Source: an uncultured Paracoccaceae bacterium (lineage in GTDB: Bacteria; Pseudomonadota; Alphaproteobacteria; Rhodobacterales; Rhodobacteraceae). From it: a stretch of DNA of 64,000 nucleotides. The stretch spans positions 124,001 through 188,000 of the forward strand of contig CANNFU010000007.1 of assembly GCA_947503965.1 (NCBI GenBank), read 5' to 3'. Below the pieces are notes generated by a model. That model had not been told where the DNA came from and did not search any database. It saw only the letters and a list, made by a program, of their open reading frames with translations. The translations under genes were made by a program, and so were the position numbers. Positions 1 through 64,000 of this stretch are shown here, in pieces; the first letter of the stretch is position 1; every line of letters starts with the position of its first letter.

Positions 1-379
1 GGCCCGCAAAATCGCATCGGCCTTCGTCGCGCATCCTGAGGTCGATATCGAAATGCATGCTTTGCTGGAACCCGGCCCAGTAGGTATCAAGCCCCTTGGG
101 TCCGATCACCGGGATCGCGTGGTTTAGTCCCGCGGTCCATGCAGTATGAAAGAGGGGACCCAGTTCAAGGTAGTGATCAGAATGCAGATGGGTGATGAAG
201 ATCATGTCTATCTGGGTCAGCGCCACCCCTTGATCGCAGATGCCACGGGTCACACCCAGACCCGCATCGATAAGAATTGTCTTGCCGCCCAAACGTATCA
301 GGGTGGATGTCGGCATATGAGAGCCCGGCCGGATCGCCGGGCCTCCTTTGACGCCCATCAGTGCAACGCTGCCTGTCAT
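1..379 (-). CDS. RNase Z-like MBL-fold metallo-hydrolase (N-terminal part, runs off the window)
   Basis: The first 126 codons of a minus-strand gene are present; its 3' end lies beyond base 1. The translation begins MTGSVALMGVKGG and contains ITHLHSDHYLELGPL at about residues 56-70, the HxHxDH zinc-binding signature of the metallo-beta-lactamase fold. The following HTAWTAGLNHAIPV block and the YWAGF segment resemble RNase Z-like members of the family. The ATG at 379 is preceded by GGAGG seven bases upstream, which fixes the start. It has no signal peptide, so it is probably cytoplasmic. The substrate cannot be told. It lies downstream of the PilJ-N genes on the same strand, about 120 bases from the stop of the previous one, so co-transcription is possible. 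Confidence 0.8.
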   Translation of the reverse strand, partial: MTGSVALMGVKGGPAIRPGSHMPTSTLIRLGGKTILIDAGLGVTRGICDQGVALTQIDMIFITHLHSDHYLELGPLFHTAWTAGLNHAIPVIGPKGLDTYWAGFQQSMHFDIDLRMRDEGRCDFAG

Positions 380-499
380 ACTGCCTCCGCTTAATGGGCG
401 CAGTGTTGCTATACGGCGTGGCATTTGCATAGCCCTTAAGCTCAATAAGTCGGACGAAGCCCGCTATGCGCCTCCGGCCGCTTATGTCTTGTCGCGCTG

Positions 500-1456
500 T
501 TATAGCCCGAGCTTTGATGCCTCTGAATACATTCCGACGACTATGTTCATGTCGCGCGTCATCACCAGTGACCCATTGAACATGATTGATCGCATTTCTT
601 CGTCTATCGCCTGGCCTGTAAGGACCCGATCGACAACTGTCTTGATTTCAGTCCAATCTGCGATGACAACGTCAAGCCCGTCGCTGATTTGTTCACTTGG
701 CGGCGCTTTGATACCGACATCTGCCATACCGTTGCGTAGCGCCATTAGCGAGACCTCGAACATCTCTTTCGTGGCGGCAAGCTCTGCTAAGGCGGTGTCT
801 TGATTGACCCCGGAACTGATCAGGCAGACGTTCTTTGACATGCGTTGCGATAGCATGCGTTGTCGTCCGGCAATATCGATCACAAGGGCGTCGGATTGCA
901 GCAACGCGGTTGGGTCAGAATATTGCCCGGACAATTCGCTGACCAGCATCTTTGCCATCTCTAACAGCGGTGCGCTCTGGTCTGCCAGCAGCTTGACTGT
1001 TTCGACGGACGTGTCACCGGCAGCAATCAACTGCGCTGTCGCATTGGTCGGGTCCCAAAGCTCGCGTAGTTTTCTGATCCCAACCTGCGTTCTGCGTCGC
1101 TCTTCTGCGCCAATGATCCCCAATTCGGCATCACCAAATTCCAGCGCGTCAATGATCCTTTGAAACTCATCACTGGTGGCACTCAAGACTGCACCACTTC
1201 TTTCTGGATCTATCCCGGCGGAATAGTTGCAGCCTGCAGCGACGATCCGTTGACTTAACATGCGCAGCTTGCCGGAAAAGTCGATGCGTTGGCTGGCACC
1301 GATATCTTCGACGAACTGTGTTTGATGCAGCAACGATGCTGTTTCTGGCGCGGTCTGAGCCTGAAGGGGTGAACACATGATGCCGAAGCTGAACATCGCT
1401 GTCGTGATTTGTTTGAAAAAGCCCTCAAAAGGTGGGGTTGTACTCGTAACTGGCAT
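500..1456 (-). CDS. Secreted two-domain PilJ-N-type (type IV pili chemotaxis transducer N-terminal) protein
   Basis: A 318-residue protein with an N-terminal export signal ending near LQAQ (about residue 34). Two similar helical domains follow, each opening with a PilJ-N-like motif: GKLRMLSQRI near residue 62 and GRQRMLSQRM near residue 197. Each motif helix ends in a cysteine (VAAGC and SKNVC); these are the only two cysteines in the mature chain. In PilJ/NarX-type sensors this domain is a periplasmic ligand-binding four-helix unit joined to a membrane and signalling part. Here no transmembrane, kinase, HAMP or methyl-accepting region follows, so the protein appears to be a free periplasmic sensor or binding protein. 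It is a paralogue of the gene at 1835-3301. The ligand is unknown. Confidence 0.75.
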   Translation of the reverse strand: MPVTSTTPPFEGFFKQITTAMFSFGIMCSPLQAQTAPETASLLHQTQFVEDIGASQRIDFSGKLRMLSQRIVAAGCNYSAGIDPERSGAVLSATSDEFQRIIDALEFGDAELGIIGAEERRRTQVGIRKLRELWDPTNATAQLIAAGDTSVETVKLLADQSAPLLEMAKMLVSELSGQYSDPTALLQSDALVIDIAGRQRMLSQRMSKNVCLISSGVNQDTALAELAATKEMFEVSLMALRNGMADVGIKAPPSEQISDGLDVVIADWTEIKTVVDRVLTGQAIDEEMRSIMFNGSLVMTRDMNIVVGMYSEASKLGL

Positions 1457-1834
1457 GGCTGTCCTACAAATGCTTCAGCAACACTCGCTGAAAACTACGT
1501 TTAACTTTTTACACTCTGACAGCGGCCCCCATGCGTGCACTGTCGAATGATACTTACCGGTCGCCAAGGTTATGACGACCACAGCGTGTATTCTACGACG
1601 CTACCCTTTATTAAAAGGGACTGGTGGCATTTTTAGCAAGCTAAATAAGGGTTTAGAGAGATTGACCTTTCCTTAAGTTGAGGTTGACTGATCTTAAGGG
1701 GTGACTATCGCCGCGCTTTTTCTGCTTAAAGGTGAGCATTGCAGATAGGCCGAGATGAATTGAAGCCGCTTCCAAAAGAAAGGTCCGCAAATTGCTTTGC
1801 GGACCTTCATATCGACATTCTTGGTAAATGGAGC
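1457..1834. other. Intergenic region between the two PilJ-N genes
   Basis: No coding sequence is credible here. It holds the terminator of the upstream gene (1774-1807) and an inverted repeat CCTTAAG (1671-1677) / CTTAAGG (1693-1699) about 215 bases ahead of the next start. The region is AT-richer than its surroundings and probably contains the promoter of the 500-1456 gene. The two paralogues are therefore likely separate transcription units. Confidence 0.5.
1774..1807 (-). terminator. Rho-independent terminator after the 1835-3301 gene
   Basis: A perfect 12-bp stem, 1780-1791 with 1796-1807, closes a four-base loop. On the minus strand it is followed by TCTTTT. It begins 27 bases after the stop codon at 1835. 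Confidence 0.85.
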
Positions 1835-3301
1835 TTACATCAGGTTTTGGACATTGATCCCAAACGTGATGGCACCGATCACTTCTCCGCTCGCAGGATC
1901 CTTGATCGCGATTGATGCTTGCGATTGATAAAAACCGGTACTGTCGTCAAACTCGACATCGCTGATATGCAGCGCGTCAGGACCGACCTGATAGGTTTGC
2001 TGCCACTTTGCTTCGTCGCCCTGCCAGTAGTCAGACGTCTCAACGCTTTGGGCGACGTTCAGACCTTTGTCATCCATGACAAAGACCTCGGTGACGAAAC
2101 CGGCTGTTGCCGTCTGCTGACCGCGCAGCCACGCCGAAACGGGATGTGCAAGCAGCTCCGATATCAGCGGCCCGCCGCCATTGCCTGCTTCGGCCCGCCA
2201 TTGCTGGTCAAGAGCGATGACTTCATCCTCTGAAAGCCCCGCATGGCGGTCGTTTTGAACTTTGATCGCCTCGATCAATGCCGGGTCTTCCAGCCACTTG
2301 GACAACTCACCGCGTGCATACGCCTCAAGCGGGACACGGTAGACACCATCCTGGCCGGGGGTCGCGATCAGATAGAGCGTGATCGCGTTGTTCATGCCAA
2401 CCGAAAGACTTTTCGCCAAAGCGGCCGCAGCAATGACATCCTCTGCGCTTGGTTGCTGCCCTGAAAGGGCCGCATCGAACAGACTGCGCTGGCTTTCCCA
2501 TAGATCAAACGTGTCGTTCAGGCTTGCCTTGACCGCGTCATTTGGTGGCGGATTGATGCCCGCATCAGGAAAACCGTCGCGCAATGCGATCAGGGTGCGT
2601 TCAAAAAGATCGACCGTTTCGGCCAGTTGGTCAGAGATGCCGCCGTTTCCGGTTCCGCTGGCAAGTTCGCACATCGCAAGCGTCATACCGTAGGCCAAAG
2701 CGCGCTGGCGCACCGCAAAGTTCAAAACAGTTGCGTCGCTTTGCAACAATTCCTGCGGATCTGAATACTGCCCAGATACATCTGCCGCCAAGACGACAGT
2801 CTGCTCAAAAAGATCTGAATAAGACGCACTGATCATCGCGGCATCCGCATCAGAGGATGCACCATCCAGCATACGGCTGGTGGCTGCCTCGATGGGTTGC
2901 CACAAGTCCGCCGTCGCTCTGATCGCCGTCAGTGTCCGAGGACGGCTTTCCGCGCCAGGCATGCCCAAGGCATTGTCGCCATTTTCAAGCCCGGTCAGGA
3001 TCGCCTGAAAATCGTCGCGTGCCGATAGCAGGTCTGCAGCAGCCGTTTCCGCGTCTATTCCAGCGTCAAGCCGACAACTGGCCGATGCGATGGACTGTGT
3101 CAGCGTACGCAAGCTTGCAGATCTGTTTACGCGGGCCTTGCCGCCGTCATAAAGTGATCGGTCGATAAACTGGGCCTCAACTGTGGTTGGGACAGTCGCT
3201 GTGCCAACCAGCGCGCCCAGCCCCATGACTGCGGCGCAGGCCGTGGTTGTCAGCCGGGCTTTGTGGCTGAGAAGTTTTGTTGCGGATGTGCCGTGTGACA
3301 T
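1835..3301 (-). CDS. Secreted PilJ-N-type two-domain protein with C-terminal Cache-like domain
   Basis: A 488-residue protein with a long export signal (cleavage probably after TVEA near residue 43). Two PilJ-N-like helical domains line up with the neighbouring 318-residue protein, for example AGIDAETAAADLLSARDDF against AGIDPERSGAVLSATSDEF, and SGQYSDPQELLQSDA against SGQYSDPTALLQSDA. The LSQR motifs have decayed (LRTLTQSI, RQRALAYGM), but the cysteine after each is kept (ASASC, LAMC). Residues from about 385 to the end (TEVFVMDDKGLNVAQS ... GEVIGAITFGINVQNLM) look like a small Cache-type sensor fold. There is no cytoplasmic output domain. The role may be periplasmic ligand sensing or binding; the partner is unknown. 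Confidence 0.72.
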   Translation of the reverse strand: MSHGTSATKLLSHKARLTTTACAAVMGLGALVGTATVPTTVEAQFIDRSLYDGGKARVNRSASLRTLTQSIASASCRLDAGIDAETAAADLLSARDDFQAILTGLENGDNALGMPGAESRPRTLTAIRATADLWQPIEAATSRMLDGASSDADAAMISASYSDLFEQTVVLAADVSGQYSDPQELLQSDATVLNFAVRQRALAYGMTLAMCELASGTGNGGISDQLAETVDLFERTLIALRDGFPDAGINPPPNDAVKASLNDTFDLWESQRSLFDAALSGQQPSAEDVIAAAALAKSLSVGMNNAITLYLIATPGQDGVYRVPLEAYARGELSKWLEDPALIEAIKVQNDRHAGLSEDEVIALDQQWRAEAGNGGGPLISELLAHPVSAWLRGQQTATAGFVTEVFVMDDKGLNVAQSVETSDYWQGDEAKWQQTYQVGPDALHISDVEFDDSTGFYQSQASIAIKDPASGEVIGAITFGINVQNLM

Positions 3302-3491
3302 TACTATATCCTGTCTTTCTGGTCCGTCGCATGCTTTGAGGGCAGACGAGGTGGTCTTGGTTACTGTTTTAGCGGGCTTAGGGGCTGTTTTACCGGCCCT
3401 TTGCCTGCGGAACTAATGGGGCCGAACCAACTGACATCACAGGTGCTTCGACATGCGGCCCAAGCAGCGTGACGCCGCCAAGGCCACGGGG

Positions 3492-5084
3492 TCAGGCATT
3501 GGGGGACTGGATCCAGACCTCCACCCGGCGGTTGATCCGACGTTCATTGTCGGAGGTGTTACAGGCTGCCGGGGCGATTTCTCCAAATCCAGTGCTGGAC
3601 ATTTCGATCCCGCTGAGCCGACTTCCGGCAAAGTCCTGCAATTCGGTCATGACCTTTTCAGCGCGACCGAAGGAAATCTCGCGATTGCTGTCAAAGGCGC
3701 CGACATCGTCGGTGAAACCGACGAACATAACCCGGGTTCCGGCTGGTTGGCCTTCAAGATAGTCGGCAAGGCGTGCCAAGTTCAGCCGCCCGCGGGGATT
3801 AAGGTTCTGCGATCCGGTGCGGAAGCGGAATGTTGTCGACAAACGATCATAATCCACCATTTGTGCTAGCATCTCGCGCATGATGCCGCCCTCGTAGGCG
3901 TCAACCGAAGGATCCAGCAACTGGCGTGCCCGATCCCCATCCAGCGACTGTGGGCGACGATCCACGCCGAGATCAATGAACCCTGCCTTCGCGATGACTT
4001 CGTCGGCCTGCTCGGATGCGGCAAAGCTTACGAAATCCGATGTGGCTTGATCCAGCGTATCGTCGCGGTTGTAGAGGTACAAGAAACGCTGCAATGCGTA
4101 TTCTTCTGTCCGGGCTGAGAAAGCATCGGGCGTCATGCTGATGCCGCAATCGTTGATCAGCGTCAGTGCGCTCGCGCCGCGTTGGAAGGCGTAACCCACA
4201 AAACCGATGGCGGTCTCATCAGCATTGACGCGCGCTGCCATCTCTGTGTTGTCATTCGCGATCTGGGTGCCAGCGGGAAGTGCTGGGGCCTCGTCGCCAA
4301 ATACACCATTGATAAAGACACCTGTGGTGCCCGAGTCTGCCTGACGGCTCAATACTGTGATTGGTGCATCAACGCCGCCCAGTTCGGACCAATTTGTGAT
4401 CGTGCCACTATAGATGCCGCGCAATTGATCCATGGTGATCGCACGAACCGGATTAGCCGGATGGGTGATGACGACAAGACTGTCGACGGCAATGATATGT
4501 TCCTGCGATGTGCTGATCATGTTGCCTGCACCGTCGTCGCGCAGCGCGCGCGCTTCGGTTGGCAGAATGCGGCGGGCAGACATCCCGATTTGGGCCGTTT
4601 GATCCAACAGCGCCTGGAAAGCGTCGCTAGAGCCTGAAGAGGTCACGAGATATGAGCCCATGGGGTCGCCGAAACCTTCATCACCGATCATCTCTGCCAG
4701 AAAAGCACCACTGTTTCCGGTGGCGGTCTGCGTCACTTCAGCGCCAAGGAACGCCGCATACCCAGACAACAGCAAAGGCATCACACCGTCACCGACAGTG
4801 TCAGAACCTGCCATGATGACATCAGCTTCGGTGTTATTGAAATCAGGACAGGCTGCACCTTCACAACGGACACGCGATGCCGAAATCCGCAGGTCGCCAA
4901 GACCTGTGCGGATGACATAGTTGTTGTCGGTAAACTCAACAAAGTCACCGACAAGATTTACAGTACCATCTGCCGATTTCAGTGTGACCTCGGCTGAATG
5001 TGCGGCCAATGGCCCGAGCAAGGCAACGCCCAATGCGACAGCGGATACCAAATTCTGTTTCAGGGGGGCGATTTTAAATGCCAT
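3492..5084 (-). CDS. Secreted phosphate-binding-protein-like / OmpA fusion
   Basis: 530 residues. A signal peptide ends at about residue 30 (LAAHSA). A short beta-rich segment (32-80) precedes a PstS-like type II periplasmic binding domain (about 85-370), recognisable from VMAGSDTVGDGVMP, VVITHPANPVRAITM, GIYSGTITNWSELGG and SRQADSGTTGVF. The C-terminus (about 410-528) is an OmpA/MotB peptidoglycan-binding domain with GFTDDVGAFDSNREISFGRA and ERRINRRVEVWI. PstS-like domains bind phosphate or related anions for ABC import; the OmpA part would tether this one to the cell wall, so a scavenging, sensing or storage role is more likely than feeding a permease. No pst transporter genes are nearby. 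It lies just upstream of the two PilJ-N genes, in the same direction. Confidence 0.85.
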   Translation of the reverse strand: MAFKIAPLKQNLVSAVALGVALLGPLAAHSAEVTLKSADGTVNLVGDFVEFTDNNYVIRTGLGDLRISASRVRCEGAACPDFNNTEADVIMAGSDTVGDGVMPLLLSGYAAFLGAEVTQTATGNSGAFLAEMIGDEGFGDPMGSYLVTSSGSSDAFQALLDQTAQIGMSARRILPTEARALRDDGAGNMISTSQEHIIAVDSLVVITHPANPVRAITMDQLRGIYSGTITNWSELGGVDAPITVLSRQADSGTTGVFINGVFGDEAPALPAGTQIANDNTEMAARVNADETAIGFVGYAFQRGASALTLINDCGISMTPDAFSARTEEYALQRFLYLYNRDDTLDQATSDFVSFAASEQADEVIAKAGFIDLGVDRRPQSLDGDRARQLLDPSVDAYEGGIMREMLAQMVDYDRLSTTFRFRTGSQNLNPRGRLNLARLADYLEGQPAGTRVMFVGFTDDVGAFDSNREISFGRAEKVMTELQDFAGSRLSGIEMSSTGFGEIAPAACNTSDNERRINRRVEVWIQSPNA

Positions 5085-5676
5085 GTTTTTCTCCGTTAAT
5101 TCAGGCGTTTAGGGCGCCCTAAAGACGTTTGCGAATTACTTAACTGGCGACTGACAACACTGTTTGACAAAGGCTGCGCAAACACAAAATTTACCAGATT
5201 AGAATGTCCTGCGATTGTGCGAAAAGTTAGGCATAAGTCGTCAACAATTGGGATGGCTGGAAAAATTTTGCTCCAATTACTTATCCGCCCAGCCAGCAAC
5301 CGTCGTGGATCTTGTGCGCGGTCGTTTCCAGCACGCTGTTTGACCTAACGTCACATCTGGTGCGCGTTAACTTAAGATACCGAAAAGGAACGGGAATTTT
5401 GTGGGTACCGTTTGCAGGCAAACCCACATTTATTTGGCTGTGCCCCTCTGCTCATCATAAAAAAGAGAGTTAAAGAATTTCGCTTTTGTTGAAAATTCTA
5501 AGCTGAACTTAACCCAAATCGCCAGATTGTTGCGAAAAATTGGCGAAATCGCCACTTTTGCGGGGGCCCTACCTCAAGTTGGGCGCAAGAACTGTGATCA
5601 AAGGTGTCACGATTCAATTGGTCAAAAGAAGGAGCCCCACCAATACGATGGAGCCCTTATTGATAAAGCAGATAAC
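5085..5676. other. 592-base intergenic region
   Basis: No reading frame here looks real; it is AT-richer than the flanking genes. It contains a terminator-like hairpin for the BMP operon (5536-5554) and a further inverted repeat GTTTGC-AG-GCAAAC around 5410-5423. The part near 5085-5300 should carry the promoter of the PBP/OmpA gene, but I cannot point to a convincing -35/-10 pair. Confidence 0.4.
5536..5554 (-). terminator. Possible Rho-independent terminator of the xdh-BMP operon
   Basis: The inverted repeat TGGCG-AAAT-CGCCA (5541-5554) is followed on the minus strand by ATTTTTC. It lies about 120 bases beyond the stop of the last operon gene. The stem is short, so this is tentative. Confidence 0.5.
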
Positions 5677-6756
5677 TTACTGCGGAATTTCCGACGTCAG
5701 ACCTTCGACATAGAAATCCATGCCGGCCAGTGTGCCGTCATCGGCCACTTCGCCATCGGCCAGCCAGACGGAACCGTCCTGCTTGTTCAGCGGCCCAGTG
5801 AAGGGGTGGTATTCGCCATTACGCATCGCTTCGATCATGGCTTCGGCGCTGGCCTTCACCTCGGCAGGAACCGCATCGGTGATTTCACCAATTTCGACCA
5901 TGCCGGGTGCAATCCCGTCCCATGTGTCGGTGCTTTCCCATGTGCCATCAATGACAGCCTGCGTGCGGGCGATATAGTAGGGCGCCCAGTTGTCGATGAT
6001 GGAGGACACGCGCGGGAATGGTCCGAACTCGGCCATGTCAGAGGCCTGACCGAAGGTCACGACATTGCCCGCCTCCTGCGCGGCGGCCTGAGGCGCGGTG
6101 GAATCCGTATGCTGCAGGATCACGTCAGCGCCCTGTTCGATCAGGACGGTTGCGGCTTCGGCCTCTTTCGCGGGGTCGAACCAGGTGTAGGCCCAGACGA
6201 TCTTGAATTCGACGTCAGGGTTCACTTCTGCCGCGTGAATATAAGCTGCGTTGATGCCCCGGATCACTTCGGGGATCGGGAAGGACGCGATGTAGCCGAT
6301 GATGTTGCTTTCAGTCATATGCCCGGCAATGTGGCCCTGCACGGCGCGCCCTTCATAGAACCGCGCGGAATAGGTCGATACGTTATCGGCGCGTTTGTAG
6401 CCGGTGGCGTGTTCGAATTTCACGTCAGGGAATTTTTCGGCTACGGCGATTGTCTGGTCCATGTACCCGAATGACGTCGTGAAGATCAGGTCGGCCCCTT
6501 GCAGCGCCATCTGGGTCATGACCCGTTCCGCATCGGCCCCTTCCGGTACGCTTTCGACGAACACGGTTTCAACCGCGTCACCGAAATGTTCCTCGACCGC
6601 AAGCCGCCCCTGATCGTGCTCATAGGTCCAGCCGCCATCGCCGACCGGGCCCACATAAACAAAACCGACCGTGGTTGGTTCATGCCCGTCCGCAAAGGCC
6701 CCTGTTGCCATGCCAACCGCGAGCGTCGCGCTGGCCAGTAGTTTTTTCGTTGTCAT
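5677..6756 (-). CDS. BMP-family ABC transporter substrate-binding protein
   Basis: A 359-residue exported binding protein: signal peptide MTTKKLLASATLAVGMATGAFA, then the BMP/Med-family start TTVGFVYVGPVGDGGWTYEH. BMP proteins feed nucleosides or purine-type ligands to ABC importers. The ATG at 6756 is chosen over a longer in-frame start at 7029 because it has AAGGGG upstream and gives a clean signal peptide; the longer version would run into the permease gene. It is the last gene of the operon that begins with xdhA, 28 bases after the permease. A purine base, or a nucleoside yielding xanthine or hypoxanthine, is the inferred ligand. Confidence 0.9.
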   Translation of the reverse strand: MTTKKLLASATLAVGMATGAFADGHEPTTVGFVYVGPVGDGGWTYEHDQGRLAVEEHFGDAVETVFVESVPEGADAERVMTQMALQGADLIFTTSFGYMDQTIAVAEKFPDVKFEHATGYKRADNVSTYSARFYEGRAVQGHIAGHMTESNIIGYIASFPIPEVIRGINAAYIHAAEVNPDVEFKIVWAYTWFDPAKEAEAATVLIEQGADVILQHTDSTAPQAAAQEAGNVVTFGQASDMAEFGPFPRVSSIIDNWAPYYIARTQAVIDGTWESTDTWDGIAPGMVEIGEITDAVPAEVKASAEAMIEAMRNGEYHPFTGPLNKQDGSVWLADGEVADDGTLAGMDFYVEGLTSEIPQ

Positions 6757-6784
6757 TTGTTTCCCCTTGGTGGTCTGAATTGCC

Positions 6785-7699
6785 TCAACGTGAGGCGTGG
6801 AATGATTGGCCGAGCGATCCCGGCGCACGTCCGGCCCGCATAATAACCAGAACGGCGATGGTGGCCAGATAGGGCGCCATGGAAAGATAGGCGACCCCGA
6901 TCGCGGCCCCGGCTGCTTGCAGGTTAAGCTGGAGCACAGTGACCCCGCCGAACAAATAGGCACCCAGCAAAAGCCGCCAGGGCCGCCAGCTTGCGAAGAC
7001 CACGATGGCCAGGGCGATCCAGCCTGCACCGGCGGTCATGCCTTCGGTCCATTGTGGCACGCGCACAAGACTTAAATATGCCCCACCCAGCCCCGCACAG
7101 GCGCCGCCAAACATGATTGCCAGCAGGCGGACGCGGATCACGTGATAACCCAACGCATGCGCGGCCTCGTGATTTTCACCCACGGCACGCAGGACCAAAC
7201 CTGCGCGTGAATACTTCAGGAAAGCCCAGACCGCGGCGACCAAGAAGATGCCGACATAGACCATCGGATCATGTTGAAACACGATGGGGCCAATGACGGG
7301 GATATCGCTTAGCAGCGGAACATCCCAATCCGGAAATGCCGGCGCCTTGATCCCGATATAGCCTTGCCCCATTAAGGCCGACAGACCGAGCCCAAACAGG
7401 GTCAGCGCCAGTCCCGTTGCAACCTGGTTGGACAAAAGCAATTGAGTCAGGACGCCGAAAAGCAGCGACAAGATCGCCCCGCCAATCGCCGCTCCTATGA
7501 ACCCGAGCCATGGCGATCCGGTATTCACAGCCACAATGAACCCGCAGATGGCGCCGGTGATCATCATCCCCTCAACCCCAAGGTTCAGCACGCCAGCCCG
7601 CTCTACGACCAGTTCACCTATTGCGGCCAGCATGATCGGGGTCGCGGCCACCATGAGAGAGGCGACAAGAAGGACCGGATTGATCGATGACAGGTCCAT
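6785..7699 (-). CDS. BMP-system ABC transporter permease (NupQ/YufQ type)
   Basis: 304 residues with about eight to nine membrane helices. The segment ERAGVLNLGVEGMMITGA near residue 35 is the characteristic BPD_transp_2 motif of permeases paired with BMP binding proteins. The AVGENHEAAHALGYHVIRVR segment is the predicted coupling loop to the ATPase. Its ATG shares one base with the stop codon of the preceding 101-residue gene (TGATG). It would form a heterodimer with the permease at 8001-9080. Confidence 0.9.
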   Translation of the reverse strand: MDLSSINPVLLVASLMVAATPIMLAAIGELVVERAGVLNLGVEGMMITGAICGFIVAVNTGSPWLGFIGAAIGGAILSLLFGVLTQLLLSNQVATGLALTLFGLGLSALMGQGYIGIKAPAFPDWDVPLLSDIPVIGPIVFQHDPMVYVGIFLVAAVWAFLKYSRAGLVLRAVGENHEAAHALGYHVIRVRLLAIMFGGACAGLGGAYLSLVRVPQWTEGMTAGAGWIALAIVVFASWRPWRLLLGAYLFGGVTVLQLNLQAAGAAIGVAYLSMAPYLATIAVLVIMRAGRAPGSLGQSFHASR

Positions 7700-8004
7700 C
7701 AGATCGATATTCCGTGAAGTACCAAGTGCACTGCGGCCGCAACGACAAGCGCGCTACCAAGCATAGAGACCAGATGGCTTGTGGTTGGCCTGTGTATGCG
7801 GTTGATCCATGCCTGAATTCCGGGTGAAAGCCGCGTCGCGAAAGCCGCCGCCGCGATCAGCACGAATGCCAGTAACAGATGCGCCCCGATGAAAGCGACC
7901 GGCCCGACAATTGACGCTTCGTTCCGAAGCTGGCCATGCAACATCCACAGGGCCATCAGACCCATTGCAGCGCCCATCATCAGCGGCTTGTATGCAACCT
8001 TCAT
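7699..8004 (-). CDS. Unrecognised small membrane protein inside the importer operon
   Basis: 101 residues, not recognised. Hydrophobic segments at about 6-24, 33-58 and 79-98 suggest three membrane helices, with a short positively charged stretch (INRIHRPTTSH) between the second and third. The start overlaps the stop of the upstream permease by four bases (ATGA) and is preceded by GGGAGGGA. Its stop overlaps the start of the downstream permease by one base. This strict coupling suggests its product is made with the transporter subunits and may be an accessory subunit. Known nucleoside importers of this family have only binding protein, ATPase and two permeases. Conservation was not tested. 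Confidence 0.75.
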   Translation of the reverse strand: MKVAYKPLMMGAAMGLMALWMLHGQLRNEASIVGPVAFIGAHLLLAFVLIAAAAFATRLSPGIQAWINRIHRPTTSHLVSMLGSALVVAAAVHLVLHGISI

Positions 8005-9080
8005 GTCAGTCCCTCCCGCTTTAGGCGTATGCGATAATTCGTAAGAACATCTACGGCGAGAAGGAAGAACAACAACATCCCTTGCAACAACTGGATCGCG
8101 GCCCCCGGCAGGCCAAGGTTCGATTGTGCGATCTCACCACCGATATAGGTTAGCGCCATCAACCCCGCCGCCAGCACGATGCCGACAGGATGTAACCGGC
8201 CCAAGAAGGCGACGATAATGGCTGTAAACCCATAGCCAACATTGAAATTGATGCTGACCTGGCTTGCTGGACCTGCAACTTCGAATAGGCCGGCAAGCCC
8301 GGCCAAGGCACCCGATAGCCCCATGCAGATCAGGATCAGTCGGGCCGGATTTACACCGGCGAACTTGGCCGCACGCGGGCTTTGCCCGGACAGCCGCACC
8401 TGAAATCCAAAGATATGGCGCGACAGCGCGATATAGGCGAAAATCACGGCGATAAAGGCAAAGACGACGCCCCAATGCATGCCAGCACTTTCATTGATCC
8501 AACTGGTGGCGCTTGGATATTGTGTCAGGTTGCGCGAGCCGGGCATGCCCACACCATCCGGATTGCGCATCGCACCTAACGCCATCGACGATAAAAGCTG
8601 TTCGGCGACATAGACCAGCATCAGGGACACAAGGATCTCATTGGTCCCGAACTTCACCCGGAGAAAACCGGGGATCATGGCCCAGGCCCAGCCGCCAAGG
8701 GCCCCTGCGATCACCATCAGCGGAAAGATGATGAAAGACTCAGTGGGGTAGAAGGCCAGCCCAACAGCCGCGCCACACAGCGCACCGATGATATATTGCC
8801 CTTCGGCCCCGATATTCCAGATGCCCGCGCGAAACCCGAATGACAGGCCGATGGCGATCAACACCAGCGGCGCGCCCTTGATCAGGATTTGCGGACGATA
8901 GAACCAAGCGAACTCCGAAAACAGCGGGTCGAGAAAGATCGTGCGGATCGTCTCAAACGGGTTGTTGCCAAGTGCGGCGAACAATACGCCGCCGAAGATC
9001 ATGGTCAAAACCACCGCCAGCACCGGCGTCGCAAAGGTCCAGACCCGCGATGGCTGCGGGCGTTTCTCAAGCAGAATCAT
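8001..9080 (-). CDS. BMP-system ABC transporter permease (NupP/YufP type)
   Basis: 359 residues beginning MILLEKRPQPSRVW, with a cytoplasmic N-terminus and then about nine membrane helices. The motif FGFRAGIWNIGAEGQYIIGA near residue 80 is typical of the longer of the two BMP-system permeases. The start at 9080 is preferred over one at 9107 because GGAGG lies six bases upstream. It overlaps the 3' end of the ATPase gene by 14 bases and the next gene by four, so it is translationally coupled on both sides. Confidence 0.9.
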   Translation of the reverse strand: MILLEKRPQPSRVWTFATPVLAVVLTMIFGGVLFAALGNNPFETIRTIFLDPLFSEFAWFYRPQILIKGAPLVLIAIGLSFGFRAGIWNIGAEGQYIIGALCGAAVGLAFYPTESFIIFPLMVIAGALGGWAWAMIPGFLRVKFGTNEILVSLMLVYVAEQLLSSMALGAMRNPDGVGMPGSRNLTQYPSATSWINESAGMHWGVVFAFIAVIFAYIALSRHIFGFQVRLSGQSPRAAKFAGVNPARLILICMGLSGALAGLAGLFEVAGPASQVSINFNVGYGFTAIIVAFLGRLHPVGIVLAAGLMALTYIGGEIAQSNLGLPGAAIQLLQGMLLFFLLAVDVLTNYRIRLKREGLT

Positions 9081-10590
9081 GCGCCACCTCCATATCATGG
9101 GCACCACCCAGCATCAGGCCAATCTCGTCCACCGTCAGCCCGCGCGCCGGGCGGGGTGCAGACAAGCGCCCTTCGTTCAGCGCCGCGAACCGGTCAGATA
9201 TTTCCATCAACTCATCAAGGTCCTGACTGATGCAGATCACCGCTGCGCCTTTGCTCGCTAAATCCAGTAAGGCCTGCCGGATCGCTGCGGCGGCGGAGGC
9301 ATCAACACCCCATGTGGGCTGGTTCACCACCAGAACCTCTGGGTCCTGCATAATCTCGCGTCCGATGACGAATTTCTGCAGGTTCCCGCCCGACAGCGAC
9401 CGGGCTGCGTTCTGTGGCCCGGGTGTGCGCACATCGAAAGCCTTGATCACCTGTTCTGCAAACCCGCGCGCCTTGGCCCAATGCAGGAATCCGCGGGTGG
9501 TCAGCCGTTGACGGGTCGTGGCCGTCATGATCGCATTTTCGGTCAGGCTCATATCCGGGGCCGCGGCATGGCCCATCCGCTCTTCCGGGGCGGCCAGCAG
9601 TCCGATTTCGCGACGCTCATTTGGACGCATCTGCCCGATCGCTTTGCCTTTGTAATGCAGCATATCCGCGCCTGTCGGCATCTCGCCCGACAGCGCCGCC
9701 ACCAGCTCATCCTGCCCATTCCCTGCGACACCACCGATGCCCAGCACCTCACCCTTGCGCACGTCCAATGAGATATTGCGCAAGCTGGTGCCAAACCGAT
9801 GCGGTGCTTTGGCACTGAGGTTTTTGAGCGAAAGAACGACATCACCCACATCACGCGCTGCTTTCTCGGGCACATGCAGGGTGCTGCCGACCATCAATTC
9901 CGCCATATCGCGGGCGGATGTTGCACGTGGATCGCAAGTTGCGACAACTTCGCCCAAGCGCAGAACGGTCGCTGTTTCGCATAGCGCCCGGATTTCTTCG
10001 AGCTTGTGCGAGATATACAAGATCGCTGTGCCCTCCGCACTGAGCTTGCGCAATGTCTCAAACAGGATCGCGACCTCTTGCGGGGTCAGAACGGATGTGG
10101 GTTCATCCATGATCAAGAGCTTCGGGTCCTGCAAAAGGCAGCGGATGATCTCAACGCGCTGGCGTTCGCCAGCCGAGAGTTCACCCACAATGCGGGAGGG
10201 ATCGAGCGGCAGGCCGTATTGATCCGAAACAGCAAGCACCCGTGCCGCAATCTCGCTTTGGGCGGGCGGGTTTTCCATGCCCAGCGCGATGTTTTCCGCC
10301 ACATTCATCGCGTCAAAAAGCGAGAAATGCTGGAACACCATCGCAACCCCTGCCGCGCGCGCGGCGCGGGGTTCAGCGGGCTGGAACGGAGCCCCTTCGA
10401 GTGTCATTTTTCCGCTATCGGGTTTCACCAACCCGTAGATGGTTTTGACTAGCGTCGACTTGCCCGCACCGTTTTCGCCAAGCAGGGCATGAACCTCACC
10501 GCGTCCGATATCGAACGACACGTCCTTGTTGGCGATCACACCGGGATAGGCCTTGGTCAGCCCGGTCAGGCGCAAAAGCGGGTCGGTCAT
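9067..10590 (-). CDS. BMP-system ABC transporter ATP-binding protein (two ATPase domains)
   Basis: 507 residues with two fused nucleotide-binding domains. The first has Walker A GENGAGKST (38-46), signature LSAGERQRVEI and Walker B LLIMDEP. The second has a degenerate Walker A (GGVAGNGQDEL) and signature LSGGNLQKFVIG, as usual in the second half of ribose- and nucleoside-type ATPases. It energises the two permeases encoded downstream. Its start overlaps the xdhC stop by four bases, tying transport to xanthine dehydrogenase maturation. Confidence 0.95.
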   Translation of the reverse strand: MTDPLLRLTGLTKAYPGVIANKDVSFDIGRGEVHALLGENGAGKSTLVKTIYGLVKPDSGKMTLEGAPFQPAEPRAARAAGVAMVFQHFSLFDAMNVAENIALGMENPPAQSEIAARVLAVSDQYGLPLDPSRIVGELSAGERQRVEIIRCLLQDPKLLIMDEPTSVLTPQEVAILFETLRKLSAEGTAILYISHKLEEIRALCETATVLRLGEVVATCDPRATSARDMAELMVGSTLHVPEKAARDVGDVVLSLKNLSAKAPHRFGTSLRNISLDVRKGEVLGIGGVAGNGQDELVAALSGEMPTGADMLHYKGKAIGQMRPNERREIGLLAAPEERMGHAAAPDMSLTENAIMTATTRQRLTTRGFLHWAKARGFAEQVIKAFDVRTPGPQNAARSLSGGNLQKFVIGREIMQDPEVLVVNQPTWGVDASAAAAIRQALLDLASKGAAVICISQDLDELMEISDRFAALNEGRLSAPRPARGLTVDEIGLMLGGAHDMEVAHDSA

Positions 10591-11327
10591 GCCGTGCGGT
10601 CCTTTGTCCGGGCGTCAGTCCGGCTGATCATTGCGGTTGCCACGCCAAGCGCAAGGGCTGCAGGGTGTTTTCCGAAGGTCGGGTCGCCGATTGGACACGC
10701 GATGCGCGAAACATGTGCGGGGTCATGCCCCAATGCCGCGAGGCGCGTCTTGAACCGTGCCCATTTGGTGGCTGATCCGATCAATCCAGCGCCCGCAAAG
10801 GGGCGCGACAGGATCGCATGGCAGATCGCAAGGTCCAAGTCGTGGCTATAGGTCAGAATCAGATGCTCTGCATCATCAGGCGCGTGTTTGACGACGGCTG
10901 CGGGATCCTGGGCTACCAGCGTTGTCACGTCCGTTTCAGGAAAGCGATCTGCGCCGGTATCGACCCAAGTGATGTCAAAATCCGGCAAAGGCGCCATCAC
11001 ATTCACAATCGCGCGGCCCACATGCCCAGCCCCATAAATCCAAAGGGCGCGCGCAGGGGGGGCATCAAGTGCGTCTCCCTTTTCCCACAAAAGCGTTACC
11101 GCACCACCACAGCATTGGCCCAAACCGGGGCCAAGCGGGATACGTCGTGTCAGCGTCTCGCGACCCTCTGTGAGCATCTTGCGCGCTTCGGCAATCGCAT
11201 CCCATTCCAGCGCACCGCCGCCAATCGTGCCTGCGATACGGTCGGGCCAGACCAGCATCTGCGTGCCGGCGTCACGCGGGGCAGAGCCTGCGGTCTTAGT
11301 CACGGTGATGCGAATGGGTTTGCTCAT
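10587..11327 (-). CDS. xdhC: Xanthine dehydrogenase accessory protein XdhC
   Basis: 246 residues. XdhC proteins bind molybdenum cofactor, promote its sulfuration and deliver it to XdhB. The N-terminus carries the family motif GSAPRDAGTQMLVW followed by GTIGGGALEWDAI; the C-terminal half has the Rossmann-like LWIYGAGHVGRAIVNV and SHDLDLAICHAIL. The start overlaps the xdhB stop (ATGA). The position after xdhAB matches the R. capsulatus order xdhABC. Confidence 0.93.
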   Translation of the reverse strand: MSKPIRITVTKTAGSAPRDAGTQMLVWPDRIAGTIGGGALEWDAIAEARKMLTEGRETLTRRIPLGPGLGQCCGGAVTLLWEKGDALDAPPARALWIYGAGHVGRAIVNVMAPLPDFDITWVDTGADRFPETDVTTLVAQDPAAVVKHAPDDAEHLILTYSHDLDLAICHAILSRPFAGAGLIGSATKWARFKTRLAALGHDPAHVSRIACPIGDPTFGKHPAALALGVATAMISRTDARTKDRTA

Positions 11328-13681
11328 CCGCGTGCCCGCCCGACGGCCCGCAACACCTCTTCAGCGGTCGCGGGGGCCTGTAGATCGGGGTAGTTCGGCC
11401 CACAGGCGCTGATCGCGTCCGACAGCGCCAGAAAGGCAGAGGTTCCCAGCATGAATGGCGGCTCACCCACGGCCTTTGATCGATAGATTGTTTGCGCCGG
11501 GTTGGGCTGATCCCACAAAGCAACGTTGAATACATCCGGACGATCCGAACAGGCGGGGATTTTGTAGGTCGCGGGGGCATGGGTGCGCAGGCGGCCTTTG
11601 TCATCCCATACCAGTTCTTCGGTTGTCAGCCAGCCAGCGCCTTGCACATACCCACCCTCAACCTGTCCGATATCCAATGCGGGGTTCAGCGAAGCCCCGG
11701 CGTCGTGCAGGATATCCGTGCGTAGAATGCGGTTTTCACCTGTCAGCGTGTCAATCACGACTTCGGTCACAGCTGCCCCTTGGGCGAAATAGAAAAAGGG
11801 GCGGCCTTCGCCCTTGATCCGATCCCAATTCAAGTCGGGCGTTTTGTAAAACCCTGTCGCGGACAGGCTGACGCGGTTGGCATAGGCGGTCTGTGCGGCC
11901 TTGGTGAATGTCATCACCTCTGCGCCGACATGGACCTGACCGTCAGCGAACCGGACCTCTTCAATTCGGGTCTGATGCAGTTCTGCCAGACATGCGGCGA
12001 TCCGGTCGCGGATGATGTCGCAGGCATTGGCGACAGCCATCCCGTTCAGATCAGACCCTGATGACGCCGCTGTGGCCGATGTATTTGGCACTTTGCCTGT
12101 ATCCGTTGCAGTAATCTTGACCGCGCTGACATCAATCCCGAACCGATGCGCGGCAACCTGTGCGACCTTCTGGAACAACCCTTGCCCCATCTCGGTCCCG
12201 CCATGGTTCATATGCACCGATCCATCCTGATAAACATGCACCAGCGCCCCCGCCTGATTAAGGTGGGTCAGCGTGAACGAAATTCCGAACTTCACAGGAC
12301 TAAAGGCAATGCCCTTCTTCAGGATTGACTGGTCCGCGTTCCACGCCGCAATCGCCGCCCGGCGGGCGTGATAGTCGGAGGAGGCCAGCAAGGCATCCGT
12401 CATCTCGTGCAGAATGAAATCGGTGACGGGCATGGCATAGGGGGTGGTCTGGACCGTTGGTACGGGCGAGAATTCCCCGCCAAATCGCCGTCCGGTTCCC
12501 GGCTTTGTCTGCGCGGCATCGGCAGACGCAACCCGATCCATCGCCGCATAATAGTTCCGCTGACGTACCAATACTGGATCAAGATCCAACGCAGCGGCCA
12601 CATGGTCCATGACCCGTTCGATACCCAACACGCCTTGTGGCCCGCCAAACCCGCGAAAGGCTGTGGCGGATTGTGTATTGGTCTTTAACCTGTGTGAGGT
12701 GATCCGCACGGCGGGCAGGTGATACGCATTATCCGCGTGTAACATCGCCCGGTCAGCGACGGGCAGGGACAAATCCATCGCCCAGCCGCAGCGGGTCATT
12801 TGGGTTAAATCCACCCCAAGCAGGCGGCCCTCATCATCATACCCGACCCGATAGTCGATCCTGAAATCATGGCGCTTGCCGGTGATGATCATGTCATCAT
12901 CACGGTCATACCGCATCTTGCAGGGCTGGCCTGTCAGGCGCGCTGCGACAGCGCAGGCAACAGCCAGCGCGTTGCCCTGGCTTTCCTTACCACCAAAACC
13001 CCCACCCATCCGACGCACCTCGCACCGGACGGCATGCATGGGCAGGCCCAGTGCTTCAGCCACCTTATGCTGGATCTCGGTCGGGTGCTGGGTGGAGCTG
13101 TGCACCACCATATCCCCGCCTTCCTGCGGCAGGGCAAGGGCGGCCTGACCTTCCAGGTAGAAATGCTCTTGTCCGCCCATATTGATCGTACCTTGGACCT
13201 GATGCGGGGCGTCCGACAGGGTCTGATCGACATCGCCCTTGGTCCAGATGCGGGGGCCATCCTCAAACCGGCTATCCGATGCGAGCGCGTGTTCGATGGT
13301 CAGGATTGGCGTTTCTTCGCTGTGGTCGATCGTGGCCAGCCGGGCCGCTTTGCGGGCGTTCAGATGACTGTCCGCGACAACAAGGAACACTGGCTGACCC
13401 AGATAGTGAATAGTGCCATCGGATAAAAGCGGTTCGTCATGAGCAGAGGGTGAGACGTCATTGGCGAAGGGCAGGTCGTCTGCGGTCATGACAGCGACGA
13501 CCCCGAGGGCGCTTTTCACCTTTGCAAGATCCATGGCACGGATCGTGCCCTTTGCGATGTCGGATAGACCAAAGGCAAGGTGCAACGTCCCCGTTGGCGT
13601 CGGGATATCGTCGATGTAGCGCGCCGCACCGGTTACATGCAGGGCGGCGGCATCATGGGGCAGGGGTTTGGCGACACTCAT
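11324..13681 (-). CDS. xdhB: Xanthine dehydrogenase molybdopterin subunit XdhB
   Basis: 785 residues, close to the usual length. It binds the molybdopterin cofactor and hydroxylates hypoxanthine/xanthine to urate together with XdhA. Recognisable segments are [15 protein letters not shown] at the start, [35 protein letters not shown], and near the C-terminus [12 protein letters not shown], which holds the catalytic glutamate region. The start at 13681 is chosen because it begins with the family N-terminus and overlaps the xdhA stop by four bases; upstream in-frame residues are XdhA in another frame. Confidence 0.96.
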
Positions 13682-15033
13682 GCGCTGATCTCCAGCACGG
13701 ATGTCGCCTGACCGGAAAGTTCGGCGAAATAGCGGCGCAACAGGTTCTGCGCGGTCTGCAGCCGGTAGTCGGCCGAGGCACGCATATCGCTCATCGGTGT
13801 ATAGTCCGTGGCGAATTGTGCGGCGGCGGCGTCGATTGTCTCTTCCGTCCACGGCTGCCCAGTCAGTGCAGCCTCGACCGCCTTGGCCCGATGCGGTGTT
13901 CCCGCCATCCCGCCAAAAGCGATCCGAGCTGTCGTGACGACCCCGTCAACGACAGTCACATTAAAGCAGCCGCAGACAGCCGAGATATCCTGATCGAACC
14001 GTTTGGATACCTTGTAGCAACGCAGGGCAGGGGCTGTCTTGGGCAGTGTCACGCCTGTCACCAGCTCTCCGGGTGTGCGATCCTGTTTGCCATAGGCGAT
14101 GAAGAAATCCTCTAACGGCATGTCGCGTACCGTATCTGCGTGGCGCAGATGCAATGTCGCCCCCAGCGCAATCAACGCAGGCGGGTTATCCCCGATCGGA
14201 GAGCCATTGGCGATATTCCCGCCAATCGTCGCCGCATTGCGCACCTGGACCGACCCATAGCGCCGGATCATTTCGGCGTAGGATGGGTGATATTCACCCA
14301 CGACTGCCATCACTTCCGTCATCGTCGCGGCCGCGCCGATCCTGATTTCATCGTCGCCCACTGCAATCTCGCGCAGATCCTTGCAGCACCCCAGAAATGC
14401 GACCTGATTCAGATTTCGCAATTGCTTGGTAACCCACAAACCCACATCGGTTGCACCGGCGATCAAGGTCGCATCAGGATGGGCCGCATACCATGCGGCC
14501 AGTTCATCCAGATTTTCGGGCGCATAAGGCTGTGCTGAAACCTCGGGCGCTGCATCCTGCATCCAATCCGGTATCGGCGCGTCGGCTGCCGCCTCAGCCG
14601 CCCGCACAATTGGCGCATAGCCAGTGCAGCGACACAGGTTGCCAGCCAGCACATCATCATGATCTTTGCGTCCTTCTGAATGGCCTGCCGCCATCGACGC
14701 GATAAAGCCGGGCGTGCAGAAACCACATTGCGACCCATGATGCTCAATCATCGCCTGCTGAACCGGATGCAAGGTGCCGTCCGGTCCGCTGATCCCCTCG
14801 ACCGTACGCACGGTCTTTCCATGCAGTTGTGGCAGAAACAGAATGCAGGCATTCAGCGCTTTGACGCCATCCTTATCACCGACGACCACCGTGCATGCGC
14901 CACAATCGCCTTCGTTACAGCCCTCTTTTGTACCGCATAAGCCGCGATCAATGCGTAACCAGTCCAGCAAAGTCTGTGTGGGCTCTGCCTTAACCCGCAC
15001 GGTTTCCCCATTCAGAAGAAACGTCACATCCAT
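13678..15033 (-). CDS. xdhA: Xanthine dehydrogenase FeS/FAD subunit XdhA
   Basis: 451 residues joining two [2Fe-2S] domains (1-165) to a FAD-binding domain (about 180-450), as in the R. capsulatus small subunit. Cluster ligands are visible in [16 protein letters not shown] (35-49), then QCGFCTPGF and [11 protein letters not shown]; the FAD loop contains [17 protein letters not shown]. It passes electrons from XdhB to NAD+. The ATG at 15033 gives the standard beginning [12 protein letters not shown]; the 38 codons upstream are not family-like. It is the first gene of the operon. Confidence 0.96.
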
Positions 15034-15187
15034 GATGTAAACCTGCCGCCTTACCAAACGCGATGCGAGGGGAACCAAAAGTCGATGCGGCGTAGACCTC
15101 TGCCCCGTTCCACCCGGTATCAAAGCGGGGCGGGACATGCATTGCAAGGGGTTTTGTAGGAAAGCTTGGACAAGGACCCTGCAAGTG

Positions 15188-15233
15188 CCCGGTGTTTCAG
15201 CACCGGGAAGGTGGAATTAGTTCACCTTCCCGG
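15188..15233. repeat. Two overlapping, mutually exclusive hairpins
   Basis: CCCGGTG (15188-15194) pairs with CACCGGG (15201-15207). An 11-bp perfect stem, 15203-15213 with 15223-15233, uses part of the same bases. It lies six bases beyond the SRPBCC stop codon on the minus strand and upstream of xdhA. There is no T-run on either side, so it is not a standard intrinsic terminator. It may be a transcript-end or Rho-related structure, or an attenuator-like switch. Confidence 0.6.
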
Positions 15234-15238
15234 CGTGG

Positions 15239-15703
15239 TCAGTGTGGTGCCAGCACTGTCGGCGCGTAATGCTCCAGATTCTCCAAACCGCCATGCCAGC
15301 CTTGTTGGATTTCGGCCAGTGCTTCTGGTCCTGAAAAGGATGATACGGCAACTGTCAGGCTCAGCTTCGTGCCGCTTCCGTCCTGTTCCAGACTATAGGT
15401 GACCAGACTGGTAAAGGCCGCCTCGCCTCCGAATATCAGCGTCTCGGTAAACACGGCACGCTCGGGCTCCGCCAAATCATACCACCGTGTATCCACCAGA
15501 AATTCCGGGGCATCGGCTGGGCCACAGCGATGGCGATCCTGCCCGCCGACACGGACATCAGCGCTTTCCACAATCAGCACTGTATCTGCATCCGGTGCGC
15601 CCCATTTCTCTCGATGTTTGGGGTCGATCAAAACCTCCCACAGCTTGCTTGGCGGCAGCGGCAATGTCCGATGTAAATCAAACGATTTTGTATCAAGTGT
15701 CAT
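15239..15703 (-). CDS. SRPBCC (AHSA1-type START-like) protein
   Basis: 154 residues with the AHSA1/polyketide-cyclase-like pattern: LHRTLPLPPSKLWEVLIDPKHREKWGAP at the start, VRVGGQDRHRCGP in the middle, VTYSLEQDGSGTKLSLTVAVSS, and GWHGGLENLEHYA at the end. These proteins form a hydrophobic ligand cavity; those encoded with ArsR regulators are common but mostly of unknown substrate. Its start lies inside the last codons of the ArsR gene (11-base overlap), so the two are co-translated. Confidence 0.88.
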   Translation of the reverse strand: MTLDTKSFDLHRTLPLPPSKLWEVLIDPKHREKWGAPDADTVLIVESADVRVGGQDRHRCGPADAPEFLVDTRWYDLAEPERAVFTETLIFGGEAAFTSLVTYSLEQDGSGTKLSLTVAVSSFSGPEALAEIQQGWHGGLENLEHYAPTVLAPH

Positions 15704-16034
15704 GATTGTCTCCTTGCTCTGAAATCCGATGGGCCAATGCTTCGAGCCTGTCCAGACGGCTCTCCCAGATCTCGCGCTGCCAGGCGAGCCAGCCCTGCGC
15801 CTCGATCAGGGGGGCGGCTTCGATATGGCAGGTGCGCACGCGACCTTTCTTGATCGACCGGACGATGCCGGTGTCTTCCAACACTTTGAGATGACGCATG
15901 AATGTCGGCAATGCCATCTTGTGGGGTTTGTGCAGTTCACTGACACTGGCGGGACCAGCGGCGAGCCGCTCTATCACGGCGCGGCGGGTCGGGTCGGACA
16001 TCGCGCCAAAAAAGGAATCAAGTTGATTAGCCAT
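15693..16034 (-). CDS. ArsR-family transcriptional regulator
   Basis: 113 residues with a winged helix: FFGAMSDPTRRAVIERLAAG, then SVSELHKPHKMALPTFMRHLKVLEDTGIVRS as helix-turn-helix and wing. No metal-binding cysteine motif (CxC) is present, so metal sensing is unlikely; this matches the subgroup paired with AHSA1 proteins. The start at 16034 (MANQLDSFF) is preferred over 16070 on family length. Two identical-architecture inverted repeats sit on its start codon and just upstream, which points to autorepression. Confidence 0.9.
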   Translation of the reverse strand: MANQLDSFFGAMSDPTRRAVIERLAAGPASVSELHKPHKMALPTFMRHLKVLEDTGIVRSIKKGRVRTCHIEAAPLIEAQGWLAWQREIWESRLDRLEALAHRISEQGDNHDT

Positions 16035-16042
16035 GTAGCTAA
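16027..16042. promoter_or_regulatory. Candidate ArsR operator, site 1
   Basis: Inverted repeat TTAGC-N6-GCTAA. Its six-base spacer contains the ArsR start codon (16032-16034, minus strand), so a bound repressor would block initiation directly. It has the same half-sites and spacing as site 2. Confidence 0.6.
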
Positions 16043-16074
16043 CTATGGTCACGGCGGCCCTCGCTGTCAATATG

Positions 16075-16092
16075 GTTAGCTGAATTGCTAAC
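16075..16092. promoter_or_regulatory. Candidate ArsR operator, site 2
   Basis: Inverted repeat GTTAGC-N6-GCTAAC in the arsR/dnaE divergent region, 41 bases upstream of the ArsR start and 48 bases upstream of the dnaE start. Its centre is 49 bp from the centre of site 1. Confidence 0.6.
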
Positions 16093-16139
16093 TAATGTGG
16101 CGTCTTGTGCCTGACGCGGCTTGCGATACCTTTGCCAGC

Positions 16140-19100
16140 ATGAACACAGATCCCCGATTCATTCACCTGCGCGTTCACACGGAATATTCGCTACTTGAAG
16201 GCGCAATACCGGTGAAAAAGCTCCCCTCCCTTGCTGCGACGATGGACATGCCGGCTGTCGCCGTCACTGACACCAACAATATGTTCTGTGCCTTGGAATT
16301 CTCTGAAGGGGCGGCAAAGGCCGGTATACAGCCGATCATTGGTTGTCAGATCGACGTGGGTTACCTTGCGATCGAACCCGGCAAGCGGCCTGAAGACCCT
16401 GCACCGATTGTCTTGCTGGCGCAAAGCGAGACCGGCTACATGAACCTGATGAAGCTGAACTCCTGCGCGTATCTGGATGCTGCGGGTCAGTTGCCACAGG
16501 TTACGGTCGATGAACTGGCGCAATATCACGAAGGGCTGATCTGCCTGTCCGGCGGTCCGGATGGCCCGATCGGGCGGCTTTTGCGCCAGGGTCAACGGCC
16601 AAAGGCCGAGGCGCTGATGGACCGCTTGAATGCGATTTATCCCAACCGTCTTTATGTGGAGTTGCAGCGGCATCCGGGCGATGGCGGGCTGCCAGAGGCT
16701 GAACAGCTGTCCGAGCGTGGTCATGTTGAAATGGCCTATGCCAAGAATCTTCCACTGGTGGCGACGAACGATGTCTACTTTCCCAAGACAGAGCTTTACG
16801 AGGCGCACGACGCCCTGATTTGCATCGCCGAAGGCGCCTATGTCGACCAACAGGAACCGCGCCGCAGGCTGACCCCCCAGCATTACTTCAAAAGCCCGCA
16901 GGAAATGGCGACCCTCTTTGCCGATCTGCCCGAAGCGATTGAAAACACCGTCGAAATCGCCCGCCGCTGCGCCTTCAAGGCCTATAAACGCGACCCGATC
17001 CTGCCGAAATTCGCCGATGACGAGGTCGCGGAACTGCGGCGTCAGGCGCAAGAGGGGCTCAAGGCCCGCCTTGCCGTCATCCCCCATGCCGCCCCGGTCG
17101 AAGACTACGAAAAACGGCTGGAATTCGAACTGGGAATTATCGAGGGCATGGGTTTTCCCGGCTATTTCCTGATCGTGGCCGATTTCATCAAATGGGCCAA
17201 GGATACCGACATCCCCGTCGGTCCCGGCCGTGGCTCCGGTGCCGGCTCACTGGTCGCCTACGCCCTGCTGATCACCGACCTTGATCCCCTGCGCTATTCC
17301 CTGCTGTTCGAACGGTTCCTGAACCCCGAACGTGTGTCGATGCCCGATTTCGACATCGATTTCTGCATGGATCGGCGCGAGGAAGTGATCCGTTACGTTC
17401 AGGAAAAATACGGGCGCGACAAGGTGGGCCAGATCATCACCTTCGGCGCGCTACTATCGAAGGCTGCAGTCCGCGATGTGGGCCGGGTGCTGCAGATGCC
17501 CTACGGTCAGGTGGACCGTCTGTCAAAAATGATCCCCGTCGAAGGCGTCAAACCCGTCAGCATCGAAAAGGCGCTGGCCGACGAACCGCGTCTGCGCGAA
17601 GAGGCCAAGAATGAAGAGGTCGTGGACCGCCTGCTGACCTACGCCCAACAGGTCGAGGGGTTGCTGCGCAATGCCTCGACCCATGCCGCCGGTGTGGTGA
17701 TCGGTGACCGCCCGCTGGACGAACTGGTCCCGCTGTATCAGGACCCGCGGTCAGACATGCCCGCCACCCAGTTCAACATGAAATGGGTCGAACAGGCGGG
17801 GTTGGTCAAATTCGACTTTCTGGGGCTGAAAACCCTGACGGTGATCCAGAATGCGGTGAACCTGATCCAGAAGGCAGGCCGCCCGCTGAATATCGCAGCC
17901 GATGGAACAGAGCTTTACGACGCGCCGGAAGGGTTCGAATACGATATCGGGGCGATCCCGCTGGATGACGAAAAATCCTACGCGCTTTATTCCAGTGCGA
18001 AAACGACAGCCGTGTTCCAGGTGGAATCCAGCGGCATGATGGATGCGCTCAAGCGGATGAAGCCGACCTGTATCGAAGACATCGTGGCCCTCGTGGCACT
18101 CTACCGCCCCGGCCCGATGGAAAACATCCCGACCTATTGCGAGGTCAAGAACGGCTTGCGCGAACTGGAATCGATCCACCCGTCAATCGACCACATCCTG
18201 AAAGAAACACAGGGCATCATCGTCTATCAGGAACAGGTGATGGAAATCGCGCAGGTCATGGCTGGCTACAGCCTTGGCGGGGCCGATCTGCTGCGTCGCG
18301 CGATGGGTAAAAAGATCGCCGAGGAGATGGCGAAAGAACGCCCCAAATTCGAAGCCGGGGCCAAGGCAAACGGGGTCGAGCCGAAGAAGGCACGCGAGGT
18401 TTTCGACCTTCTGGAAAAATTCGCCAATTACGGTTTCAACAAATCCCACGCCGCCGCCTATGCGGTCGTCAGCTACCAGACCGCATGGCTCAAGGCGAAC
18501 CACCCGGTCGAATTCATGGCCGGGGTCATGAATTGCGATATCCACCTGACCGACAAGCTGGGCGTGTATTTCCAAGAGGTCAAAAAAGGTCTTGGGGTCG
18601 ATTATATTCCGCCATGTGTGAACCGGTCCGAGGCGACATTTGATGTCAAGGACCAGCGGCTTGTCTATGCGCTGGGCGCCCTGAAGAACGTCGGCGTCGA
18701 GGCGATGAAGCTGATCGTCGAGGGGCGTGAGGACCGCGAATTTGTCAACCTGTTCGACTTTGCCCGGCGCGTGGATCTGAAGCGGATCGGAAAACGCCCC
18801 CTTGAAATGCTTGCCAGGGCGGGGGCCTTCGACGTGCTGGACCCGAACCGCAGACGCGTTTTCAACAGTCTAGACGCGCTGACGGCCTATTCGGCAGCGA
18901 TCCATGACCAGAAATCGTCCGATCAAGTGTCGCTATTTGGGGATGCGGGCGAGGATTTGCCGGAACCCCGTCTGATGAGCGGTGATGACTGGCTGCCTGC
19001 GGAACGGCTGGCCGAAGAGTTCAAGGCCATCGGATTCTACTTATCCGGCCATCCGCTGGACGATTACATGGGCCCGCTGAAACGCAAGCAGGTCCTGACG

Positions 19101-19640
19101 CTGGATGACGTGATTGCGCGTGCCGAAAAGGGTGCGGCTATCGTCAAAATGGCCGGTACGGTCTCCGGCCGACAAGAGCGTAAATCGGCCCGGGGGAACC
19201 GTTTTGCATTCGTGCAACTTTCTGATCCCACCGGACAATACGAAGTGACGATGTTCTCAGATACGTTAGAGGCGTCGCGGGAGTTTCTGGACACCGGGGC
19301 ACAGGTCGTTCTGCAATGTGAGGCAACGATGGAGGCAGATCAGCTGAAGTTGCTGGGCCGTTCCGTGTCGCCGATTGACAGCGTGGTCGCAGATGCGGGT
19401 GGGGCTGGTTTGCGTGTGTTTATCGACGGTCCAGAGGCGATCGGGTCGGTTGCCACGATATTGGAAAACGCGGCGCGCGATGGTGTGCGTGCTGGCAAAG
19501 GTCCGGTCTACTTTTGCCTGATGGGGGATGATTTGCCGGGCGAGGTTGAATTGGATCTTGGACAGGATTTCCCTGTCAATCCGCAGATCAAGGGGGCGCT
19601 GCGCAGCTTGGGTGGCGTGATTGAGGTCGAGGACGCATAA
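16140..19640 (+). CDS. dnaE: DNA polymerase III subunit alpha
   Basis: 1166 residues, normal for a proteobacterial replicative DnaE. It starts with the PHP domain ([18 protein letters not shown]). The polymerase palm has [15 protein letters not shown] and the acidic catalytic motif [15 protein letters not shown] (about residue 400-415), followed by [14 protein letters not shown]. Further on come the helix-hairpin-helix ([19 protein letters not shown], about 765-785) and an OB-fold with [17 protein letters not shown] near residue 1000. The start at 16140 (MNTDPRF) is preferred over 16095 because it matches the DnaE N-terminus; no strong ribosome-binding site precedes it. It is monocistronic and convergent with the next gene. 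Confidence 0.98.
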
Positions 19641-20020
19641 TTGATTTCACATTGTGCGATCTTGGCGGGCAGCAATCAGCCCCTCCCATGCATTGAGACA
19701 ACCCACTCAGTGACGGAAGACGCAATACAGAAAACAAGTTCTCGGAAAATCCGATCGTTGTTCGTCAATTGCTGCAATCCGCGACACTGATTACGACAAT
19801 ATTATTTGGCGTTTCGGTCAAACCTGTCTGACGTCCGGCTTGGCCGATACTCGAGCGTCGTCCAATTCATCTGCAATACTTGTTCAACAGCGCGAGGGCA
19901 GTCCCTGACCGCGGGTAGGGGTGAAGCCCCCGCCCATGGGGGCGGTCGGGGGCTGCCCGATTTACCAATCGGGCGGGACCTTAGCCAAGGTGTGGTCCAG
20001 ATGTTGAGAACGATGCTCTA
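19641..20020. other. Convergent intergenic region with a large structured element
   Basis: No gene is evident between the convergent ends of dnaE and the D,D-carboxypeptidase gene. Bases 19896-19974 form the strong stem-loops described separately. Bases 19641-19890 show nothing I can name. Confidence 0.5.
19896..19974. repeat. Large stem-loop with an overlapping second hairpin
   Basis: A 17-bp stem, 19896-19912 with 19942-19958, contains two G-T pairs and no mismatch. Inside it, GGG 913-915/CCC 933-935 and GGGG 918-921/CCCC 927-930 can pair further. A second hairpin GCCCGATT-TACC-AATCGGGC (19955-19974) shares bases with the first stem, so the two compete. It could be a bidirectional transcript end between convergent genes, a REP-like element or a small structured RNA. 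There is no T-run. Confidence 0.7.
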
Positions 20021-21499
20021 TTATCCTTCAGAGCCGATCATGAAACAGGTCGTTCCACGTGCTTGCAGCCGTCGGCATGCCAGATCAGCACCGTCACGGG
20101 TCAGACCCATGAAATTGGCATCAAACCCACCGGACCGCTGCACGACGCGGCGCAATGCGCCGTCAAGTGTACTCATCTCGTTCAGCGCGACACGCAGCAA
20201 TACCCGTTCTGCATCATAACGAGTGTTATATCGTCCGACATTCACGCCCCAGTGGCGCCCGCCAGACGTAGAGATGCGTGTGACCACCTCGGGTTCCGGG
20301 TTCACGACTGGCGGTGGCGAGGCGGCTGCTACAACAACAGCTTCTTCGGGTTGCGGGCGTGGTGTTGGCGTGACAGCCGGCGTTGTTGTCGCGACTTGTA
20401 CTGCAGGTGCGGGAACGGGGGCTGCAAGAGCTTCTGCCAGGGCGGCGTCAACGGCGTTGGCCAGAACGGCATTGATGCTTTCTGTATCAACAGCGGCCAC
20501 AAGCGCCTCTGGCGCCGGTTCCGGTGCGGCAGGTGTTGGTCGCGCGACAGGCCGCATGCTGGTTGCAACCAACCCGCTGACCCGTACGATCTTGCCGCCC
20601 GCGATAGCGCCGCCGCCGCTGGGTGTGCCAGACAGCATTGCTGCGGGTGGGTTGGGTCGCCGGATCGTCGCGCGTGATGGCGCACGGTTAAAGCCCATGT
20701 CCATCAATTCGGTGATCCGCGCGTTGCGGGCTGCGGTGGATGAGCCGCCAAAAACGGTTGCGATGACCCGTTCCTGTCCGCGCTGGGCCGAGGCAACAAG
20801 GTTGAACCCAGCGGCGCGGGTATAGCCCGTCTTGATGCCGTCTCCACCTTGATAGCTGTCAAGCCAACGGCGATTGGTATGGCGCACCGTGGCAATCCCC
20901 GCATCAGCAGAGCGGCGCGAGAACAGATTATAGTATTGGGGGAAGTCATAGATGACATGCCGCCCGAGGATGGACATATCGCGTGCGGTGGACAGATGAC
21001 CCGACTGTGTCAGACCATGGGCGTTGCGGAATGTGGTGTTGCGCATGCCCATCGCGCGGGCGGTGCGGTTCATCCGCGTGGCGAATGCTTCCTCGGACCC
21101 CGAAATGGCTTCGGCGATAGCGGTTGAGGCATCATTGGCGGATTTCACGGCAGCTGCGCGCAACAAAAAACGCAGTCGGATCGTTTGGCCCTGCCGTAGC
21201 CCCAGCTTTGATGGGGGCTCTGACGCGGCCAGGCGGCTGATCGTGACCGGCGTGTCCAGCGTGATCTCACCCCGCTGGATCGCCTGGAAAGCGATGTAAA
21301 GCGTCATCATCTTGGTCAGTGACGCAGGGTGCAACCGCGTGTCTGCATTGCGCGAATGCAGCACCTCGCCAGTGCGCGCATCCATCACCATCGCCGCATA
21401 AGGCGCAGCTGTCGCGCGTATCGGCGCGAACACGAGGGATACCAATAATACAAATAGAAACAGCCCATTAAGGGCCAACTGTCCCGGACGACTTGCCAC
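20021..21499 (-). CDS. D-alanyl-D-alanine carboxypeptidase (PBP5/6 type) with SPOR domain
   Basis: 492 residues. A signal peptide or anchor covers residues 10-31. The penicillin-binding core shows all three active-site motifs: SLTK (Ser60-Lys63), SAN (120-122) and KTG (223-225). A low-complexity Ala/Pro/Val linker (about 330-405) leads to a SPOR domain (about 410-490, starting HWGVNVGRYNTRYDAERVL), which binds denuded glycan at the division site. The enzyme trims the terminal D-Ala of peptidoglycan pentapeptides in the periplasm. The SPOR tail suggests septal recruitment. It is convergent with dnaE. Confidence 0.95.
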   Translation of the reverse strand: MASRPGQLALNGLFLFVLLVSLVFAPIRATAAPYAAMVMDARTGEVLHSRNADTRLHPASLTKMMTLYIAFQAIQRGEITLDTPVTISRLAASEPPSKLGLRQGQTIRLRFLLRAAAVKSANDASTAIAEAISGSEEAFATRMNRTARAMGMRNTTFRNAHGLTQSGHLSTARDMSILGRHVIYDFPQYYNLFSRRSADAGIATVRHTNRRWLDSYQGGDGIKTGYTRAAGFNLVASAQRGQERVIATVFGGSSTAARNARITELMDMGFNRAPSRATIRRPNPPAAMLSGTPSGGGAIAGGKIVRVSGLVATSMRPVARPTPAAPEPAPEALVAAVDTESINAVLANAVDAALAEALAAPVPAPAVQVATTTPAVTPTPRPQPEEAVVVAAASPPPVVNPEPEVVTRISTSGGRHWGVNVGRYNTRYDAERVLLRVALNEMSTLDGALRRVVQRSGGFDANFMGLTRDGADLACRRLQARGTTCFMIGSEG

Positions 21500-21781
21500 G
21501 TCGCTTGCCTCTTTTTCTGCCTCAATGACCCCGAATTTTTCCGGTGGTCTTATTTTTATTTGGAAAGGCTAACACAACTCTCATTTTCAGAAAATACCCT
21601 AATTTCAAAGACTTTGATGGCGAGTCTGAGGTTGCGATGCTATATGTTGTGCCGATTTCTGTCCGCGACGCTAGATCAACGAATCCTGGCCAGATGCGGT
21701 CTCACTCATTTGTAAAAAGGATGGGGTTTTCACACGCGGTCTGTGCCTTATATATAACGCCAACCAAATCAGGGCATTTGC

Positions 21782-22123
21782 ATGATATCGACGATTTACA
21801 TGATGGCTGAGAAAGACGGCGATGATGACGGTGACGTCGGCGTTGTGCTTGAAACCAAGCCAAAGACGAAGCGTCCCCCGATGTACAAAGTACTGATCCT
21901 GAACGATGACTTCACACCGATGGAGTTTGTCGTGCATGTTCTGGAACGGTTTTTCGGCCTGTCCCATGCGCAGGCTTTCGAATTGATGCTGACCGTCCAC
22001 AAGAAAGGCGTTGCTGTCGTGGGTGTCTTCAGCCACGAGATCGCAGAGACAAAAGTTGCACAAGTGATGGATTTCGCGCAACGTCATCAGCACCCGCTGC
22101 AATGCACGATGGAGAAAGAATAG
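21782..22123 (+). CDS. clpS: ClpS adaptor of the ClpAP protease
   Basis: 113 residues. After a flexible acidic N-terminus ([10 protein letters not shown]) the core runs [20 protein letters not shown], then [21 protein letters not shown] and [10 protein letters not shown]. ClpS binds N-end-rule substrates (Leu, Phe, Trp, Tyr) and delivers them to ClpA; the NDDFTPM segment forms the binding pocket. The ATG at 21782 has CAGGG seven bases upstream; an ATG at 21800 has no such site. clpA is not next to it in this window. Confidence 0.95.
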
Positions 22124-22145
22124 CGTTTCGCCGCTATTCAACCTG

Positions 22146-23117
22146 ATGTCCAATTCCCGCCTCAGCACCGCCCTTGATGACGGTATATTGACGTTGCCAG
22201 AGGGCATCATCTCGGTGATGCGCCCGCCGGTCACATATGATGTGTCGGCATTGCCGCGCGAGGCGGTCGAAATTGTACACGGGTTTTATCCTGACTATGT
22301 CGTCTGGCAGTATGCCGGGTACAACATGGCGCAGGCAGTGGCGGATGCCAAAACGGCCATAGTGGTGTTGCCCCGCGCCAAAGCACTGGCAAGGGCGATG
22401 ATCGCAGATGCATGTGACAATGCGGAGTTGATCATCGTTGATGGCCAAAAAACCGATGGCGTGGACAGCGTTTTCAAGGACTGCCGGAAACGTCTGGGCA
22501 ATCTGCCTTCGATTACAAAGGCGCATGGCCGCATTTTCTGGTTTGCCACGACGGATGCATTTGACGATTGGACCGCGCCCCCGCCAACACGGGGCCTACA
22601 TGGCTTTTACACGACGGCGGGTGTCTTTTCTGATGGCGCGATTGACGCCGGATCAGCTTTGTTGGCCGAGGCGCTGCCTGCCAAGCTGCCCGCCCGCATG
22701 GCGGATCTGGGTGCCGGATGGGGGTATCTTGCCGAGGCTGTTCTGGGACGCGACGGTGTCCAATCGCTTGACCTGATCGAGGCTGAGGCACTGTCAGTCG
22801 CTTGTGCAAAGCTGAACATCACAGATCCGCGGGCCCGCTTTCATTGGGCGGATGCCATCCAGTTTGCCGCAGATGCGGCCTTTGACGGGATCGTCATGAA
22901 CCCACCGTTTCACACAACCCGGGCTGCTGATCCGGAGTTAGGCCGAAGTTTCATCCAAGCGGCTGCACGCTTGCTTGCTCCGCATGGCAAGCTCTGGATG
23001 GTTGCGAACCGGCATTTGCCCTATGAAACCACCATGACCGAAAGTTTCCGCAATGTAGACATCATCGGCGGCAATGGTGCCTTCAAGATATTTCATGCGA
23101 CCCGGCCACAGCGCTGA
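22146..23117 (+). CDS. RsmC/RlmG-like class I methyltransferase
   Basis: 323 residues with the two-domain plan of 16S rRNA G1207 methyltransferases: a degenerate N-terminal half (1-160) and a catalytic C-terminal half. The SAM motif is MADLGAGWGYLAEAVLG (about 179-195) and the base-methylating motif is NPPFH (about 251-255). The GKLWMVANRHLPYETTM segment is also typical of the RsmC family. Whether the target is 16S G1207 or 23S rRNA cannot be decided. It starts 22 bases after clpS and is probably co-transcribed. Confidence 0.85.
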   Translation: MSNSRLSTALDDGILTLPEGIISVMRPPVTYDVSALPREAVEIVHGFYPDYVVWQYAGYNMAQAVADAKTAIVVLPRAKALARAMIADACDNAELIIVDGQKTDGVDSVFKDCRKRLGNLPSITKAHGRIFWFATTDAFDDWTAPPPTRGLHGFYTTAGVFSDGAIDAGSALLAEALPAKLPARMADLGAGWGYLAEAVLGRDGVQSLDLIEAEALSVACAKLNITDPRARFHWADAIQFAADAAFDGIVMNPPFHTTRAADPELGRSFIQAAARLLAPHGKLWMVANRHLPYETTMTESFRNVDIIGGNGAFKIFHATRPQR

Positions 23118-23138
23118 GCGGTCAACAGGAGAAACATC

Positions 23139-23945
23139 ATGTCATTTTCCATCTCTGGCAAAACGGCCGTTGTGACTGGAGCCGCAAACGGTGTCGGCCT
23201 CGCTATCGGCCGGCATTTTGTCCAAAAGGGCGCGAATGTCGTTTTCGTTGATATGGATGAAAAGGCACTTTGGCACGAGATGGGCGAAGATGCCGAAAAA
23301 GAAGAGAATGTGCGCATCTTTGCAGGCGATCTGCGTAAGAAGCTGACAATCGCGAACCTGCTATCGACGACCATTGATGCGTTCGAAAGGGTCGACATTC
23401 TGGTCAACGCCGCGCGGCAGGTCATGACAACAGATCCGCTGGACCCGGATGATAATAGTCTGGAAGAACTGTTGCAGCAAAACACCCTGACCGCCATGCG
23501 GGTGAGCCAGGCGGTCGCGCGAAAGATGATCAAGCAGGCAGAAGGTGAGACGCCGGACGGATCCATCGGCTCTATCGTGAACCTGAGCTCGATTGCGGCG
23601 CGGCGTACGCATCCGGATCTTTTGGCCTATTCTGTCAGCTCGGCGGCGCTTGATCAGATGACACGCTCAATGGCCGTCGCCCTTGCACCCAAAGGTATTC
23701 GCGTTAACGCCGTCGCCTTTGGCAGCGTGATGAGCGCAAGTCTGAAGGGATCATTGAAAGATCACGATGAAACGCGCGAGTCGATTGTCGAAAACACGCC
23801 GCTGCATCGGATCGCAAGTGCGGGTGAGGTTTCGGATGCAGTGCAATATCTGGCATCCGACGCCTCGTCCTTTGTGACAGGTCAGATTATCACGGTTGAT
23901 GGGGGGCGTACCCTGATCGATCCTGCACCGGTGTCCGCCCACTGA
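23139..23945 (+). CDS. Short-chain dehydrogenase/reductase-like protein lacking the catalytic lysine
   Basis: 268 residues with the SDR Rossmann motif TGAANGVGLAIG (about 11-22), VNAARQ, the active-site serine in VNLSSIAARR and the C-terminal DASSFVTGQIITVDGG. The usual YxxxK motif reads YSVSS, so the catalytic lysine is replaced by serine. The reaction is therefore doubtful; it may bind NAD(P) or a ligand without normal turnover. AGGAG precedes the ATG. It lies 21 bases after the methyltransferase and is likely in the same transcript. Its stop directly abuts the stop of the convergent lipoprotein gene. Confidence 0.85.
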   Translation: MSFSISGKTAVVTGAANGVGLAIGRHFVQKGANVVFVDMDEKALWHEMGEDAEKEENVRIFAGDLRKKLTIANLLSTTIDAFERVDILVNAARQVMTTDPLDPDDNSLEELLQQNTLTAMRVSQAVARKMIKQAEGETPDGSIGSIVNLSSIAARRTHPDLLAYSVSSAALDQMTRSMAVALAPKGIRVNAVAFGSVMSASLKGSLKDHDETRESIVENTPLHRIASAGEVSDAVQYLASDASSFVTGQIITVDGGRTLIDPAPVSAH

Positions 23946-24332
23946 TCATTCCGGGTGTACCGCAATACACTGCAAGACCGCCTGATCTGAGCTGGCCTGC
24001 GCCGCGACGAGCCTTTCCTGCAATGATGCCAGCTTGGCGGCTTCGGCGTTCAGATCAATCGCGACGGGAACCGTTGTCGTGAATGTGTCGGTTTCGTTGC
24101 AGGGAAATACAAAAGTTGATCCATCGTCATTCTTGCCGCGACAGCTGCGGGTTCTGGTGCGTACCTCCTGACGTTCTTCGATCGCGTAGCCACGTGACAG
24201 GTTTGCCTGAGTTTCATTGATCAGGCTGCTGAGCACTTTTGTGTCACGTGTCGCGTCAGCGATGCATTCTTCACGGGGCGTCGCGCAGGCAGCGAGGGCC
24301 AGCACTGTTAAAATGACAAAGGCAGGGCGCAT
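23946..24332 (-). CDS. Small predicted lipoprotein of unknown function
   Basis: 128 residues with a lipobox LALAAC (Cys16 as lipidated residue) after a short hydrophobic signal. The mature part has four further cysteines, a central Ser/Arg/Cys-rich stretch (RTRTRSCRGKNDDG) and a C-terminal region that looks helical (LNAEAAKLASLQERL). Not recognised as a known family. It is divergent from hemF. Confidence 0.7.
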   Translation of the reverse strand: MRPAFVILTVLALAACATPREECIADATRDTKVLSSLINETQANLSRGYAIEERQEVRTRTRSCRGKNDDGSTFVFPCNETDTFTTTVPVAIDLNAEAAKLASLQERLVAAQASSDQAVLQCIAVHPE

Positions 24333-24347
24333 CGCTCTCTCCGGGTT

Positions 24348-24361
24348 TTGATCTGGATCAT
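24348..24361. promoter_or_regulatory. FNR/FnrL-like box upstream of hemF
   Basis: TTGAT-CTGG-ATCAT matches the FNR consensus TTGAT-N4-ATCAA except for the last base. It is centred about 80 bases ahead of the hemF start and 22 bases ahead of the divergent lipoprotein start. Oxygen-dependent control of haem synthesis by FnrL is known in Rhodobacterales; a role at this gene is inference. Confidence 0.5.
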
Positions 24362-24433
24362 CACTCTATGATCAGTATGGTGCGAAAAGACTAACACAGA
24401 ATGTTATTCAATATCACGGGACAAGGGGCACGG

Positions 24434-25312
24434 ATGTCAAACGGGTTTGAGGACGAGAAAAGCAAGGCATCCGCATGGTTTCGCAGTTTGCGCGACCAGA
24501 TTGTATCCGCCTTCGAAGGTCTGGAAGACAGCCATGCCGGTGCAGGCAAACCGGGCCGGTTCGAAGTGACCGAGACCAAGCGCTCATCTGATGATGGGTC
24601 TGATGCAGGCGGTGGTCTGATGTCTGTCATGCGGGGTGGTCGCGTGTTTGAAAAGGTCGGCGTGAATGTTTCGACTGTCTATGGCCAGCTTGGCGATGCT
24701 GCGCAAAAGGCGATGGCGGCGCGCGGTGTGCCCGGCATGGCGGACGATCCGCGCTTTTGGGCGTCAGGCATTTCGTTAGTCGCGCATATGCAAAATCCGC
24801 ATGCGCCTGCAGTACATATGAATACCCGCATGTTCTGGACGCCGCATGCATGGTGGTTCGGGGGTGGGTCCGACCTGAACCCCTGCATCGAATATGATGA
24901 CGATACCGCCCATTTCCACGCTACGCAAAAGGCGCATCTGGACCCGCATGGCGACGATCATTACCCCAAGCTGAAGGCGTGGGCGGATGAGTATTTCTAT
25001 ATCCCGCATCGTCATCGTGCGCGCGGCGTTGGCGGCATCTTCATGGATGATTACTGCACGGGCGATTGGGAGGCGGATTTCAAACTGACACAGGATATCG
25101 GCCGGGCGTTCCTGCCTGCCTATGTGCCACTGGTCGAACGGCGGCGCGATATGGCGTGGACCGAAGCGGACAAGGATACACAGCTTGTCCATCGCGGCCT
25201 TTATGCCGAATACAACCTTGTCTACGACCGGGGTACGAAATTCGGCCTTGCCACAGGCCATGACGCCAATGCGGTGCTGATGAGTTTGCCGCCACTCGCC
25301 AAGTGGGTTTAA
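24434..25312 (+). CDS. hemF: Oxygen-dependent coproporphyrinogen III oxidase
   Basis: 292 residues. It converts coproporphyrinogen III to protoporphyrinogen IX using O2 in the cytoplasm. Diagnostic stretches are NPHAPAVHMNTRMFW, WWFGGGSDLNPC, HRHRARGVGGIFMDDY and YNLVYDRGTKFGLATGHDAN. The ATG at 24434 (MSNGFEDEKSKASAWF) is chosen over 24401 because it has AAGGGG five bases upstream and matches the HemF N-terminus. It ends in a four-base overlap with the convergent gene. hemE and hemC follow nearby, so three haem steps are clustered though not in one operon. Confidence 0.97.
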   Translation: MSNGFEDEKSKASAWFRSLRDQIVSAFEGLEDSHAGAGKPGRFEVTETKRSSDDGSDAGGGLMSVMRGGRVFEKVGVNVSTVYGQLGDAAQKAMAARGVPGMADDPRFWASGISLVAHMQNPHAPAVHMNTRMFWTPHAWWFGGGSDLNPCIEYDDDTAHFHATQKAHLDPHGDDHYPKLKAWADEYFYIPHRHRARGVGGIFMDDYCTGDWEADFKLTQDIGRAFLPAYVPLVERRRDMAWTEADKDTQLVHRGLYAEYNLVYDRGTKFGLATGHDANAVLMSLPPLAKWV

Positions 25313-25677
25313 TCAACCGTTACAAACTTTGCACCACCGACCGAACGGGTCGCATTCACCTGTTCAGTTTGCGGTAATCCGCGGCTTGGTTCACCCGCCA
25401 TCTCGCGCAGATACATGCCGGCCAGTTCCGGTGAGATAGCGCCGCCGCTGGCCTGGCTGAGCAATTTTGACGCGCGTTCCGGCGCAAAGTGGACCATCAC
25501 ACGTGCAACGCGCATCTGGGCCAACGAGAAGGGTGTTGTTGCAAACGGGCTATTGCCGAGTGCTGCGCGCTCGGCCTGCGTGGCAGGGACCATCGTTAGC
25601 CAGACGATCAGCGCAAGCGCAAGTGCAATCCAGACACTGCGGACGCCGTGAAAAAGCAGGCGAAAGGTCAAAGGCAT
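25309..25677 (-). CDS. Membrane-anchored or exported protein of unknown function
   Basis: 122 residues from the ATG at 25677 (MPLTFRLLFHGVRSVW), which has GGAG upstream; the longer start at 25716 lacks one. One hydrophobic helix (about 10-32) followed by ATQAERAALG suggests a signal peptide or anchor. The rest is a short helical region ending ATRSVGGAKFVTVD. Not recognised. It is transcribed away from hemE and overlaps the hemF stop. Confidence 0.6.
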   Translation of the reverse strand: MPLTFRLLFHGVRSVWIALALALIVWLTMVPATQAERAALGNSPFATTPFSLAQMRVARVMVHFAPERASKLLSQASGGAISPELAGMYLREMAGEPSRGLPQTEQVNATRSVGGAKFVTVD

Positions 25678-25726
25678 TGCTGTCTCCATTTTGACGACAA
25701 CACGATGCGCAATCAATGCGGCAAAA

Positions 25727-26761
25727 CTACGACCCGCGCACCGTATCGATCATCAGTTGAACGTTCTCGGGGTCGGCATCGGGCGTGATGCCATGTCCAA
25801 GGTTGAAGATATGCGGGCCTTTGCTGAATGCTGCGCAGATGCGTTTTGTTTCACTGACCAATGCGTCACCGCCGGTGACCATATGGGACGAGGCAAGGTT
25901 GCCCTGAACGCAACCGTCCACCTGCACATGTTCGGCAGCCCATGCTGCATCGACCCCATCATCTATTGCAACACAATCGGCACCTGTTGCCTTGTGCACG
26001 CCGGCATAGCGATGATCAGCACCGCGCGGAAAGACGATCACGGGTATGCCAGGATGCCTGTCATTCAGCGCGTGCGTGATCCTTTGCATGGGGTGGATCG
26101 AGAATTCGGTAAAGTCCTCGCCCTGCAATGACCCGGCCCAGCTGTCGAAAAGTTTGACAACCTCTGCCCCCGCCTGAATTTGCATGGACAGGTACTCGAT
26201 TGTCGCCTCAGTCAGGCGGTGAATAATGCCTTCAAAAACGGGTCGGTTCTCGGCCTTCAATGCGTGCGCGGGCGCTTGGTCTGGCGTTCCTTGGCCCGCG
26301 ATCATATAGGTCGCAACGGTCCAGGGGGACCCCGCAAAGCCGATCAGCGTTGTCTCTTCGGGCAGTTCACGCGACAGGATCTGCACGGTTTCATAGACGG
26401 GGCGCAAGGTATCATGAATGTAATCAACACTTTTCAACTGACCGAGCTCTTCTGCGGTCGTGATCGTGGACAGGCGAGGCCCTTCGCCCGTGACGAACCA
26501 CAGATCAGCCCCCAGCGCCTGTGGCACTAACAGGATATCGGCAAAAAGGATCGCGGCATCAAAGCCATAGCGGCGGATGGGTTGCAGTGTGACCTCTGCC
26601 GCCAGCTCCGGGTTGTAGCAAAGCGATAGAAAATCGCCGGCCTGTGCCCGTGTGGCCTTGTATTCCGGCAGATAGCGACCCGCCTGGCGCATCATCCAGA
26701 TCGGAGGGGTTGAAAGCGTTTCACCCGCAAGGGCCCGAAGGATCGTCTTTTGCTGCGCCAT
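25727..26761 (-). CDS. hemE: Uroporphyrinogen decarboxylase
   Basis: 344 residues. It decarboxylates the four acetate groups of uroporphyrinogen III to give coproporphyrinogen III. The signature [15 protein letters not shown] is at residues 21-35; [14 protein letters not shown] and FDSWAGSL follow, and [16 protein letters not shown] is near the C-terminus. Length is normal. It is divergent from hemC, with 94 bases between the starts. Confidence 0.98.
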
Positions 26762-26855
26762 GGAATGTCCTTTTTTATCAGTCCTGTGGTCCCAATTGCC
26801 GAAGATGTTGTCAAGGGAGTTGTCAGGCTAAGTTGACAGGTCTAACAATCGGCAT

Positions 26856-27794
26856 ATGACATTGCATTTGCCGACCCCCGCCGCACCCTTCAAGATCGGA
26901 ACCCGTGGATCGCCCTTGGCCCTGGCACAAGCGCATGAAACACGCGCACGCCTTATGGCAGCGTTCGATCTGCCTCAAGAGGCGTTCCAGATCTGCGTGA
27001 TCAAGGTGACCGGGGATCAAATCCTCGACAAACCACTGCGCGAGATTGATGGGAAGGGCCTGTTTACCCGCGAAATCGAAGAAGCGCTATTGGATGGGTC
27101 CATTGATATTGCGGTGCATTCGACCAAGGATATGCCGGTGGAACAGCCCGCCGGGTTGATCCTGGACACCTTTTTGCCGCGTGAAGATGTGCGTGATGCG
27201 TTCGTTTCGCTGAAATACCAAGGTCTGGCCGATCTACCTGATGGGGCGGTTGTGGGGACGTCGTCCACGCGCAGACGGGCGCAATTGGCCGCACGCTTTC
27301 CCAAGCTGCAAGTGGTCGAATTTCGGGGCAACGTGCAAACCCGGCTGAAGAAACTGGGTGATGGTGTTGCAGATGCGACGTTTCTGGCTACTGCCGGGTT
27401 ACGTCGTTTGCGGATGGACGATGTGCCTTATCACCCGATTGATCCGGGCGACATGCTGCCCGCCATCGCGCAAGGGGCGATTGGCATTGAAAGGCGCCAG
27501 GATGACAGCCGCGCCGCAGAGCTTTTGACGGCGATCCATGACATCCCCACAGGGCAGCGGTTGAAGGCCGAACGCACACTGCTGGGCGGGCTGGACGGGT
27601 CGTGCGAGACGCCGATCGGGGGGCTGGCCGAGCTGGAGGGGGGATCATTGCGATTGCGTGGCGAGATCCTGCGCCCGGACGGGGCCGAGGTTTTTGCCGA
27701 CGATATCAACGGCGCGGTCGAGGACGGGGCCGAGATGGGGCGTGCGATGGCGGCCGCCTTGCTAAATCGGGCGGGGCCAAATTTTTTCGCGTAG
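26856..27794 (+). CDS. hemC: Porphobilinogen deaminase (hydroxymethylbilane synthase)
   Basis: 312 residues. It polymerises four porphobilinogens to hydroxymethylbilane. It has IGTRGSPLALAQAHETR (14-30), the VHSTKDMPVEQP block, GTSSTRRRAQL, and LDGSCETPIGG, where the cysteine carries the dipyrromethane cofactor (about Cys249). No clear ribosome-binding site precedes the ATG. Divergent from hemE. Confidence 0.97.
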   Translation: MTLHLPTPAAPFKIGTRGSPLALAQAHETRARLMAAFDLPQEAFQICVIKVTGDQILDKPLREIDGKGLFTREIEEALLDGSIDIAVHSTKDMPVEQPAGLILDTFLPREDVRDAFVSLKYQGLADLPDGAVVGTSSTRRRAQLAARFPKLQVVEFRGNVQTRLKKLGDGVADATFLATAGLRRLRMDDVPYHPIDPGDMLPAIAQGAIGIERRQDDSRAAELLTAIHDIPTGQRLKAERTLLGGLDGSCETPIGGLAELEGGSLRLRGEILRPDGAEVFADDINGAVEDGAEMGRAMAAALLNRAGPNFFA

Positions 27795-27853
27795 CGAAGG
27801 AACTCTGAGAAAATTCCTTCTGCCGAACCAAAATTCCGGAATTCTGGTGTATC

Positions 27854-29266
27854 TCAGCGCGACGGAATGACCTTGCCGGGGTTCAGGATGCCCTTTGGGT
27901 CCAGTGCGGCCTTGATCGCGCGCATCGCATCAAGTGCGACGGGATCTTTGCGCCGTTTCATGGTTTCCAGCTTGGACACACCAATACCGTGTTCGGCGCT
28001 GAATGACCCGCCCAGTTCCTGCACCACATCCTCAACCGCTTCGACGAGCGCGTCTTTGGCGTCAGGATCATTCCGGCTGATATAGCTGGTGTGATGGATA
28101 TTGCCGTCGCCCAGATGCGCCACGATGACCTCACTGGCGTCCGGATCAATGGCCTTGATCCGCGGCGTCAGCATTTCCTCAAACGCGGCCACCTTATCCA
28201 GCGGCAAAGCAACATCCGTGTTCACAAACACACCGCCAAAAAATGCGACTTCGCCTGCATCTTCGCGGCGTTTCCAGATGTCGCGGCGTTGCGCCTCGTT
28301 CTGGGCGATCACCGCGTCGAGTACGGTGCCTTGCTCAAGCATGCTGCCAAGTGTTTCTTCAAGCAAGGCCGCGACCGGCAGTTGCCCGTCATCGTTGGGT
28401 TGCGCATCCCGCGCCATCGTTGCGGCGACTTCAATCATGATATTGACGTCGTAATCCGCTTCAAACGGTGCCGCAGCATCTGGAAAAAGCGCCCTGTGCT
28501 TGTCAATATAGCTGCGTGGCATATACTCAAATGCCTCGACGCCGCCTCCGGTTGCGGCCTGTAGTTTATGCAGCAAAGACAATGCGTCACCCAAAGAGGG
28601 GACCGCGACCATCGCGGTGGCATAGGCCTGTGGTTTGGGGTGCAGCTTCAGCACAGCCGCCGTGATGATGCCCAACGTACCTTCGGCCCCGATGATCAGG
28701 TTGCGCAGATCAAGGCCGGAGTTGTCCTTGTGCAGTGCGCTCATCAAATTCATGATGCGACCGTCTGCCATCACAACCTCAAGCCCCAGACAAAGACCGC
28801 GCGTGCTGCCATAACGCACCACGTTTGATCCGCCCGCATTGGTCGAAAGCAACCCGCCAATCATGGCCGAGCCGCGTGCGCCCAAAGTCAGCGGAAAGAT
28901 CAGATCGTGCTCTGCGGCAGCGTCATGCAGGTTTGACAGGATAACGCCAGCCCCGACCGTCGCAGTGCGTCCTTGTACGTTGATTTCGCTGATCTTGTTC
29001 AGCCGCTCGACCGACAGCATCAGCGCGTCCTGCGCCAGCGTTGCCCCAGTCAGCCCTGTGCGTCCGGATGCCGGAACGACCGGCGTGCCGGTGGCATTTG
29101 CGATCTTCAGGATTTCGGAGACTTCTTGCGTATCAGCCGGGCGCAGCACCGCAAGTGGCGTGGATGTGTAGGCACCAGTCCAATCCTTGCCATAAGGTGC
29201 GGCGTCTGCCCCGGTCAAAATACGATCAGCGCCAATAGCATCGGCAATTTGGTCTAGAACGGACAT
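27854..29266 (-). CDS. FAD-linked oxidase, GlcD / D-2-hydroxyacid dehydrogenase type
   Basis: 470 residues. An N-terminal FAD_binding_4 domain has VPASGRTGLTGATL, LTLGARGSAMIGGLLSTNAGG and VRYGSTRGLCLGLEVVMADG. The C-terminal FAD-oxidase domain has HLGDGNIHHTSY and SFSAEHGIGVSKLETMKRRKDP, the conserved H...H/E region. The family includes D-lactate, glycolate and D-2-hydroxyglutarate dehydrogenases, which pass electrons to quinone, cytochrome c or ETF. The substrate cannot be assigned from sequence or neighbours. Confidence 0.88.
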   Translation of the reverse strand: MSVLDQIADAIGADRILTGADAAPYGKDWTGAYTSTPLAVLRPADTQEVSEILKIANATGTPVVPASGRTGLTGATLAQDALMLSVERLNKISEINVQGRTATVGAGVILSNLHDAAAEHDLIFPLTLGARGSAMIGGLLSTNAGGSNVVRYGSTRGLCLGLEVVMADGRIMNLMSALHKDNSGLDLRNLIIGAEGTLGIITAAVLKLHPKPQAYATAMVAVPSLGDALSLLHKLQAATGGGVEAFEYMPRSYIDKHRALFPDAAAPFEADYDVNIMIEVAATMARDAQPNDDGQLPVAALLEETLGSMLEQGTVLDAVIAQNEAQRRDIWKRREDAGEVAFFGGVFVNTDVALPLDKVAAFEEMLTPRIKAIDPDASEVIVAHLGDGNIHHTSYISRNDPDAKDALVEAVEDVVQELGGSFSAEHGIGVSKLETMKRRKDPVALDAMRAIKAALDPKGILNPGKVIPSR

Positions 29267-29307
29267 GTCGCCCCTTGCGTTTTATGCGGTCACGTTATCT
29301 GGAAAGA

Positions 29308-29871
29308 TCAGCTTCGAAAAGGCGCAGTTGGTGCCGTGGCGCCATCCGATTTTCGCAGTTCATAGGTGGTGGAGGGGATGTCGTAATGCTTCTCTACCCC
29401 ACGATAAATCATCCCGATCCGCTGCATGACCTTGTGTGATGCCAGATTGTCCTGATGGGCCGTCGCGATGACATGGTCAACACCGATGACATCGAATGCG
29501 TATTGGGCTGCGGCGCTGCCTGCTTCGGTCGCATATCCGTAACCTGTCGCCGCACCTGTCAGCCGCCAGCCGATCTCCAGCTCTGCATCGAGCTTGCCCG
29601 CAACGTGTTGCAGGCAGGCGGCCCCTATGACCGCTTCAGTTCTGGTTTCAATGATCGCCCACCAGCTGTAGCCCAGCGTTGCCCACCGTTCGCGAACGCG
29701 TTTGATCGTATTCAAGGTGTCATCCAGTGTTTCAGGCTGTCCGCTGCTCAAGTAGCGCATGACCTCGGCTTCGTTGTTGATCGCCTTCAATGCCTTTGCA
29801 TGCGACGGTTTGAAAGGCTCAAGCCGCAGGCGTTCAGTCTGGATGATTGCCTTGGTGAATACATCTGTCAT
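29308..29871 (-). CDS. GNAT-family N-acetyltransferase (RimJ/RimL type)
   Basis: 187 residues with the Acetyltransf_3 pattern: IQTERLRLEPFKPSHAKAL at the start, EIGWRLTGAATGYGYATEAG as the acetyl-CoA-binding region, and ATAHQDNLASHKVMQRIGM near the end. Substrate unknown; relatives acetylate ribosomal protein N-termini or small molecules. It ends 41 bases before the FAD dehydrogenase start and could share its transcript. Confidence 0.88.
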   Translation of the reverse strand: MTDVFTKAIIQTERLRLEPFKPSHAKALKAINNEAEVMRYLSSGQPETLDDTLNTIKRVRERWATLGYSWWAIIETRTEAVIGAACLQHVAGKLDAELEIGWRLTGAATGYGYATEAGSAAAQYAFDVIGVDHVIATAHQDNLASHKVMQRIGMIYRGVEKHYDIPSTTYELRKSDGATAPTAPFRS

Positions 29872-29917
29872 GCGTATTCCGTCTCTCGCGTTGGCCGCTT
29901 TACCAAGAGGAGGGTGG

Positions 29918-29994
<77 letters not shown>

Positions 29995-30098
29995 GGACCA
30001 CAGCGCACCGATTACGCAATGGCTGTTGGGCTGTCAAACCGATTCTACCAAATTCGACGCCAAGGGCGACAAGACGGGTCGAAACCCAACTTGTCAGA

Positions 30099-31109
30099 TC
30101 AGTCATATCGCAGCTCTGTCGCCTTGCCCCGGAAGATTGTGTAGGCAAGGATCGTGTAGCCCATGATCGTGGGCAGCACGATGCAGGTGCCGATCAGGAT
30201 GATGAACAGACTTTCCGGTGCGCTTGCCGCCTCATAGATCGTCAGCTGATCAGGTACGACATAGGGGTAAAAGCTGTAAGCCATGCCCCCGAATGCCAGG
30301 ATCCAAAGCGCCGTTGCCACTGCAAATGGTAGCCAGGATCGTTTGTCACCCTCAAACGGCATCTTGCGCAGCATTGACCAAAGCCACAGAACCAAAAGCC
30401 CTGACAGGATGGGCAAGGGCGACAGGTACAACGCCTCTGGCCAGCTGAACCATTTGTCGAAGATGCGTGTGCTGACAAACGGGGTCGCCAACGAAATCGC
30501 GCCGATCCCCAGAACAAGCCCCCAGATGCCACCCTTTGCCCAGTCGACCGCCTTGCGCTGCAGATGTTCGTCCGTCTTGTGAATGACCCAAGTGGCGCCA
30601 ATAAAGCTGTAGCCGACGGTCAAGAATACCGCCGTCAACACAGCAAAGCCGGTATTCCACCACGTCCACTCCAGCCCCATCACATACATGCCCAGCATGA
30701 ACCCCTGGCTGAGCGAAGTCATCAGCGACCCCGTAAAGAACGCATTGTTCCAGGCGCGTTTATGCGGTGCAGGGGCTTTGGCCCGAAACTCAAACGCGAC
30801 CCCGCGCAGGATCAGCCCGATCAGCATGATGGTGACGGGCAGATAAAGCGCTGTCAGGATTTCGCCATGTGCTGCCGGAAACGCGACCAACATGAGCCCG
30901 ATAGCCAGCACCAACCAGGTTTCATTCGCGTCCCAGAACGGACCAATCGATGCGATCATCCGATCTTTTTCGTCCTCTTCTGCGAAGGGAAAAAGAACGC
31001 CAACACCCAGATCAAACCCATCCAGCACCACGTAGATCAGGATGGATGCGCCCATCAACGCCGCGAAAACGAAGGGCAGCCAGATTTCCGGGTCACCAAA
31101 GTAGTACAT
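30099..31109 (-). CDS. cydB: Cytochrome bd-type (CIO) quinol oxidase subunit II
   Basis: 336 residues with about nine membrane helices. The start WLPFVFAALMGASILIYVVLDGFDLGVGVLFPF is diagnostic for CydB/CioB, as is DANETWLVLAIGLMLVAFP; RGVAFEFRAKAP follows in the next helix. Length fits the cyanide-insensitive oxidase subgroup. It pairs with CydA to form the inner-membrane oxidase; the ATG lies five bases after the cydA stop. Confidence 0.96.
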   Translation of the reverse strand: MYYFGDPEIWLPFVFAALMGASILIYVVLDGFDLGVGVLFPFAEEDEKDRMIASIGPFWDANETWLVLAIGLMLVAFPAAHGEILTALYLPVTIMLIGLILRGVAFEFRAKAPAPHKRAWNNAFFTGSLMTSLSQGFMLGMYVMGLEWTWWNTGFAVLTAVFLTVGYSFIGATWVIHKTDEHLQRKAVDWAKGGIWGLVLGIGAISLATPFVSTRIFDKWFSWPEALYLSPLPILSGLLVLWLWSMLRKMPFEGDKRSWLPFAVATALWILAFGGMAYSFYPYVVPDQLTIYEAASAPESLFIILIGTCIVLPTIMGYTILAYTIFRGKATELRYD

Positions 31110-31114
31110 GTCTT

Positions 31115-32503
31115 TTACTCCGCCGGAACAGCGCGTGGGATCGCGCCTTCGGATTGCCGCGTGCGCGGTTCGATCGGCTCACCACGCGACATACGGCGCG
31201 CCAGAAAGAAGATCACGTAGATATAAGCGACCAACAGCACCGCATAGACCACAAGGTAAGCGATCAGCGACGACAGCACCATTGGGGCAGGCACATCGGC
31301 GACGGCTTCTTTTGTTGTCATCACACCTTGCACCAGCCACGGCTGCCGACCGATCTCGGTTGTGTACCACCCGGCGAGTGTTGCCAGCCAGCCGCTGAAA
31401 CTCATACCGACAAGGCCGTACAGCATCGGTTTCGGCAATCCCTCAACCCCGCGCTTGCGTCGCAGGATCATGTAGCTGGCCGTCCAACTGACAAGCAGCA
31501 TCAGAAGGCCGGTGCCAACCATCACCCGGAACGACCAGAAGACCGGAGCAACACGCGGGTGCAGCACCTCACCGTCTTCGGTGACAAAATCGTTCAGGCC
31601 CTGCACCTCGCCATTCCAGTCATGGGTCAGGATGAATGAGGCAAGGTTGGGAATACCTATCTCAAAATGGTTTTCCCGCGCCTCTTCGTCCGGGATTGCG
31701 AACAGGATCAGGGGAACGCCTGTGTCGGTTTCCCAGTTACCTTCCATCGCAGCAACTTTGGCAGGCTGATATTCCTTCGTGTTCAGACCATGTAGGTCGC
31801 CTACCAAAATCTGTACGGGGATCAACAGCGCCGCGCCAAAGACGGCCGTTTTCAGCGCCACGCGCACGCCTTCGGTGCGCCCGCCGATCAACCAGCGGAA
31901 CGCGCTGACACCCGCGATCAGGAAGCTGACCGTCAGGAAGCTGGCAAGCACCATATGGGCGAACCGATATGGCATCGACGGATTGAAGATAATCGCGGAC
32001 CAATCGGTCGCGTGTGCCACCCCGTCAATCATCTCAAAGCCCTGCGGCGTGTGCATCCACGAGTTCAGCACGATGATCCAGAAGGCCGACATCATCGTGC
32101 CAAAGGCAACAAGGAATGTCGCACCCGTATGTAACCAATTGGGGACCCGGCTAAAGCCGAACAGCATGATGCCAAGGAACACCGCCTCTAGGAAAAACGC
32201 TGTCATGATCTCGTAGGCCAGCAAGGGACCGGCGATGTTGCCTACTTTTTCCATAAAACCGGGCCAGTTCGTACCGAACTGGAACGACATCGTAATGCCG
32301 GACACGACACCCATCGCAAAGGATAGCGCAAAGATTTTGACCCAGAACCGATAGGCCTCCATCCAGCGTTCTTGCTTGGTGCGATTATACTGGATCTTGA
32401 AGAATAGCAGCACCCAGCCCAAAGCGATTGTGATCGTTGGGAAAAGTATGTGGAATGAGATATTCGCCGCAAACTGTATTCGCGACAGCAGGAGGGTTTC
32501 CAT
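31115..32503 (-). CDS. cydA: Cytochrome bd-type (CIO) quinol oxidase subunit I
   Basis: 462 residues. It carries haems b558, b595 and d and oxidises ubiquinol with O2. The N-terminus is LLLSRIQFAANISFHILFP with the conserved haem histidine; GWYTTEIGRQPWLVQG holds the GRQPW motif. The Q-loop between helices 6 and 7 is short, as in CioA rather than E. coli CydA. The start at 32503 (METLLLSRI) is chosen on the family N-terminus with AGAGG upstream. No FNR-like box was found ahead of it. Confidence 0.96.
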   Translation of the reverse strand: METLLLSRIQFAANISFHILFPTITIALGWVLLFFKIQYNRTKQERWMEAYRFWVKIFALSFAMGVVSGITMSFQFGTNWPGFMEKVGNIAGPLLAYEIMTAFFLEAVFLGIMLFGFSRVPNWLHTGATFLVAFGTMMSAFWIIVLNSWMHTPQGFEMIDGVAHATDWSAIIFNPSMPYRFAHMVLASFLTVSFLIAGVSAFRWLIGGRTEGVRVALKTAVFGAALLIPVQILVGDLHGLNTKEYQPAKVAAMEGNWETDTGVPLILFAIPDEEARENHFEIGIPNLASFILTHDWNGEVQGLNDFVTEDGEVLHPRVAPVFWSFRVMVGTGLLMLLVSWTASYMILRRKRGVEGLPKPMLYGLVGMSFSGWLATLAGWYTTEIGRQPWLVQGVMTTKEAVADVPAPMVLSSLIAYLVVYAVLLVAYIYVIFFLARRMSRGEPIEPRTRQSEGAIPRAVPAE

Positions 32504-32690
32504 AATGGCCTCTGGTATTTTTCGCGCTTCTGTTACGGTTGATATAGCTGCGTTGCAGCATTGTTCACGGGGGGTGCGACAGCACAGCGCGGCGATATCC
32601 AATCACACCAAAAAGTCAGGCAAAACGACTTACCCGCGTGACATTTAGCCCGTTTTGTTAAAGGTTCCACTGACGACGAAAGGATGTGAC

Positions 32691-33035
32691 ATGGCGGGTT
32701 TTCTTACGACGCATGTATTGGATACGGCAAGCGGCCGACCAGCGGCTGGCATGACAGTGGATTTATACCGATTTGACGGGGATGACCGGACCCATGTGAT
32801 CACGATGGTCACAAATGATGATGGCCGAACGGACAGTCCCATTTTGCCCGCTGCCGATTTCACCGTTGGCCGGTATGAACTGGTGTTTCAGGTCGGTGAC
32901 TATTTCGGTCGCGATGACACGCCACCCTTTCTTGATGAGGTCCCAGTCAGGTTTGGCATCAACGATCCGGCCTCACACTATCATGTGCCGCTACTGGTTT
33001 CGCCTTTCAGCTTTTCAACCTACCGCGGCAGTTAG
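32691..33035 (+). CDS. uraH: 5-Hydroxyisourate hydrolase (transthyretin-like)
   Basis: 114 residues. It hydrolyses 5-hydroxyisourate, the product of urate oxidation, to OHCU. It starts MAGFLTTHVLDTASGRPAAG with the active-site His, has FDGDDRTHV in the middle and ends with HYHVPLLVSPFSFSTYRGS, the C-terminal YRGS signature. AAGGA precedes the ATG at 32691. No uricase or allantoin genes adjoin it; it complements xanthine dehydrogenase encoded about 18 kb away. Its stop overlaps the convergent galM-like gene by four bases. Confidence 0.95.
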   Translation: MAGFLTTHVLDTASGRPAAGMTVDLYRFDGDDRTHVITMVTNDDGRTDSPILPAADFTVGRYELVFQVGDYFGRDDTPPFLDEVPVRFGINDPASHYHVPLLVSPFSFSTYRGS

Positions 33036-34015
33036 GTGCTGAATGACCAGCGTGTCACCTGACGATAGGGGGTGTCGGGTGTGACGATGATGGATGGAAA
33101 ATGTGGGTTGGTCGGCGCATCCGGCCAGCCCTGTGCTTCAATCGCCAGGCCCTCATAAGCGGCGCGTCCGGGTCTGCGGGCATTGCGCGCGTCGTAGATT
33201 TGAACGCCCGGCTCTGTTGTTGCGACCCGCATGTTCACGCCACTTGTCCCGGTCAGCGCAAGCACATTCCGGATGTCCCTACGCTGTCGCGCGAGACAGA
33301 AGTTATTGTCAAATGGCGGATTATTCACGCTGATCTGGCGCGCCTTGCGAAAATCCATGTCGGTGCCGGTCACGTCAACGATCTCTCCGGTCGGGTAATC
33401 ATCTGCCGTGCCAGGCAGATACTCATCGGCATCAATGCGCAACTGATGCCCATCATAGCGATCCGTGCCGTCAAGGTTCCAATAGCTGTGATTGGCGAAG
33501 TTCATACAGGTCCGCGCATCAGTGACCCCGGTGACGGTCATTGTCAGCGTTGCAGGAGCGCTGACGTTGAATGACGCAGTAATCTTGCGATTGCCCGGCA
33601 AGCCACACATCCCGTCGGGCAGATGCAGCGCGAGGATCGCGTGGCTGTCGCTGACTTCTGCGACGTTCCAGACCTGAAGGTGGGTGCCCTGTGCGCCGGA
33701 GTGTAAATGAATGCGTCCGTCCTGATTTCGCTCAAGCTCGTACATCATCCCGTCCAGCCGCACGCGCGCGGTGCTGATCCGGTTGACCACCGGGCCGATC
33801 AGGCTGCCGTGATAGCGCATGTCGCTTTCGTAATCCGCCAGATTGTCGGACCCGAGCGTCAGCGACCGGTCGATGCCTGCTAGCCGCACATCCTGCAGGA
33901 CGGCGCCCCATGTCAGCAGGTTGACGGTCAGATCGCCAGCAGAAAGCGTGATCTTATGAACCTCTGCGCCCGCCTTGGTGACCCCGAACGGCGTAGTCAC
34001 GCCAGCGGTTCCCAA
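33032..34015 (-). CDS. galM: Aldose 1-epimerase (galactose mutarotase)
   Basis: 327 residues. It interconverts alpha and beta anomers of galactose. Family segments are NLLTWGAVLQDVRL, LIGPVVNRISTARV, NFANHSYWNLDG with the conserved histidine, and EPGVQIYDARN with the catalytic region; GLAIEAQGWPDAPTNPHFPS closes the fold. It is the last gene of the galactoside operon and overlaps the GH42 gene by 19 bases. Confidence 0.94.
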   Translation of the reverse strand: MGTAGVTTPFGVTKAGAEVHKITLSAGDLTVNLLTWGAVLQDVRLAGIDRSLTLGSDNLADYESDMRYHGSLIGPVVNRISTARVRLDGMMYELERNQDGRIHLHSGAQGTHLQVWNVAEVSDSHAILALHLPDGMCGLPGNRKITASFNVSAPATLTMTVTGVTDARTCMNFANHSYWNLDGTDRYDGHQLRIDADEYLPGTADDYPTGEIVDVTGTDMDFRKARQISVNNPPFDNNFCLARQRRDIRNVLALTGTSGVNMRVATTEPGVQIYDARNARRPGRAAYEGLAIEAQGWPDAPTNPHFPSIIVTPDTPYRQVTRWSFST

Positions 34016-35901
34016 TGCACCCCGGCGGGAGGGATTTCCGTGCCGTTCCAGTCCAGCGGTTTGGGTGCGTAGTTGAAGACGAACCGGTGCGTGCCGGTGT
34101 CCCTAATCCGCAGCCCATCGGGCAGGCTGTAGGTTGGCAGATCAACCGCGTCGCATAGCCCGCCAATGATGCTGTCAAACGTGGCGTTGTCCGGCCAGCC
34201 CGCCAGATAGCGGATATGATCATTCCCCATGATCGCCGGGTGGCCCGCCTTGGTGCTGAGGTGCACATCGGCACTGCCTTCCAGATGTTCGAACCAGTGC
34301 AGGAAACGCCCGCCTCCCTGCAGCCTGATCTTGTCATCAGGCGGGATGCTTTCGGTCAGGGCGACGGTGATGTCGGTGTCGGGCAGGTCAGGCCCCATAG
34401 GTGTGGGAATAGCCAGTTCATCGGTCTTGGTGTCGGTGCGCGGCCCGACCAGCGCAATCCCTTCGAAACGGGCCAGTGCCGCGCGCAGCGGGGCAGAGAG
34501 CTTCATGATCCCCGGTGCGAGGACGAGTTTGTAACCGGATAGATCGTTGGTGTCAGGTGGCAAGATATCGATACTCAGCCCTGCCCGGCGGAGTGCCCGG
34601 TAGGCGGCAAAGGCAAGGCGGAACATCTCAAAATCCTTGCCTTGCGGCTGCGCGTCCCAGGCCCAGGCGCTTTCGTAATCAAAGATCAGCGCAGCTCGCG
34701 CCCGCGCCGTACTGACATCTGGCAAGTCCGCGATTTCGTCGGCGACCTGCCGGGCTTCGGCCAGTGCCGGGGCTGCTTCGCTATCAGGGCGCAACAGCCC
34801 CGCATGCATCTGCTCCTGCGCAAACGGCGCCTGCCGCCAGCGGAAATAGCACACGGTCTCGGCCCCATGGGCAAATGCCTCCCATGCCCAGAGCCGGGCC
34901 ATTCCGGGAAGGGGGGCCGGATTGTAGGGCGCCCAGTTCACCGGGCCGGGCTGCTGTTCCATGACCCAAAGGCGACCCTTGCCCACCGCCCGGTAGAGGT
35001 CATGATGAAACGCCTGAAAGTCCGGGTGGCCCTGCCGCAGGAATTTTTTCTTTTCTTTTGAAGTACCTTCGAGCCGATCTGAAAGAAAGCCAATCGGGTA
35101 ACTATCCCACGACGCGATGTCCAGATCCGCCCCGACCTTCCAATGATCGAACGTCGTGATCCGGCCCATATAGTTGTGGATCAGGGGTGCATCGGTATGG
35201 CGGCGCAACTCATCCGCCTGCACCTTGTTGAAGGCCACGACCTGATCGGAACTGTAGCGGCGAAAGGCCAGCTGATGCGGATGGTTGGGCTCGGTCACCG
35301 TCAGATTGGGCAGATCGATCTGGTCGAAATGGTCGTATTCCATAGACCAGAATACATTGCCCCAGGCCCGGTTCAGCGCATCGGTGGATTGGTATTTCTG
35401 CGCCAGCCAATCCTGAAAACCCCGCCGGGCCGCATCGGAATAACTCAGCGTCGTGTCGTGGCAATCGTACTCATTATCGATCTGCCAGGCCGCGATATGG
35501 GGGTTCTTGCCATAGCGTTCACCCATCAACCGGGCGATGCGACGGCATTCATCGCGATAGCCCAGATGGCTGAAATCATAATGGCGGCGCGAGCCAAATT
35601 TGCGCGGCCGTCCTTCCGCATCCACGGCCAGCATGTCAGGGTGTTTATCAACCATCCAGCGCGGCGGGGTCGCTGTCGGCGTGCCAAGGATGATCTTCAG
35701 ACCAGCAGAACCCAGCACATCAATCGCGCGGTCCAGCCAGTCCCACGTGAACGTGTCGGGGGTCGGCTCCATCCGGCTCCACGCGAATTCGCCGATCCGC
35801 ACCCATGACAGGCCGGTGTCGACCATGCGCGCGGCATCATCAGCCCATTGATCCTCGGGCCAGTGTTCGGGGTAATAACAGACGCCAAGCGTGCGTTTCA
35901 T
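33997..35901 (-). CDS. GH42 beta-galactosidase
   Basis: 634 residues. It hydrolyses beta-galactosides in the cytoplasm (no signal peptide). The GH42 N-terminus GVCYYPEHWPEDQWADDA is clear. The acid/base is the glutamate in WQIDNEYDCHDT (about Glu144) and the nucleophile the glutamate in WVMEQQPGPVNWAP (about Glu315). A trimerisation domain (about 390-560) and a short C-terminal beta domain follow. With the neighbouring alpha-galactosidase the operon can handle both linkages. Confidence 0.95.
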   Translation of the reverse strand: MKRTLGVCYYPEHWPEDQWADDAARMVDTGLSWVRIGEFAWSRMEPTPDTFTWDWLDRAIDVLGSAGLKIILGTPTATPPRWMVDKHPDMLAVDAEGRPRKFGSRRHYDFSHLGYRDECRRIARLMGERYGKNPHIAAWQIDNEYDCHDTTLSYSDAARRGFQDWLAQKYQSTDALNRAWGNVFWSMEYDHFDQIDLPNLTVTEPNHPHQLAFRRYSSDQVVAFNKVQADELRRHTDAPLIHNYMGRITTFDHWKVGADLDIASWDSYPIGFLSDRLEGTSKEKKKFLRQGHPDFQAFHHDLYRAVGKGRLWVMEQQPGPVNWAPYNPAPLPGMARLWAWEAFAHGAETVCYFRWRQAPFAQEQMHAGLLRPDSEAAPALAEARQVADEIADLPDVSTARARAALIFDYESAWAWDAQPQGKDFEMFRLAFAAYRALRRAGLSIDILPPDTNDLSGYKLVLAPGIMKLSAPLRAALARFEGIALVGPRTDTKTDELAIPTPMGPDLPDTDITVALTESIPPDDKIRLQGGGRFLHWFEHLEGSADVHLSTKAGHPAIMGNDHIRYLAGWPDNATFDSIIGGLCDAVDLPTYSLPDGLRIRDTGTHRFVFNYAPKPLDWNGTEIPPAGVHWEPLA

Positions 35902-35925
35902 GTCGGAACCTATGGGTGCGGGCGC

Positions 35926-36747
35926 TTACAGGATGACCTGATGTTCGCGCTGGCCTGTGATATCGGTCGGGATGGCGAATGTCTTGCCTTCGTCGGTCCC
36001 ACTAAGACCGACCGCGGCAGAGGTGCAATAGAGTGTCTGCAGATCCGGCCCGCCAAATGCGGGGCAAGACGTTTGCCGTGCAGGGAATGCATGCGCCGTG
36101 ATGAATTTTCCATCAGGCCTGTATCCGGCCACCCGCGCGGTGCCCCATTGCGCATTCCACAGATTGCCCGCCGCATCGACAACCGCACCATCAGGCCGGA
36201 AGTCGGTGCCGGTCAGGTCAATGTGCACGACAGCATCGCCATCAGGCCAGCCATCAGCATCCAGCGCCACGCGCATGATCTGCTGGGTCGGCGTGTCGGT
36301 GAAATAAGCGGTCTTGCCATCCGGGGCAAAGCAGATTGCATTGCTGATCGTGATCGGCGCGAAAAGCTGACGCAGCTCGCCCTTGTAATAGCGATAGATC
36401 GCACCGGCCCCGTCCTCTGCCTTAATCCCCATCGTGCCGATCCAGAAGCCACCCTGCGGGTCTGCGCGGCCATCGTTGGAGCGGGTGATGGGGTTGTCGG
36501 CTTCAAGTGGGCAGATTTCTTCGTGATCGCCAGACGGAATGTCGAACCGATGCAGCGCGCGGGCCGACGCGACCAGCAGCGTATCACGGTCAACCCAGCC
36601 GGCCGCGCTGACATAGGTATCGAAATCCCAGTGCTTGCCCTTGGTGTGCAGGCGCTGACCGAGGATATCGAACCAGAACAGCTGTTCACGTTCAGGATGC
36701 CACAGCAGGCCTTCGCCCAGCTGGCATTGAGTATCGTCAAAGATCAT
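35926..36747 (-). CDS. SMP-30/gluconolactonase-family lactonase
   Basis: 273 residues with the six-bladed propeller pattern of the SGL family: CQLGEGLLWHPEREQLFWFDILG, NDGRADPQGGFWIGTMG, ISNAICFAPDGKTAYFTDTP and CPAFGGPDLQTLYCTSA. Metal-ligand Glu, Asn and Asp residues sit in these blocks. In this operon it most likely opens D-galactono-1,4-lactone to galactonate. Its start overlaps the dgoA-like stop by four bases. Confidence 0.9.
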   Translation of the reverse strand: MIFDDTQCQLGEGLLWHPEREQLFWFDILGQRLHTKGKHWDFDTYVSAAGWVDRDTLLVASARALHRFDIPSGDHEEICPLEADNPITRSNDGRADPQGGFWIGTMGIKAEDGAGAIYRYYKGELRQLFAPITISNAICFAPDGKTAYFTDTPTQQIMRVALDADGWPDGDAVVHIDLTGTDFRPDGAVVDAAGNLWNAQWGTARVAGYRPDGKFITAHAFPARQTSCPAFGGPDLQTLYCTSAAVGLSGTDEGKTFAIPTDITGQREHQVIL

Positions 36748-37349
36748 CCTGCGGCCTCGTCATAGGCGGCCACCATATCTTTCGCGCGGGCGGCGACCTC
36801 GGCCACCGTCAGGCCCGGCTTATAAAGCGCCGATCCAATCCCAAAACCATCCGCACTCGCCGCCATCCACTCGGCGAAGTTATCGGCCCCAGCACCGCCA
36901 ACCGCATAAACCTGCGTACCCGGCGGCAGGACCGCACGGATTGCCTTGATCCCGTCAGGGCCAAGCAGGCTCGCCGGAAAAACCTTCAGCCCATCCGCGC
37001 CCCATTTCAGCGCCTCAAAACACTCGGTCGGGGTCATCACCCCCGGCCAGCTTTGCATACCCGCATTCTTGGTCGCCACAATCACCCGCTGATCGCAATT
37101 TGGCGACACGATCAGTTTGCCACCGACCTGCGCGACCCGGCCCACATCGTCCGTGGAAAGAACCGTACCCGCCCCGATCAGCGCGTCATTCCCATGGGCA
37201 TCGACCATCCGCTTGATGCTTTCAAACGGGGTGGGTGAGTTCAACGGCACCTCGATCTTGGTAATGCCCGCGTCGATGAGGACTGCGCAGATCGGCACCG
37301 CTTCGTCAGGGGTAATACCACGCAGAATGGCGATCAGAGGGCGTGACAT
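36744..37349 (-). CDS. dgoA: 2-Dehydro-3-deoxy-6-phosphogalactonate aldolase
   Basis: 201 residues, a class I KDPG/KDPGal aldolase. It cleaves KDPGal to pyruvate and glyceraldehyde 3-phosphate. Segments AILRGITPDEAVPI, IEVPLNSPTPFESI, GAGTVLSTDDV, and GLKVFPASLLGPDGIKAIR with the Schiff-base lysine identify it; the DgoA rather than Eda assignment rests on the neighbouring dgoK gene. It begins three bases after the kinase stop. Confidence 0.94.
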   Translation of the reverse strand: MSRPLIAILRGITPDEAVPICAVLIDAGITKIEVPLNSPTPFESIKRMVDAHGNDALIGAGTVLSTDDVGRVAQVGGKLIVSPNCDQRVIVATKNAGMQSWPGVMTPTECFEALKWGADGLKVFPASLLGPDGIKAIRAVLPPGTQVYAVGGAGADNFAEWMAASADGFGIGSALYKPGLTVAEVAARAKDMVAAYDEAAG

Positions 37350-37352
37350 GGG

Positions 37353-38252
37353 CTATCCTTTCAGACGGCGATAGGCGGCGGTAAGTCCCGCAATGGTGAT
37401 GGCGTCGCCCTGCACCTGCGTGGCCGGGGCATGTTGCGCGGCGAGGGCATCGACATAGAGTTTCGACAGGCCGCCAGCCCCGATAACAGCGATCTGCTGG
37501 CCCAGCCAATAGGGTTTCGCGGCGGCCAATTCCGCCCCGATCAACAGTCCCGACAGGCGGGCGCGGGCGGCAGCACCGGACAGGTCATTCAACAGCCCCT
37601 CGGCCCGTAGCGAGAACAGGCGCGCAGCCAGCCGTTCGGGCCGGGCCATCGCATCGGTCACGGCGGTGGCGAATGCGTCATCATCCCAGCCATCCGCCGC
37701 GATGGAATGACGCAACACCGTATGTTCGCTGATCGTCGCAAACAACTCACCCGTCATGAAGGTCTGGAAACTCACAACTTCATCGGCGCTGACATGCACC
37801 CATTTGGTATGCGTGCCGGGCAGGCAGATCACGCCGTCCCAATTCTTGTTGCGCGCCAGAAAGCCAGCGATCTGTGTTTCCTCGCCGCGCATCACATCCG
37901 CCGGGCTGGTTTGCTTGATGCCGGGAATGACATACACTTGCAGGTCGGGATGTTGCGCCGGGGCGTGGGCGAACCCATCGGGCAAGGCAGGGCAGGGTAC
38001 CGCGCTGTAAGGCGCCTCGACCCAGCCTTGGCGCGATCCGACCATGCCGCAGGCAATCACCGTCACCGGGCCGTTGATCCAGTCACCCACGGTACGCAAC
38101 AACTCCGGCTCGAACGCATCACGCGCCAACTCGCCCATGCCTTTGTCAGACCGGGCCTCGGCCAGCACGGTGCCAGACGCCGACATTGCCCAGGCCCGCA
38201 TATTCGACGTGCCCCAATCCAACGCGATCCAGTCTGGCTTGATATCGCTCAT
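37353..38252 (-). CDS. dgoK: 2-Dehydro-3-deoxygalactonokinase
   Basis: 299 residues of the DgoK family, phosphorylating KDGal to KDPGal with ATP. The start WIALDWGTSNMRAWAMS is the phosphate-binding region; VIACGMVGSRQGWVEAPY, LPGTHTKWVHV and FMTGELFATISEHTVLRHS are typical. It overlaps the upstream SDR stop by four bases (ATGA) and is followed directly by its pathway partner dgoA. Confidence 0.95.
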   Translation of the reverse strand: MSDIKPDWIALDWGTSNMRAWAMSASGTVLAEARSDKGMGELARDAFEPELLRTVGDWINGPVTVIACGMVGSRQGWVEAPYSAVPCPALPDGFAHAPAQHPDLQVYVIPGIKQTSPADVMRGEETQIAGFLARNKNWDGVICLPGTHTKWVHVSADEVVSFQTFMTGELFATISEHTVLRHSIAADGWDDDAFATAVTDAMARPERLAARLFSLRAEGLLNDLSGAAARARLSGLLIGAELAAAKPYWLGQQIAVIGAGGLSKLYVDALAAQHAPATQVQGDAITIAGLTAAYRRLKG

Positions 38253-39007
38253 CCTGCGTGCACCACCCCTGCGTCAATCACCATGACCTGCCCCGTCATC
38301 ATGGCCGATGCGTTGGAGGCAAGAAAGAGGGTTCCGCCGACCATATCCGCAGGCTGGATGAATTCCTTGAGGCATTGTTTTTCCAGAAACGCCGCTTTCG
38401 CCTCTGGCGTGGCCCACAAGGTCTCCTGCTTTTCGGTAAAGACCCAGCCGGGGGCGATGGCGTTGACCCGGATGCCTTTCGGCCCCCATTCACGCGCCAG
38501 CGCACGGGTCATGCCGGTGATGCCCGCATTGGCGCTGACATAAGGGACCATGCCGGCAGCCCCCATCATGTAGGTGATGGAGGAGAAGTTGATGATCGAT
38601 CCTTTATCGGCCATCAACTCCGCCGCTTTCTGGCAGGCAAAGAAGTAGGCCTTGAAGTTCACCGCCTGGCTGTCGTCCCACACCTCTGGCGTGATCTCCA
38701 TCGCGTCATAACGCATATCGTTGGCGGCGTTGTTGACCAGCGCGGCGAAGGGGCCGTGCGCCTCCACCGCCTGTTCCATCGCCGCCTGCAAAGCAGCGAT
38801 ATCCGTGATATCGCACTGGATGAACAGCGGGCGGTTGCCATAAGCCTTGTCCATCGCCGCCACAAATGCGCTGGCATCCGACCGCCCGACAAAGGCGACC
38901 TTGGCCCCCTGCGCCAGAAACGCTTCGGTCAGGGCCGCCCCAATGCCATTGCCCCCACCTGTGATGAACACAGACGCACCTTTCAAGTCGTGGAATGTCG
39001 CGCTCAT
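38249..39007 (-). CDS. SDR-family galactose 1-dehydrogenase (inferred)
   Basis: 252 residues with the SDR motif ITGGGNGIGAAL (about 15-26), VNNAANDM, NFSSITYMMG and a conserved PG region (VNAIAPGWVFTEKQ). In this operon it is the obvious candidate for oxidising D-galactose to the lactone, since dgoK, dgoA and a lactonase follow. The active-site YxxxK motif reads YVSAN, so asparagine replaces the catalytic lysine. The start at 39007 (MSATFHDLKG) overlaps the alpha-galactosidase stop by four bases. Confidence 0.8.
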   Translation of the reverse strand: MSATFHDLKGASVFITGGGNGIGAALTEAFLAQGAKVAFVGRSDASAFVAAMDKAYGNRPLFIQCDITDIAALQAAMEQAVEAHGPFAALVNNAANDMRYDAMEITPEVWDDSQAVNFKAYFFACQKAAELMADKGSIINFSSITYMMGAAGMVPYVSANAGITGMTRALAREWGPKGIRVNAIAPGWVFTEKQETLWATPEAKAAFLEKQCLKEFIQPADMVGGTLFLASNASAMMTGQVMVIDAGVVHAG

Positions 39008-41085
39008 AGCAGCTCCCCCTCCAGCACCCACATGCGCTCGGGGAACGACCACGGCAAGGTCACACCATGGCGCATCAGATAGGTGCCGGTGACCTCCATC
39101 GCGCTGGATTTCAGGATCAGGTTGCCGCGCGACAGACGCGGGGCGCTTTCACGGTTGATCAGACGGACGCGGTAGGTGGCGTCAGGTTCCAACCCGGTCA
39201 GACGCAGGGGCCGGGGCGCGATCTGTGCGCTGGTCGCGGCCTTACCCGCAAACACGACAAACCTGTCCTTGTCGCGGGCCAGTTGCTGTTCAGCCATCAC
39301 CGCCGGATCGGCACTGTCCAGCCGCAGAATATCGGCGGTCTGCATCCAGTGGCGGTGATGTTTCCACCAGCTTGTGACCTCTTTCAACACGGCGGTCTCA
39401 CGTGCGTCCAACTCGCGCGGGTCCATCTCGAACCCCATATGGCGCTGGGCGGCGACCCAGGCGCGGAAGCTGATATCGAGCGTGCGGCCAGATGTATGGC
39501 ACACACGCGGCCCGACATGGGACCCGGTGACCGCCAGTGGCAGGAACAGCGCTGCATCATGCTGAATCCGCAAGCGTTCCAGCGCGTCATTGCTGTCCGA
39601 CAGCCAGACCCGCTGTGTGCGCTGCATGATCCCGAAATCGATTCGGCCCCCGCCTGAGGCACAGCTTTCAATCTCCACATCCGGGAAATCGGTACGCAGA
39701 CGGTCGATCAGGGCATAGGACCCGCGCGTCTGCGCCGCATCCGGCATCGGCAGCACCCGGTTATGATCCCACTTGATATAGTCGATATGGTGATCACGCA
39801 GGATCGCCGACATGCGGTCATAAAGAAAATCGCGTACCTCGGGCAGGGCCATGTTCAGCGCCTTTTGCTGGCGGCCCAGGGTCTGGTCTTCGGCCCCGAA
39901 CACCCAATGTGGATTGGCGCGGTGAATATCGCTGTCCTCGTTGATCATCTCTGGTTCGAACCACAGGCCGAACGTCATGCCAAGCGAATGCACATGGTCG
40001 ATCAACGGGTGCAGCCCGTCAGGGTATTTGCGCGGGTCCACCGTCCAGTCCGACAGGCTGCGCGTGTCGTCATCGCGATTCCCGAACCAGCCGTCATCGA
40101 GCACAAACCGTTCCGCCCCCAGTTCCGCCGCCCGATCCGCGATGTCCTGCAGCACAGGCAGCTTGTGATCGAAATAGACAGCCTCCCAACAATTGTAATG
40201 TACCGGACGCGGGGCGCTGGGCTTGGGCCATGTCACGATCCGGTCGCGCAAATGGCGCTGGAACGCGACCGCGCAGCCATTCAGCCCCCGGTCGGAATAG
40301 GCGATATACAGGGGCGCGGTTTTGAACTGCGTCGCAGGCTCCGTCTCCATCCGCGCGGCATGGCCCCATTGGATCTGGCGGCGGCCATCCTGCAATTCCT
40401 CGGCGATCATCTTGTGCCCGCCGGACCAACCATAATGAAAGGCATAAGCCTCGCCTTCGGTATTGGTGGCCCCCCGACACGGGACAATCAGACCCGGGAA
40501 ATGTTCATGCCCGGTGCGCCCCGTGCGGTTCTCGCGATAGCGCATGCCGGGCGACCAGGCGGTGCGGGACAGCTGAAACTCACCACACCAGCGGCCTGAC
40601 ACATCGATCATTTCATCCGATTGCTGCGGGCCGGGCAGAACCGGAGCGGCCAGCCAATGCAGATGCACAGGCCGGGTCGCGTCCAGCGTGGTCTGGCAGG
40701 TGATGATATGGGTTTCGGGGTCGGACGCGAAACTGACGGTCAGGGTCAGACCATTGGCCTTGTCGGCATAGGTCAGCTCCAATGTGCCGTTCTGTTCGAC
40801 GCTTTCAAAACAGAACTTGGGCAAAAGCGGCGTGCCGTCCGTATCGCGCACGATCAGCCCCGGCTGGCCGGGGAAACTACGCGTCGCCTCAGGGCAAATC
40901 GACAGGTCGGGATTTTCGTCCAGCATCCCGCCCGTGACGTCAATCGCGTGGGCGGCATGCAGCGTGTTCAGGTTTTCATCGGCGGGCAGAACTGCCCCCC
41001 AATAAACCACCTCTGGCAGGCGGTCGTTGGTGGCCGCCAAGACAAGCGTCTGGCGGCCATCGTCAATACGATAGGTTCGGTTCAT
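39004..41085 (-). CDS. GH36 alpha-galactosidase
   Basis: 693 residues, no signal peptide. It removes alpha-linked galactose (melibiose, raffinose type). The nucleophile is the aspartate of YIKWDHNR (about Asp440). The acid/base lies in CASGGGRIDFGIMQRTQRVWLSDSND. The N-terminal beta-supersandwich domain is present (AWSPGMRYRENRTGRTGHEHF), and LDDGWFGNRDDD and GLWFEPEMINEDS are standard GH36 motifs. It begins eight bases after the permease stop. Confidence 0.96.
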   Translation of the reverse strand: MNRTYRIDDGRQTLVLAATNDRLPEVVYWGAVLPADENLNTLHAAHAIDVTGGMLDENPDLSICPEATRSFPGQPGLIVRDTDGTPLLPKFCFESVEQNGTLELTYADKANGLTLTVSFASDPETHIITCQTTLDATRPVHLHWLAAPVLPGPQQSDEMIDVSGRWCGEFQLSRTAWSPGMRYRENRTGRTGHEHFPGLIVPCRGATNTEGEAYAFHYGWSGGHKMIAEELQDGRRQIQWGHAARMETEPATQFKTAPLYIAYSDRGLNGCAVAFQRHLRDRIVTWPKPSAPRPVHYNCWEAVYFDHKLPVLQDIADRAAELGAERFVLDDGWFGNRDDDTRSLSDWTVDPRKYPDGLHPLIDHVHSLGMTFGLWFEPEMINEDSDIHRANPHWVFGAEDQTLGRQQKALNMALPEVRDFLYDRMSAILRDHHIDYIKWDHNRVLPMPDAAQTRGSYALIDRLRTDFPDVEIESCASGGGRIDFGIMQRTQRVWLSDSNDALERLRIQHDAALFLPLAVTGSHVGPRVCHTSGRTLDISFRAWVAAQRHMGFEMDPRELDARETAVLKEVTSWWKHHRHWMQTADILRLDSADPAVMAEQQLARDKDRFVVFAGKAATSAQIAPRPLRLTGLEPDATYRVRLINRESAPRLSRGNLILKSSAMEVTGTYLMRHGVTLPWSFPERMWVLEGELL

Positions 41086-41092
41086 GGTGATC

Positions 41093-42076
41093 TTACTTTA
41101 CGGCCCCAAGGGTCAGACCCGCGATGAAGTGCTTCTGCATCAGAAAGAACATCGCGACAGGGGGAAGGGCGGCGACAATGGAACCCGCGCTCATCAGATG
41201 ATAGGCAGCGCGGAACTGTGAATTGAACTCTGTAATCCCGGCGGTGACCGGCTGGGCATCAGGCCCCTGGGTCAGGACAACCGCCCAGAAATAATCGTTC
41301 CAGATGAAGGTGAAGATCAAGACGGCCAAGGCCGCCAGTGCGGGTTTCATCAATGGCAGCACGACATAAAGGAAGATGCGCCATTCGGCGACACCTTCAA
41401 CGCGCGCGGCCTCGATCAGCGGAAAGGGCAAGGCGCGGATGAAGTTGCGCATGAACAGCGTACAGAACCCGGTCTGGAAGGCGACATGGAACAGCACCAG
41501 CCCCAGCTTGGTATCGTAGAGGTTCATGCTGACGGTCAGATCGCGCACAGGCACCATCAGGATCTGGAAGGGGACAAAGTTGCCTGCAATGAAGATGAAA
41601 AAGATCAGAAGGTTGCCCTTGAACTTGTAAACACCGAGCGCAAATCCGGCCATGCATGAGAGGGCGACCGCGCCGATCACCGTGGGGATCGTGATCAGGA
41701 GTGAGTTCCACAGATACCGCGGCATGTTCGAACCGGAATAGTCATAAGCTGTGCCAAAGAGGCAGATGTAATCTTCGAAACGTTCGCGGGGCAACCAGTC
41801 ACTCGAACAAAACGGCACACCTGCTGCGATTGCGTTTTGTACGGCGTCCGCTGGTATGCGCTCTCCGACACCGAATGCTTTGCCGTAGTTCACAAAACCC
41901 TCAAATGACGATGGCGCACCCCAGTAATTGCCATTGGTGAAATCGGCATCAGGCTTGATCGAGAAGAGGGCGACAGCCAGTAGCGGCAGAAGCCACACGA
42001 TCAAGGCAACAGGCAGGAACGCCTGATAGGTGATCTGCGCGGAGCGTGGGCGTTTTTCAATCGGTGTCGGAAACAT
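41093..42076 (-). CDS. Carbohydrate ABC transporter permease (MalG type)
   Basis: 327 residues with six predicted membrane helices. The EAA coupling loop is EAARVEGVAEWRIFLYVVLPLMKPAL. A periplasmic insert (about 45-105, GKAFGVGERIPADAVQNAIA ... FCSSDWLP) is larger than in MalG. It pairs with the MalF-type permease upstream for galactoside uptake. A 26-bp inverted repeat of a dispersed family separates the two permease genes. Confidence 0.92.
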   Translation of the reverse strand: MFPTPIEKRPRSAQITYQAFLPVALIVWLLPLLAVALFSIKPDADFTNGNYWGAPSSFEGFVNYGKAFGVGERIPADAVQNAIAAGVPFCSSDWLPRERFEDYICLFGTAYDYSGSNMPRYLWNSLLITIPTVIGAVALSCMAGFALGVYKFKGNLLIFFIFIAGNFVPFQILMVPVRDLTVSMNLYDTKLGLVLFHVAFQTGFCTLFMRNFIRALPFPLIEAARVEGVAEWRIFLYVVLPLMKPALAALAVLIFTFIWNDYFWAVVLTQGPDAQPVTAGITEFNSQFRAAYHLMSAGSIVAALPPVAMFFLMQKHFIAGLTLGAVK

Positions 42077-42088
42077 CTCAGGCCTCCA

Positions 42089-42157
42089 CCGTCCCGGGCT
42101 TGACCCGGGACCTCTTGCTGAGGGTGACGGTGAGGTCCCGGGTCAAGCCCGGGACGG
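42089..42157. repeat. REP-like perfect inverted repeat, copy 1
   Basis: Two 26-base arms, 42089-42114 and 42132-42157, are exact reverse complements around a 17-base spacer. The core of each arm is GTCCCGGGCTTGACCCGGGA or its complement, itself partly palindromic. A related element lies at 55004-55072. Such CCCGG-CTTGA-CCGGG elements are common between genes in alphaproteobacteria. Here it sits inside an operon, where it could affect mRNA stability. Confidence 0.85.
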
Positions 42158-42172
42158 GTGGGAAACATATCA

Positions 42173-43129
42173 TTAGCGGGCTCCCTTTTCATCTTGGTAC
42201 ATGGACCACAGGAAGTAGACGATAAAGCCCAGCATGATGAAGAATAGGACCACGGCAATGGCCGCCCCGTATCCCATGCGGAACCCGAATTCGGATAGCG
42301 ATTCCTCGAACATGTAGAACGACAGGACCCGTGTGGATCCGAACGGCCCACCATTGGTCATCACGCTGATCAGATCGAATGATCGCAACGCGCCGATGAT
42401 CGTCACCACGAAGGCAATGAACGTGGCAGGCTTGAGCTGCGGCAGGATCACATACCACAGCATCTTGCGGCCTTTGGCGCCATCAAGGCGCGCGGCCTCC
42501 ACCTGTTCGGGGTCGACGGCATTCAGGCCGGTCAGATACAGGATCATGCAGTATGCCGTCTGCGGCCAGAGGCCTGCGGCGATAATGCCATAGGTGGCCG
42601 TGTTCGGATTGCCCAGAACACCGCCGCGAATGTCGATACCGAACCAGCCGGTGATCACGTCAAACAGCCCGTCATTAGGCAGATAGAACCATGAAAACAC
42701 CAGACCGACGACAACCTGAGAAATCACGAAGGGAAAGAAGAACAGCGATTTATACAGGCGAATGCCGGTGACTGTCTGGTTCAGAAACAGCGCGATGAAC
42801 AGACCCGCCGGAATGGCCAGCAGATACAGTACCAGCCAGCGCAAGTTGTTCCAGAACGACACCTCGAACTTGCGGTCGATATTCTGATCACCAATCCCCA
42901 GCAGACGTTCATAATTCGCCGTGCCAACCCATGTCTTTTCACCCAGTCCGTCCCAATCATGAAGGGAAATCCAGAAGGACTGACCAATAGGGATGATGAC
43001 GTAGACCGCAAAAAACAGCATTGCGGGCAGCAGGAAGAGCCATGGCGTTATGGCAATCTCGTTGCGCTTGTACCAGCTGCGTTGTGGCTGCGTGGCATCC
43101 GTACTGGGAACGGCCGGTGAAACCGACAT
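42173..43129 (-). CDS. Carbohydrate ABC transporter permease (MalF type)
   Basis: 318 residues with six membrane helices after a cytoplasmic N-terminus. The coupling motif is EAARLDGAKGRKMLWYVILPQLKPA. The FPFVISQVVVGLVFSWFY stretch is typical of this permease class. GGAGAG lies just ahead of the ATG. It lies downstream of the binding-protein gene, separated by a terminator-like hairpin. Confidence 0.93.
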   Translation of the reverse strand: MSVSPAVPSTDATQPQRSWYKRNEIAITPWLFLLPAMLFFAVYVIIPIGQSFWISLHDWDGLGEKTWVGTANYERLLGIGDQNIDRKFEVSFWNNLRWLVLYLLAIPAGLFIALFLNQTVTGIRLYKSLFFFPFVISQVVVGLVFSWFYLPNDGLFDVITGWFGIDIRGGVLGNPNTATYGIIAAGLWPQTAYCMILYLTGLNAVDPEQVEAARLDGAKGRKMLWYVILPQLKPATFIAFVVTIIGALRSFDLISVMTNGGPFGSTRVLSFYMFEESLSEFGFRMGYGAAIAVVLFFIMLGFIVYFLWSMYQDEKGAR

Positions 43130-43194
43130 GGCGTCTCTCCTGATGGGTCAACACATGCGAAAAGCCAGCGGGCCTTGCGGATGGGTTGAGAAGA

Positions 43195-43220
43195 AAAGGG
43201 CGGGCCGCGTTGGCCCGCCC
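43195..43220 (-). terminator. Attenuating terminator after the sugar-binding-protein gene
   Basis: GGGCGGGCC (43198-43206) and GGCCCGCCC (43212-43220) form a 9-bp stem with a five-base loop, followed on the minus strand by TTTTCTTCTC. It lies 10 bases after the stop at 43231. Such elements often keep binding-protein mRNA in excess over permease mRNA. Confidence 0.8.
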
Positions 43221-43230
43221 CAAATCGTGA

Positions 43231-44496
43231 CTACTGATAGATCCGCTGACGGGTCTCTTCCAGACGCTCAAGGATGTCGTCGAGATTGTCGGGGAACACC
43301 ATGAACTCCTGCAGGCCTTCCATGCCGACCGATGCCATTTCAGCGTCAAAGTCGCGGTCAAAGAACTGCATGATGCCGCCACCAGCATTGTTCGACAGCA
43401 TGTCAAAACCCTGCTCGAGGAACTTGTCCGCGTCGATGGATGCATTCGCATTCACGGGCAGCTGCCCCAGGGCGTCACCGCCATTGATCTTGGTCTGAAC
43501 ATCGGCAGATGTGACGAACCGCAGGAATTCCTTGGCTGCGTCCATGTTCTGCGCACCGGAGGCGATGTGGAACGTATCGGTCGGTGCGTCCTCTGCGTAA
43601 TCCACATCAGGGTTGATGACGGGGAACTGGTAGAAATCCAGTTGATCGTCAGTCAGACCGCCATCACGCATCGCCGCCACAGCAAAGTTACCCATCAGAT
43701 AGGCAGCAGCGTCACCGTTCAGCATGAAGGGCAGGGCTTCCTGCCAGCTGAAGTTCTGGTGGTCGTCAATGAACGCACCCATGTCGATCAGCTGACGCCA
43801 GTTGGCGAATGTCTGACGCACGCGGTCATCTGTCCATGGCACTTCACCACGGGCCAGTTCCATGTGGAAATCATAGCCGTTGGTGCGGCTGTTGATGTAG
43901 TCGAACCAGCCACCTGCGGTCCACAGGAATTTGGTGCCGATGGTGTAGCACTTCACGCCATTGTCGAGCAGGGTCTGGCAGTTTGCCATCTCTTCTTCCC
44001 AGGTGGTCGGCTCTGACAGGCCGAACTGGTCAAAGATGTCTTTGCGATAATACACGCCCCACTGGTAGTAGGTGTAAGGCACGCCCCACTGCTTGTCGTC
44101 CAGGGTCATCGCACCTTTTGTCGATGCCAGAGCTTCGAATTCAGGTTCGGCCCACAGGTCGGAAATGTCAGCGAACAGACCGGCGTCCACATAAGGGCGC
44201 ATGCGGTTGGCAGCATACCAGTTCACCACGTCTGGCGGGTTGGCACCCAGCGCGTTGCGGATCTGGGTTTTCCAGGCTTCGCGGTCAACGATGGTTAGCT
44301 CGACATTCAGGTCGGGGTGCAGTGCGCCGAAATCGGCGACCATGCCCTCCATCACGGCCCGCGGGGCGGGGTTTGACATGTCGGAAATGATGCGCAGATC
44401 GCCTGACAGCGATGCGTGTGCATCGGCAAAGGCGGCAGTCGCCGACACGCCAGCAGCAACGAACGCCGCAAGCGACGTCTTTAGAATGGAATGCAT
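43231..44496 (-). CDS. Sugar ABC transporter substrate-binding protein
   Basis: 421 residues. The signal peptide MHSILKTSLAAFVAAGVSAT ends at AAFA. The family-1 solute-binding fold shows LRIISDMSNPAPRAVMEGMV, PDVVNWYAANRMRPYVDAG, WGVPYTYYQWGVYYRKDIF and NGDAAAYLMGNFAVAAM. The ATG at 44496 has GGGAGG seven bases upstream; a longer in-frame start at 44538 lacks support. The ligand is inferred to be a galactoside or galactose from the downstream enzymes. First gene of the minus-strand operon, divergent from the IclR regulator. Confidence 0.93.
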   Translation of the reverse strand: MHSILKTSLAAFVAAGVSATAAFADAHASLSGDLRIISDMSNPAPRAVMEGMVADFGALHPDLNVELTIVDREAWKTQIRNALGANPPDVVNWYAANRMRPYVDAGLFADISDLWAEPEFEALASTKGAMTLDDKQWGVPYTYYQWGVYYRKDIFDQFGLSEPTTWEEEMANCQTLLDNGVKCYTIGTKFLWTAGGWFDYINSRTNGYDFHMELARGEVPWTDDRVRQTFANWRQLIDMGAFIDDHQNFSWQEALPFMLNGDAAAYLMGNFAVAAMRDGGLTDDQLDFYQFPVINPDVDYAEDAPTDTFHIASGAQNMDAAKEFLRFVTSADVQTKINGGDALGQLPVNANASIDADKFLEQGFDMLSNNAGGGIMQFFDRDFDAEMASVGMEGLQEFMVFPDNLDDILERLEETRQRIYQ

Positions 44497-44543
44497 GGTA
44501 TCCTCCCTAGGTGCTTCCATAGTGTTACCCTGTCTCATTATTT

Positions 44544-44574
44544 GAAACTTGGTTTTGGATATTGATACTAAACC
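44544..44574. promoter_or_regulatory. Candidate operator in the IclR/binding-protein divergent region
   Basis: Short inverted repeats overlap here: AAAC-TTG-GTTT (44545-44555) and GGTTT-N14-AAACC (44551-44555 with 70-74). Their position between the divergent starts fits a regulator-binding site, but IclR sites are weakly conserved, so this is tentative. Confidence 0.3.
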
Positions 44575-44626
44575 GCGACTCGGCTAGCCTTGTCAACAGT
44601 CCAAGGCTGCACCGGAGAGGAGAACG

Positions 44627-45463
44627 GTGTCAAAGGCTGCAAAGGACGGGGGAGGGATCATGGGACATGTGACCGGTGACGGCACAGTCGGCAAAGCACT
44701 ACATGTGCTGGATCAGGTGGCGGCCTTCGGTCGGCCGGTCCGGTTTGCCGAATTGCTGGCCCAGTCTGACTATCCCAAACCCACGCTTTACCGGTTCGTT
44801 CAGACGCTCACAAACCAGCAGATGCTGGCCTATGACCCGGACCGGCAGACCTACGCTCCGGGCATCCGGCTGGTACGTCTGGCCCATGCGGCCTGGGAAC
44901 AATCGACGCTTGCACCAATCGCGCGGCCACATATCGACGCACTCAGCGCAGCGGTCGGCGAAACGGTGCATCTGGCACAGCTTGACAATGCGCAGGTGCT
45001 TTATGTCGATAAACGCAATGCGGGCAAGCCGGTGCAGATGTACAGTCAGGCAGGCAAGGTTGGCCCGGCCTATTGCACCGGCGTGGGCAAGGTGATGCTG
45101 GCCTTTACCGACGCAGGCAACATGGACCGGATCATCGCGCAGCAAAGCTTTCACAAGTTTACCGGGCACACGCTGACCGATGCAGATGCCCTGCGCGAAG
45201 AACTCGCCGATATCCGCAGCAACGGCTATGGCTTTGATCGCGAAGAACACGAACCAGGGATCATCTGCATCGCCATGCCGATCCTGTCGGAAGGTGGCCG
45301 AGTGCTAGGGGCCTTGTCCGTCACGAGCACAACCGCACGCACCAATCTGGCCGGGCTCGAATCCTATGTGCCCATTTTGAAAGAGACCGCCGAAAAGATT
45401 GCAAGGGACGCCCAGAACTGGAGCTTCCCGGACTACGAAACCAAGGAAGCAACGGGGATTTAG
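44627..45463 (+). CDS. IclR-family transcriptional regulator of the galactoside genes
   Basis: 278 residues: an N-terminal winged helix (TVGKALHVLDQVAAFGRPVRF, then SDYPKPTLYRFVQTLTNQQML) and a C-terminal effector-binding domain (GETVHLAQLDNAQVLYVDKRN, GPAYCTGVGKVMLAF, YGFDREEHEPGIICIAMPIL). The effector is presumably a galactose-pathway metabolite. The listed start is a GTG at 44627 with AGGAG upstream; an ATG at 44660 with GGAGGG upstream is equally possible and would shorten the protein by 11 residues. It is followed four bases later by the ATPase gene. Confidence 0.9.
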   Translation: MSKAAKDGGGIMGHVTGDGTVGKALHVLDQVAAFGRPVRFAELLAQSDYPKPTLYRFVQTLTNQQMLAYDPDRQTYAPGIRLVRLAHAAWEQSTLAPIARPHIDALSAAVGETVHLAQLDNAQVLYVDKRNAGKPVQMYSQAGKVGPAYCTGVGKVMLAFTDAGNMDRIIAQQSFHKFTGHTLTDADALREELADIRSNGYGFDREEHEPGIICIAMPILSEGGRVLGALSVTSTTARTNLAGLESYVPILKETAEKIARDAQNWSFPDYETKEATGI

Positions 45464-45466
45464 GCC

Positions 45467-46528
45467 ATGTCAGGTGTTACGCTGAACAAGGTGATCAAGC
45501 GCTACGGCGATGTACAGGTCATCCACGGGATTGATTTGCAGATCGAAGATGGCGAATTCTGCGTCTTTGTCGGCCCCTCGGGCTGCGGGAAATCCACGCT
45601 TTTGCGCATGGTCGCGGGATTGGAGGAAACCACCGAAGGCTCAATGCATATCGGTGATCGCGATGTCACCCGCATGGATCCGTCCGAACGCCGGGTGGCG
45701 ATGGTGTTTCAAACCTACGCGCTTTATCCCCATATGACGGTCAAGGACAACATGGGCTTCGGCCTGAAGATGAACGGGCATCCCAAGGCTGAGATCGAAG
45801 AAAAAGTTGCCGAGGCAACGCGTATCCTGAAACTTGAGCCTTATCTTGATCGCAAACCGTCTGCCCTGTCCGGCGGCCAACGGCAGCGTGTGTCCATTGG
45901 CCGGGCGATTGTGCGCGGGCCAGAGGTATTCCTGTTCGACGAACCGCTGTCCAACCTCGATGCCGAACTGCGGGTCGAGATGCGCGTCGAAATCGCCCGC
46001 CTGCACAAGGAAATCGGGGCGACAATGATCTACGTCACCCACGACCAGGTCGAGGCGATGACACTGGCCAGTAAGATCGTGGTTCTGCGCGCAGGCCGGA
46101 TCGAACAGGTCGGCCCGCCAATGGATCTTTACCGGGACCCCGATAACAAATTCGTTGCCGGGTTTATCGGATCGCCGGCCATGAACTTTGTCAATGGAAC
46201 AGCCAAGGGTGGTCAGGTTGATGCGCCCGGTCTGGGAATACGGTTTGACGGCATTGTTCCCGCAGGCCATGACGACATGGCGCTCAGCGTTGGTGCCCGT
46301 CCGGAACACATCACGATTGATCCCTCAGGTGACACTCACAAGGTCGAATTGGTCGAAAGTCTGGGCGGCGTGTCCTTTGCCTATCTTACTGGCCCCACCG
46401 GTGAACGGATCGTGGCCGAAGAACGTGGGGACAACCGTTCGGTCGAAGGTGCGACCGTGGGTATCCGGATTGATGCAGACCGCATCTTTTTGTTCGATGC
46501 AACGACAGAACGGCGCATCAGGGCCTGA
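45467..46528 (+). CDS. Sugar ABC transporter ATP-binding protein (MalK/UgpC type)
   Basis: 353 residues. Walker [10 protein letters not shown] is at about 37-45, the signature [16 protein letters not shown] at about 134-149 and Walker [13 protein letters not shown] at about 154-165. The C-terminal TOBE/MalK regulatory domain (about 245-350) contains SVGARPEHI. It energises the two permeases encoded on the opposite strand; placing the ATPase with the regulator is a split but coherent transporter locus. Confidence 0.94.
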
Positions 46529-46708
46529 CTGGCGATGTTTTTTGGGCGCATTTCGCCCTGAAACCCAAGGCAATATGCTGTCGCGTCAGGAAATGCGCGC
46601 GCCAGGTTACGTTGACAGGTTGCTAACCCTTTGGCAGTTAGATGAGAGTAACATCTGCGCCCGCCGTTGCAGTGCCGCATCTGCGTCACGTCAAAAGGGC
46701 CTTTTTTA

Positions 46709-47983
46709 ATGGTGTGCATGTCGGTTCGACAAGGCGCACGAAAGTTGAAAGCCACGCCATTGTCATTGCTCCCCAACACACCGTCCGAAACGCTCAATAT
46801 CTCCAACCCCGTTCTGAAGGTGATCCTTTCGGTGGTTGGCAAGACGGCCGAGACCTTTGGGTTTTGGCGGGCTCCACGGAAAGGAGCCGCCAGCGATCTG
46901 CCGGAAATGGGTCTGCTTGATAATCTGTACTGGGTCTACAAATGCAAAAACCTGGTCGCGCTGCCCGAACCGGGGCTTGATCAATCAGAATTCATGACCG
47001 GTAGAGAGGTTCAGCTTGCGCCGGAAGCGCAGGATGAATTCGCCTCCAGGCTCACGCTCAGCTTTGCTGGTGATATCATCAGAACCCATCGGGCCGAACC
47101 TGCAAAGAACGAGGTTTATGCGCCCATCAAGGATCTGCTTTTTGATGCCGATATCTCGATTGCCAATTACGAGTCGCCGGTGACGACGCAGCCCTTGGTC
47201 AACGAAGTGATCGGCGATGCTGGTCCACCGACAGAATGCGCATCTGAAGCCCAGTTTGAGGCATTGACCAGCCATGATGGCAAATACATTGATGTCCTGA
47301 ATTTGGCGAACAACCATATCTTCGACATGGGCGTTGAGGGCGTGGAAACAACATTGGCCGCGCTGTCAGAAAGAGACATCATGCCGCTTGGTGTTTTTGA
47401 AGACGCGGCGCAATCCACTGTTGCCCGGACACTTGAAAAGAACGGCATCAAACTGGGTTTTGCCACTTGCACGTTCGGAACCAATGGTCACGCGCTGCCT
47501 GACAACGAAAAGCGCGGCGTGAACCTTGCAAAACTGACCTCTAAACATGAGGCGCCTGACCTGAAGCTGCTTAAAGCGCAGGTGTCACACGCGCAAGAGT
47601 TAGGGTGCGACCTTGTCATCGCCGTTATCCATTGGGGACACGAGTTTGAGCTGTTCCCGCGACGTGCACAGCAGCTTGCCGCCCAGGAACTGGCTGATTT
47701 CGGGGCCGACATCATCGTCTGCCATCACCCCCATGTGGCCCAGCCCATTCAGCTTTATCGCACGAGATCCGGCGATCGGACGGTACCTATCGCCTATTCA
47801 CTTGGCAGTCTGCTTTGGGGATTTTCACACGAAAAAATCGCGACCAGCATCATTCTGCAGGTCGATGTTCAAAAATCCCAAGACCGGACATTCCTGACTG
47901 GCATTAAGGCGACGCCTGTGCGCTGGCAGGCCGAAGAACTGGACGGTAAGTTCATACAGCGGGTCAACCGGGTCAGCACCTAG
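46709..47983 (+). CDS. CapA-family (PGA_cap) metallophosphatase-like protein
   Basis: 424 residues from the ATG at 46709. The core motifs of CapA/poly-gamma-glutamate-synthesis-type proteins are present: LTLSFAGDIIRT, ADISIANYESPV, VLNLANNHIFDMGVEGVETT, VIAVIHWGHEFE and VCHHPHVAQPIQLY. These proteins resemble calcineurin-like phosphoesterases. No signal peptide or membrane anchor is seen, unlike capsule-linked CapA, and no cap or pgs genes are nearby. Function unknown. The start is uncertain: a TTG at 46667 and an ATG at 46718 are in frame, and none has a good ribosome-binding site. Confidence 0.82.
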   Translation: MVCMSVRQGARKLKATPLSLLPNTPSETLNISNPVLKVILSVVGKTAETFGFWRAPRKGAASDLPEMGLLDNLYWVYKCKNLVALPEPGLDQSEFMTGREVQLAPEAQDEFASRLTLSFAGDIIRTHRAEPAKNEVYAPIKDLLFDADISIANYESPVTTQPLVNEVIGDAGPPTECASEAQFEALTSHDGKYIDVLNLANNHIFDMGVEGVETTLAALSERDIMPLGVFEDAAQSTVARTLEKNGIKLGFATCTFGTNGHALPDNEKRGVNLAKLTSKHEAPDLKLLKAQVSHAQELGCDLVIAVIHWGHEFELFPRRAQQLAAQELADFGADIIVCHHPHVAQPIQLYRTRSGDRTVPIAYSLGSLLWGFSHEKIATSIILQVDVQKSQDRTFLTGIKATPVRWQAEELDGKFIQRVNRVST

Positions 47984-48038
47984 GGCTTCCCAATCAGGAA
48001 CGTTGGCAGAACGCGCCTTTGGTTGCCAATCCGTTCAC

Positions 48039-48911
48039 TTACCGTTTTCCGTAATACAGCCCAACCACGTGTTCGGCCTGTGCAAAAAACAGCCAGCGCA
48101 AGGTCAGAACCCCCACGATATGCGCCAGCACGGCCAGCGCCGCAAAGACATGTGAAAACGGCAAAAGCAACAAGACAACCGGCAGCACGAAGGCAAGACC
48201 AATCGTGATGATCCGCAACTGATCGGCATGTTTGCGGCCCACCACATGAATGAACTCGCGCATCAGATAGTTGGTGCCCGTATGCGGCGGCTCGAACGCG
48301 CGCACCTTGCCGATATGGCCCAGCCCGGTGGCGGTCGCCATCGTCGTGCCAGCCTCGGCAAATCGCCGGTCGCCCGTGCCCCATGCGAATATCTGCAGAA
48401 TGCCCCCGATGATCAGCAGAACCGCAGCGATGCGGACCTGCCCTGCCAGCAGAGCACCACCACCAAGCGACAACAGCAGATACATCGCAGGAGTGGTCCA
48501 GTGCCGCCAGCGGGGTACGGTTTTCATCTGGGCATAGATCATCGACGTTGTGAACACGACGCCCAGCGATGCCAACCCGCCGATGATACCGACTAACCCC
48601 AGCCGGGTGCCCGCAAAAACCAGCCCGGCCCCATAGATCGCCATCACGATCAGGGCAAAGACCGCGCAAACACCCTCACGGCTCAGCCAGCTTGTTTTCC
48701 ACTGGCTGAACGCCTTGATGGCCCGTTCGGGATGGCCGAGGTGAAACGTGGATGCGATCAACCCGCCGACTGCAAAGAGATAGGCAATGGCAAACCAGAT
48801 AAACGCGCCCCACCCCGTTGGGACTAGCACGCCCATGCCGAGCCAGAACAGCAGGCCGAACCCAAGGCCCGAAAACGTATTGAAAATGATAACTGATGCT
48901 GCAGGATGCAT
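48039..48911 (-). CDS. soeC: SoeC-like membrane anchor subunit (DmsC family)
   Basis: 290 residues with about eight membrane helices. DmsC-type segments are MHPAASVIIFNTFSGLGFGL at the start, FHLGHPERAIKAFSQWKTSWLSREG near residue 60 and HTGTNYLMREFIHVVGR. It anchors the molybdoenzyme to the inner membrane and passes electrons to quinone. The start (48911) overlaps the soeB stop by one base. The Soe rather than Dms assignment rests on the taurine context and on SoeA lacking a Tat signal; the fold alone would also fit DMSO or polysulfide reductase. Confidence 0.85.
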   Translation of the reverse strand: MHPAASVIIFNTFSGLGFGLLFWLGMGVLVPTGWGAFIWFAIAYLFAVGGLIASTFHLGHPERAIKAFSQWKTSWLSREGVCAVFALIVMAIYGAGLVFAGTRLGLVGIIGGLASLGVVFTTSMIYAQMKTVPRWRHWTTPAMYLLLSLGGGALLAGQVRIAAVLLIIGGILQIFAWGTGDRRFAEAGTTMATATGLGHIGKVRAFEPPHTGTNYLMREFIHVVGRKHADQLRIITIGLAFVLPVVLLLLPFSHVFAALAVLAHIVGVLTLRWLFFAQAEHVVGLYYGKR

Positions 48912-49672
48912 TACTTCGCACCTCCGGGTAGTGCGGACAGTGCCTTGTCCAGCCAATGGGCAAAGCCCGCGCCGTCCTGTGCCACAGGCTCCAGATAGGG
49001 AGCCAGAATATCGATCTGCGGTTCCACATCTTTGGGCCGTGGCGGCAGGTATTTGTTGACCGGTTTCGTGCCTTGCTCGGGCATCAGGTCGAACCCGCCA
49101 CGTTCCGCGACCAGCTGCGACACATCACTGTCCGGATCGCCCAGATCGCCGAAATGCCGGGCACCGGCAGGGCAGGTGCGCACGCAGGCAGGCTGGCGGT
49201 CTTCCTCCGGCAGGTTTTCGTTGTAAATCCGGTCGACGCAAAGGGTGCATTTCTTCATCACCCCTTCCTTGGCGTCCAGTTCCCGCGCGCCATAAGGGCA
49301 GGCCCAGGCGCACAGACCACACCCGATACAGTCGCTTTCATTGACCAGCACGATGCCATCTTCGACCCGCTTGTAGCTGGCCCCGGTGGGGCACACGGTC
49401 ACACAAGGGGCATCCTCGCAATGCAGGCAGGATTTGGGGAAATGGATCAGCTGCGCGGTGCCCTGTTCCGGTTGCACCTCATAGGAATGCACGCGGTTCA
49501 GGAACGTGCCAGACGCGGCCCCCGAATAGGCGTTCTGGTCGGACAGTGGCGCGCCGTAATTCTCGGTATTCCAGCCTTTGCAGGACACCACACAGGCATG
49601 ACAGCCGACGCAGGTGTCCAGATCAATAACAAGGCCCAGCTTCTTGGCGGAGGACGGGGGGAGTTGGGTCAT
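48911..49672 (-). CDS. soeB: SoeB-like iron-sulfur subunit
   Basis: 253 residues with four cysteine clusters for [4Fe-4S] centres: CVGCHACVVSC (21-31), SCLHCEDAPCVTVCPTGA, CIGCGLCAWACPYGARE, and the pair KKCTLCVDR with ACVRTCPAGARHFG. It conducts electrons from SoeA to SoeC on the cytoplasmic face. Its start overlaps the stop of the 49-residue gene by four bases and its stop overlaps soeC by one, so synthesis of the set is coupled. Confidence 0.92.
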   Translation of the reverse strand: MTQLPPSSAKKLGLVIDLDTCVGCHACVVSCKGWNTENYGAPLSDQNAYSGAASGTFLNRVHSYEVQPEQGTAQLIHFPKSCLHCEDAPCVTVCPTGASYKRVEDGIVLVNESDCIGCGLCAWACPYGARELDAKEGVMKKCTLCVDRIYNENLPEEDRQPACVRTCPAGARHFGDLGDPDSDVSQLVAERGGFDLMPEQGTKPVNKYLPPRPKDVEPQIDILAPYLEPVAQDGAGFAHWLDKALSALPGGAK

Positions 49673-49818
49673 ACAAAGGCCCTTTCAATCGTTATGGGGG
49701 CATTCTGGCCCAGCGGTTCCTCGGCCTCGGCATCCCATGTGGCGATGAACCAGATGAAACTGCCGACGGTCAATGTGAGGAAGGCTGTGATCAGCAATAA
49801 TATGTGTGATCTTTTCAT
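49669..49818 (-). CDS. 49-residue single-helix membrane protein in the soe operon
   Basis: A short gene reading MKRSHILLLITAFLTLTV at its N-terminus, one membrane helix (about 5-27, ending SFIWFIATW), then an acidic tail (DAEAEEPLGQNAPITIERAFV). Its ATG overlaps the stop of the upstream 167-residue gene by four bases, and its stop overlaps the soeB start by four bases (ATGA at both ends). This double coupling supports it as a real gene. Not recognised; by position it may be a small accessory or assembly subunit of the Soe complex. Confidence 0.75.
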   Translation of the reverse strand: MKRSHILLLITAFLTLTVGSFIWFIATWDAEAEEPLGQNAPITIERAFV

Positions 49819-50318
49819 GATGAAGGTGCCTTGGGTGCGATGCCGAAATAGACGATATGTGGCCCAACGGCGAGGGGTTGAACATAGATCAGATCACCCA
49901 ATGAGGTCGCAAGATTGGTCCGGGTGGTGCATTCGTCCCTTGTGCTCGACCATTGATCTGTTGCTAACGCGGGCCACATTTGGGCATCAGCCTGTGCCTT
50001 AACTGCCAAGGCAGCAGTGCGCGGTAGCGAGGGCATCATGTCGGTCTCATATCCCCACGTGCAGATGTTGGCCGTATCATCGAAAATCGCGACAATTTCA
50101 GCAACGACGTTTGGGATATCAGAGCCCGCGCTATAGAAATTTACTATGACGCTGCTGGTTTCATCGTCGTAACCTAAACCCACGTTGACAGGCGCAAGCG
50201 CGTCATATTCGGCTTGCGCTTCAAGATCAGCCGTTTGCAGCGCTGCGCGATAGTTATCTTCGCCTTCTGCAAGCGCGGGCGCAGCGGCCAACATAAACAA
50301 AATGAATGCGCGGATCAT
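49815..50318 (-). CDS. Secreted protein of unknown function in the soe operon
   Basis: 167 residues. The signal peptide MIRAFILFMLAAAPALA is clear, so the mature protein is periplasmic. The body (DNYRAALQTADLEAQAEYD ... VIVNFYSAGSDIPNVV ... DLIYVQPLAVGPHIVYFGI) is not a family I recognise. Two cysteines (ICTWG and DECTT) could form a disulfide. The start overlaps the soeA stop by four bases and its stop overlaps the small gene by four. A periplasmic partner for an enzyme thought to face the cytoplasm is unexpected. Confidence 0.75.
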   Translation of the reverse strand: MIRAFILFMLAAAPALAEGEDNYRAALQTADLEAQAEYDALAPVNVGLGYDDETSSVIVNFYSAGSDIPNVVAEIVAIFDDTANICTWGYETDMMPSLPRTAALAVKAQADAQMWPALATDQWSSTRDECTTRTNLATSLGDLIYVQPLAVGPHIVYFGIAPKAPSS

Positions 50319-53140
50319 TCCCCCACCTTCCAGTCCAGTTCATCCGGCCCCTTGCCCACCGGCGACTTGATCGGTGGCAGCGCCGGTTGCGCTTCGTTCG
50401 GCACGGCCGATTTCTCGATCTTCACGCGCAAATCGAACCACGCCGCCTGACCTGTGATCGGGTCGGAATTGGCCCATCGCAGCCCATCCCCCTTGGGCGG
50501 CAGCAATTCATGGATCAGGTGGTTCAGCAGGAACCCCTTGGTCGCCTCGCTCGCGTCTTCACCCAGCGCCCATGCGCCCTTGCGCTTGCCGATGGCGTTC
50601 CAGGTCCAGACGGTGTTTTCGTTCAGCGAGGCCTGATGCGCCACGGGCACCACGATCGATCCATGGGCCGATGTTACCTTGGCCCAATCACCGTCAGCAA
50701 ACCCGTTCGCCTCCCAAACCTTGGTCGGGACATAAAGCGGGTTATGCCCGTGGATCTGGCGCAGCCAGGCGTTCTGGGTGCCCCAGGAATGATACATCGC
50801 CATGGGTCGTTGGGTCAGGGCGTGGATCGGGTATTCCACCGGGTCCACATGCCCATCCTCGAAGGGCGGATACCAGATTGGCAGCGGGTCCATCGTGACC
50901 TTGATACGGCCGCGCAGATGCTCGGGCGGCTGGCGGGTGCCGATCCCTTCGGCGGCCGCCTGAAACTTGCGCAGGGGCTCGACGTAAAGCTGAAAGATAT
51001 AGGGCTGTTCCACATCGTAGAATCCCATCTTGACCGCCCAGTTCTGATAATCCTTGCTGAACGGTTTGTAATAGGTGGCGTTTTCGGGAACATGCTCAAT
51101 CCAGAACCCGCCATTGTCGATATAGGCTTGCAACTGGTCGGGGTTCACATCGCCGCGCCCCTTGCCGGACCCGTCGGCGTTGCGGAAACCCGCCAGCGGC
51201 CCGATCCCGGGGCGGCGGATATGGTTGGTGATGTAATCGGCATAATCGGCGTATTTCTGGCTGCCATCATCATTGACAAACCCGGGCAAGCCCAGCCGCC
51301 CCCCCAGATCGCACAGCACCGACTGGAAGCCGCGCACATCGCGGTCCGGCTCCACCACCGGCCAGCGGATCGCATCGGCCACGCCATCCGCCTCGCAGAT
51401 CGGGCGATCCAGCAGCGAAATGCAATCATGCCGCTCCAGATAGGTCGTGTCGGGCAGGATCAGGTCGGCATAGGCCACCATCTCGGATGAATAGGCATCC
51501 GAATAAATGATGTGCGGAATGACATATTCGCCATCTTCGCCCTTGTCCGTCAGCATCTTCATCACACCGCCGACATTCATCGACGAATTCCAGGACATGT
51601 TCGCCATATACATGAACAGCGTGTCGATCTTGTAAGGATCGCCCGCATGGGCGTTCGAGATCACCATATGCATCAGCCCATGGGCCGACATCGGGTTTTC
51701 CCAGCTATACGCCTTGTCGATGCGCGTCGGCTTGCCATCCGCGTCGATCAGCAAATCCTCCGGCCCATGGGTGTAGCCCAGATGCGGGCCATCGAGCGCC
51801 GCACCCGGTGTGACCTTGCCATGTGGCTTCGGATGGGCGGTCGCAGGCTTGGGGTAGGGCGGTTTGAACCGCATCCCCCCCGGCACCTCGACGGACCCAA
51901 GGATGATTTGCAACACATGCAGCGCGCGGCAGGTCTGGAACCCGTTGGAATGCGCCGAAATACCGCGCATCGCGTGGAATGACACTGGTCGCCCTACCAT
52001 CTTTTCGTGTTTCTTGCCCCGGAAATCCGTCCATTGCCGGTCAAGCTCAATCGCCTCGTCAAAGGCGACGCGGGCCAGATCAGCCGCAATCGCGCGAATA
52101 CGTTTCGCCGAAATACCGCAGCTTTCCGCAACAGCCTCTGGCGCATAATCATCCGACAGATAGCGATCCGCCATCAGGTGAAACACCGGGCGGTGGGTCA
52201 CACCTTTGGCGCGGTGGGTCGCGGCCAGATCAGGCTCCACCCCTTTTCCGTTCCACGGGGCCAGCGCCCCGGTGCGCCGATCGATGACCTGTGGCTGACC
52301 ATCGGCATCGCGCAAGAACAGGCCGAACTGATCCGATTTGGGGTCTTCATTCACCAGCACCGACGCATTTGTGAACCGCGCCAGATAATCCAGATCAACC
52401 TTGCCCGCCTTCATCAGGCAATGGATCAGCGCCAGAATGAACTGACCGTCGGTGCCCGGCGTGATGCCCACCCAATCATCGGCCACCGCGTTATAGCCAG
52501 TGCGGATCGGGTTCACCCCGATCATCCGCGCCCCACGCGCCTTGATCTTGCCAATGCCCATCTTGATCGGGTTGCTGTCATGGTCCTCGGCCACGCCGAA
52601 CAACATGAACAGCTTGGTATGATCCCAATCGGGCTGGCCAAATTCCCAGAACGCGCCGCCCATGGTGTAGATGCCAGCGGCGGCCATGTTGACTGAACAG
52701 AAGCCCCCATGGGCGGCATAATTCGGGGTGCCAAACCCCTGTGCCCAGAAGGATGTGAAAGATTGCGATTGATCGCGACCCGTGAAGAACGCCAGCTTCT
52801 CCGGGGCTTCGGCCCGAATGGGCACCAGCCAATCTGTCGCAATCGTCAGCGCCTCTTCCCAGGAAATCTTCTCGAACTCGCCCGACCCGCGCGGGCCGAC
52901 CCGCTTCAGCGGCGCCCGCAGCCGCGACGGCGCGTTGTGCTGCATGATGCCCGCGCTGCCCTTGGCACACAGCACACCCCGGTTCACGGGATGATCCTTG
53001 TTGCCCTCGATATAGGCGACCTTGCCGCCTTTCATATGCACATTGATCCCGCAGCGGCAGGCGCACATGTAGCAGGTGGTCTTGCGCACCTCGTCCGAGA
53101 CTTTCGGCGATGTATCCAGTTGCGGCTGATCAAGGGACAT
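50315..53140 (-). CDS. soeA: SoeA-like molybdopterin oxidoreductase (sulfite dehydrogenase catalytic subunit)
   Basis: 941 residues of the DMSO-reductase superfamily. A [4Fe-4S] motif C23-X2-C26-X3-C30-X27-C58 precedes the molybdopterin domains (KISWEEALTIATDWLVP; AHGGFCSVNMAAAGIYTMG; GVNPIRTGYNAVADDWVG; GTDGQFILALIHCLM), and the C-terminal dinucleotide-binding domain includes HSWGTQNAWLRQIHGHNPLY. There is no Tat signal, so it acts in the cytoplasm. Family members include DmsA, PsrA and SoeA. Between tauE/ackA/xsc and soeBC, oxidation of the sulfite released by Xsc is the best inference. Confidence 0.88.
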   Translation of the reverse strand: MSLDQPQLDTSPKVSDEVRKTTCYMCACRCGINVHMKGGKVAYIEGNKDHPVNRGVLCAKGSAGIMQHNAPSRLRAPLKRVGPRGSGEFEKISWEEALTIATDWLVPIRAEAPEKLAFFTGRDQSQSFTSFWAQGFGTPNYAAHGGFCSVNMAAAGIYTMGGAFWEFGQPDWDHTKLFMLFGVAEDHDSNPIKMGIGKIKARGARMIGVNPIRTGYNAVADDWVGITPGTDGQFILALIHCLMKAGKVDLDYLARFTNASVLVNEDPKSDQFGLFLRDADGQPQVIDRRTGALAPWNGKGVEPDLAATHRAKGVTHRPVFHLMADRYLSDDYAPEAVAESCGISAKRIRAIAADLARVAFDEAIELDRQWTDFRGKKHEKMVGRPVSFHAMRGISAHSNGFQTCRALHVLQIILGSVEVPGGMRFKPPYPKPATAHPKPHGKVTPGAALDGPHLGYTHGPEDLLIDADGKPTRIDKAYSWENPMSAHGLMHMVISNAHAGDPYKIDTLFMYMANMSWNSSMNVGGVMKMLTDKGEDGEYVIPHIIYSDAYSSEMVAYADLILPDTTYLERHDCISLLDRPICEADGVADAIRWPVVEPDRDVRGFQSVLCDLGGRLGLPGFVNDDGSQKYADYADYITNHIRRPGIGPLAGFRNADGSGKGRGDVNPDQLQAYIDNGGFWIEHVPENATYYKPFSKDYQNWAVKMGFYDVEQPYIFQLYVEPLRKFQAAAEGIGTRQPPEHLRGRIKVTMDPLPIWYPPFEDGHVDPVEYPIHALTQRPMAMYHSWGTQNAWLRQIHGHNPLYVPTKVWEANGFADGDWAKVTSAHGSIVVPVAHQASLNENTVWTWNAIGKRKGAWALGEDASEATKGFLLNHLIHELLPPKGDGLRWANSDPITGQAAWFDLRVKIEKSAVPNEAQPALPPIKSPVGKGPDELDWKVGE

Positions 53141-53153
53141 GATGGACGACCTT

Positions 53154-53915
53154 TCAGGAAAGCGTGGTGCGGATCAGGCCTGCGCCTGCCAGTGCGCATA
53201 AAAGCGCCAGACAGAAAGGCCGATAATACTGGGCCAGCGATGGGGTGAACAACCGCTGCCCTAGGTAAACACCAAACAAGGTGGGCACGGCAAAGACAAG
53301 ACCGCGCGTGATGCCAGAGAAATCCATCACCCCAAAGATCAGCAATGTTACCATCGACGTGATCGACCCCAGAAACAGGAACAACACCAGCGACCCGCGC
53401 ATTTGGCGTGCAGGGGCATCACTGGCCAGCACATAAAGGGCAACGACCATGCCGCCCACATGGGCCAACCCGCTGACAATTCCGGCGACGATCCCGGTGC
53501 CGTAAAGCCCCGGCTTGGTCGCCAGAAATCCCAGCTTCAATTTGCTGAGTTGCGATGCGGCGAGGGCGATGATGATCGACAGCGCCACAATCTTGGATGT
53601 CTCGACCGGCAGGCTGAGCGTCAGCCACAGGCCCAGCGGCCAACCCGCGGTTGACCCGATGACCAAGCCGATCGCCGTGCCACGATCTGCATCTGCCCAG
53701 CCGCCCCTGAGCATCAGGATTGAGGCGCTCAACTCAAGCCACCACAGCATCGGGATCAGGGCGACGGGCGGCAGAATGAAAACGGCGGTCGCCATCACCA
53801 GCGCCGACAGGGCAAAGCCCGAAAACCCGCGCACGATACCCGCGACCACCACAATCACCGTCAGGATCACAAACTCCTGTCCGGTCAGATCGGTGAGGGT
53901 CAGCAGGGCATCCAT
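53154..53915 (-). CDS. tauE: TauE/SafE (TSUP) family exporter, likely for sulfite or sulfate
   Basis: 253 residues with about eight membrane helices. The TSUP repeats are visible in VVAGIVRGFSGFALSALVMA and GIVAGIVSGLAHVGGMVVALYVL. TauE-type proteins are thought to export sulfite/sulfate formed during sulfonate breakdown. It lies 13 bases upstream of soeA and three bases after ackA. A second TSUP gene of the same plan lies at 56027-56773. Confidence 0.88.
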   Translation of the reverse strand: MDALLTLTDLTGQEFVILTVIVVVAGIVRGFSGFALSALVMATAVFILPPVALIPMLWWLELSASILMLRGGWADADRGTAIGLVIGSTAGWPLGLWLTLSLPVETSKIVALSIIIALAASQLSKLKLGFLATKPGLYGTGIVAGIVSGLAHVGGMVVALYVLASDAPARQMRGSLVLFLFLGSITSMVTLLIFGVMDFSGITRGLVFAVPTLFGVYLGQRLFTPSLAQYYRPFCLALLCALAGAGLIRTTLS

Positions 53916-53918
53916 CCG

Positions 53919-54983
53919 TCAGCGCCCTTCTGCCATCAGGGCCAACGCATCGCGGGCGATCTGTTTCTCTTCGTCGGCTTCAATGACATGCACCGGCACG
54001 TCGCCAAACAGCGACAGATGCTGCATGATCCTATCACGGACAGGGGCGGCATTCTCACCAATCCCCCCGGTAAAGGCGACTGCATCCACACCGCCCATCG
54101 CCACGATTGCCGATCCGGCATGGCGGGCCGCCCAATAGCAGAAATGCTCCACGGCGAACCGGGCATCATCATCATCCCGCTCCAGCAAGGTCTTCATATT
54201 GTTGTCCCCCGCCAGCGCCTGCAGGCCAGAGTTCTTGTTAAGCATCCGGTCCGTCTCATCCTCGCCCAGCGATTTCGACATGCGCAGCACCGCCGCCCCG
54301 TCGATATCACCCGACCGTGTGCCCATGGTCAGACCGGACAGGGGCGAATAGCCCATGGATGTCGCCACCGATTTACCGTCATGAATGGCGCACAGGCTGG
54401 TGCCATTGCCCAGATGAAACGCCAGCAGCCGCGCAGGCAAGGCATCACCGAAATCCGCCACCATATTGGCATAGGACAGCCCGTGAAACCCATAGCGCCG
54501 GATGCCCGCATCATGATGGGTCTGCGGAATGGCATAGCGCACGGCGACATCGGAATTGGTGGCATGAAACGCTGTCCCGAAACTGCAATATTGCGGCATG
54601 TCGGGCGCTGTTTTCTGCAGCGCATAGATACCCGCCAGATTGTTCGGGTTATGCAGCGGAGCCAACGGAATGACGCTTTCAATCGCGGCAATCGCGGTGG
54701 GGGTCAGACGGGCAGGCTGGGTCAGGATCGTCCCACCATGGACCACGCGATGCGCAGCGGCGGCAAACCTGGACAACGGATAACCCGCCTCCGCCAGCGC
54801 CGCCAACATCCGCTCCAGGGCATCGGCATGATCACGGGTTTCGATCCTCGCCGTGATTTCACCCAGTTTCAACTCACCCGCCGTGCCCAGATTCGTCACC
54901 CGGCCCGACACAAGCGACCCAAGGTTTTCATCAAAAACCTCGATCTTGAGCGACGACGACCCGGCATTCAGAACAAGGATCAT
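53919..54983 (-). CDS. ackA: Acetate kinase (short form)
   Basis: 354 residues, about 40 shorter than typical AckA. It interconverts acetyl phosphate and acetate. It keeps LVLNAGSSSLKIEVF (3-17), AHRVVHGG, PLAPLHNPNNLAGI, FGTAFHATN, RRYGFHGLSY, LAFHLGNGTSLCAI and GIGENAAPVRDRI. In the Xsc pathway it can dispose of acetyl phosphate with ATP gain. It is separated from pta by a REP-like element. Confidence 0.95.
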   Translation of the reverse strand: MILVLNAGSSSLKIEVFDENLGSLVSGRVTNLGTAGELKLGEITARIETRDHADALERMLAALAEAGYPLSRFAAAAHRVVHGGTILTQPARLTPTAIAAIESVIPLAPLHNPNNLAGIYALQKTAPDMPQYCSFGTAFHATNSDVAVRYAIPQTHHDAGIRRYGFHGLSYANMVADFGDALPARLLAFHLGNGTSLCAIHDGKSVATSMGYSPLSGLTMGTRSGDIDGAAVLRMSKSLGEDETDRMLNKNSGLQALAGDNNMKTLLERDDDDARFAVEHFCYWAARHAGSAIVAMGGVDAVAFTGGIGENAAPVRDRIMQHLSLFGDVPVHVIEADEEKQIARDALALMAEGR

Positions 54984-55003
54984 GCGCAGGCCCGCCCGAC
55001 ATA

Positions 55004-55072
55004 GAGGCCCCGGATCAAGTCCGGGGCTGCGGCATCGCGCGCAACGCAGTCCCGGACTTGATCCGGGACCTC
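55004..55072. repeat. REP-like inverted repeat, copy 2
   Basis: Two 28-base arms, 55004-55031 and 55045-55072, are reverse complements except at two positions (both G-T pairable in RNA), around a 13-base spacer. The core CCCGGACTTGATCCGGGA is the same element type as at 42089-42157, with C/T and G/A changes that keep pairing. It lies between pta and ackA. Confidence 0.85.
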
Positions 55073-55089
55073 ATGGTCAACCCAGCCGC

Positions 55090-56025
55090 TCATTTCGCCA
55101 ACCCGCATTTGATGCAGGCCAGTGCCGCCGACGCAATCCGCGCCGCAGGCGGGTCAGCCCGCGAGGTCAGCAGGATCGGCACCTTCGCCCCCGTCACGAC
55201 CCCAGCCGCACAGCCCCCAGTCAGATAAACAAACGCCTTGAACAGCGCATTGCCCGACACGATATCCGGCACGATGATCGCATCGGCCTGCCCCGCCACC
55301 GGATCAGCGGTCAGTTTCTTGGTCGCCACCGCCTTGGGCGACATGATCAGATCGAACGCCAGAGGGCCCGACACATCCACACCATCCACATTCGCGCGCG
55401 CCCACGCGGCCAATGCCTGCCCGTCCATCGACGACGGGACGGAAGGAATAGCGCTCTCCGTCGCCGACAGGATCGCGATCTTCGGGCGGTCATTGCCCAA
55501 CCGGTTCAGCAGATCCTTGACCTCGACAATCGACGACTGACGGGTCGCCAGATCAGGGGCCACGTTCACGGCCGCATCCGAAATCAGGATCGGACGACCG
55601 CCATCCGGATGTGTGATATGAAAGATATGCACAAAACGCTGGCCCGTGCGCAGCCCCGCATCACGGGACACAGCGGCCTTCATGAACACATCCGTGTGCA
55701 ACTGCCCCTTCATCAGCACATCAGCCTCGCCCGCGCCACACAGGGCGGCGGCAACGCGGCCCGCCTCTTCCTCACCCGTGGTGTCGTGCAGGGCGTAGCC
55801 CGCGATATCCCAGCCCAGCTTGTCCGCCTCGGTGCGGATCATATCCGCCTCGCCCACGAAAACCGGAACCATGATCCCTGCCTTGGTCGCGTCCTCTGCA
55901 GCCTCCATCGGCAAGGGCGCCCCGGCGCGGGCGATCGCCACCCGTGGCGCGCCGAACCGCTTGGCCCGGTCGATCAGGTATTGCGGGGCCTGTGCCTCGC
56001 GGGTGGAAAGAAACGGTGATGTCAT
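55090..56025 (-). CDS. pta: Phosphate acetyltransferase (short phosphate acyltransferase form)
   Basis: 311 residues, the short PTA/PTB-type enzyme without N-terminal regulatory domains. It converts acetyl phosphate to acetyl-CoA. Segments DVLMKGQLHTDVFMKA, ISDAAVNVAPDLATR, AILSATESAIPSVPSS and ADAIIVPDIVSGNALFKAFVYL identify the family. It receives the acetyl phosphate made by Xsc. One base separates it from the upstream TSUP gene. Confidence 0.92.
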   Translation of the reverse strand: MTSPFLSTREAQAPQYLIDRAKRFGAPRVAIARAGAPLPMEAAEDATKAGIMVPVFVGEADMIRTEADKLGWDIAGYALHDTTGEEEAGRVAAALCGAGEADVLMKGQLHTDVFMKAAVSRDAGLRTGQRFVHIFHITHPDGGRPILISDAAVNVAPDLATRQSSIVEVKDLLNRLGNDRPKIAILSATESAIPSVPSSMDGQALAAWARANVDGVDVSGPLAFDLIMSPKAVATKKLTADPVAGQADAIIVPDIVSGNALFKAFVYLTGGCAAGVVTGAKVPILLTSRADPPAARIASAALACIKCGLAK

Positions 56026-56026
56026 G

Positions 56027-56773
56027 TCAGATCCCTATCATGGTGCGCAGCAGTCCAAGCACGGACAGCGTCAACAGCAACATCACCGCAAATCGCCGGA
56101 ATGTGGAGGGGGAAGCAGCCAGAAACTGACGCCCGCCCAGCCAGACACCCAGACCCAACAAGGGAAAGGCCAGACCGACGCCCAATGCCGTCTCCCATGT
56201 GACCAACCCACCGGCCCAAAGAAGCGGCATGGTGATCAGGTCGAGGCCCGTCAGGTAAACGATCATCGTGGCGCGAAACCGGGCGGCTTTCATCGGTTGG
56301 GCCGCCATGAATGCGGCAACAGGCAAGCCCCCAATGCCTGCGCTGTTGCACAGGCCCGACACCATGCCGACCCCGATGTGACCGGGGCTGCGGATGGTGC
56401 GCTGCAACGTCCAGCCTGAAAGCAGGACCAAGGACATCACCAGAACGATCAGCGACACCGCCAGCCGCACCGTCCCTTCGCCCAGTGACAGGATGAACCA
56501 GACCGACGCGGGCAAAACCACCGCCGCCCCCGCCAGCAATGCGATCACGCGACGCCAGTCTACCTGACCGCGAATACCGCGGGCCTGAAAGACTGTCATG
56601 AGCATTTCGCATGCAAACACCACCGGTATCAGCGGGAGGGGGTTGGTCAGCAAAGCCGCAAAGGCAATGAAGATCGCCGAAAACCCGAAACCCGAATAGC
56701 CCCGGACGAACGCCGCCCCCAGCAATGCAATCGCCAGGGCCGCCGTCGTGCCGGGACCAAGATCGAATGGCAC
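56027..56773 (-). CDS. Second TauE/SafE (TSUP) family membrane protein
   Basis: 248 residues with about eight membrane helices: LLGAAFVRGYSGFGFSAIFIAFAALL and GMVSGLCNSAGIGGLPVAAFMAA are the two TSUP repeats. It has the same fold and partly matching motifs as the protein at 53154-53915 but differs widely elsewhere. Position directly between xsc and pta suggests export of the sulfite released by Xsc. It starts three bases after the xsc stop. Confidence 0.88.
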   Translation of the reverse strand: MPFDLGPGTTAALAIALLGAAFVRGYSGFGFSAIFIAFAALLTNPLPLIPVVFACEMLMTVFQARGIRGQVDWRRVIALLAGAAVVLPASVWFILSLGEGTVRLAVSLIVLVMSLVLLSGWTLQRTIRSPGHIGVGMVSGLCNSAGIGGLPVAAFMAAQPMKAARFRATMIVYLTGLDLITMPLLWAGGLVTWETALGVGLAFPLLGLGVWLGGRQFLAASPSTFRRFAVMLLLTLSVLGLLRTMIGI

Positions 56774-56776
56774 CGA

Positions 56777-58549
56777 TTACTCGGCCGCCATATCTGCCTT
56801 GTCGATGCCCGCGACACGCACGGGTTTCTTCATCGCATCGCGGCGGAACGGTTCACCCAGTTCCTGGTTCAGGATAACCTCGATCAGCGTGGTCTTGTTG
56901 TTCTCCATCTGATCCTTGATCGCCTGTTTCAGAACCTGGGTCAGTTCGTCCATCGTCTTGGCCTGCACCCCGATCAGACCACAGGCCTGCGCGATGCCCG
57001 CATAAGATACCTTCATATCCAATTCAGTGCCGACGAAATTGTCATCGAACCACAGGGTCGAATTGCGCTTTTCCGCGCCCCACTGATAGTTGCGGAACAC
57101 GATCTGCGTGATGGCAGGCCATTCATCGCGGCCAATGGCGGTCAATTCGTTCACGGCAATCCCGAATGCACCGTCACCGGCAAAACCGATCACCGGCACA
57201 TCGGGGCAACCGATCTTGGCGCCAACGATGGACGGCAGACCATAGCCACAAGGGCCGAACAGGCCGGGGGCCAGATATTTGCGGCCTGTCGGGAAGGATG
57301 GATAAGCGTTCCCGATCGCGCAGTTGTTGCCGATATCGGAGGAAATGATCGCGTTCTCCGGCATTGCCGCCTGAATGGCACGCCACGCCTGACGGGGCGA
57401 CATCCAGTCCGGGCGGGCGGCACGGGCACGCTCGTTCCATGAGGTGCCGGGATCGTCCTGCTCGTGATCCAGCGAGGACAGTTCCTGCGCCCAGGCCGAT
57501 TTCGTCTGCGCAATCATCGCCTTGCGCTCATCACGGCCCGCATCGCCAGCAGTGTCGGCCAGCGCGGCAGTGATCCCCTTGGCCACCTTCGCCGCATCCC
57601 CCACGATACCCACCGTCACCTTCTTGGTCAGACCAATCCGGTCAGGGTTGATATCGACCTGAATGACCTTCGCATCCTTGGGCCAGTAATCGATGCCATA
57701 GCCCGGCAGGGTCGAAAACGGGTTCAACCGGGTGCCAAGCGCCAGCACGACATCGGCCTTGCTGATCAGCTCCATGCCTGCCTTTGAGCCATTATAGCCC
57801 AGCGGCCCGGCAAACAGCGGGTGCGAACCGGGGAAGGCATCATTATGCTGGTAGCCCACGCATACCGGGGCATCCAGACGTTCGGCCAGCGCCTTTGACG
57901 CGGCAATCCCGCCTTCGGCCAGCACCACACCGGCACCGTTCAGGATCACGGGGAACTTGGCGTTCGACAGCAGCTCTGCGGCCTTGGCGATGGATGTCTC
58001 ACCACCGGGGCTGACCTCGAACATCACCGGCTCGGGGATTTCGATATCAATGACCTGGGTCCAGAAATCGCGCGGAATGTTGATCTGGGCGGGGCCGGAC
58101 AGACGATGCGCCTTGGCAATCACGCGGGCCAGCACCTCACAGATGCGGGACGGGTCGCGGACCTCTTCCTGATAGGCCACGCAATCGGCAAACAGGTTCA
58201 TCTGTTCCATTTCCTGGAAACCACCCTGACCGATGGTCTTGTTGGCGGCCTGCGGGGTGACCAGCAGGCAAGGGGTGTGGTTCCAATAGGCGGTTTTGAC
58301 AGCGGTCACGAAGTTGGTGATGCCGGGACCGTTCTGGGCGATCATCATCGACATCTCGCCGGTCGCACGGGTGTAGCCATCAGCCATCATGCCGGCAGAG
58401 CCTTCATGGGCGCAGTCCCAGAACGTGATGCCGGCGGCGGGGAAGATATCCGAAATCGGCATCATGGCCGACCCGATGATGCCAAAGGCATGGCGGATGC
58501 CATGGGCCTGCAGTGTTTTTACAAAGGCTTCTTCGGTGGTCATCTTCAT
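56777..58549 (-). CDS. xsc: Sulfoacetaldehyde acetyltransferase
   Basis: 590 residues, a thiamine-diphosphate enzyme converting sulfoacetaldehyde and phosphate to acetyl phosphate and sulfite. Xsc-type segments are MKMTTEEAFVKTLQAHGIRH at the start, HEGSAGMMADGYTRATGEM and QNGPGITNFVTAVKTAYWNH. The TPP/Mg motif (VIGFAGDGAFGIAVNELTAI ... NYQWGAEKRNSTLWFD) is near residues 455-505. It is first in the operon xsc-TSUP-pta-ackA-tauE-soeA-...-soeC. Candidate TauR sites lie 91-123 bases upstream. Confidence 0.97.
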   Translation of the reverse strand: MKMTTEEAFVKTLQAHGIRHAFGIIGSAMMPISDIFPAAGITFWDCAHEGSAGMMADGYTRATGEMSMMIAQNGPGITNFVTAVKTAYWNHTPCLLVTPQAANKTIGQGGFQEMEQMNLFADCVAYQEEVRDPSRICEVLARVIAKAHRLSGPAQINIPRDFWTQVIDIEIPEPVMFEVSPGGETSIAKAAELLSNAKFPVILNGAGVVLAEGGIAASKALAERLDAPVCVGYQHNDAFPGSHPLFAGPLGYNGSKAGMELISKADVVLALGTRLNPFSTLPGYGIDYWPKDAKVIQVDINPDRIGLTKKVTVGIVGDAAKVAKGITAALADTAGDAGRDERKAMIAQTKSAWAQELSSLDHEQDDPGTSWNERARAARPDWMSPRQAWRAIQAAMPENAIISSDIGNNCAIGNAYPSFPTGRKYLAPGLFGPCGYGLPSIVGAKIGCPDVPVIGFAGDGAFGIAVNELTAIGRDEWPAITQIVFRNYQWGAEKRNSTLWFDDNFVGTELDMKVSYAGIAQACGLIGVQAKTMDELTQVLKQAIKDQMENNKTTLIEVILNQELGEPFRRDAMKKPVRVAGIDKADMAAE

Positions 58550-58639
58550 GGATTGGGTCCTCCCGGTTGGATCGTTCGATGGCAGGGCGCAGCGCCCTGT
58601 TCTAGCTGACGAGACACTATGAAGTGCAGCAGAGTCGCG

Positions 58640-58672
58640 TTAGGTCCAATTGGTTACCGTCCCTAGGGCCAG
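58640..58672 (-). promoter_or_regulatory. Candidate TauR binding site upstream of xsc
   Basis: On the minus strand a direct repeat reads CTGGCCCTAG (58672-58663) then TTGGACCTAA (58649-58640), 13 bases apart. Each resembles the CTGGACYTAA repeat described for TauR of R. capsulatus. Almost the same pair precedes tauR. Confidence 0.65.
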
Positions 58673-58705
58673 TTGCAAATTAATTGAGACTTGAGGTCTC
58701 AAAAA

Positions 58706-60166
58706 TCAACTATATCGGATGGTGTCCCCGATCAAGCGGATACCTTCGGGAATGCGCGCCGCGGGGATCGATGAATACGCCAGACGCAGGTAGTTAACCG
58801 GCGGAACGTCCCCCGCAAAAAACGGAGAGCCCGGTTCGACCAGCACGCTGTCCTTGCGCAACCTCTCGGCCAGAGCGGTGGTATCCACACCCTCTGGCGC
58901 ACGCAGCCAGACCGACGATCCGCCATAGGTGCCTTGGCCTGCAACGGTCAGTCCCTGATTGCGCAGGGAATCCTCCATCACTTGCCTGCGTTCGTGATAG
59001 GCTTTGCTCATCCGGCGGATCAGCGCGTCGTAATGGCCCAGTGACAGATAATAACTGACAGTGCGCTGAATATGGCCCGGCGGATGGCGCAGGACTGTGG
59101 CACGCAAGGCGCGCGCCTCGCGAATGAAAGGGGCAGGGCCTACCAGGTAACCCAGCCGCAATCCGGGAAACAAAGATTTCGAAAATGAGCCCACGTAAAT
59201 CACGCGCCCATTCTCATCGAGCGATTTGAGTGATGGCGACGGAGATTTCAGGAACGACATCTCGAATTCGTAATCATCCTCAACGATCACAAAATCCTCT
59301 GCCTCTGCCTTTTCCAACAAGGCTTTCCTGCGTGCCAGTGGCATTGTTGCGGTTGTCGGGCATTGATGGCTTGGGGTCGTGAACACAACATCCGTGCCGT
59401 CTGGCAAGTCCTCAGGTGGCAGGCCATCGGCATCGACCGGCACCATGCTCAATTGGCACCGTGACTGGGTGAGGATATTGCGCAAGGCCGGATAACAAGG
59501 GTCTTCGATCGCAGCACGGCGACGGCTGTTCAGCAAAACCTGTGCAGACAGCCACAGCGCATTCTGCGCGCCCATCGTGACAAGGATTTCGTCCGTATTC
59601 GCCAGAATGCCCCGACGGGGCAGTGTCTGTCGGGCGATGAATTCGACCAATTGCGGATCGTCACCATCGAAGTAATCCGACGTCAACGCCCCGAAATCCC
59701 GCATCCCCAAGGCACGCAATGCACATAAACGCCAGTTTGCGCTGTCAAACAGGGTTTTGTCGGCTTGGCCGTAGATAAACGGATAGCGAAAGCTGGCCCA
59801 GTCGGCGGGTTTGTTCAGGCTCAGCCCCGGCGTGAACCGCTGCCCAATCGCGCGGTTCCAATCCACCGTTCCCGTGGCAAAGCGTTGGGCCGGAAACGCC
59901 GGTGGTTCTGGCGCATTATCTGATACGAAATAGCCCGAGCGGCCGCGCGAGGTCAGGTAATCATCGGCCACCAATTCGGTATAGGCCAACGTCACCGTAA
60001 TCCGGCTGACGCCCAGATGCTGCGCCATCTTGCGGGACGAGGGCAAGCGTTCGCCCGCGCGAAACCGGCCCGCCAGAATACCTTGTGCGACCATCTGTTG
60101 AATACGCGCCTGCAACGTCCCCTCGGCAGAAGGATCAAGAAAGAAGGTTTCAACCGATATTGACAT
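58706..60166 (-). CDS. tauR: TauR, MocR-family regulator of taurine use
   Basis: 486 residues: a GntR winged helix (TLQARIQQMVAQGILAGRF, RLPSSRKMAQHLGVSRITVT) and an aminotransferase-like domain (about 120-486) with DYEFEMSFLKSP and the PLP lysine in VGSFSKSLFPGLRLGYL. In R. capsulatus TauR activates tpa and other taurine genes. It lies between tpa and xsc on the same strand, with its own terminator-bounded upstream region and a candidate site of its own kind four bases from its start, consistent with autoregulation. Confidence 0.93.
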   Translation of the reverse strand: MSISVETFFLDPSAEGTLQARIQQMVAQGILAGRFRAGERLPSSRKMAQHLGVSRITVTLAYTELVADDYLTSRGRSGYFVSDNAPEPPAFPAQRFATGTVDWNRAIGQRFTPGLSLNKPADWASFRYPFIYGQADKTLFDSANWRLCALRALGMRDFGALTSDYFDGDDPQLVEFIARQTLPRRGILANTDEILVTMGAQNALWLSAQVLLNSRRRAAIEDPCYPALRNILTQSRCQLSMVPVDADGLPPEDLPDGTDVVFTTPSHQCPTTATMPLARRKALLEKAEAEDFVIVEDDYEFEMSFLKSPSPSLKSLDENGRVIYVGSFSKSLFPGLRLGYLVGPAPFIREARALRATVLRHPPGHIQRTVSYYLSLGHYDALIRRMSKAYHERRQVMEDSLRNQGLTVAGQGTYGGSSVWLRAPEGVDTTALAERLRKDSVLVEPGSPFFAGDVPPVNYLRLAYSSIPAARIPEGIRLIGDTIRYS

Positions 60167-60169
60167 AAA

Positions 60170-60201
60170 CTGGCCCTAGTTTCGGATCAGATTGGACCTA
60201 A
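60170..60201 (+). promoter_or_regulatory. Candidate TauR binding site upstream of tauR
   Basis: Direct repeat CTGGCCCTAG (60170-60179) and TTGGACCTAA (60192-60201), 12 bases apart, on the plus strand. It begins four bases before the tauR start codon, where a bound protein would interfere with tauR expression. Confidence 0.6.
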
Positions 60202-60222
60202 AGCCTATATGCTGCAAGGCGC

Positions 60223-60255
60223 AAAACAAAACCCGGCCACAGGGACCGGGTTTTG
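60223..60255 (-). terminator. Rho-independent terminator of tpa
   Basis: A 10-bp perfect stem, 60227-60236 with 60246-60255, with a nine-base loop. On the minus strand it ends in GGGTTTTG and continues TTTTGC. It lies 25 bases after the tpa stop. Confidence 0.85.
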
Positions 60256-60279
60256 CATTTAAACAGGGTCTCAGGGGTG

Positions 60280-61662
60280 TTAGCCAAGCACTCGGGTGAT
60301 TGCCTGATCGACCGCATCAGTGACCTGATCCAGATCATCCTTGGTCGCGATCAATGCGGGCGCAAACAACAACGTGTTGTTATAGCCGGGCAGGGACCGG
60401 TTGGTCGCACCAATGATCACGCCCTGCGCCATGCAGTCCGCGACGATGGCTGCAACATGCTTTTCGTCAATGGGTTCCTTGGTGTCGCGATCTTTCACCA
60501 ATTCAGCACCGGCAAACAGACCCATCCCCCGAATATCCCCGATCCAAGTATGTTTATCCATCAGTTCGGACAAGTTGCCCATCAAGTGCGCACCCATCGC
60601 AACTGAGTTGCCGCGCAGGTCTTCTTCCTCGATGATCTTCATGTTTTCGATGGCCGCCGCCGGACCCGCCGTACATCCGCCAAAGGTTGAGATATCGCGG
60701 AAATAGCTCAGTTTGTCGGTGTCGTCCTTGAACATGTCAAAGACACGGTTCGTGGTGACACAGCACGAAATCGCGGCATAGCCAGAGGCAACACCCTTGG
60801 CCATCGTCACGATATCGGGCTGCACGCCGAATTGCTGATATCCGAACCATGTCCCTGTGCGGCCAAGCCCGCAGACCACCTCGTCGATATGCAGCAGAAT
60901 GTCGTATTTCTTGCAGATTTCCTGTACCCGCTCCCAATAGCCTTTGGGGGGTACGATGATGCCGCCGCCTGCGGTGATCGGCTCAAGACACAGCGCGCCA
61001 ATGGTGTCAGCACCTTCGGCGAGGATCACATCCTCGATCGCTTGCGCGGCTTTTGCACCGTATTCCTCGCCCAGCGATCCATCTTGCGAGCGATATTCAA
61101 GACAGTGCGGAACCCGGACAAAGCCCGGTGCAAACGGGCCATATTGTGCGTTGCGTTCATCCTGACCGCCTGCGGACATCGTGGCGATGGTCGACCCGTG
61201 GTAATCCCGCTCGCGGTACAGGATCTTTTGCTTCTTGCCTCCATAATGCTTGTGGCTGATCTGGCGGACCATCTTGAACGCTTTCTCGTTCGCCTCAGAG
61301 CCGGAATTGGTATAGTAAACGCGGTCCATACCCGGCATCTTGTCGATCAGCATCTCTGCAAACTGCGCACCGGGGATCGTACCTGCGGTGCCGCCAAAGA
61401 AACACATCTTGGTCACCTGTTCGGCAATCGCCTTAGCGATGCGTTCGCGGCCGTAGCCCACATTGACGGTCCAGACGCCACCTGACACGGCATCAACATG
61501 TTCCTTGCCCTTGATGTCCCAGACCCGCAGACCTTTGCCTTCAACGATGATGCGAGGGTCGGTCGTCTCAAAAGGCTTGTGCTGGATCAGGTGATGCCAG
61601 ACATGGGCGCGGTCAGCTTCGACCACATGTTCGGGATCATTTGCGAAGTGCTGCGTGTCCAT
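60280..61662 (-). CDS. tpa: Taurine:pyruvate aminotransferase
   Basis: 460 residues, class III aminotransferase. It transfers the amino group of taurine to pyruvate, giving sulfoacetaldehyde and alanine. Family segments are VDAVSGGVWTVNVGYGRERIA, YYTNSGSEANEKAFKMVRQ, YHGSTIATMSAGG, LHIDEVVCGLGRTGTWFG and MAKGVASGYAAIS with the PLP lysine. The start at 61662 has GGAG upstream and matches the Tpa N-terminus (MDTQHFANDP); the in-frame extension to 61791 does not look coding. Alanine dehydrogenase, which usually regenerates pyruvate, is not in the window. Confidence 0.96.
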   Translation of the reverse strand: MDTQHFANDPEHVVEADRAHVWHHLIQHKPFETTDPRIIVEGKGLRVWDIKGKEHVDAVSGGVWTVNVGYGRERIAKAIAEQVTKMCFFGGTAGTIPGAQFAEMLIDKMPGMDRVYYTNSGSEANEKAFKMVRQISHKHYGGKKQKILYRERDYHGSTIATMSAGGQDERNAQYGPFAPGFVRVPHCLEYRSQDGSLGEEYGAKAAQAIEDVILAEGADTIGALCLEPITAGGGIIVPPKGYWERVQEICKKYDILLHIDEVVCGLGRTGTWFGYQQFGVQPDIVTMAKGVASGYAAISCCVTTNRVFDMFKDDTDKLSYFRDISTFGGCTAGPAAAIENMKIIEEEDLRGNSVAMGAHLMGNLSELMDKHTWIGDIRGMGLFAGAELVKDRDTKEPIDEKHVAAIVADCMAQGVIIGATNRSLPGYNNTLLFAPALIATKDDLDQVTDAVDQAITRVLG

Positions 61663-62142
61663 CTTAGATACTCCTGCAAGAAAAGGGAGGTGGCTGCGCG
61701 AATCCGGCCACAACCTGCCGCTATACGCAGCAGTTTGCCTATAGTGCTGGCATGGCCGATAGGGCCAGATGGCATGCTTGAATATATCCAAATTGGACCT
61801 GATTGTACCGTCTCAGATCCCTTAAACGTGATCTAATATATTGAATGTAATGTAAAAATGCTGTCCAAATGACTTCTGTTTTGCGTTTTTCTGAGACAGC
61901 CCGCCTCATTTCTTATGATTGACGGGGCCATGTGAATTTCTTTGGCTGAAAGGCGACTTGCCGTTTTCTTGATCATTCAAGATGCGACAGCCGTCACCGG
62001 TCCGGTTTCGGACCACAAATCACCGCTGGGTTTGATTGGGGCTAGGAACCGGTTCCAAATCATGTTCAGCTACCACGGTAGAGGCGGGGCAAACCTGTCC
62101 AACAAGGGCTCTGGACGGGGTCCGCAACACGGGAGAATAGGA
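61663..62142. other. Divergent control region between tpa and tauA
   Basis: 480 bases without a credible gene. Besides the TauR-like repeats at 61759-61802 it has a perfect palindrome GGAACCGGTTCC (62045-62056), 86 bases ahead of tauA, and a hairpin GGTCCG-GTTT-CGGACC (61999-62014). An AT-rich stretch lies around 61825-61870. Both divergent promoters should be here. Confidence 0.5.
61759..61802. promoter_or_regulatory. Possible TauR half-sites upstream of tpa
   Basis: CTGGCCCTAT on the minus strand (61768-61759) and TTGGACCTGA on the plus strand (61793-61802) match the repeats near xsc and tauR, but their orientation relative to each other differs. The minus-strand half-site is 97 bases from the tpa start, close to the 91 bases seen at xsc. 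Confidence 0.4.
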
Positions 62143-63144
62143 ATGAAACTTAAGAACGCACTGATGAGCGCGGCTGCCGGTATCGCCATGATGACAGGCG
62201 CAAGTCAGGCCGTCGCGGAAGGCCACGGCGAGATCACTGTGGGCTATTTCCTTGAATGGCCGATGCCATTCCAGTTTGCCAAGGAAAACGGCACTTATGA
62301 CGAGGCGCTGGGCGTCACCGTCAATTGGGTCAGCTTCGATGCCGGTACTGCGATGTCTGCAGCGATGGCCTCGGGCGATGTGCAGATCTCGGTCAGCCAG
62401 GGCGTGCCGCCATTCGTGGTTGCAACCTCTGCCGGGCAGGACCTTCAGATTCTGGATGTGGCCGTGTCTTATGCCGAAAACGACAACTGCGTCGTGGCTT
62501 CCGGACTTGAGATCGACAAGGACAGCGCGGAAGAGCTGGCAGGCAAGAAAGTCGCCGTGCCGCTTGGGACAGCCGCGCATTACGGCTTCCTGCGGCAGAT
62601 GGATCATTTCGGCGTTGATATTGCATCGCTCGAAGTGGTGGACATGGCCCCACCTGATGGCGCCGCTGCAATCGCCCAAGGCTCTGTCGATATGGCCTGC
62701 GGCTGGGGTGGTGCACTGCGCCGGATGAAAGAGCATGGTAACGTGCTGCTGACCGGCGCCGAGAAAGAAGAGCTGGGCATTCTGGTCTTTGACGTCACAT
62801 CCGCACCTGCCAGCTTTGTTGCTGAAAACCCTGAAATGGTTGCAAACTTCCTACGTGTGACAGCAGAGGCAAATGCTGCCTGGAATGACGGCTCTGGCGT
62901 TGAGGAAATGTTGCCAGTGATCGCACAAAGCGCGGGCATGGACATTGATGCGACACGTGAAACAATGGCGACGTTCGTGTTCCCATCGGTCGAGACACAG
63001 CTGTCAGAGGCTTGGCTGGGCGGCGCTGCGCCATCATTCATGAAGGGTGTGGCTGACGTCTTTGTCGAATCCGGGTCAATTGACGCGGCACTCGACAGCT
63101 ATGCCGGCAACATCAACACTGGCCCACTGGCCACACTCCAGTAA
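62143..63144 (+). CDS. tauA: Taurine ABC transporter substrate-binding protein
   Basis: 333 residues. The signal peptide MKLKNALMSAAAGIAMMTGA ends at QAVA (residue 25). The mature part starts EGHGEITVGYFLEWPMPFQF, followed by VNWVSFDAGTAMSAAMASGD and ISVSQGVPPFVVATSAGQDL, the pattern of SsuA/TauA-type sulfonate- and taurine-binding proteins. The ATG at 62143 follows GGGAGAATAGGA; the longer in-frame start at 61942 is rejected because it buries the signal peptide. Followed by the TauB gene. Confidence 0.94.
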   Translation: MKLKNALMSAAAGIAMMTGASQAVAEGHGEITVGYFLEWPMPFQFAKENGTYDEALGVTVNWVSFDAGTAMSAAMASGDVQISVSQGVPPFVVATSAGQDLQILDVAVSYAENDNCVVASGLEIDKDSAEELAGKKVAVPLGTAAHYGFLRQMDHFGVDIASLEVVDMAPPDGAAAIAQGSVDMACGWGGALRRMKEHGNVLLTGAEKEELGILVFDVTSAPASFVAENPEMVANFLRVTAEANAAWNDGSGVEEMLPVIAQSAGMDIDATRETMATFVFPSVETQLSEAWLGGAAPSFMKGVADVFVESGSIDAALDSYAGNINTGPLATLQ

Positions 63145-63155
63145 AACGGCTTTCA

Positions 63156-63186
63156 GGACCGGCGCGTGCGTGCGCCGGTCCTCTTT
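63156..63186 (+). terminator. Terminator-like hairpin after tauA
   Basis: GGACCGGCGC (63156-63165) pairs with GCGCCGGTCC (63172-63181) around GTGCGT, followed by TCTTTAT. It lies 11 bases after the tauA stop, so it probably lowers read-through into tauB. Confidence 0.7.
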
Positions 63187-63232
63187 ATCCCTGACGATCC
63201 TTGCGGTGCAGACCAAGGATTCTCAGGGATAA
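63185..63232 (+). repeat. Second long hairpin between tauA and tauB
   Basis: TTATCCCTGA (63185-63194) pairs with TCAGGGATAA (63223-63232), and inside it ATCCTTG (63197-63203) pairs with CAAGGAT (63214-63220), leaving only a two-by-two internal loop. It ends 13 bases before the tauB start and could shield tauA mRNA or hinder tauB initiation. Confidence 0.75.
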
Positions 63233-63245
63233 AAGTGAGGGCGGG

Positions 63246-64000
63246 ATGCCAGGACTAATCATTGACAGACTTTCGATGCGGTTTGATCTGCCCAACGGAT
63301 CATCCGTACAGGCGCTCAAGGACGTGTCGCTTAATCTTGAGGCGGGCGAGCTTTTGTCGGTTCTTGGCCCGTCAGGTTGCGGCAAGACCACGCTTTTGAA
63401 TATCGTGGCGGGATTTCTGGCCCCGACCGAAGGGCAGATCGTTTTGAATAACAAAAAGGTCAGTGGGCCGGGTCCGGAGCGGGGGATGGTGTTCCAGCAG
63501 GGCGCGCTGTTTGAATGGATGAGCGTGCGTGAAAACGTGGGCTTTGGTCCATCGATGAAAAAAATGCCCAAGGCCGAAAAGGCGCAGATCGTCGATCACC
63601 TGCTTGATGTAGTAGGGTTGCAGGATTTCAAGGATAAAGCGGTTTACGAACTGTCAGGCGGCATGCAGCAGCGTGTGGCCTTGGCCCGGTGTCTGGCCAA
63701 CGAACCCGATGTCATTCTGATGGACGAACCGCTGGGCGCGCTGGACGCGCTGACCCGCGAAAAGATGCAGGGTCTGGTGCTGAAGCTGTGGAAGGAAACC
63801 GGCAAGACGATCATCCTGATCACCCACTCGGTGGAAGAGGCATTGCTGCTGGGTGAGCGGCTGATCGTGATGGCCCCACGGCCGGGGCGCATCCACACCG
63901 AATACCGTCTGCCCTTTGCAGAGATGGGTGTCGGTCAGGACCTGCGCGAGGTCAAGAAGCATCCCAAATTCGGCGAGGTCCGCGAAGAAATACTCGGCAT
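63246..64000 (+). CDS. tauB: Taurine ABC transporter ATP-binding protein (3' end beyond the window)
   Basis: 251 codons are present, from the ATG at 63246 (MPGLIIDRLSMRFDLP) with GAGGGCGGG directly upstream. Walker A GPSGCGKTT is at about 41-49, the signature LSGGMQQRVALARCL at about 136-150 and Walker B VILMDEPLGALDALTRE at about 156-172; LITHSVEEALLLGERLIVM follows. This is the SsuB/TauB pattern. The protein is nearly complete; a tauC permease is expected just beyond the edge. Confidence 0.93.
   Translation, partial: MPGLIIDRLSMRFDLPNGSSVQALKDVSLNLEAGELLSVLGPSGCGKTTLLNIVAGFLAPTEGQIVLNNKKVSGPGPERGMVFQQGALFEWMSVRENVGFGPSMKKMPKAEKAQIVDHLLDVVGLQDFKDKAVYELSGGMQQRVALARCLANEPDVILMDEPLGALDALTREKMQGLVLKLWKETGKTIILITHSVEEALLLGERLIVMAPRPGRIHTEYRLPFAEMGVGQDLREVKKHPKFGEVREEILG

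Follow-up and report, generated by a model that had tools for sequence, protein, structure and literature searches.

PilJ domains have been described in membrane-bound chemoreceptors, kinases, cyclases, or regulators (PMC6381276), and the locus studied here raises the question of what two neighbouring PilJ proteins could do if they are exported from the cytoplasm with no output domain of their own. The window is the whole 64,000-nucleotide stretch of DNA that was analysed, taken from an uncultured Paracoccaceae bacterium, a marine roseobacter (contig CANNFU010000007.1, positions 124,001 to 188,000). The two proteins, P1 and P2, their domains and the gene next to them are as follows.

500..1456, minus strand: P1, predicted exported two-PilJ protein of 318 aa; Pfam PilJ in two stretches, E 1.4e-28; eight helices in the AlphaFold2 model
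920..1297, minus strand: P1 PilJ domain 1, residues 54-179; AlphaFold2 helices 54-79, 84-107, 121-145 and 151-179
512..898, minus strand: P1 PilJ domain 2, residues 187-315; AlphaFold2 helices 187-214, 219-242, 255-279 and 286-315; match to McpN 6gcv over 187-315, Z 17.3
1835..3301, minus strand: P2, predicted exported PilJ-PilJ-Cache protein of 488 aa; Pfam PilJ in two stretches, E 1.7e-20
2765..3142, minus strand: P2 PilJ domain 1, residues 54-179, with the decayed motif LRTLTQS (Pfam, AlphaFold2, motif scan)
2363..2743, minus strand: P2 PilJ domain 2, residues 187-313, with the decayed motif RQRALAY (Pfam, AlphaFold2, motif scan)
1838..2356, minus strand: P2 Cache/PDC sensor domain, residues 316-488, matching KinD, DctB and CitA; stand-alone PDC proteins are about 50% identical to it
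3492..5084, minus strand: PBP-OmpA, the likely partner, a PstS-like binding domain fused to an OmpA peptidoglycan-binding domain, 530 aa; PBP_like_2 E 2.6e-27, OmpA E 1.3e-08; conserved neighbour

Both open reading frames proposed in the earlier note were confirmed, and both lie on the minus strand. The cut-off of the Pfam PilJ profile (PF13675, 26.6 bits) was exceeded by P1 (99.7 bits) and by P2 (73.7 bits), while NIT (PF08376) was not among their Pfam matches at E up to 1. The N-termini of both proteins are signal-peptide-like and contain the sole hydrophobic stretch; sequence inspection found no later transmembrane segment and the Pfam search no output domain, in agreement with the earlier description of secreted proteins lacking an output domain, and export of both is predicted from these sequence features. 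Chance or artefact was ruled out, because the reading frames, the domains and the cysteines discussed below recur in more than 100 genes.

The earlier note had also given each protein two PilJ domains only, which holds for P1 and fails for P2. The P2 model carries a third domain at residues 316-488 whose closest folds were KinD (4jgq_B, Z 13.6 over 128 residues), DctB (Z 13.3) and CitA (Z 12.4), so that the two-domain-only reading of P2 was ruled out by the AlphaFold2 model and its structural matches, and Pfam MCP-like_PDC_1 gave 13.4 bits on the P2 C-terminus, below its cut-off of 27. The domain is predicted to share the fold of the Cache/PDC sensors KinD, DctB and CitA but differs from them in being exported and fused to PilJ domains, with stand-alone relatives that adjoin chemoreceptor (MCP) genes.

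The host genome contains six tandem-PilJ genes, two in the window, one on contig C3, one on C1 and two on C9, and at least one tandem-PilJ match was found in 60 of the 390 Rhodobacterales genomes searched; free exported proteins of this kind are thus not confined to P1 and P2. The relatives compared here comprise 118 distinct tandem proteins, a few of them the same gene with different ends, in a set that is biased, many of its members having been picked out by their relationship to P2 and the others by matching an alignment of P1/P2 relatives. No annotated tandem-PilJ relative was found in a plasmid collection, and a search of PHROGs gave no match. At one locus of Jannaschia pohangensis (L020:2180-8302), a PBP-OmpA gene is followed by four serial tandem-PilJ genes, the third of them Cache-fused, and the family is locally expanding there.

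Apart from the signal peptides, P1 and P2 were modelled by AlphaFold2 with confidence (pLDDT 87.8 and 86.9). The P1 model consists of two four-helix bundles with a linker of seven residues between them, and its best full-length structural match was the NIT domain of NasR (4akk_B; Z 18.7, rmsd 4.6, 257 residues), against which the P2 model gave Z 16.3, with the reservation that structural Z values for helical bundles can be inflated. The NasR NIT domain (4AKK) likewise has two four-helix bundles per chain in an overall arrangement similar to that predicted for P1, whereas NasR is cytoplasmic and ANTAR-fused and the proteins studied here are predicted to be exported and lack a NIT profile match. 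The ligand-binding domain of Pseudomonas aeruginosa PilJ (7ZJR, 8WDF) is homologous in sequence to the tandem across its two domains (E 3e-14), but it belongs to a membrane receptor, has a different bundle arrangement and lacks equivalent cysteines. Its structure 7zjr matched the P1 model one bundle at a time (129 residues; full-length rmsd 24.7), which disfavours a PilJ-like (HBM) arrangement of the tandem and agrees with the HBM-like fold described for that domain (PMC12632253). McpN (6GCV) has sequence homology and the bundle fold in common with P1 and P2, and its N-box recurs exactly in P1 domain 2, but McpN is a single-domain, membrane-bound homodimer with Leu at the position of the cysteine. 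Taken at the level of models, the tandem PilJ is predicted to be a side-by-side single-chain pseudo-dimer, similar to the NIT domain of NasR.

In McpN and NarX, the motif arginine is a nitrate-binding residue at the axis of the dimer (PMC6381276, PMC8199190), and the nitrate site of NasR has two arginines (PMC8199190). Nitrate-binding PilJ members carry the N-box [IVL][ND]xAGxQRML[ST]Q (PMC6381276), and a motif scan located two GxxR half-sites in P1.

1262..1273, minus strand: GxxR of P1 domain 1 (G62-R65), of the nitrate-site type (definition from PMC8199190 and PMC6381276)
857..868, minus strand: GxxR of P1 domain 2 (G197-R200), inside the exact N-box IDIAGRQRMLSQ (pattern from PMC6381276)

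The N-box is exact in P1 domain 2 only, domain 1 retaining GxxR with two N-box mismatches, and both GxxR and the N-box are absent from the two domains of P2. This bears out the earlier statement that LSQR has decayed in one paralogue, the motif being intact in P1 (LRMLSQR and RQRMLSQR) and decayed in P2. As a hypothesis drawn from these motifs, P1 may hold nitrate or another small oxyanion between its bundles; in P. aeruginosa, the tandem PilJ is not a nitrate-binding protein (PMC6381276). The host itself probably assimilates nitrate, given that nirB is present and NapA falls below its cut-off. A recurrent 443-aa neighbour was considered as a link to nitrate assimilation genes and ruled out, as it is trigger factor.

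The genomic surroundings bear on what the proteins might act with. PBP-OmpA is encoded directly upstream of P2 on the same strand, and 51 of the 118 tandem-PilJ genes have a PBP-OmpA gene no more than 3 kb away, on the same strand in all 51, upstream in some and downstream in others, with flanking genes that otherwise vary. A second PBP-OmpA/PilJ-PilJ pair is found on contig C3 of the host. The neighbour resembles PstS-family proteins in matching PBP_like_2 and the ptsS_2 model (150 bits, cut-off 206.6), but it is OmpA-fused, scores below the PstS cut-off and has about eight copies in the host genome. Besides 3492-5084, these PBP-OmpA-like genes are found on C3, C12, C18, C11 and C4; most of the copies lie away from PilJ genes, and a short N-terminal piece of PBP-OmpA also occurs alone in the genome. 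Further along the window, minus-strand genes at 5677-13852 read by eye as a BMP-type nucleoside ABC transporter and xanthine dehydrogenase cluster, a flank partly conserved in loci L012 and L032.

No receptor gene adjoins P1 and P2 in the window. The earlier note had proposed a search for a partner receptor elsewhere in the genome. A stand-alone Cache protein paired with a chemoreceptor is present on host contig C6 (locus L137; 46% identity to the P2 domain), and a likely partner, PBP-OmpA, is also next door. Stand-alone exported relatives of the P2 Cache domain are about 190 aa long with about 50% identity and in Ruegeria TM1040 carry the annotation 'PDC sensor domain-containing protein', and a same-strand MCP gene lies within 500 bases of the Cache homologue in 41 of 45 loci. 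Two of the four loci without it, L070 from an Inquilinus MAG and L066 from a bin labelled Acidimicrobiia, instead have a PilJ-PilJ gene within 40 bases, a pair that looks like an unfused form of P2. This exported protein is widespread (L137:5971-8301 on contig C6, and loci L037-L090), carries a TSDYWQGDEAKW-like motif and scores below Pfam cut-offs; together with the adjoining chemoreceptor gene it seems to form a sensor of two genes that is undescribed.

Histidine kinases enter the picture in three related genomes, where a two-cysteine PilJ-PilJ gene directly precedes a dCache-HAMP-PAS gene with overlapping reading frames (L154:1430-7549, L155:560-5450, L167:329-4501); the latter is a complete hybrid kinase in two of them and in the third ends at the edge of the fetched stretch. 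An ammonium transporter gene (amt) precedes PilJ-PilJ in L154 and L167, the two genomes in which that side is readable. At another locus (L194:2-4273), PBP-OmpA, tandem-PilJ and protoglobin-type chemoreceptor genes stand in a row on one strand, and this chemoreceptor was ruled out as a candidate periplasmic receptor by its protoglobin N-terminus. There is a precedent, as cited in PMC12632253, in a PstS-type protein that activates the chemoreceptor CtpL. The PBP-OmpA linkage, the Cache and MCP pairs and the strings of amt, PilJ-PilJ and kinase genes suggest an accessory sensor that resides in the periplasm and acts in trans.

The same surroundings could be read as scavenging or storage, with PBP-OmpA and the PilJ proteins holding a periplasmic anion for uptake and taking no part in signalling. 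A neighbour with a wall-anchored solute-binding-protein fold and the amt gene in the two related genomes would suit such a role, but a transporter permease is not conserved beside the pair in the neighbourhoods compared, PilJ and Cache domains are signalling domains elsewhere, and Cache homologues adjoin chemoreceptors, so that we consider scavenging unlikely, if the best placed of the alternatives. The cysteines of the two mature proteins are encoded as follows.

1229..1231, minus strand: codon of P1 Cys76, a residue kept in 105 of 118 relatives
824..826, minus strand: codon of P1 Cys211, a residue kept in 104 of 118 relatives
3074..3076, minus strand: codon of P2 Cys76
2669..2671, minus strand: codon of P2 Cys211

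C76 and C211 are the only cysteines of mature P1 and P2, one per PilJ domain as the earlier note had observed; the signal peptides carry C28 (P1) and C22 (P2). They did not prove variable among homologues: both are kept in 104 of the 118 relatives, far beyond chance, neither in 13 and a single one in 1 (L187, with C76 present and C211 absent), and both columns rank within the 15 most conserved of the alignment. Of the 104 two-cysteine relatives, 103 have no additional cysteine between position 50 and the C-terminus. A tree built without the two columns shows two changes at C76 and three at C211, so that the joint pattern, although real, reflects few independent events and is overstated by its Fisher p value. 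Each cysteine follows its motif arginine by 11 residues (R65-C76 and R200-C211), or three helical turns, which would place arginine and cysteine on nearly the same helix face. The pair is independent of the anion site, since all 35 Cache-fused proteins keep the cysteines and none of them has both GxxR half-sites, compared with 32 of the 83 others. Some relatives without either cysteine also neighbour PBP-OmpA, and the putative clamp is thus separable from the PBP-OmpA partnership.

The earlier suggestion of an inter-domain disulfide, or of a redox or ligand function, fares differently in its two parts. The disulfide gains indirect support from the equivalent repeat positions, the joint keeping and loss, the lack of other cysteines and the predicted NasR-like arrangement, in which equivalent first-helix residues would meet at the axis, the site of the putative C76-C211 bond. 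A disulfide between the bundles is probable. A redox or ligand role is less likely, as the cysteines stay where the GxxR anion motif is lost, and this sequence pattern speaks for a disulfide with a structural function rather than for ligand binding by the cysteines.

A reversible redox switch for periplasmic redox or nitrosative sensing, in place of a static clamp, would fit just two symmetric cysteines near a putative anion site that outlast the decay of its motif. The periplasm is oxidising and a lone cysteine pair there is normally a stable disulfide, which counts against a switch, as do the absence of a CxxC or thioredoxin-like feature and of any conserved redox gene in the neighbourhoods compared; we regard it as improbable. 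Still less credit is given to a covalent homodimer, in which the cysteines would join two molecules (C76-C76' and C211-C211', or crosswise): the NarX and McpN bundles do dimerise via helix 1 (PMC6381276, PMC8199190), but the intrachain pseudo-dimer of the predicted model would already fill that interface. A role as metal or cofactor ligands is very unlikely, for although the pair is near-invariant among variable neighbours, the most conserved columns contain no conserved His, Asp or Met partner and a heme motif is absent.

With the intrachain disulfide preferred, a mechanism can be outlined. The two PilJ bundles of each chain would lie next to each other and form a pseudo-dimer within the molecule, in the arrangement of the NasR NIT domain, mimicking the homodimeric nitrate site of NarX and McpN, and a C76-C211 disulfide at equivalent points of the first helices would clamp the bundle interface. 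P1, which keeps both half-sites, would probably bind a small oxyanion such as nitrate, and P2, having lost GxxR, could read its signal via the fused Cache domain. Both may work in a complex with the peptidoglycan-anchored, PstS-like PBP-OmpA and exert their effect in trans on a chemoreceptor or histidine kinase of the membrane. We give an even chance to this explanation as a whole, in which P1 and P2 serve as free sensor subunits in the periplasm without their own output domain, with the disulfide, the PBP-OmpA partner and the trans action included, and hold the architecture of the two proteins with greater confidence than that. More tentatively, they might belong to a three-part envelope sensing system of Rhodobacterales, in which PBP-OmpA passes a ligand or conformational signal to the clamped, NIT-like tandem-PilJ proteins, these diffuse to chemoreceptors or kinases and switch them, and Cache-fused forms integrate a second ligand; this extension remains doubtful.

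The domains and folds are known, and no paper describing the exported tandem-PilJ class or its link to PBP-OmpA was found in the literature searched; the exported class with its PBP-OmpA neighbour is an undescribed, widespread envelope module. If the explanation is true, the nitrate-sensor fold would also exist in a soluble form that is locked covalently, likely a single-chain counterpart of the NarX/McpN dimer, and marine roseobacters would gain a testable periplasmic relay, while the exported tandem-PilJ proteins may be easy to purify and so provide a model of the interface at which nitrate sensors dimerise.
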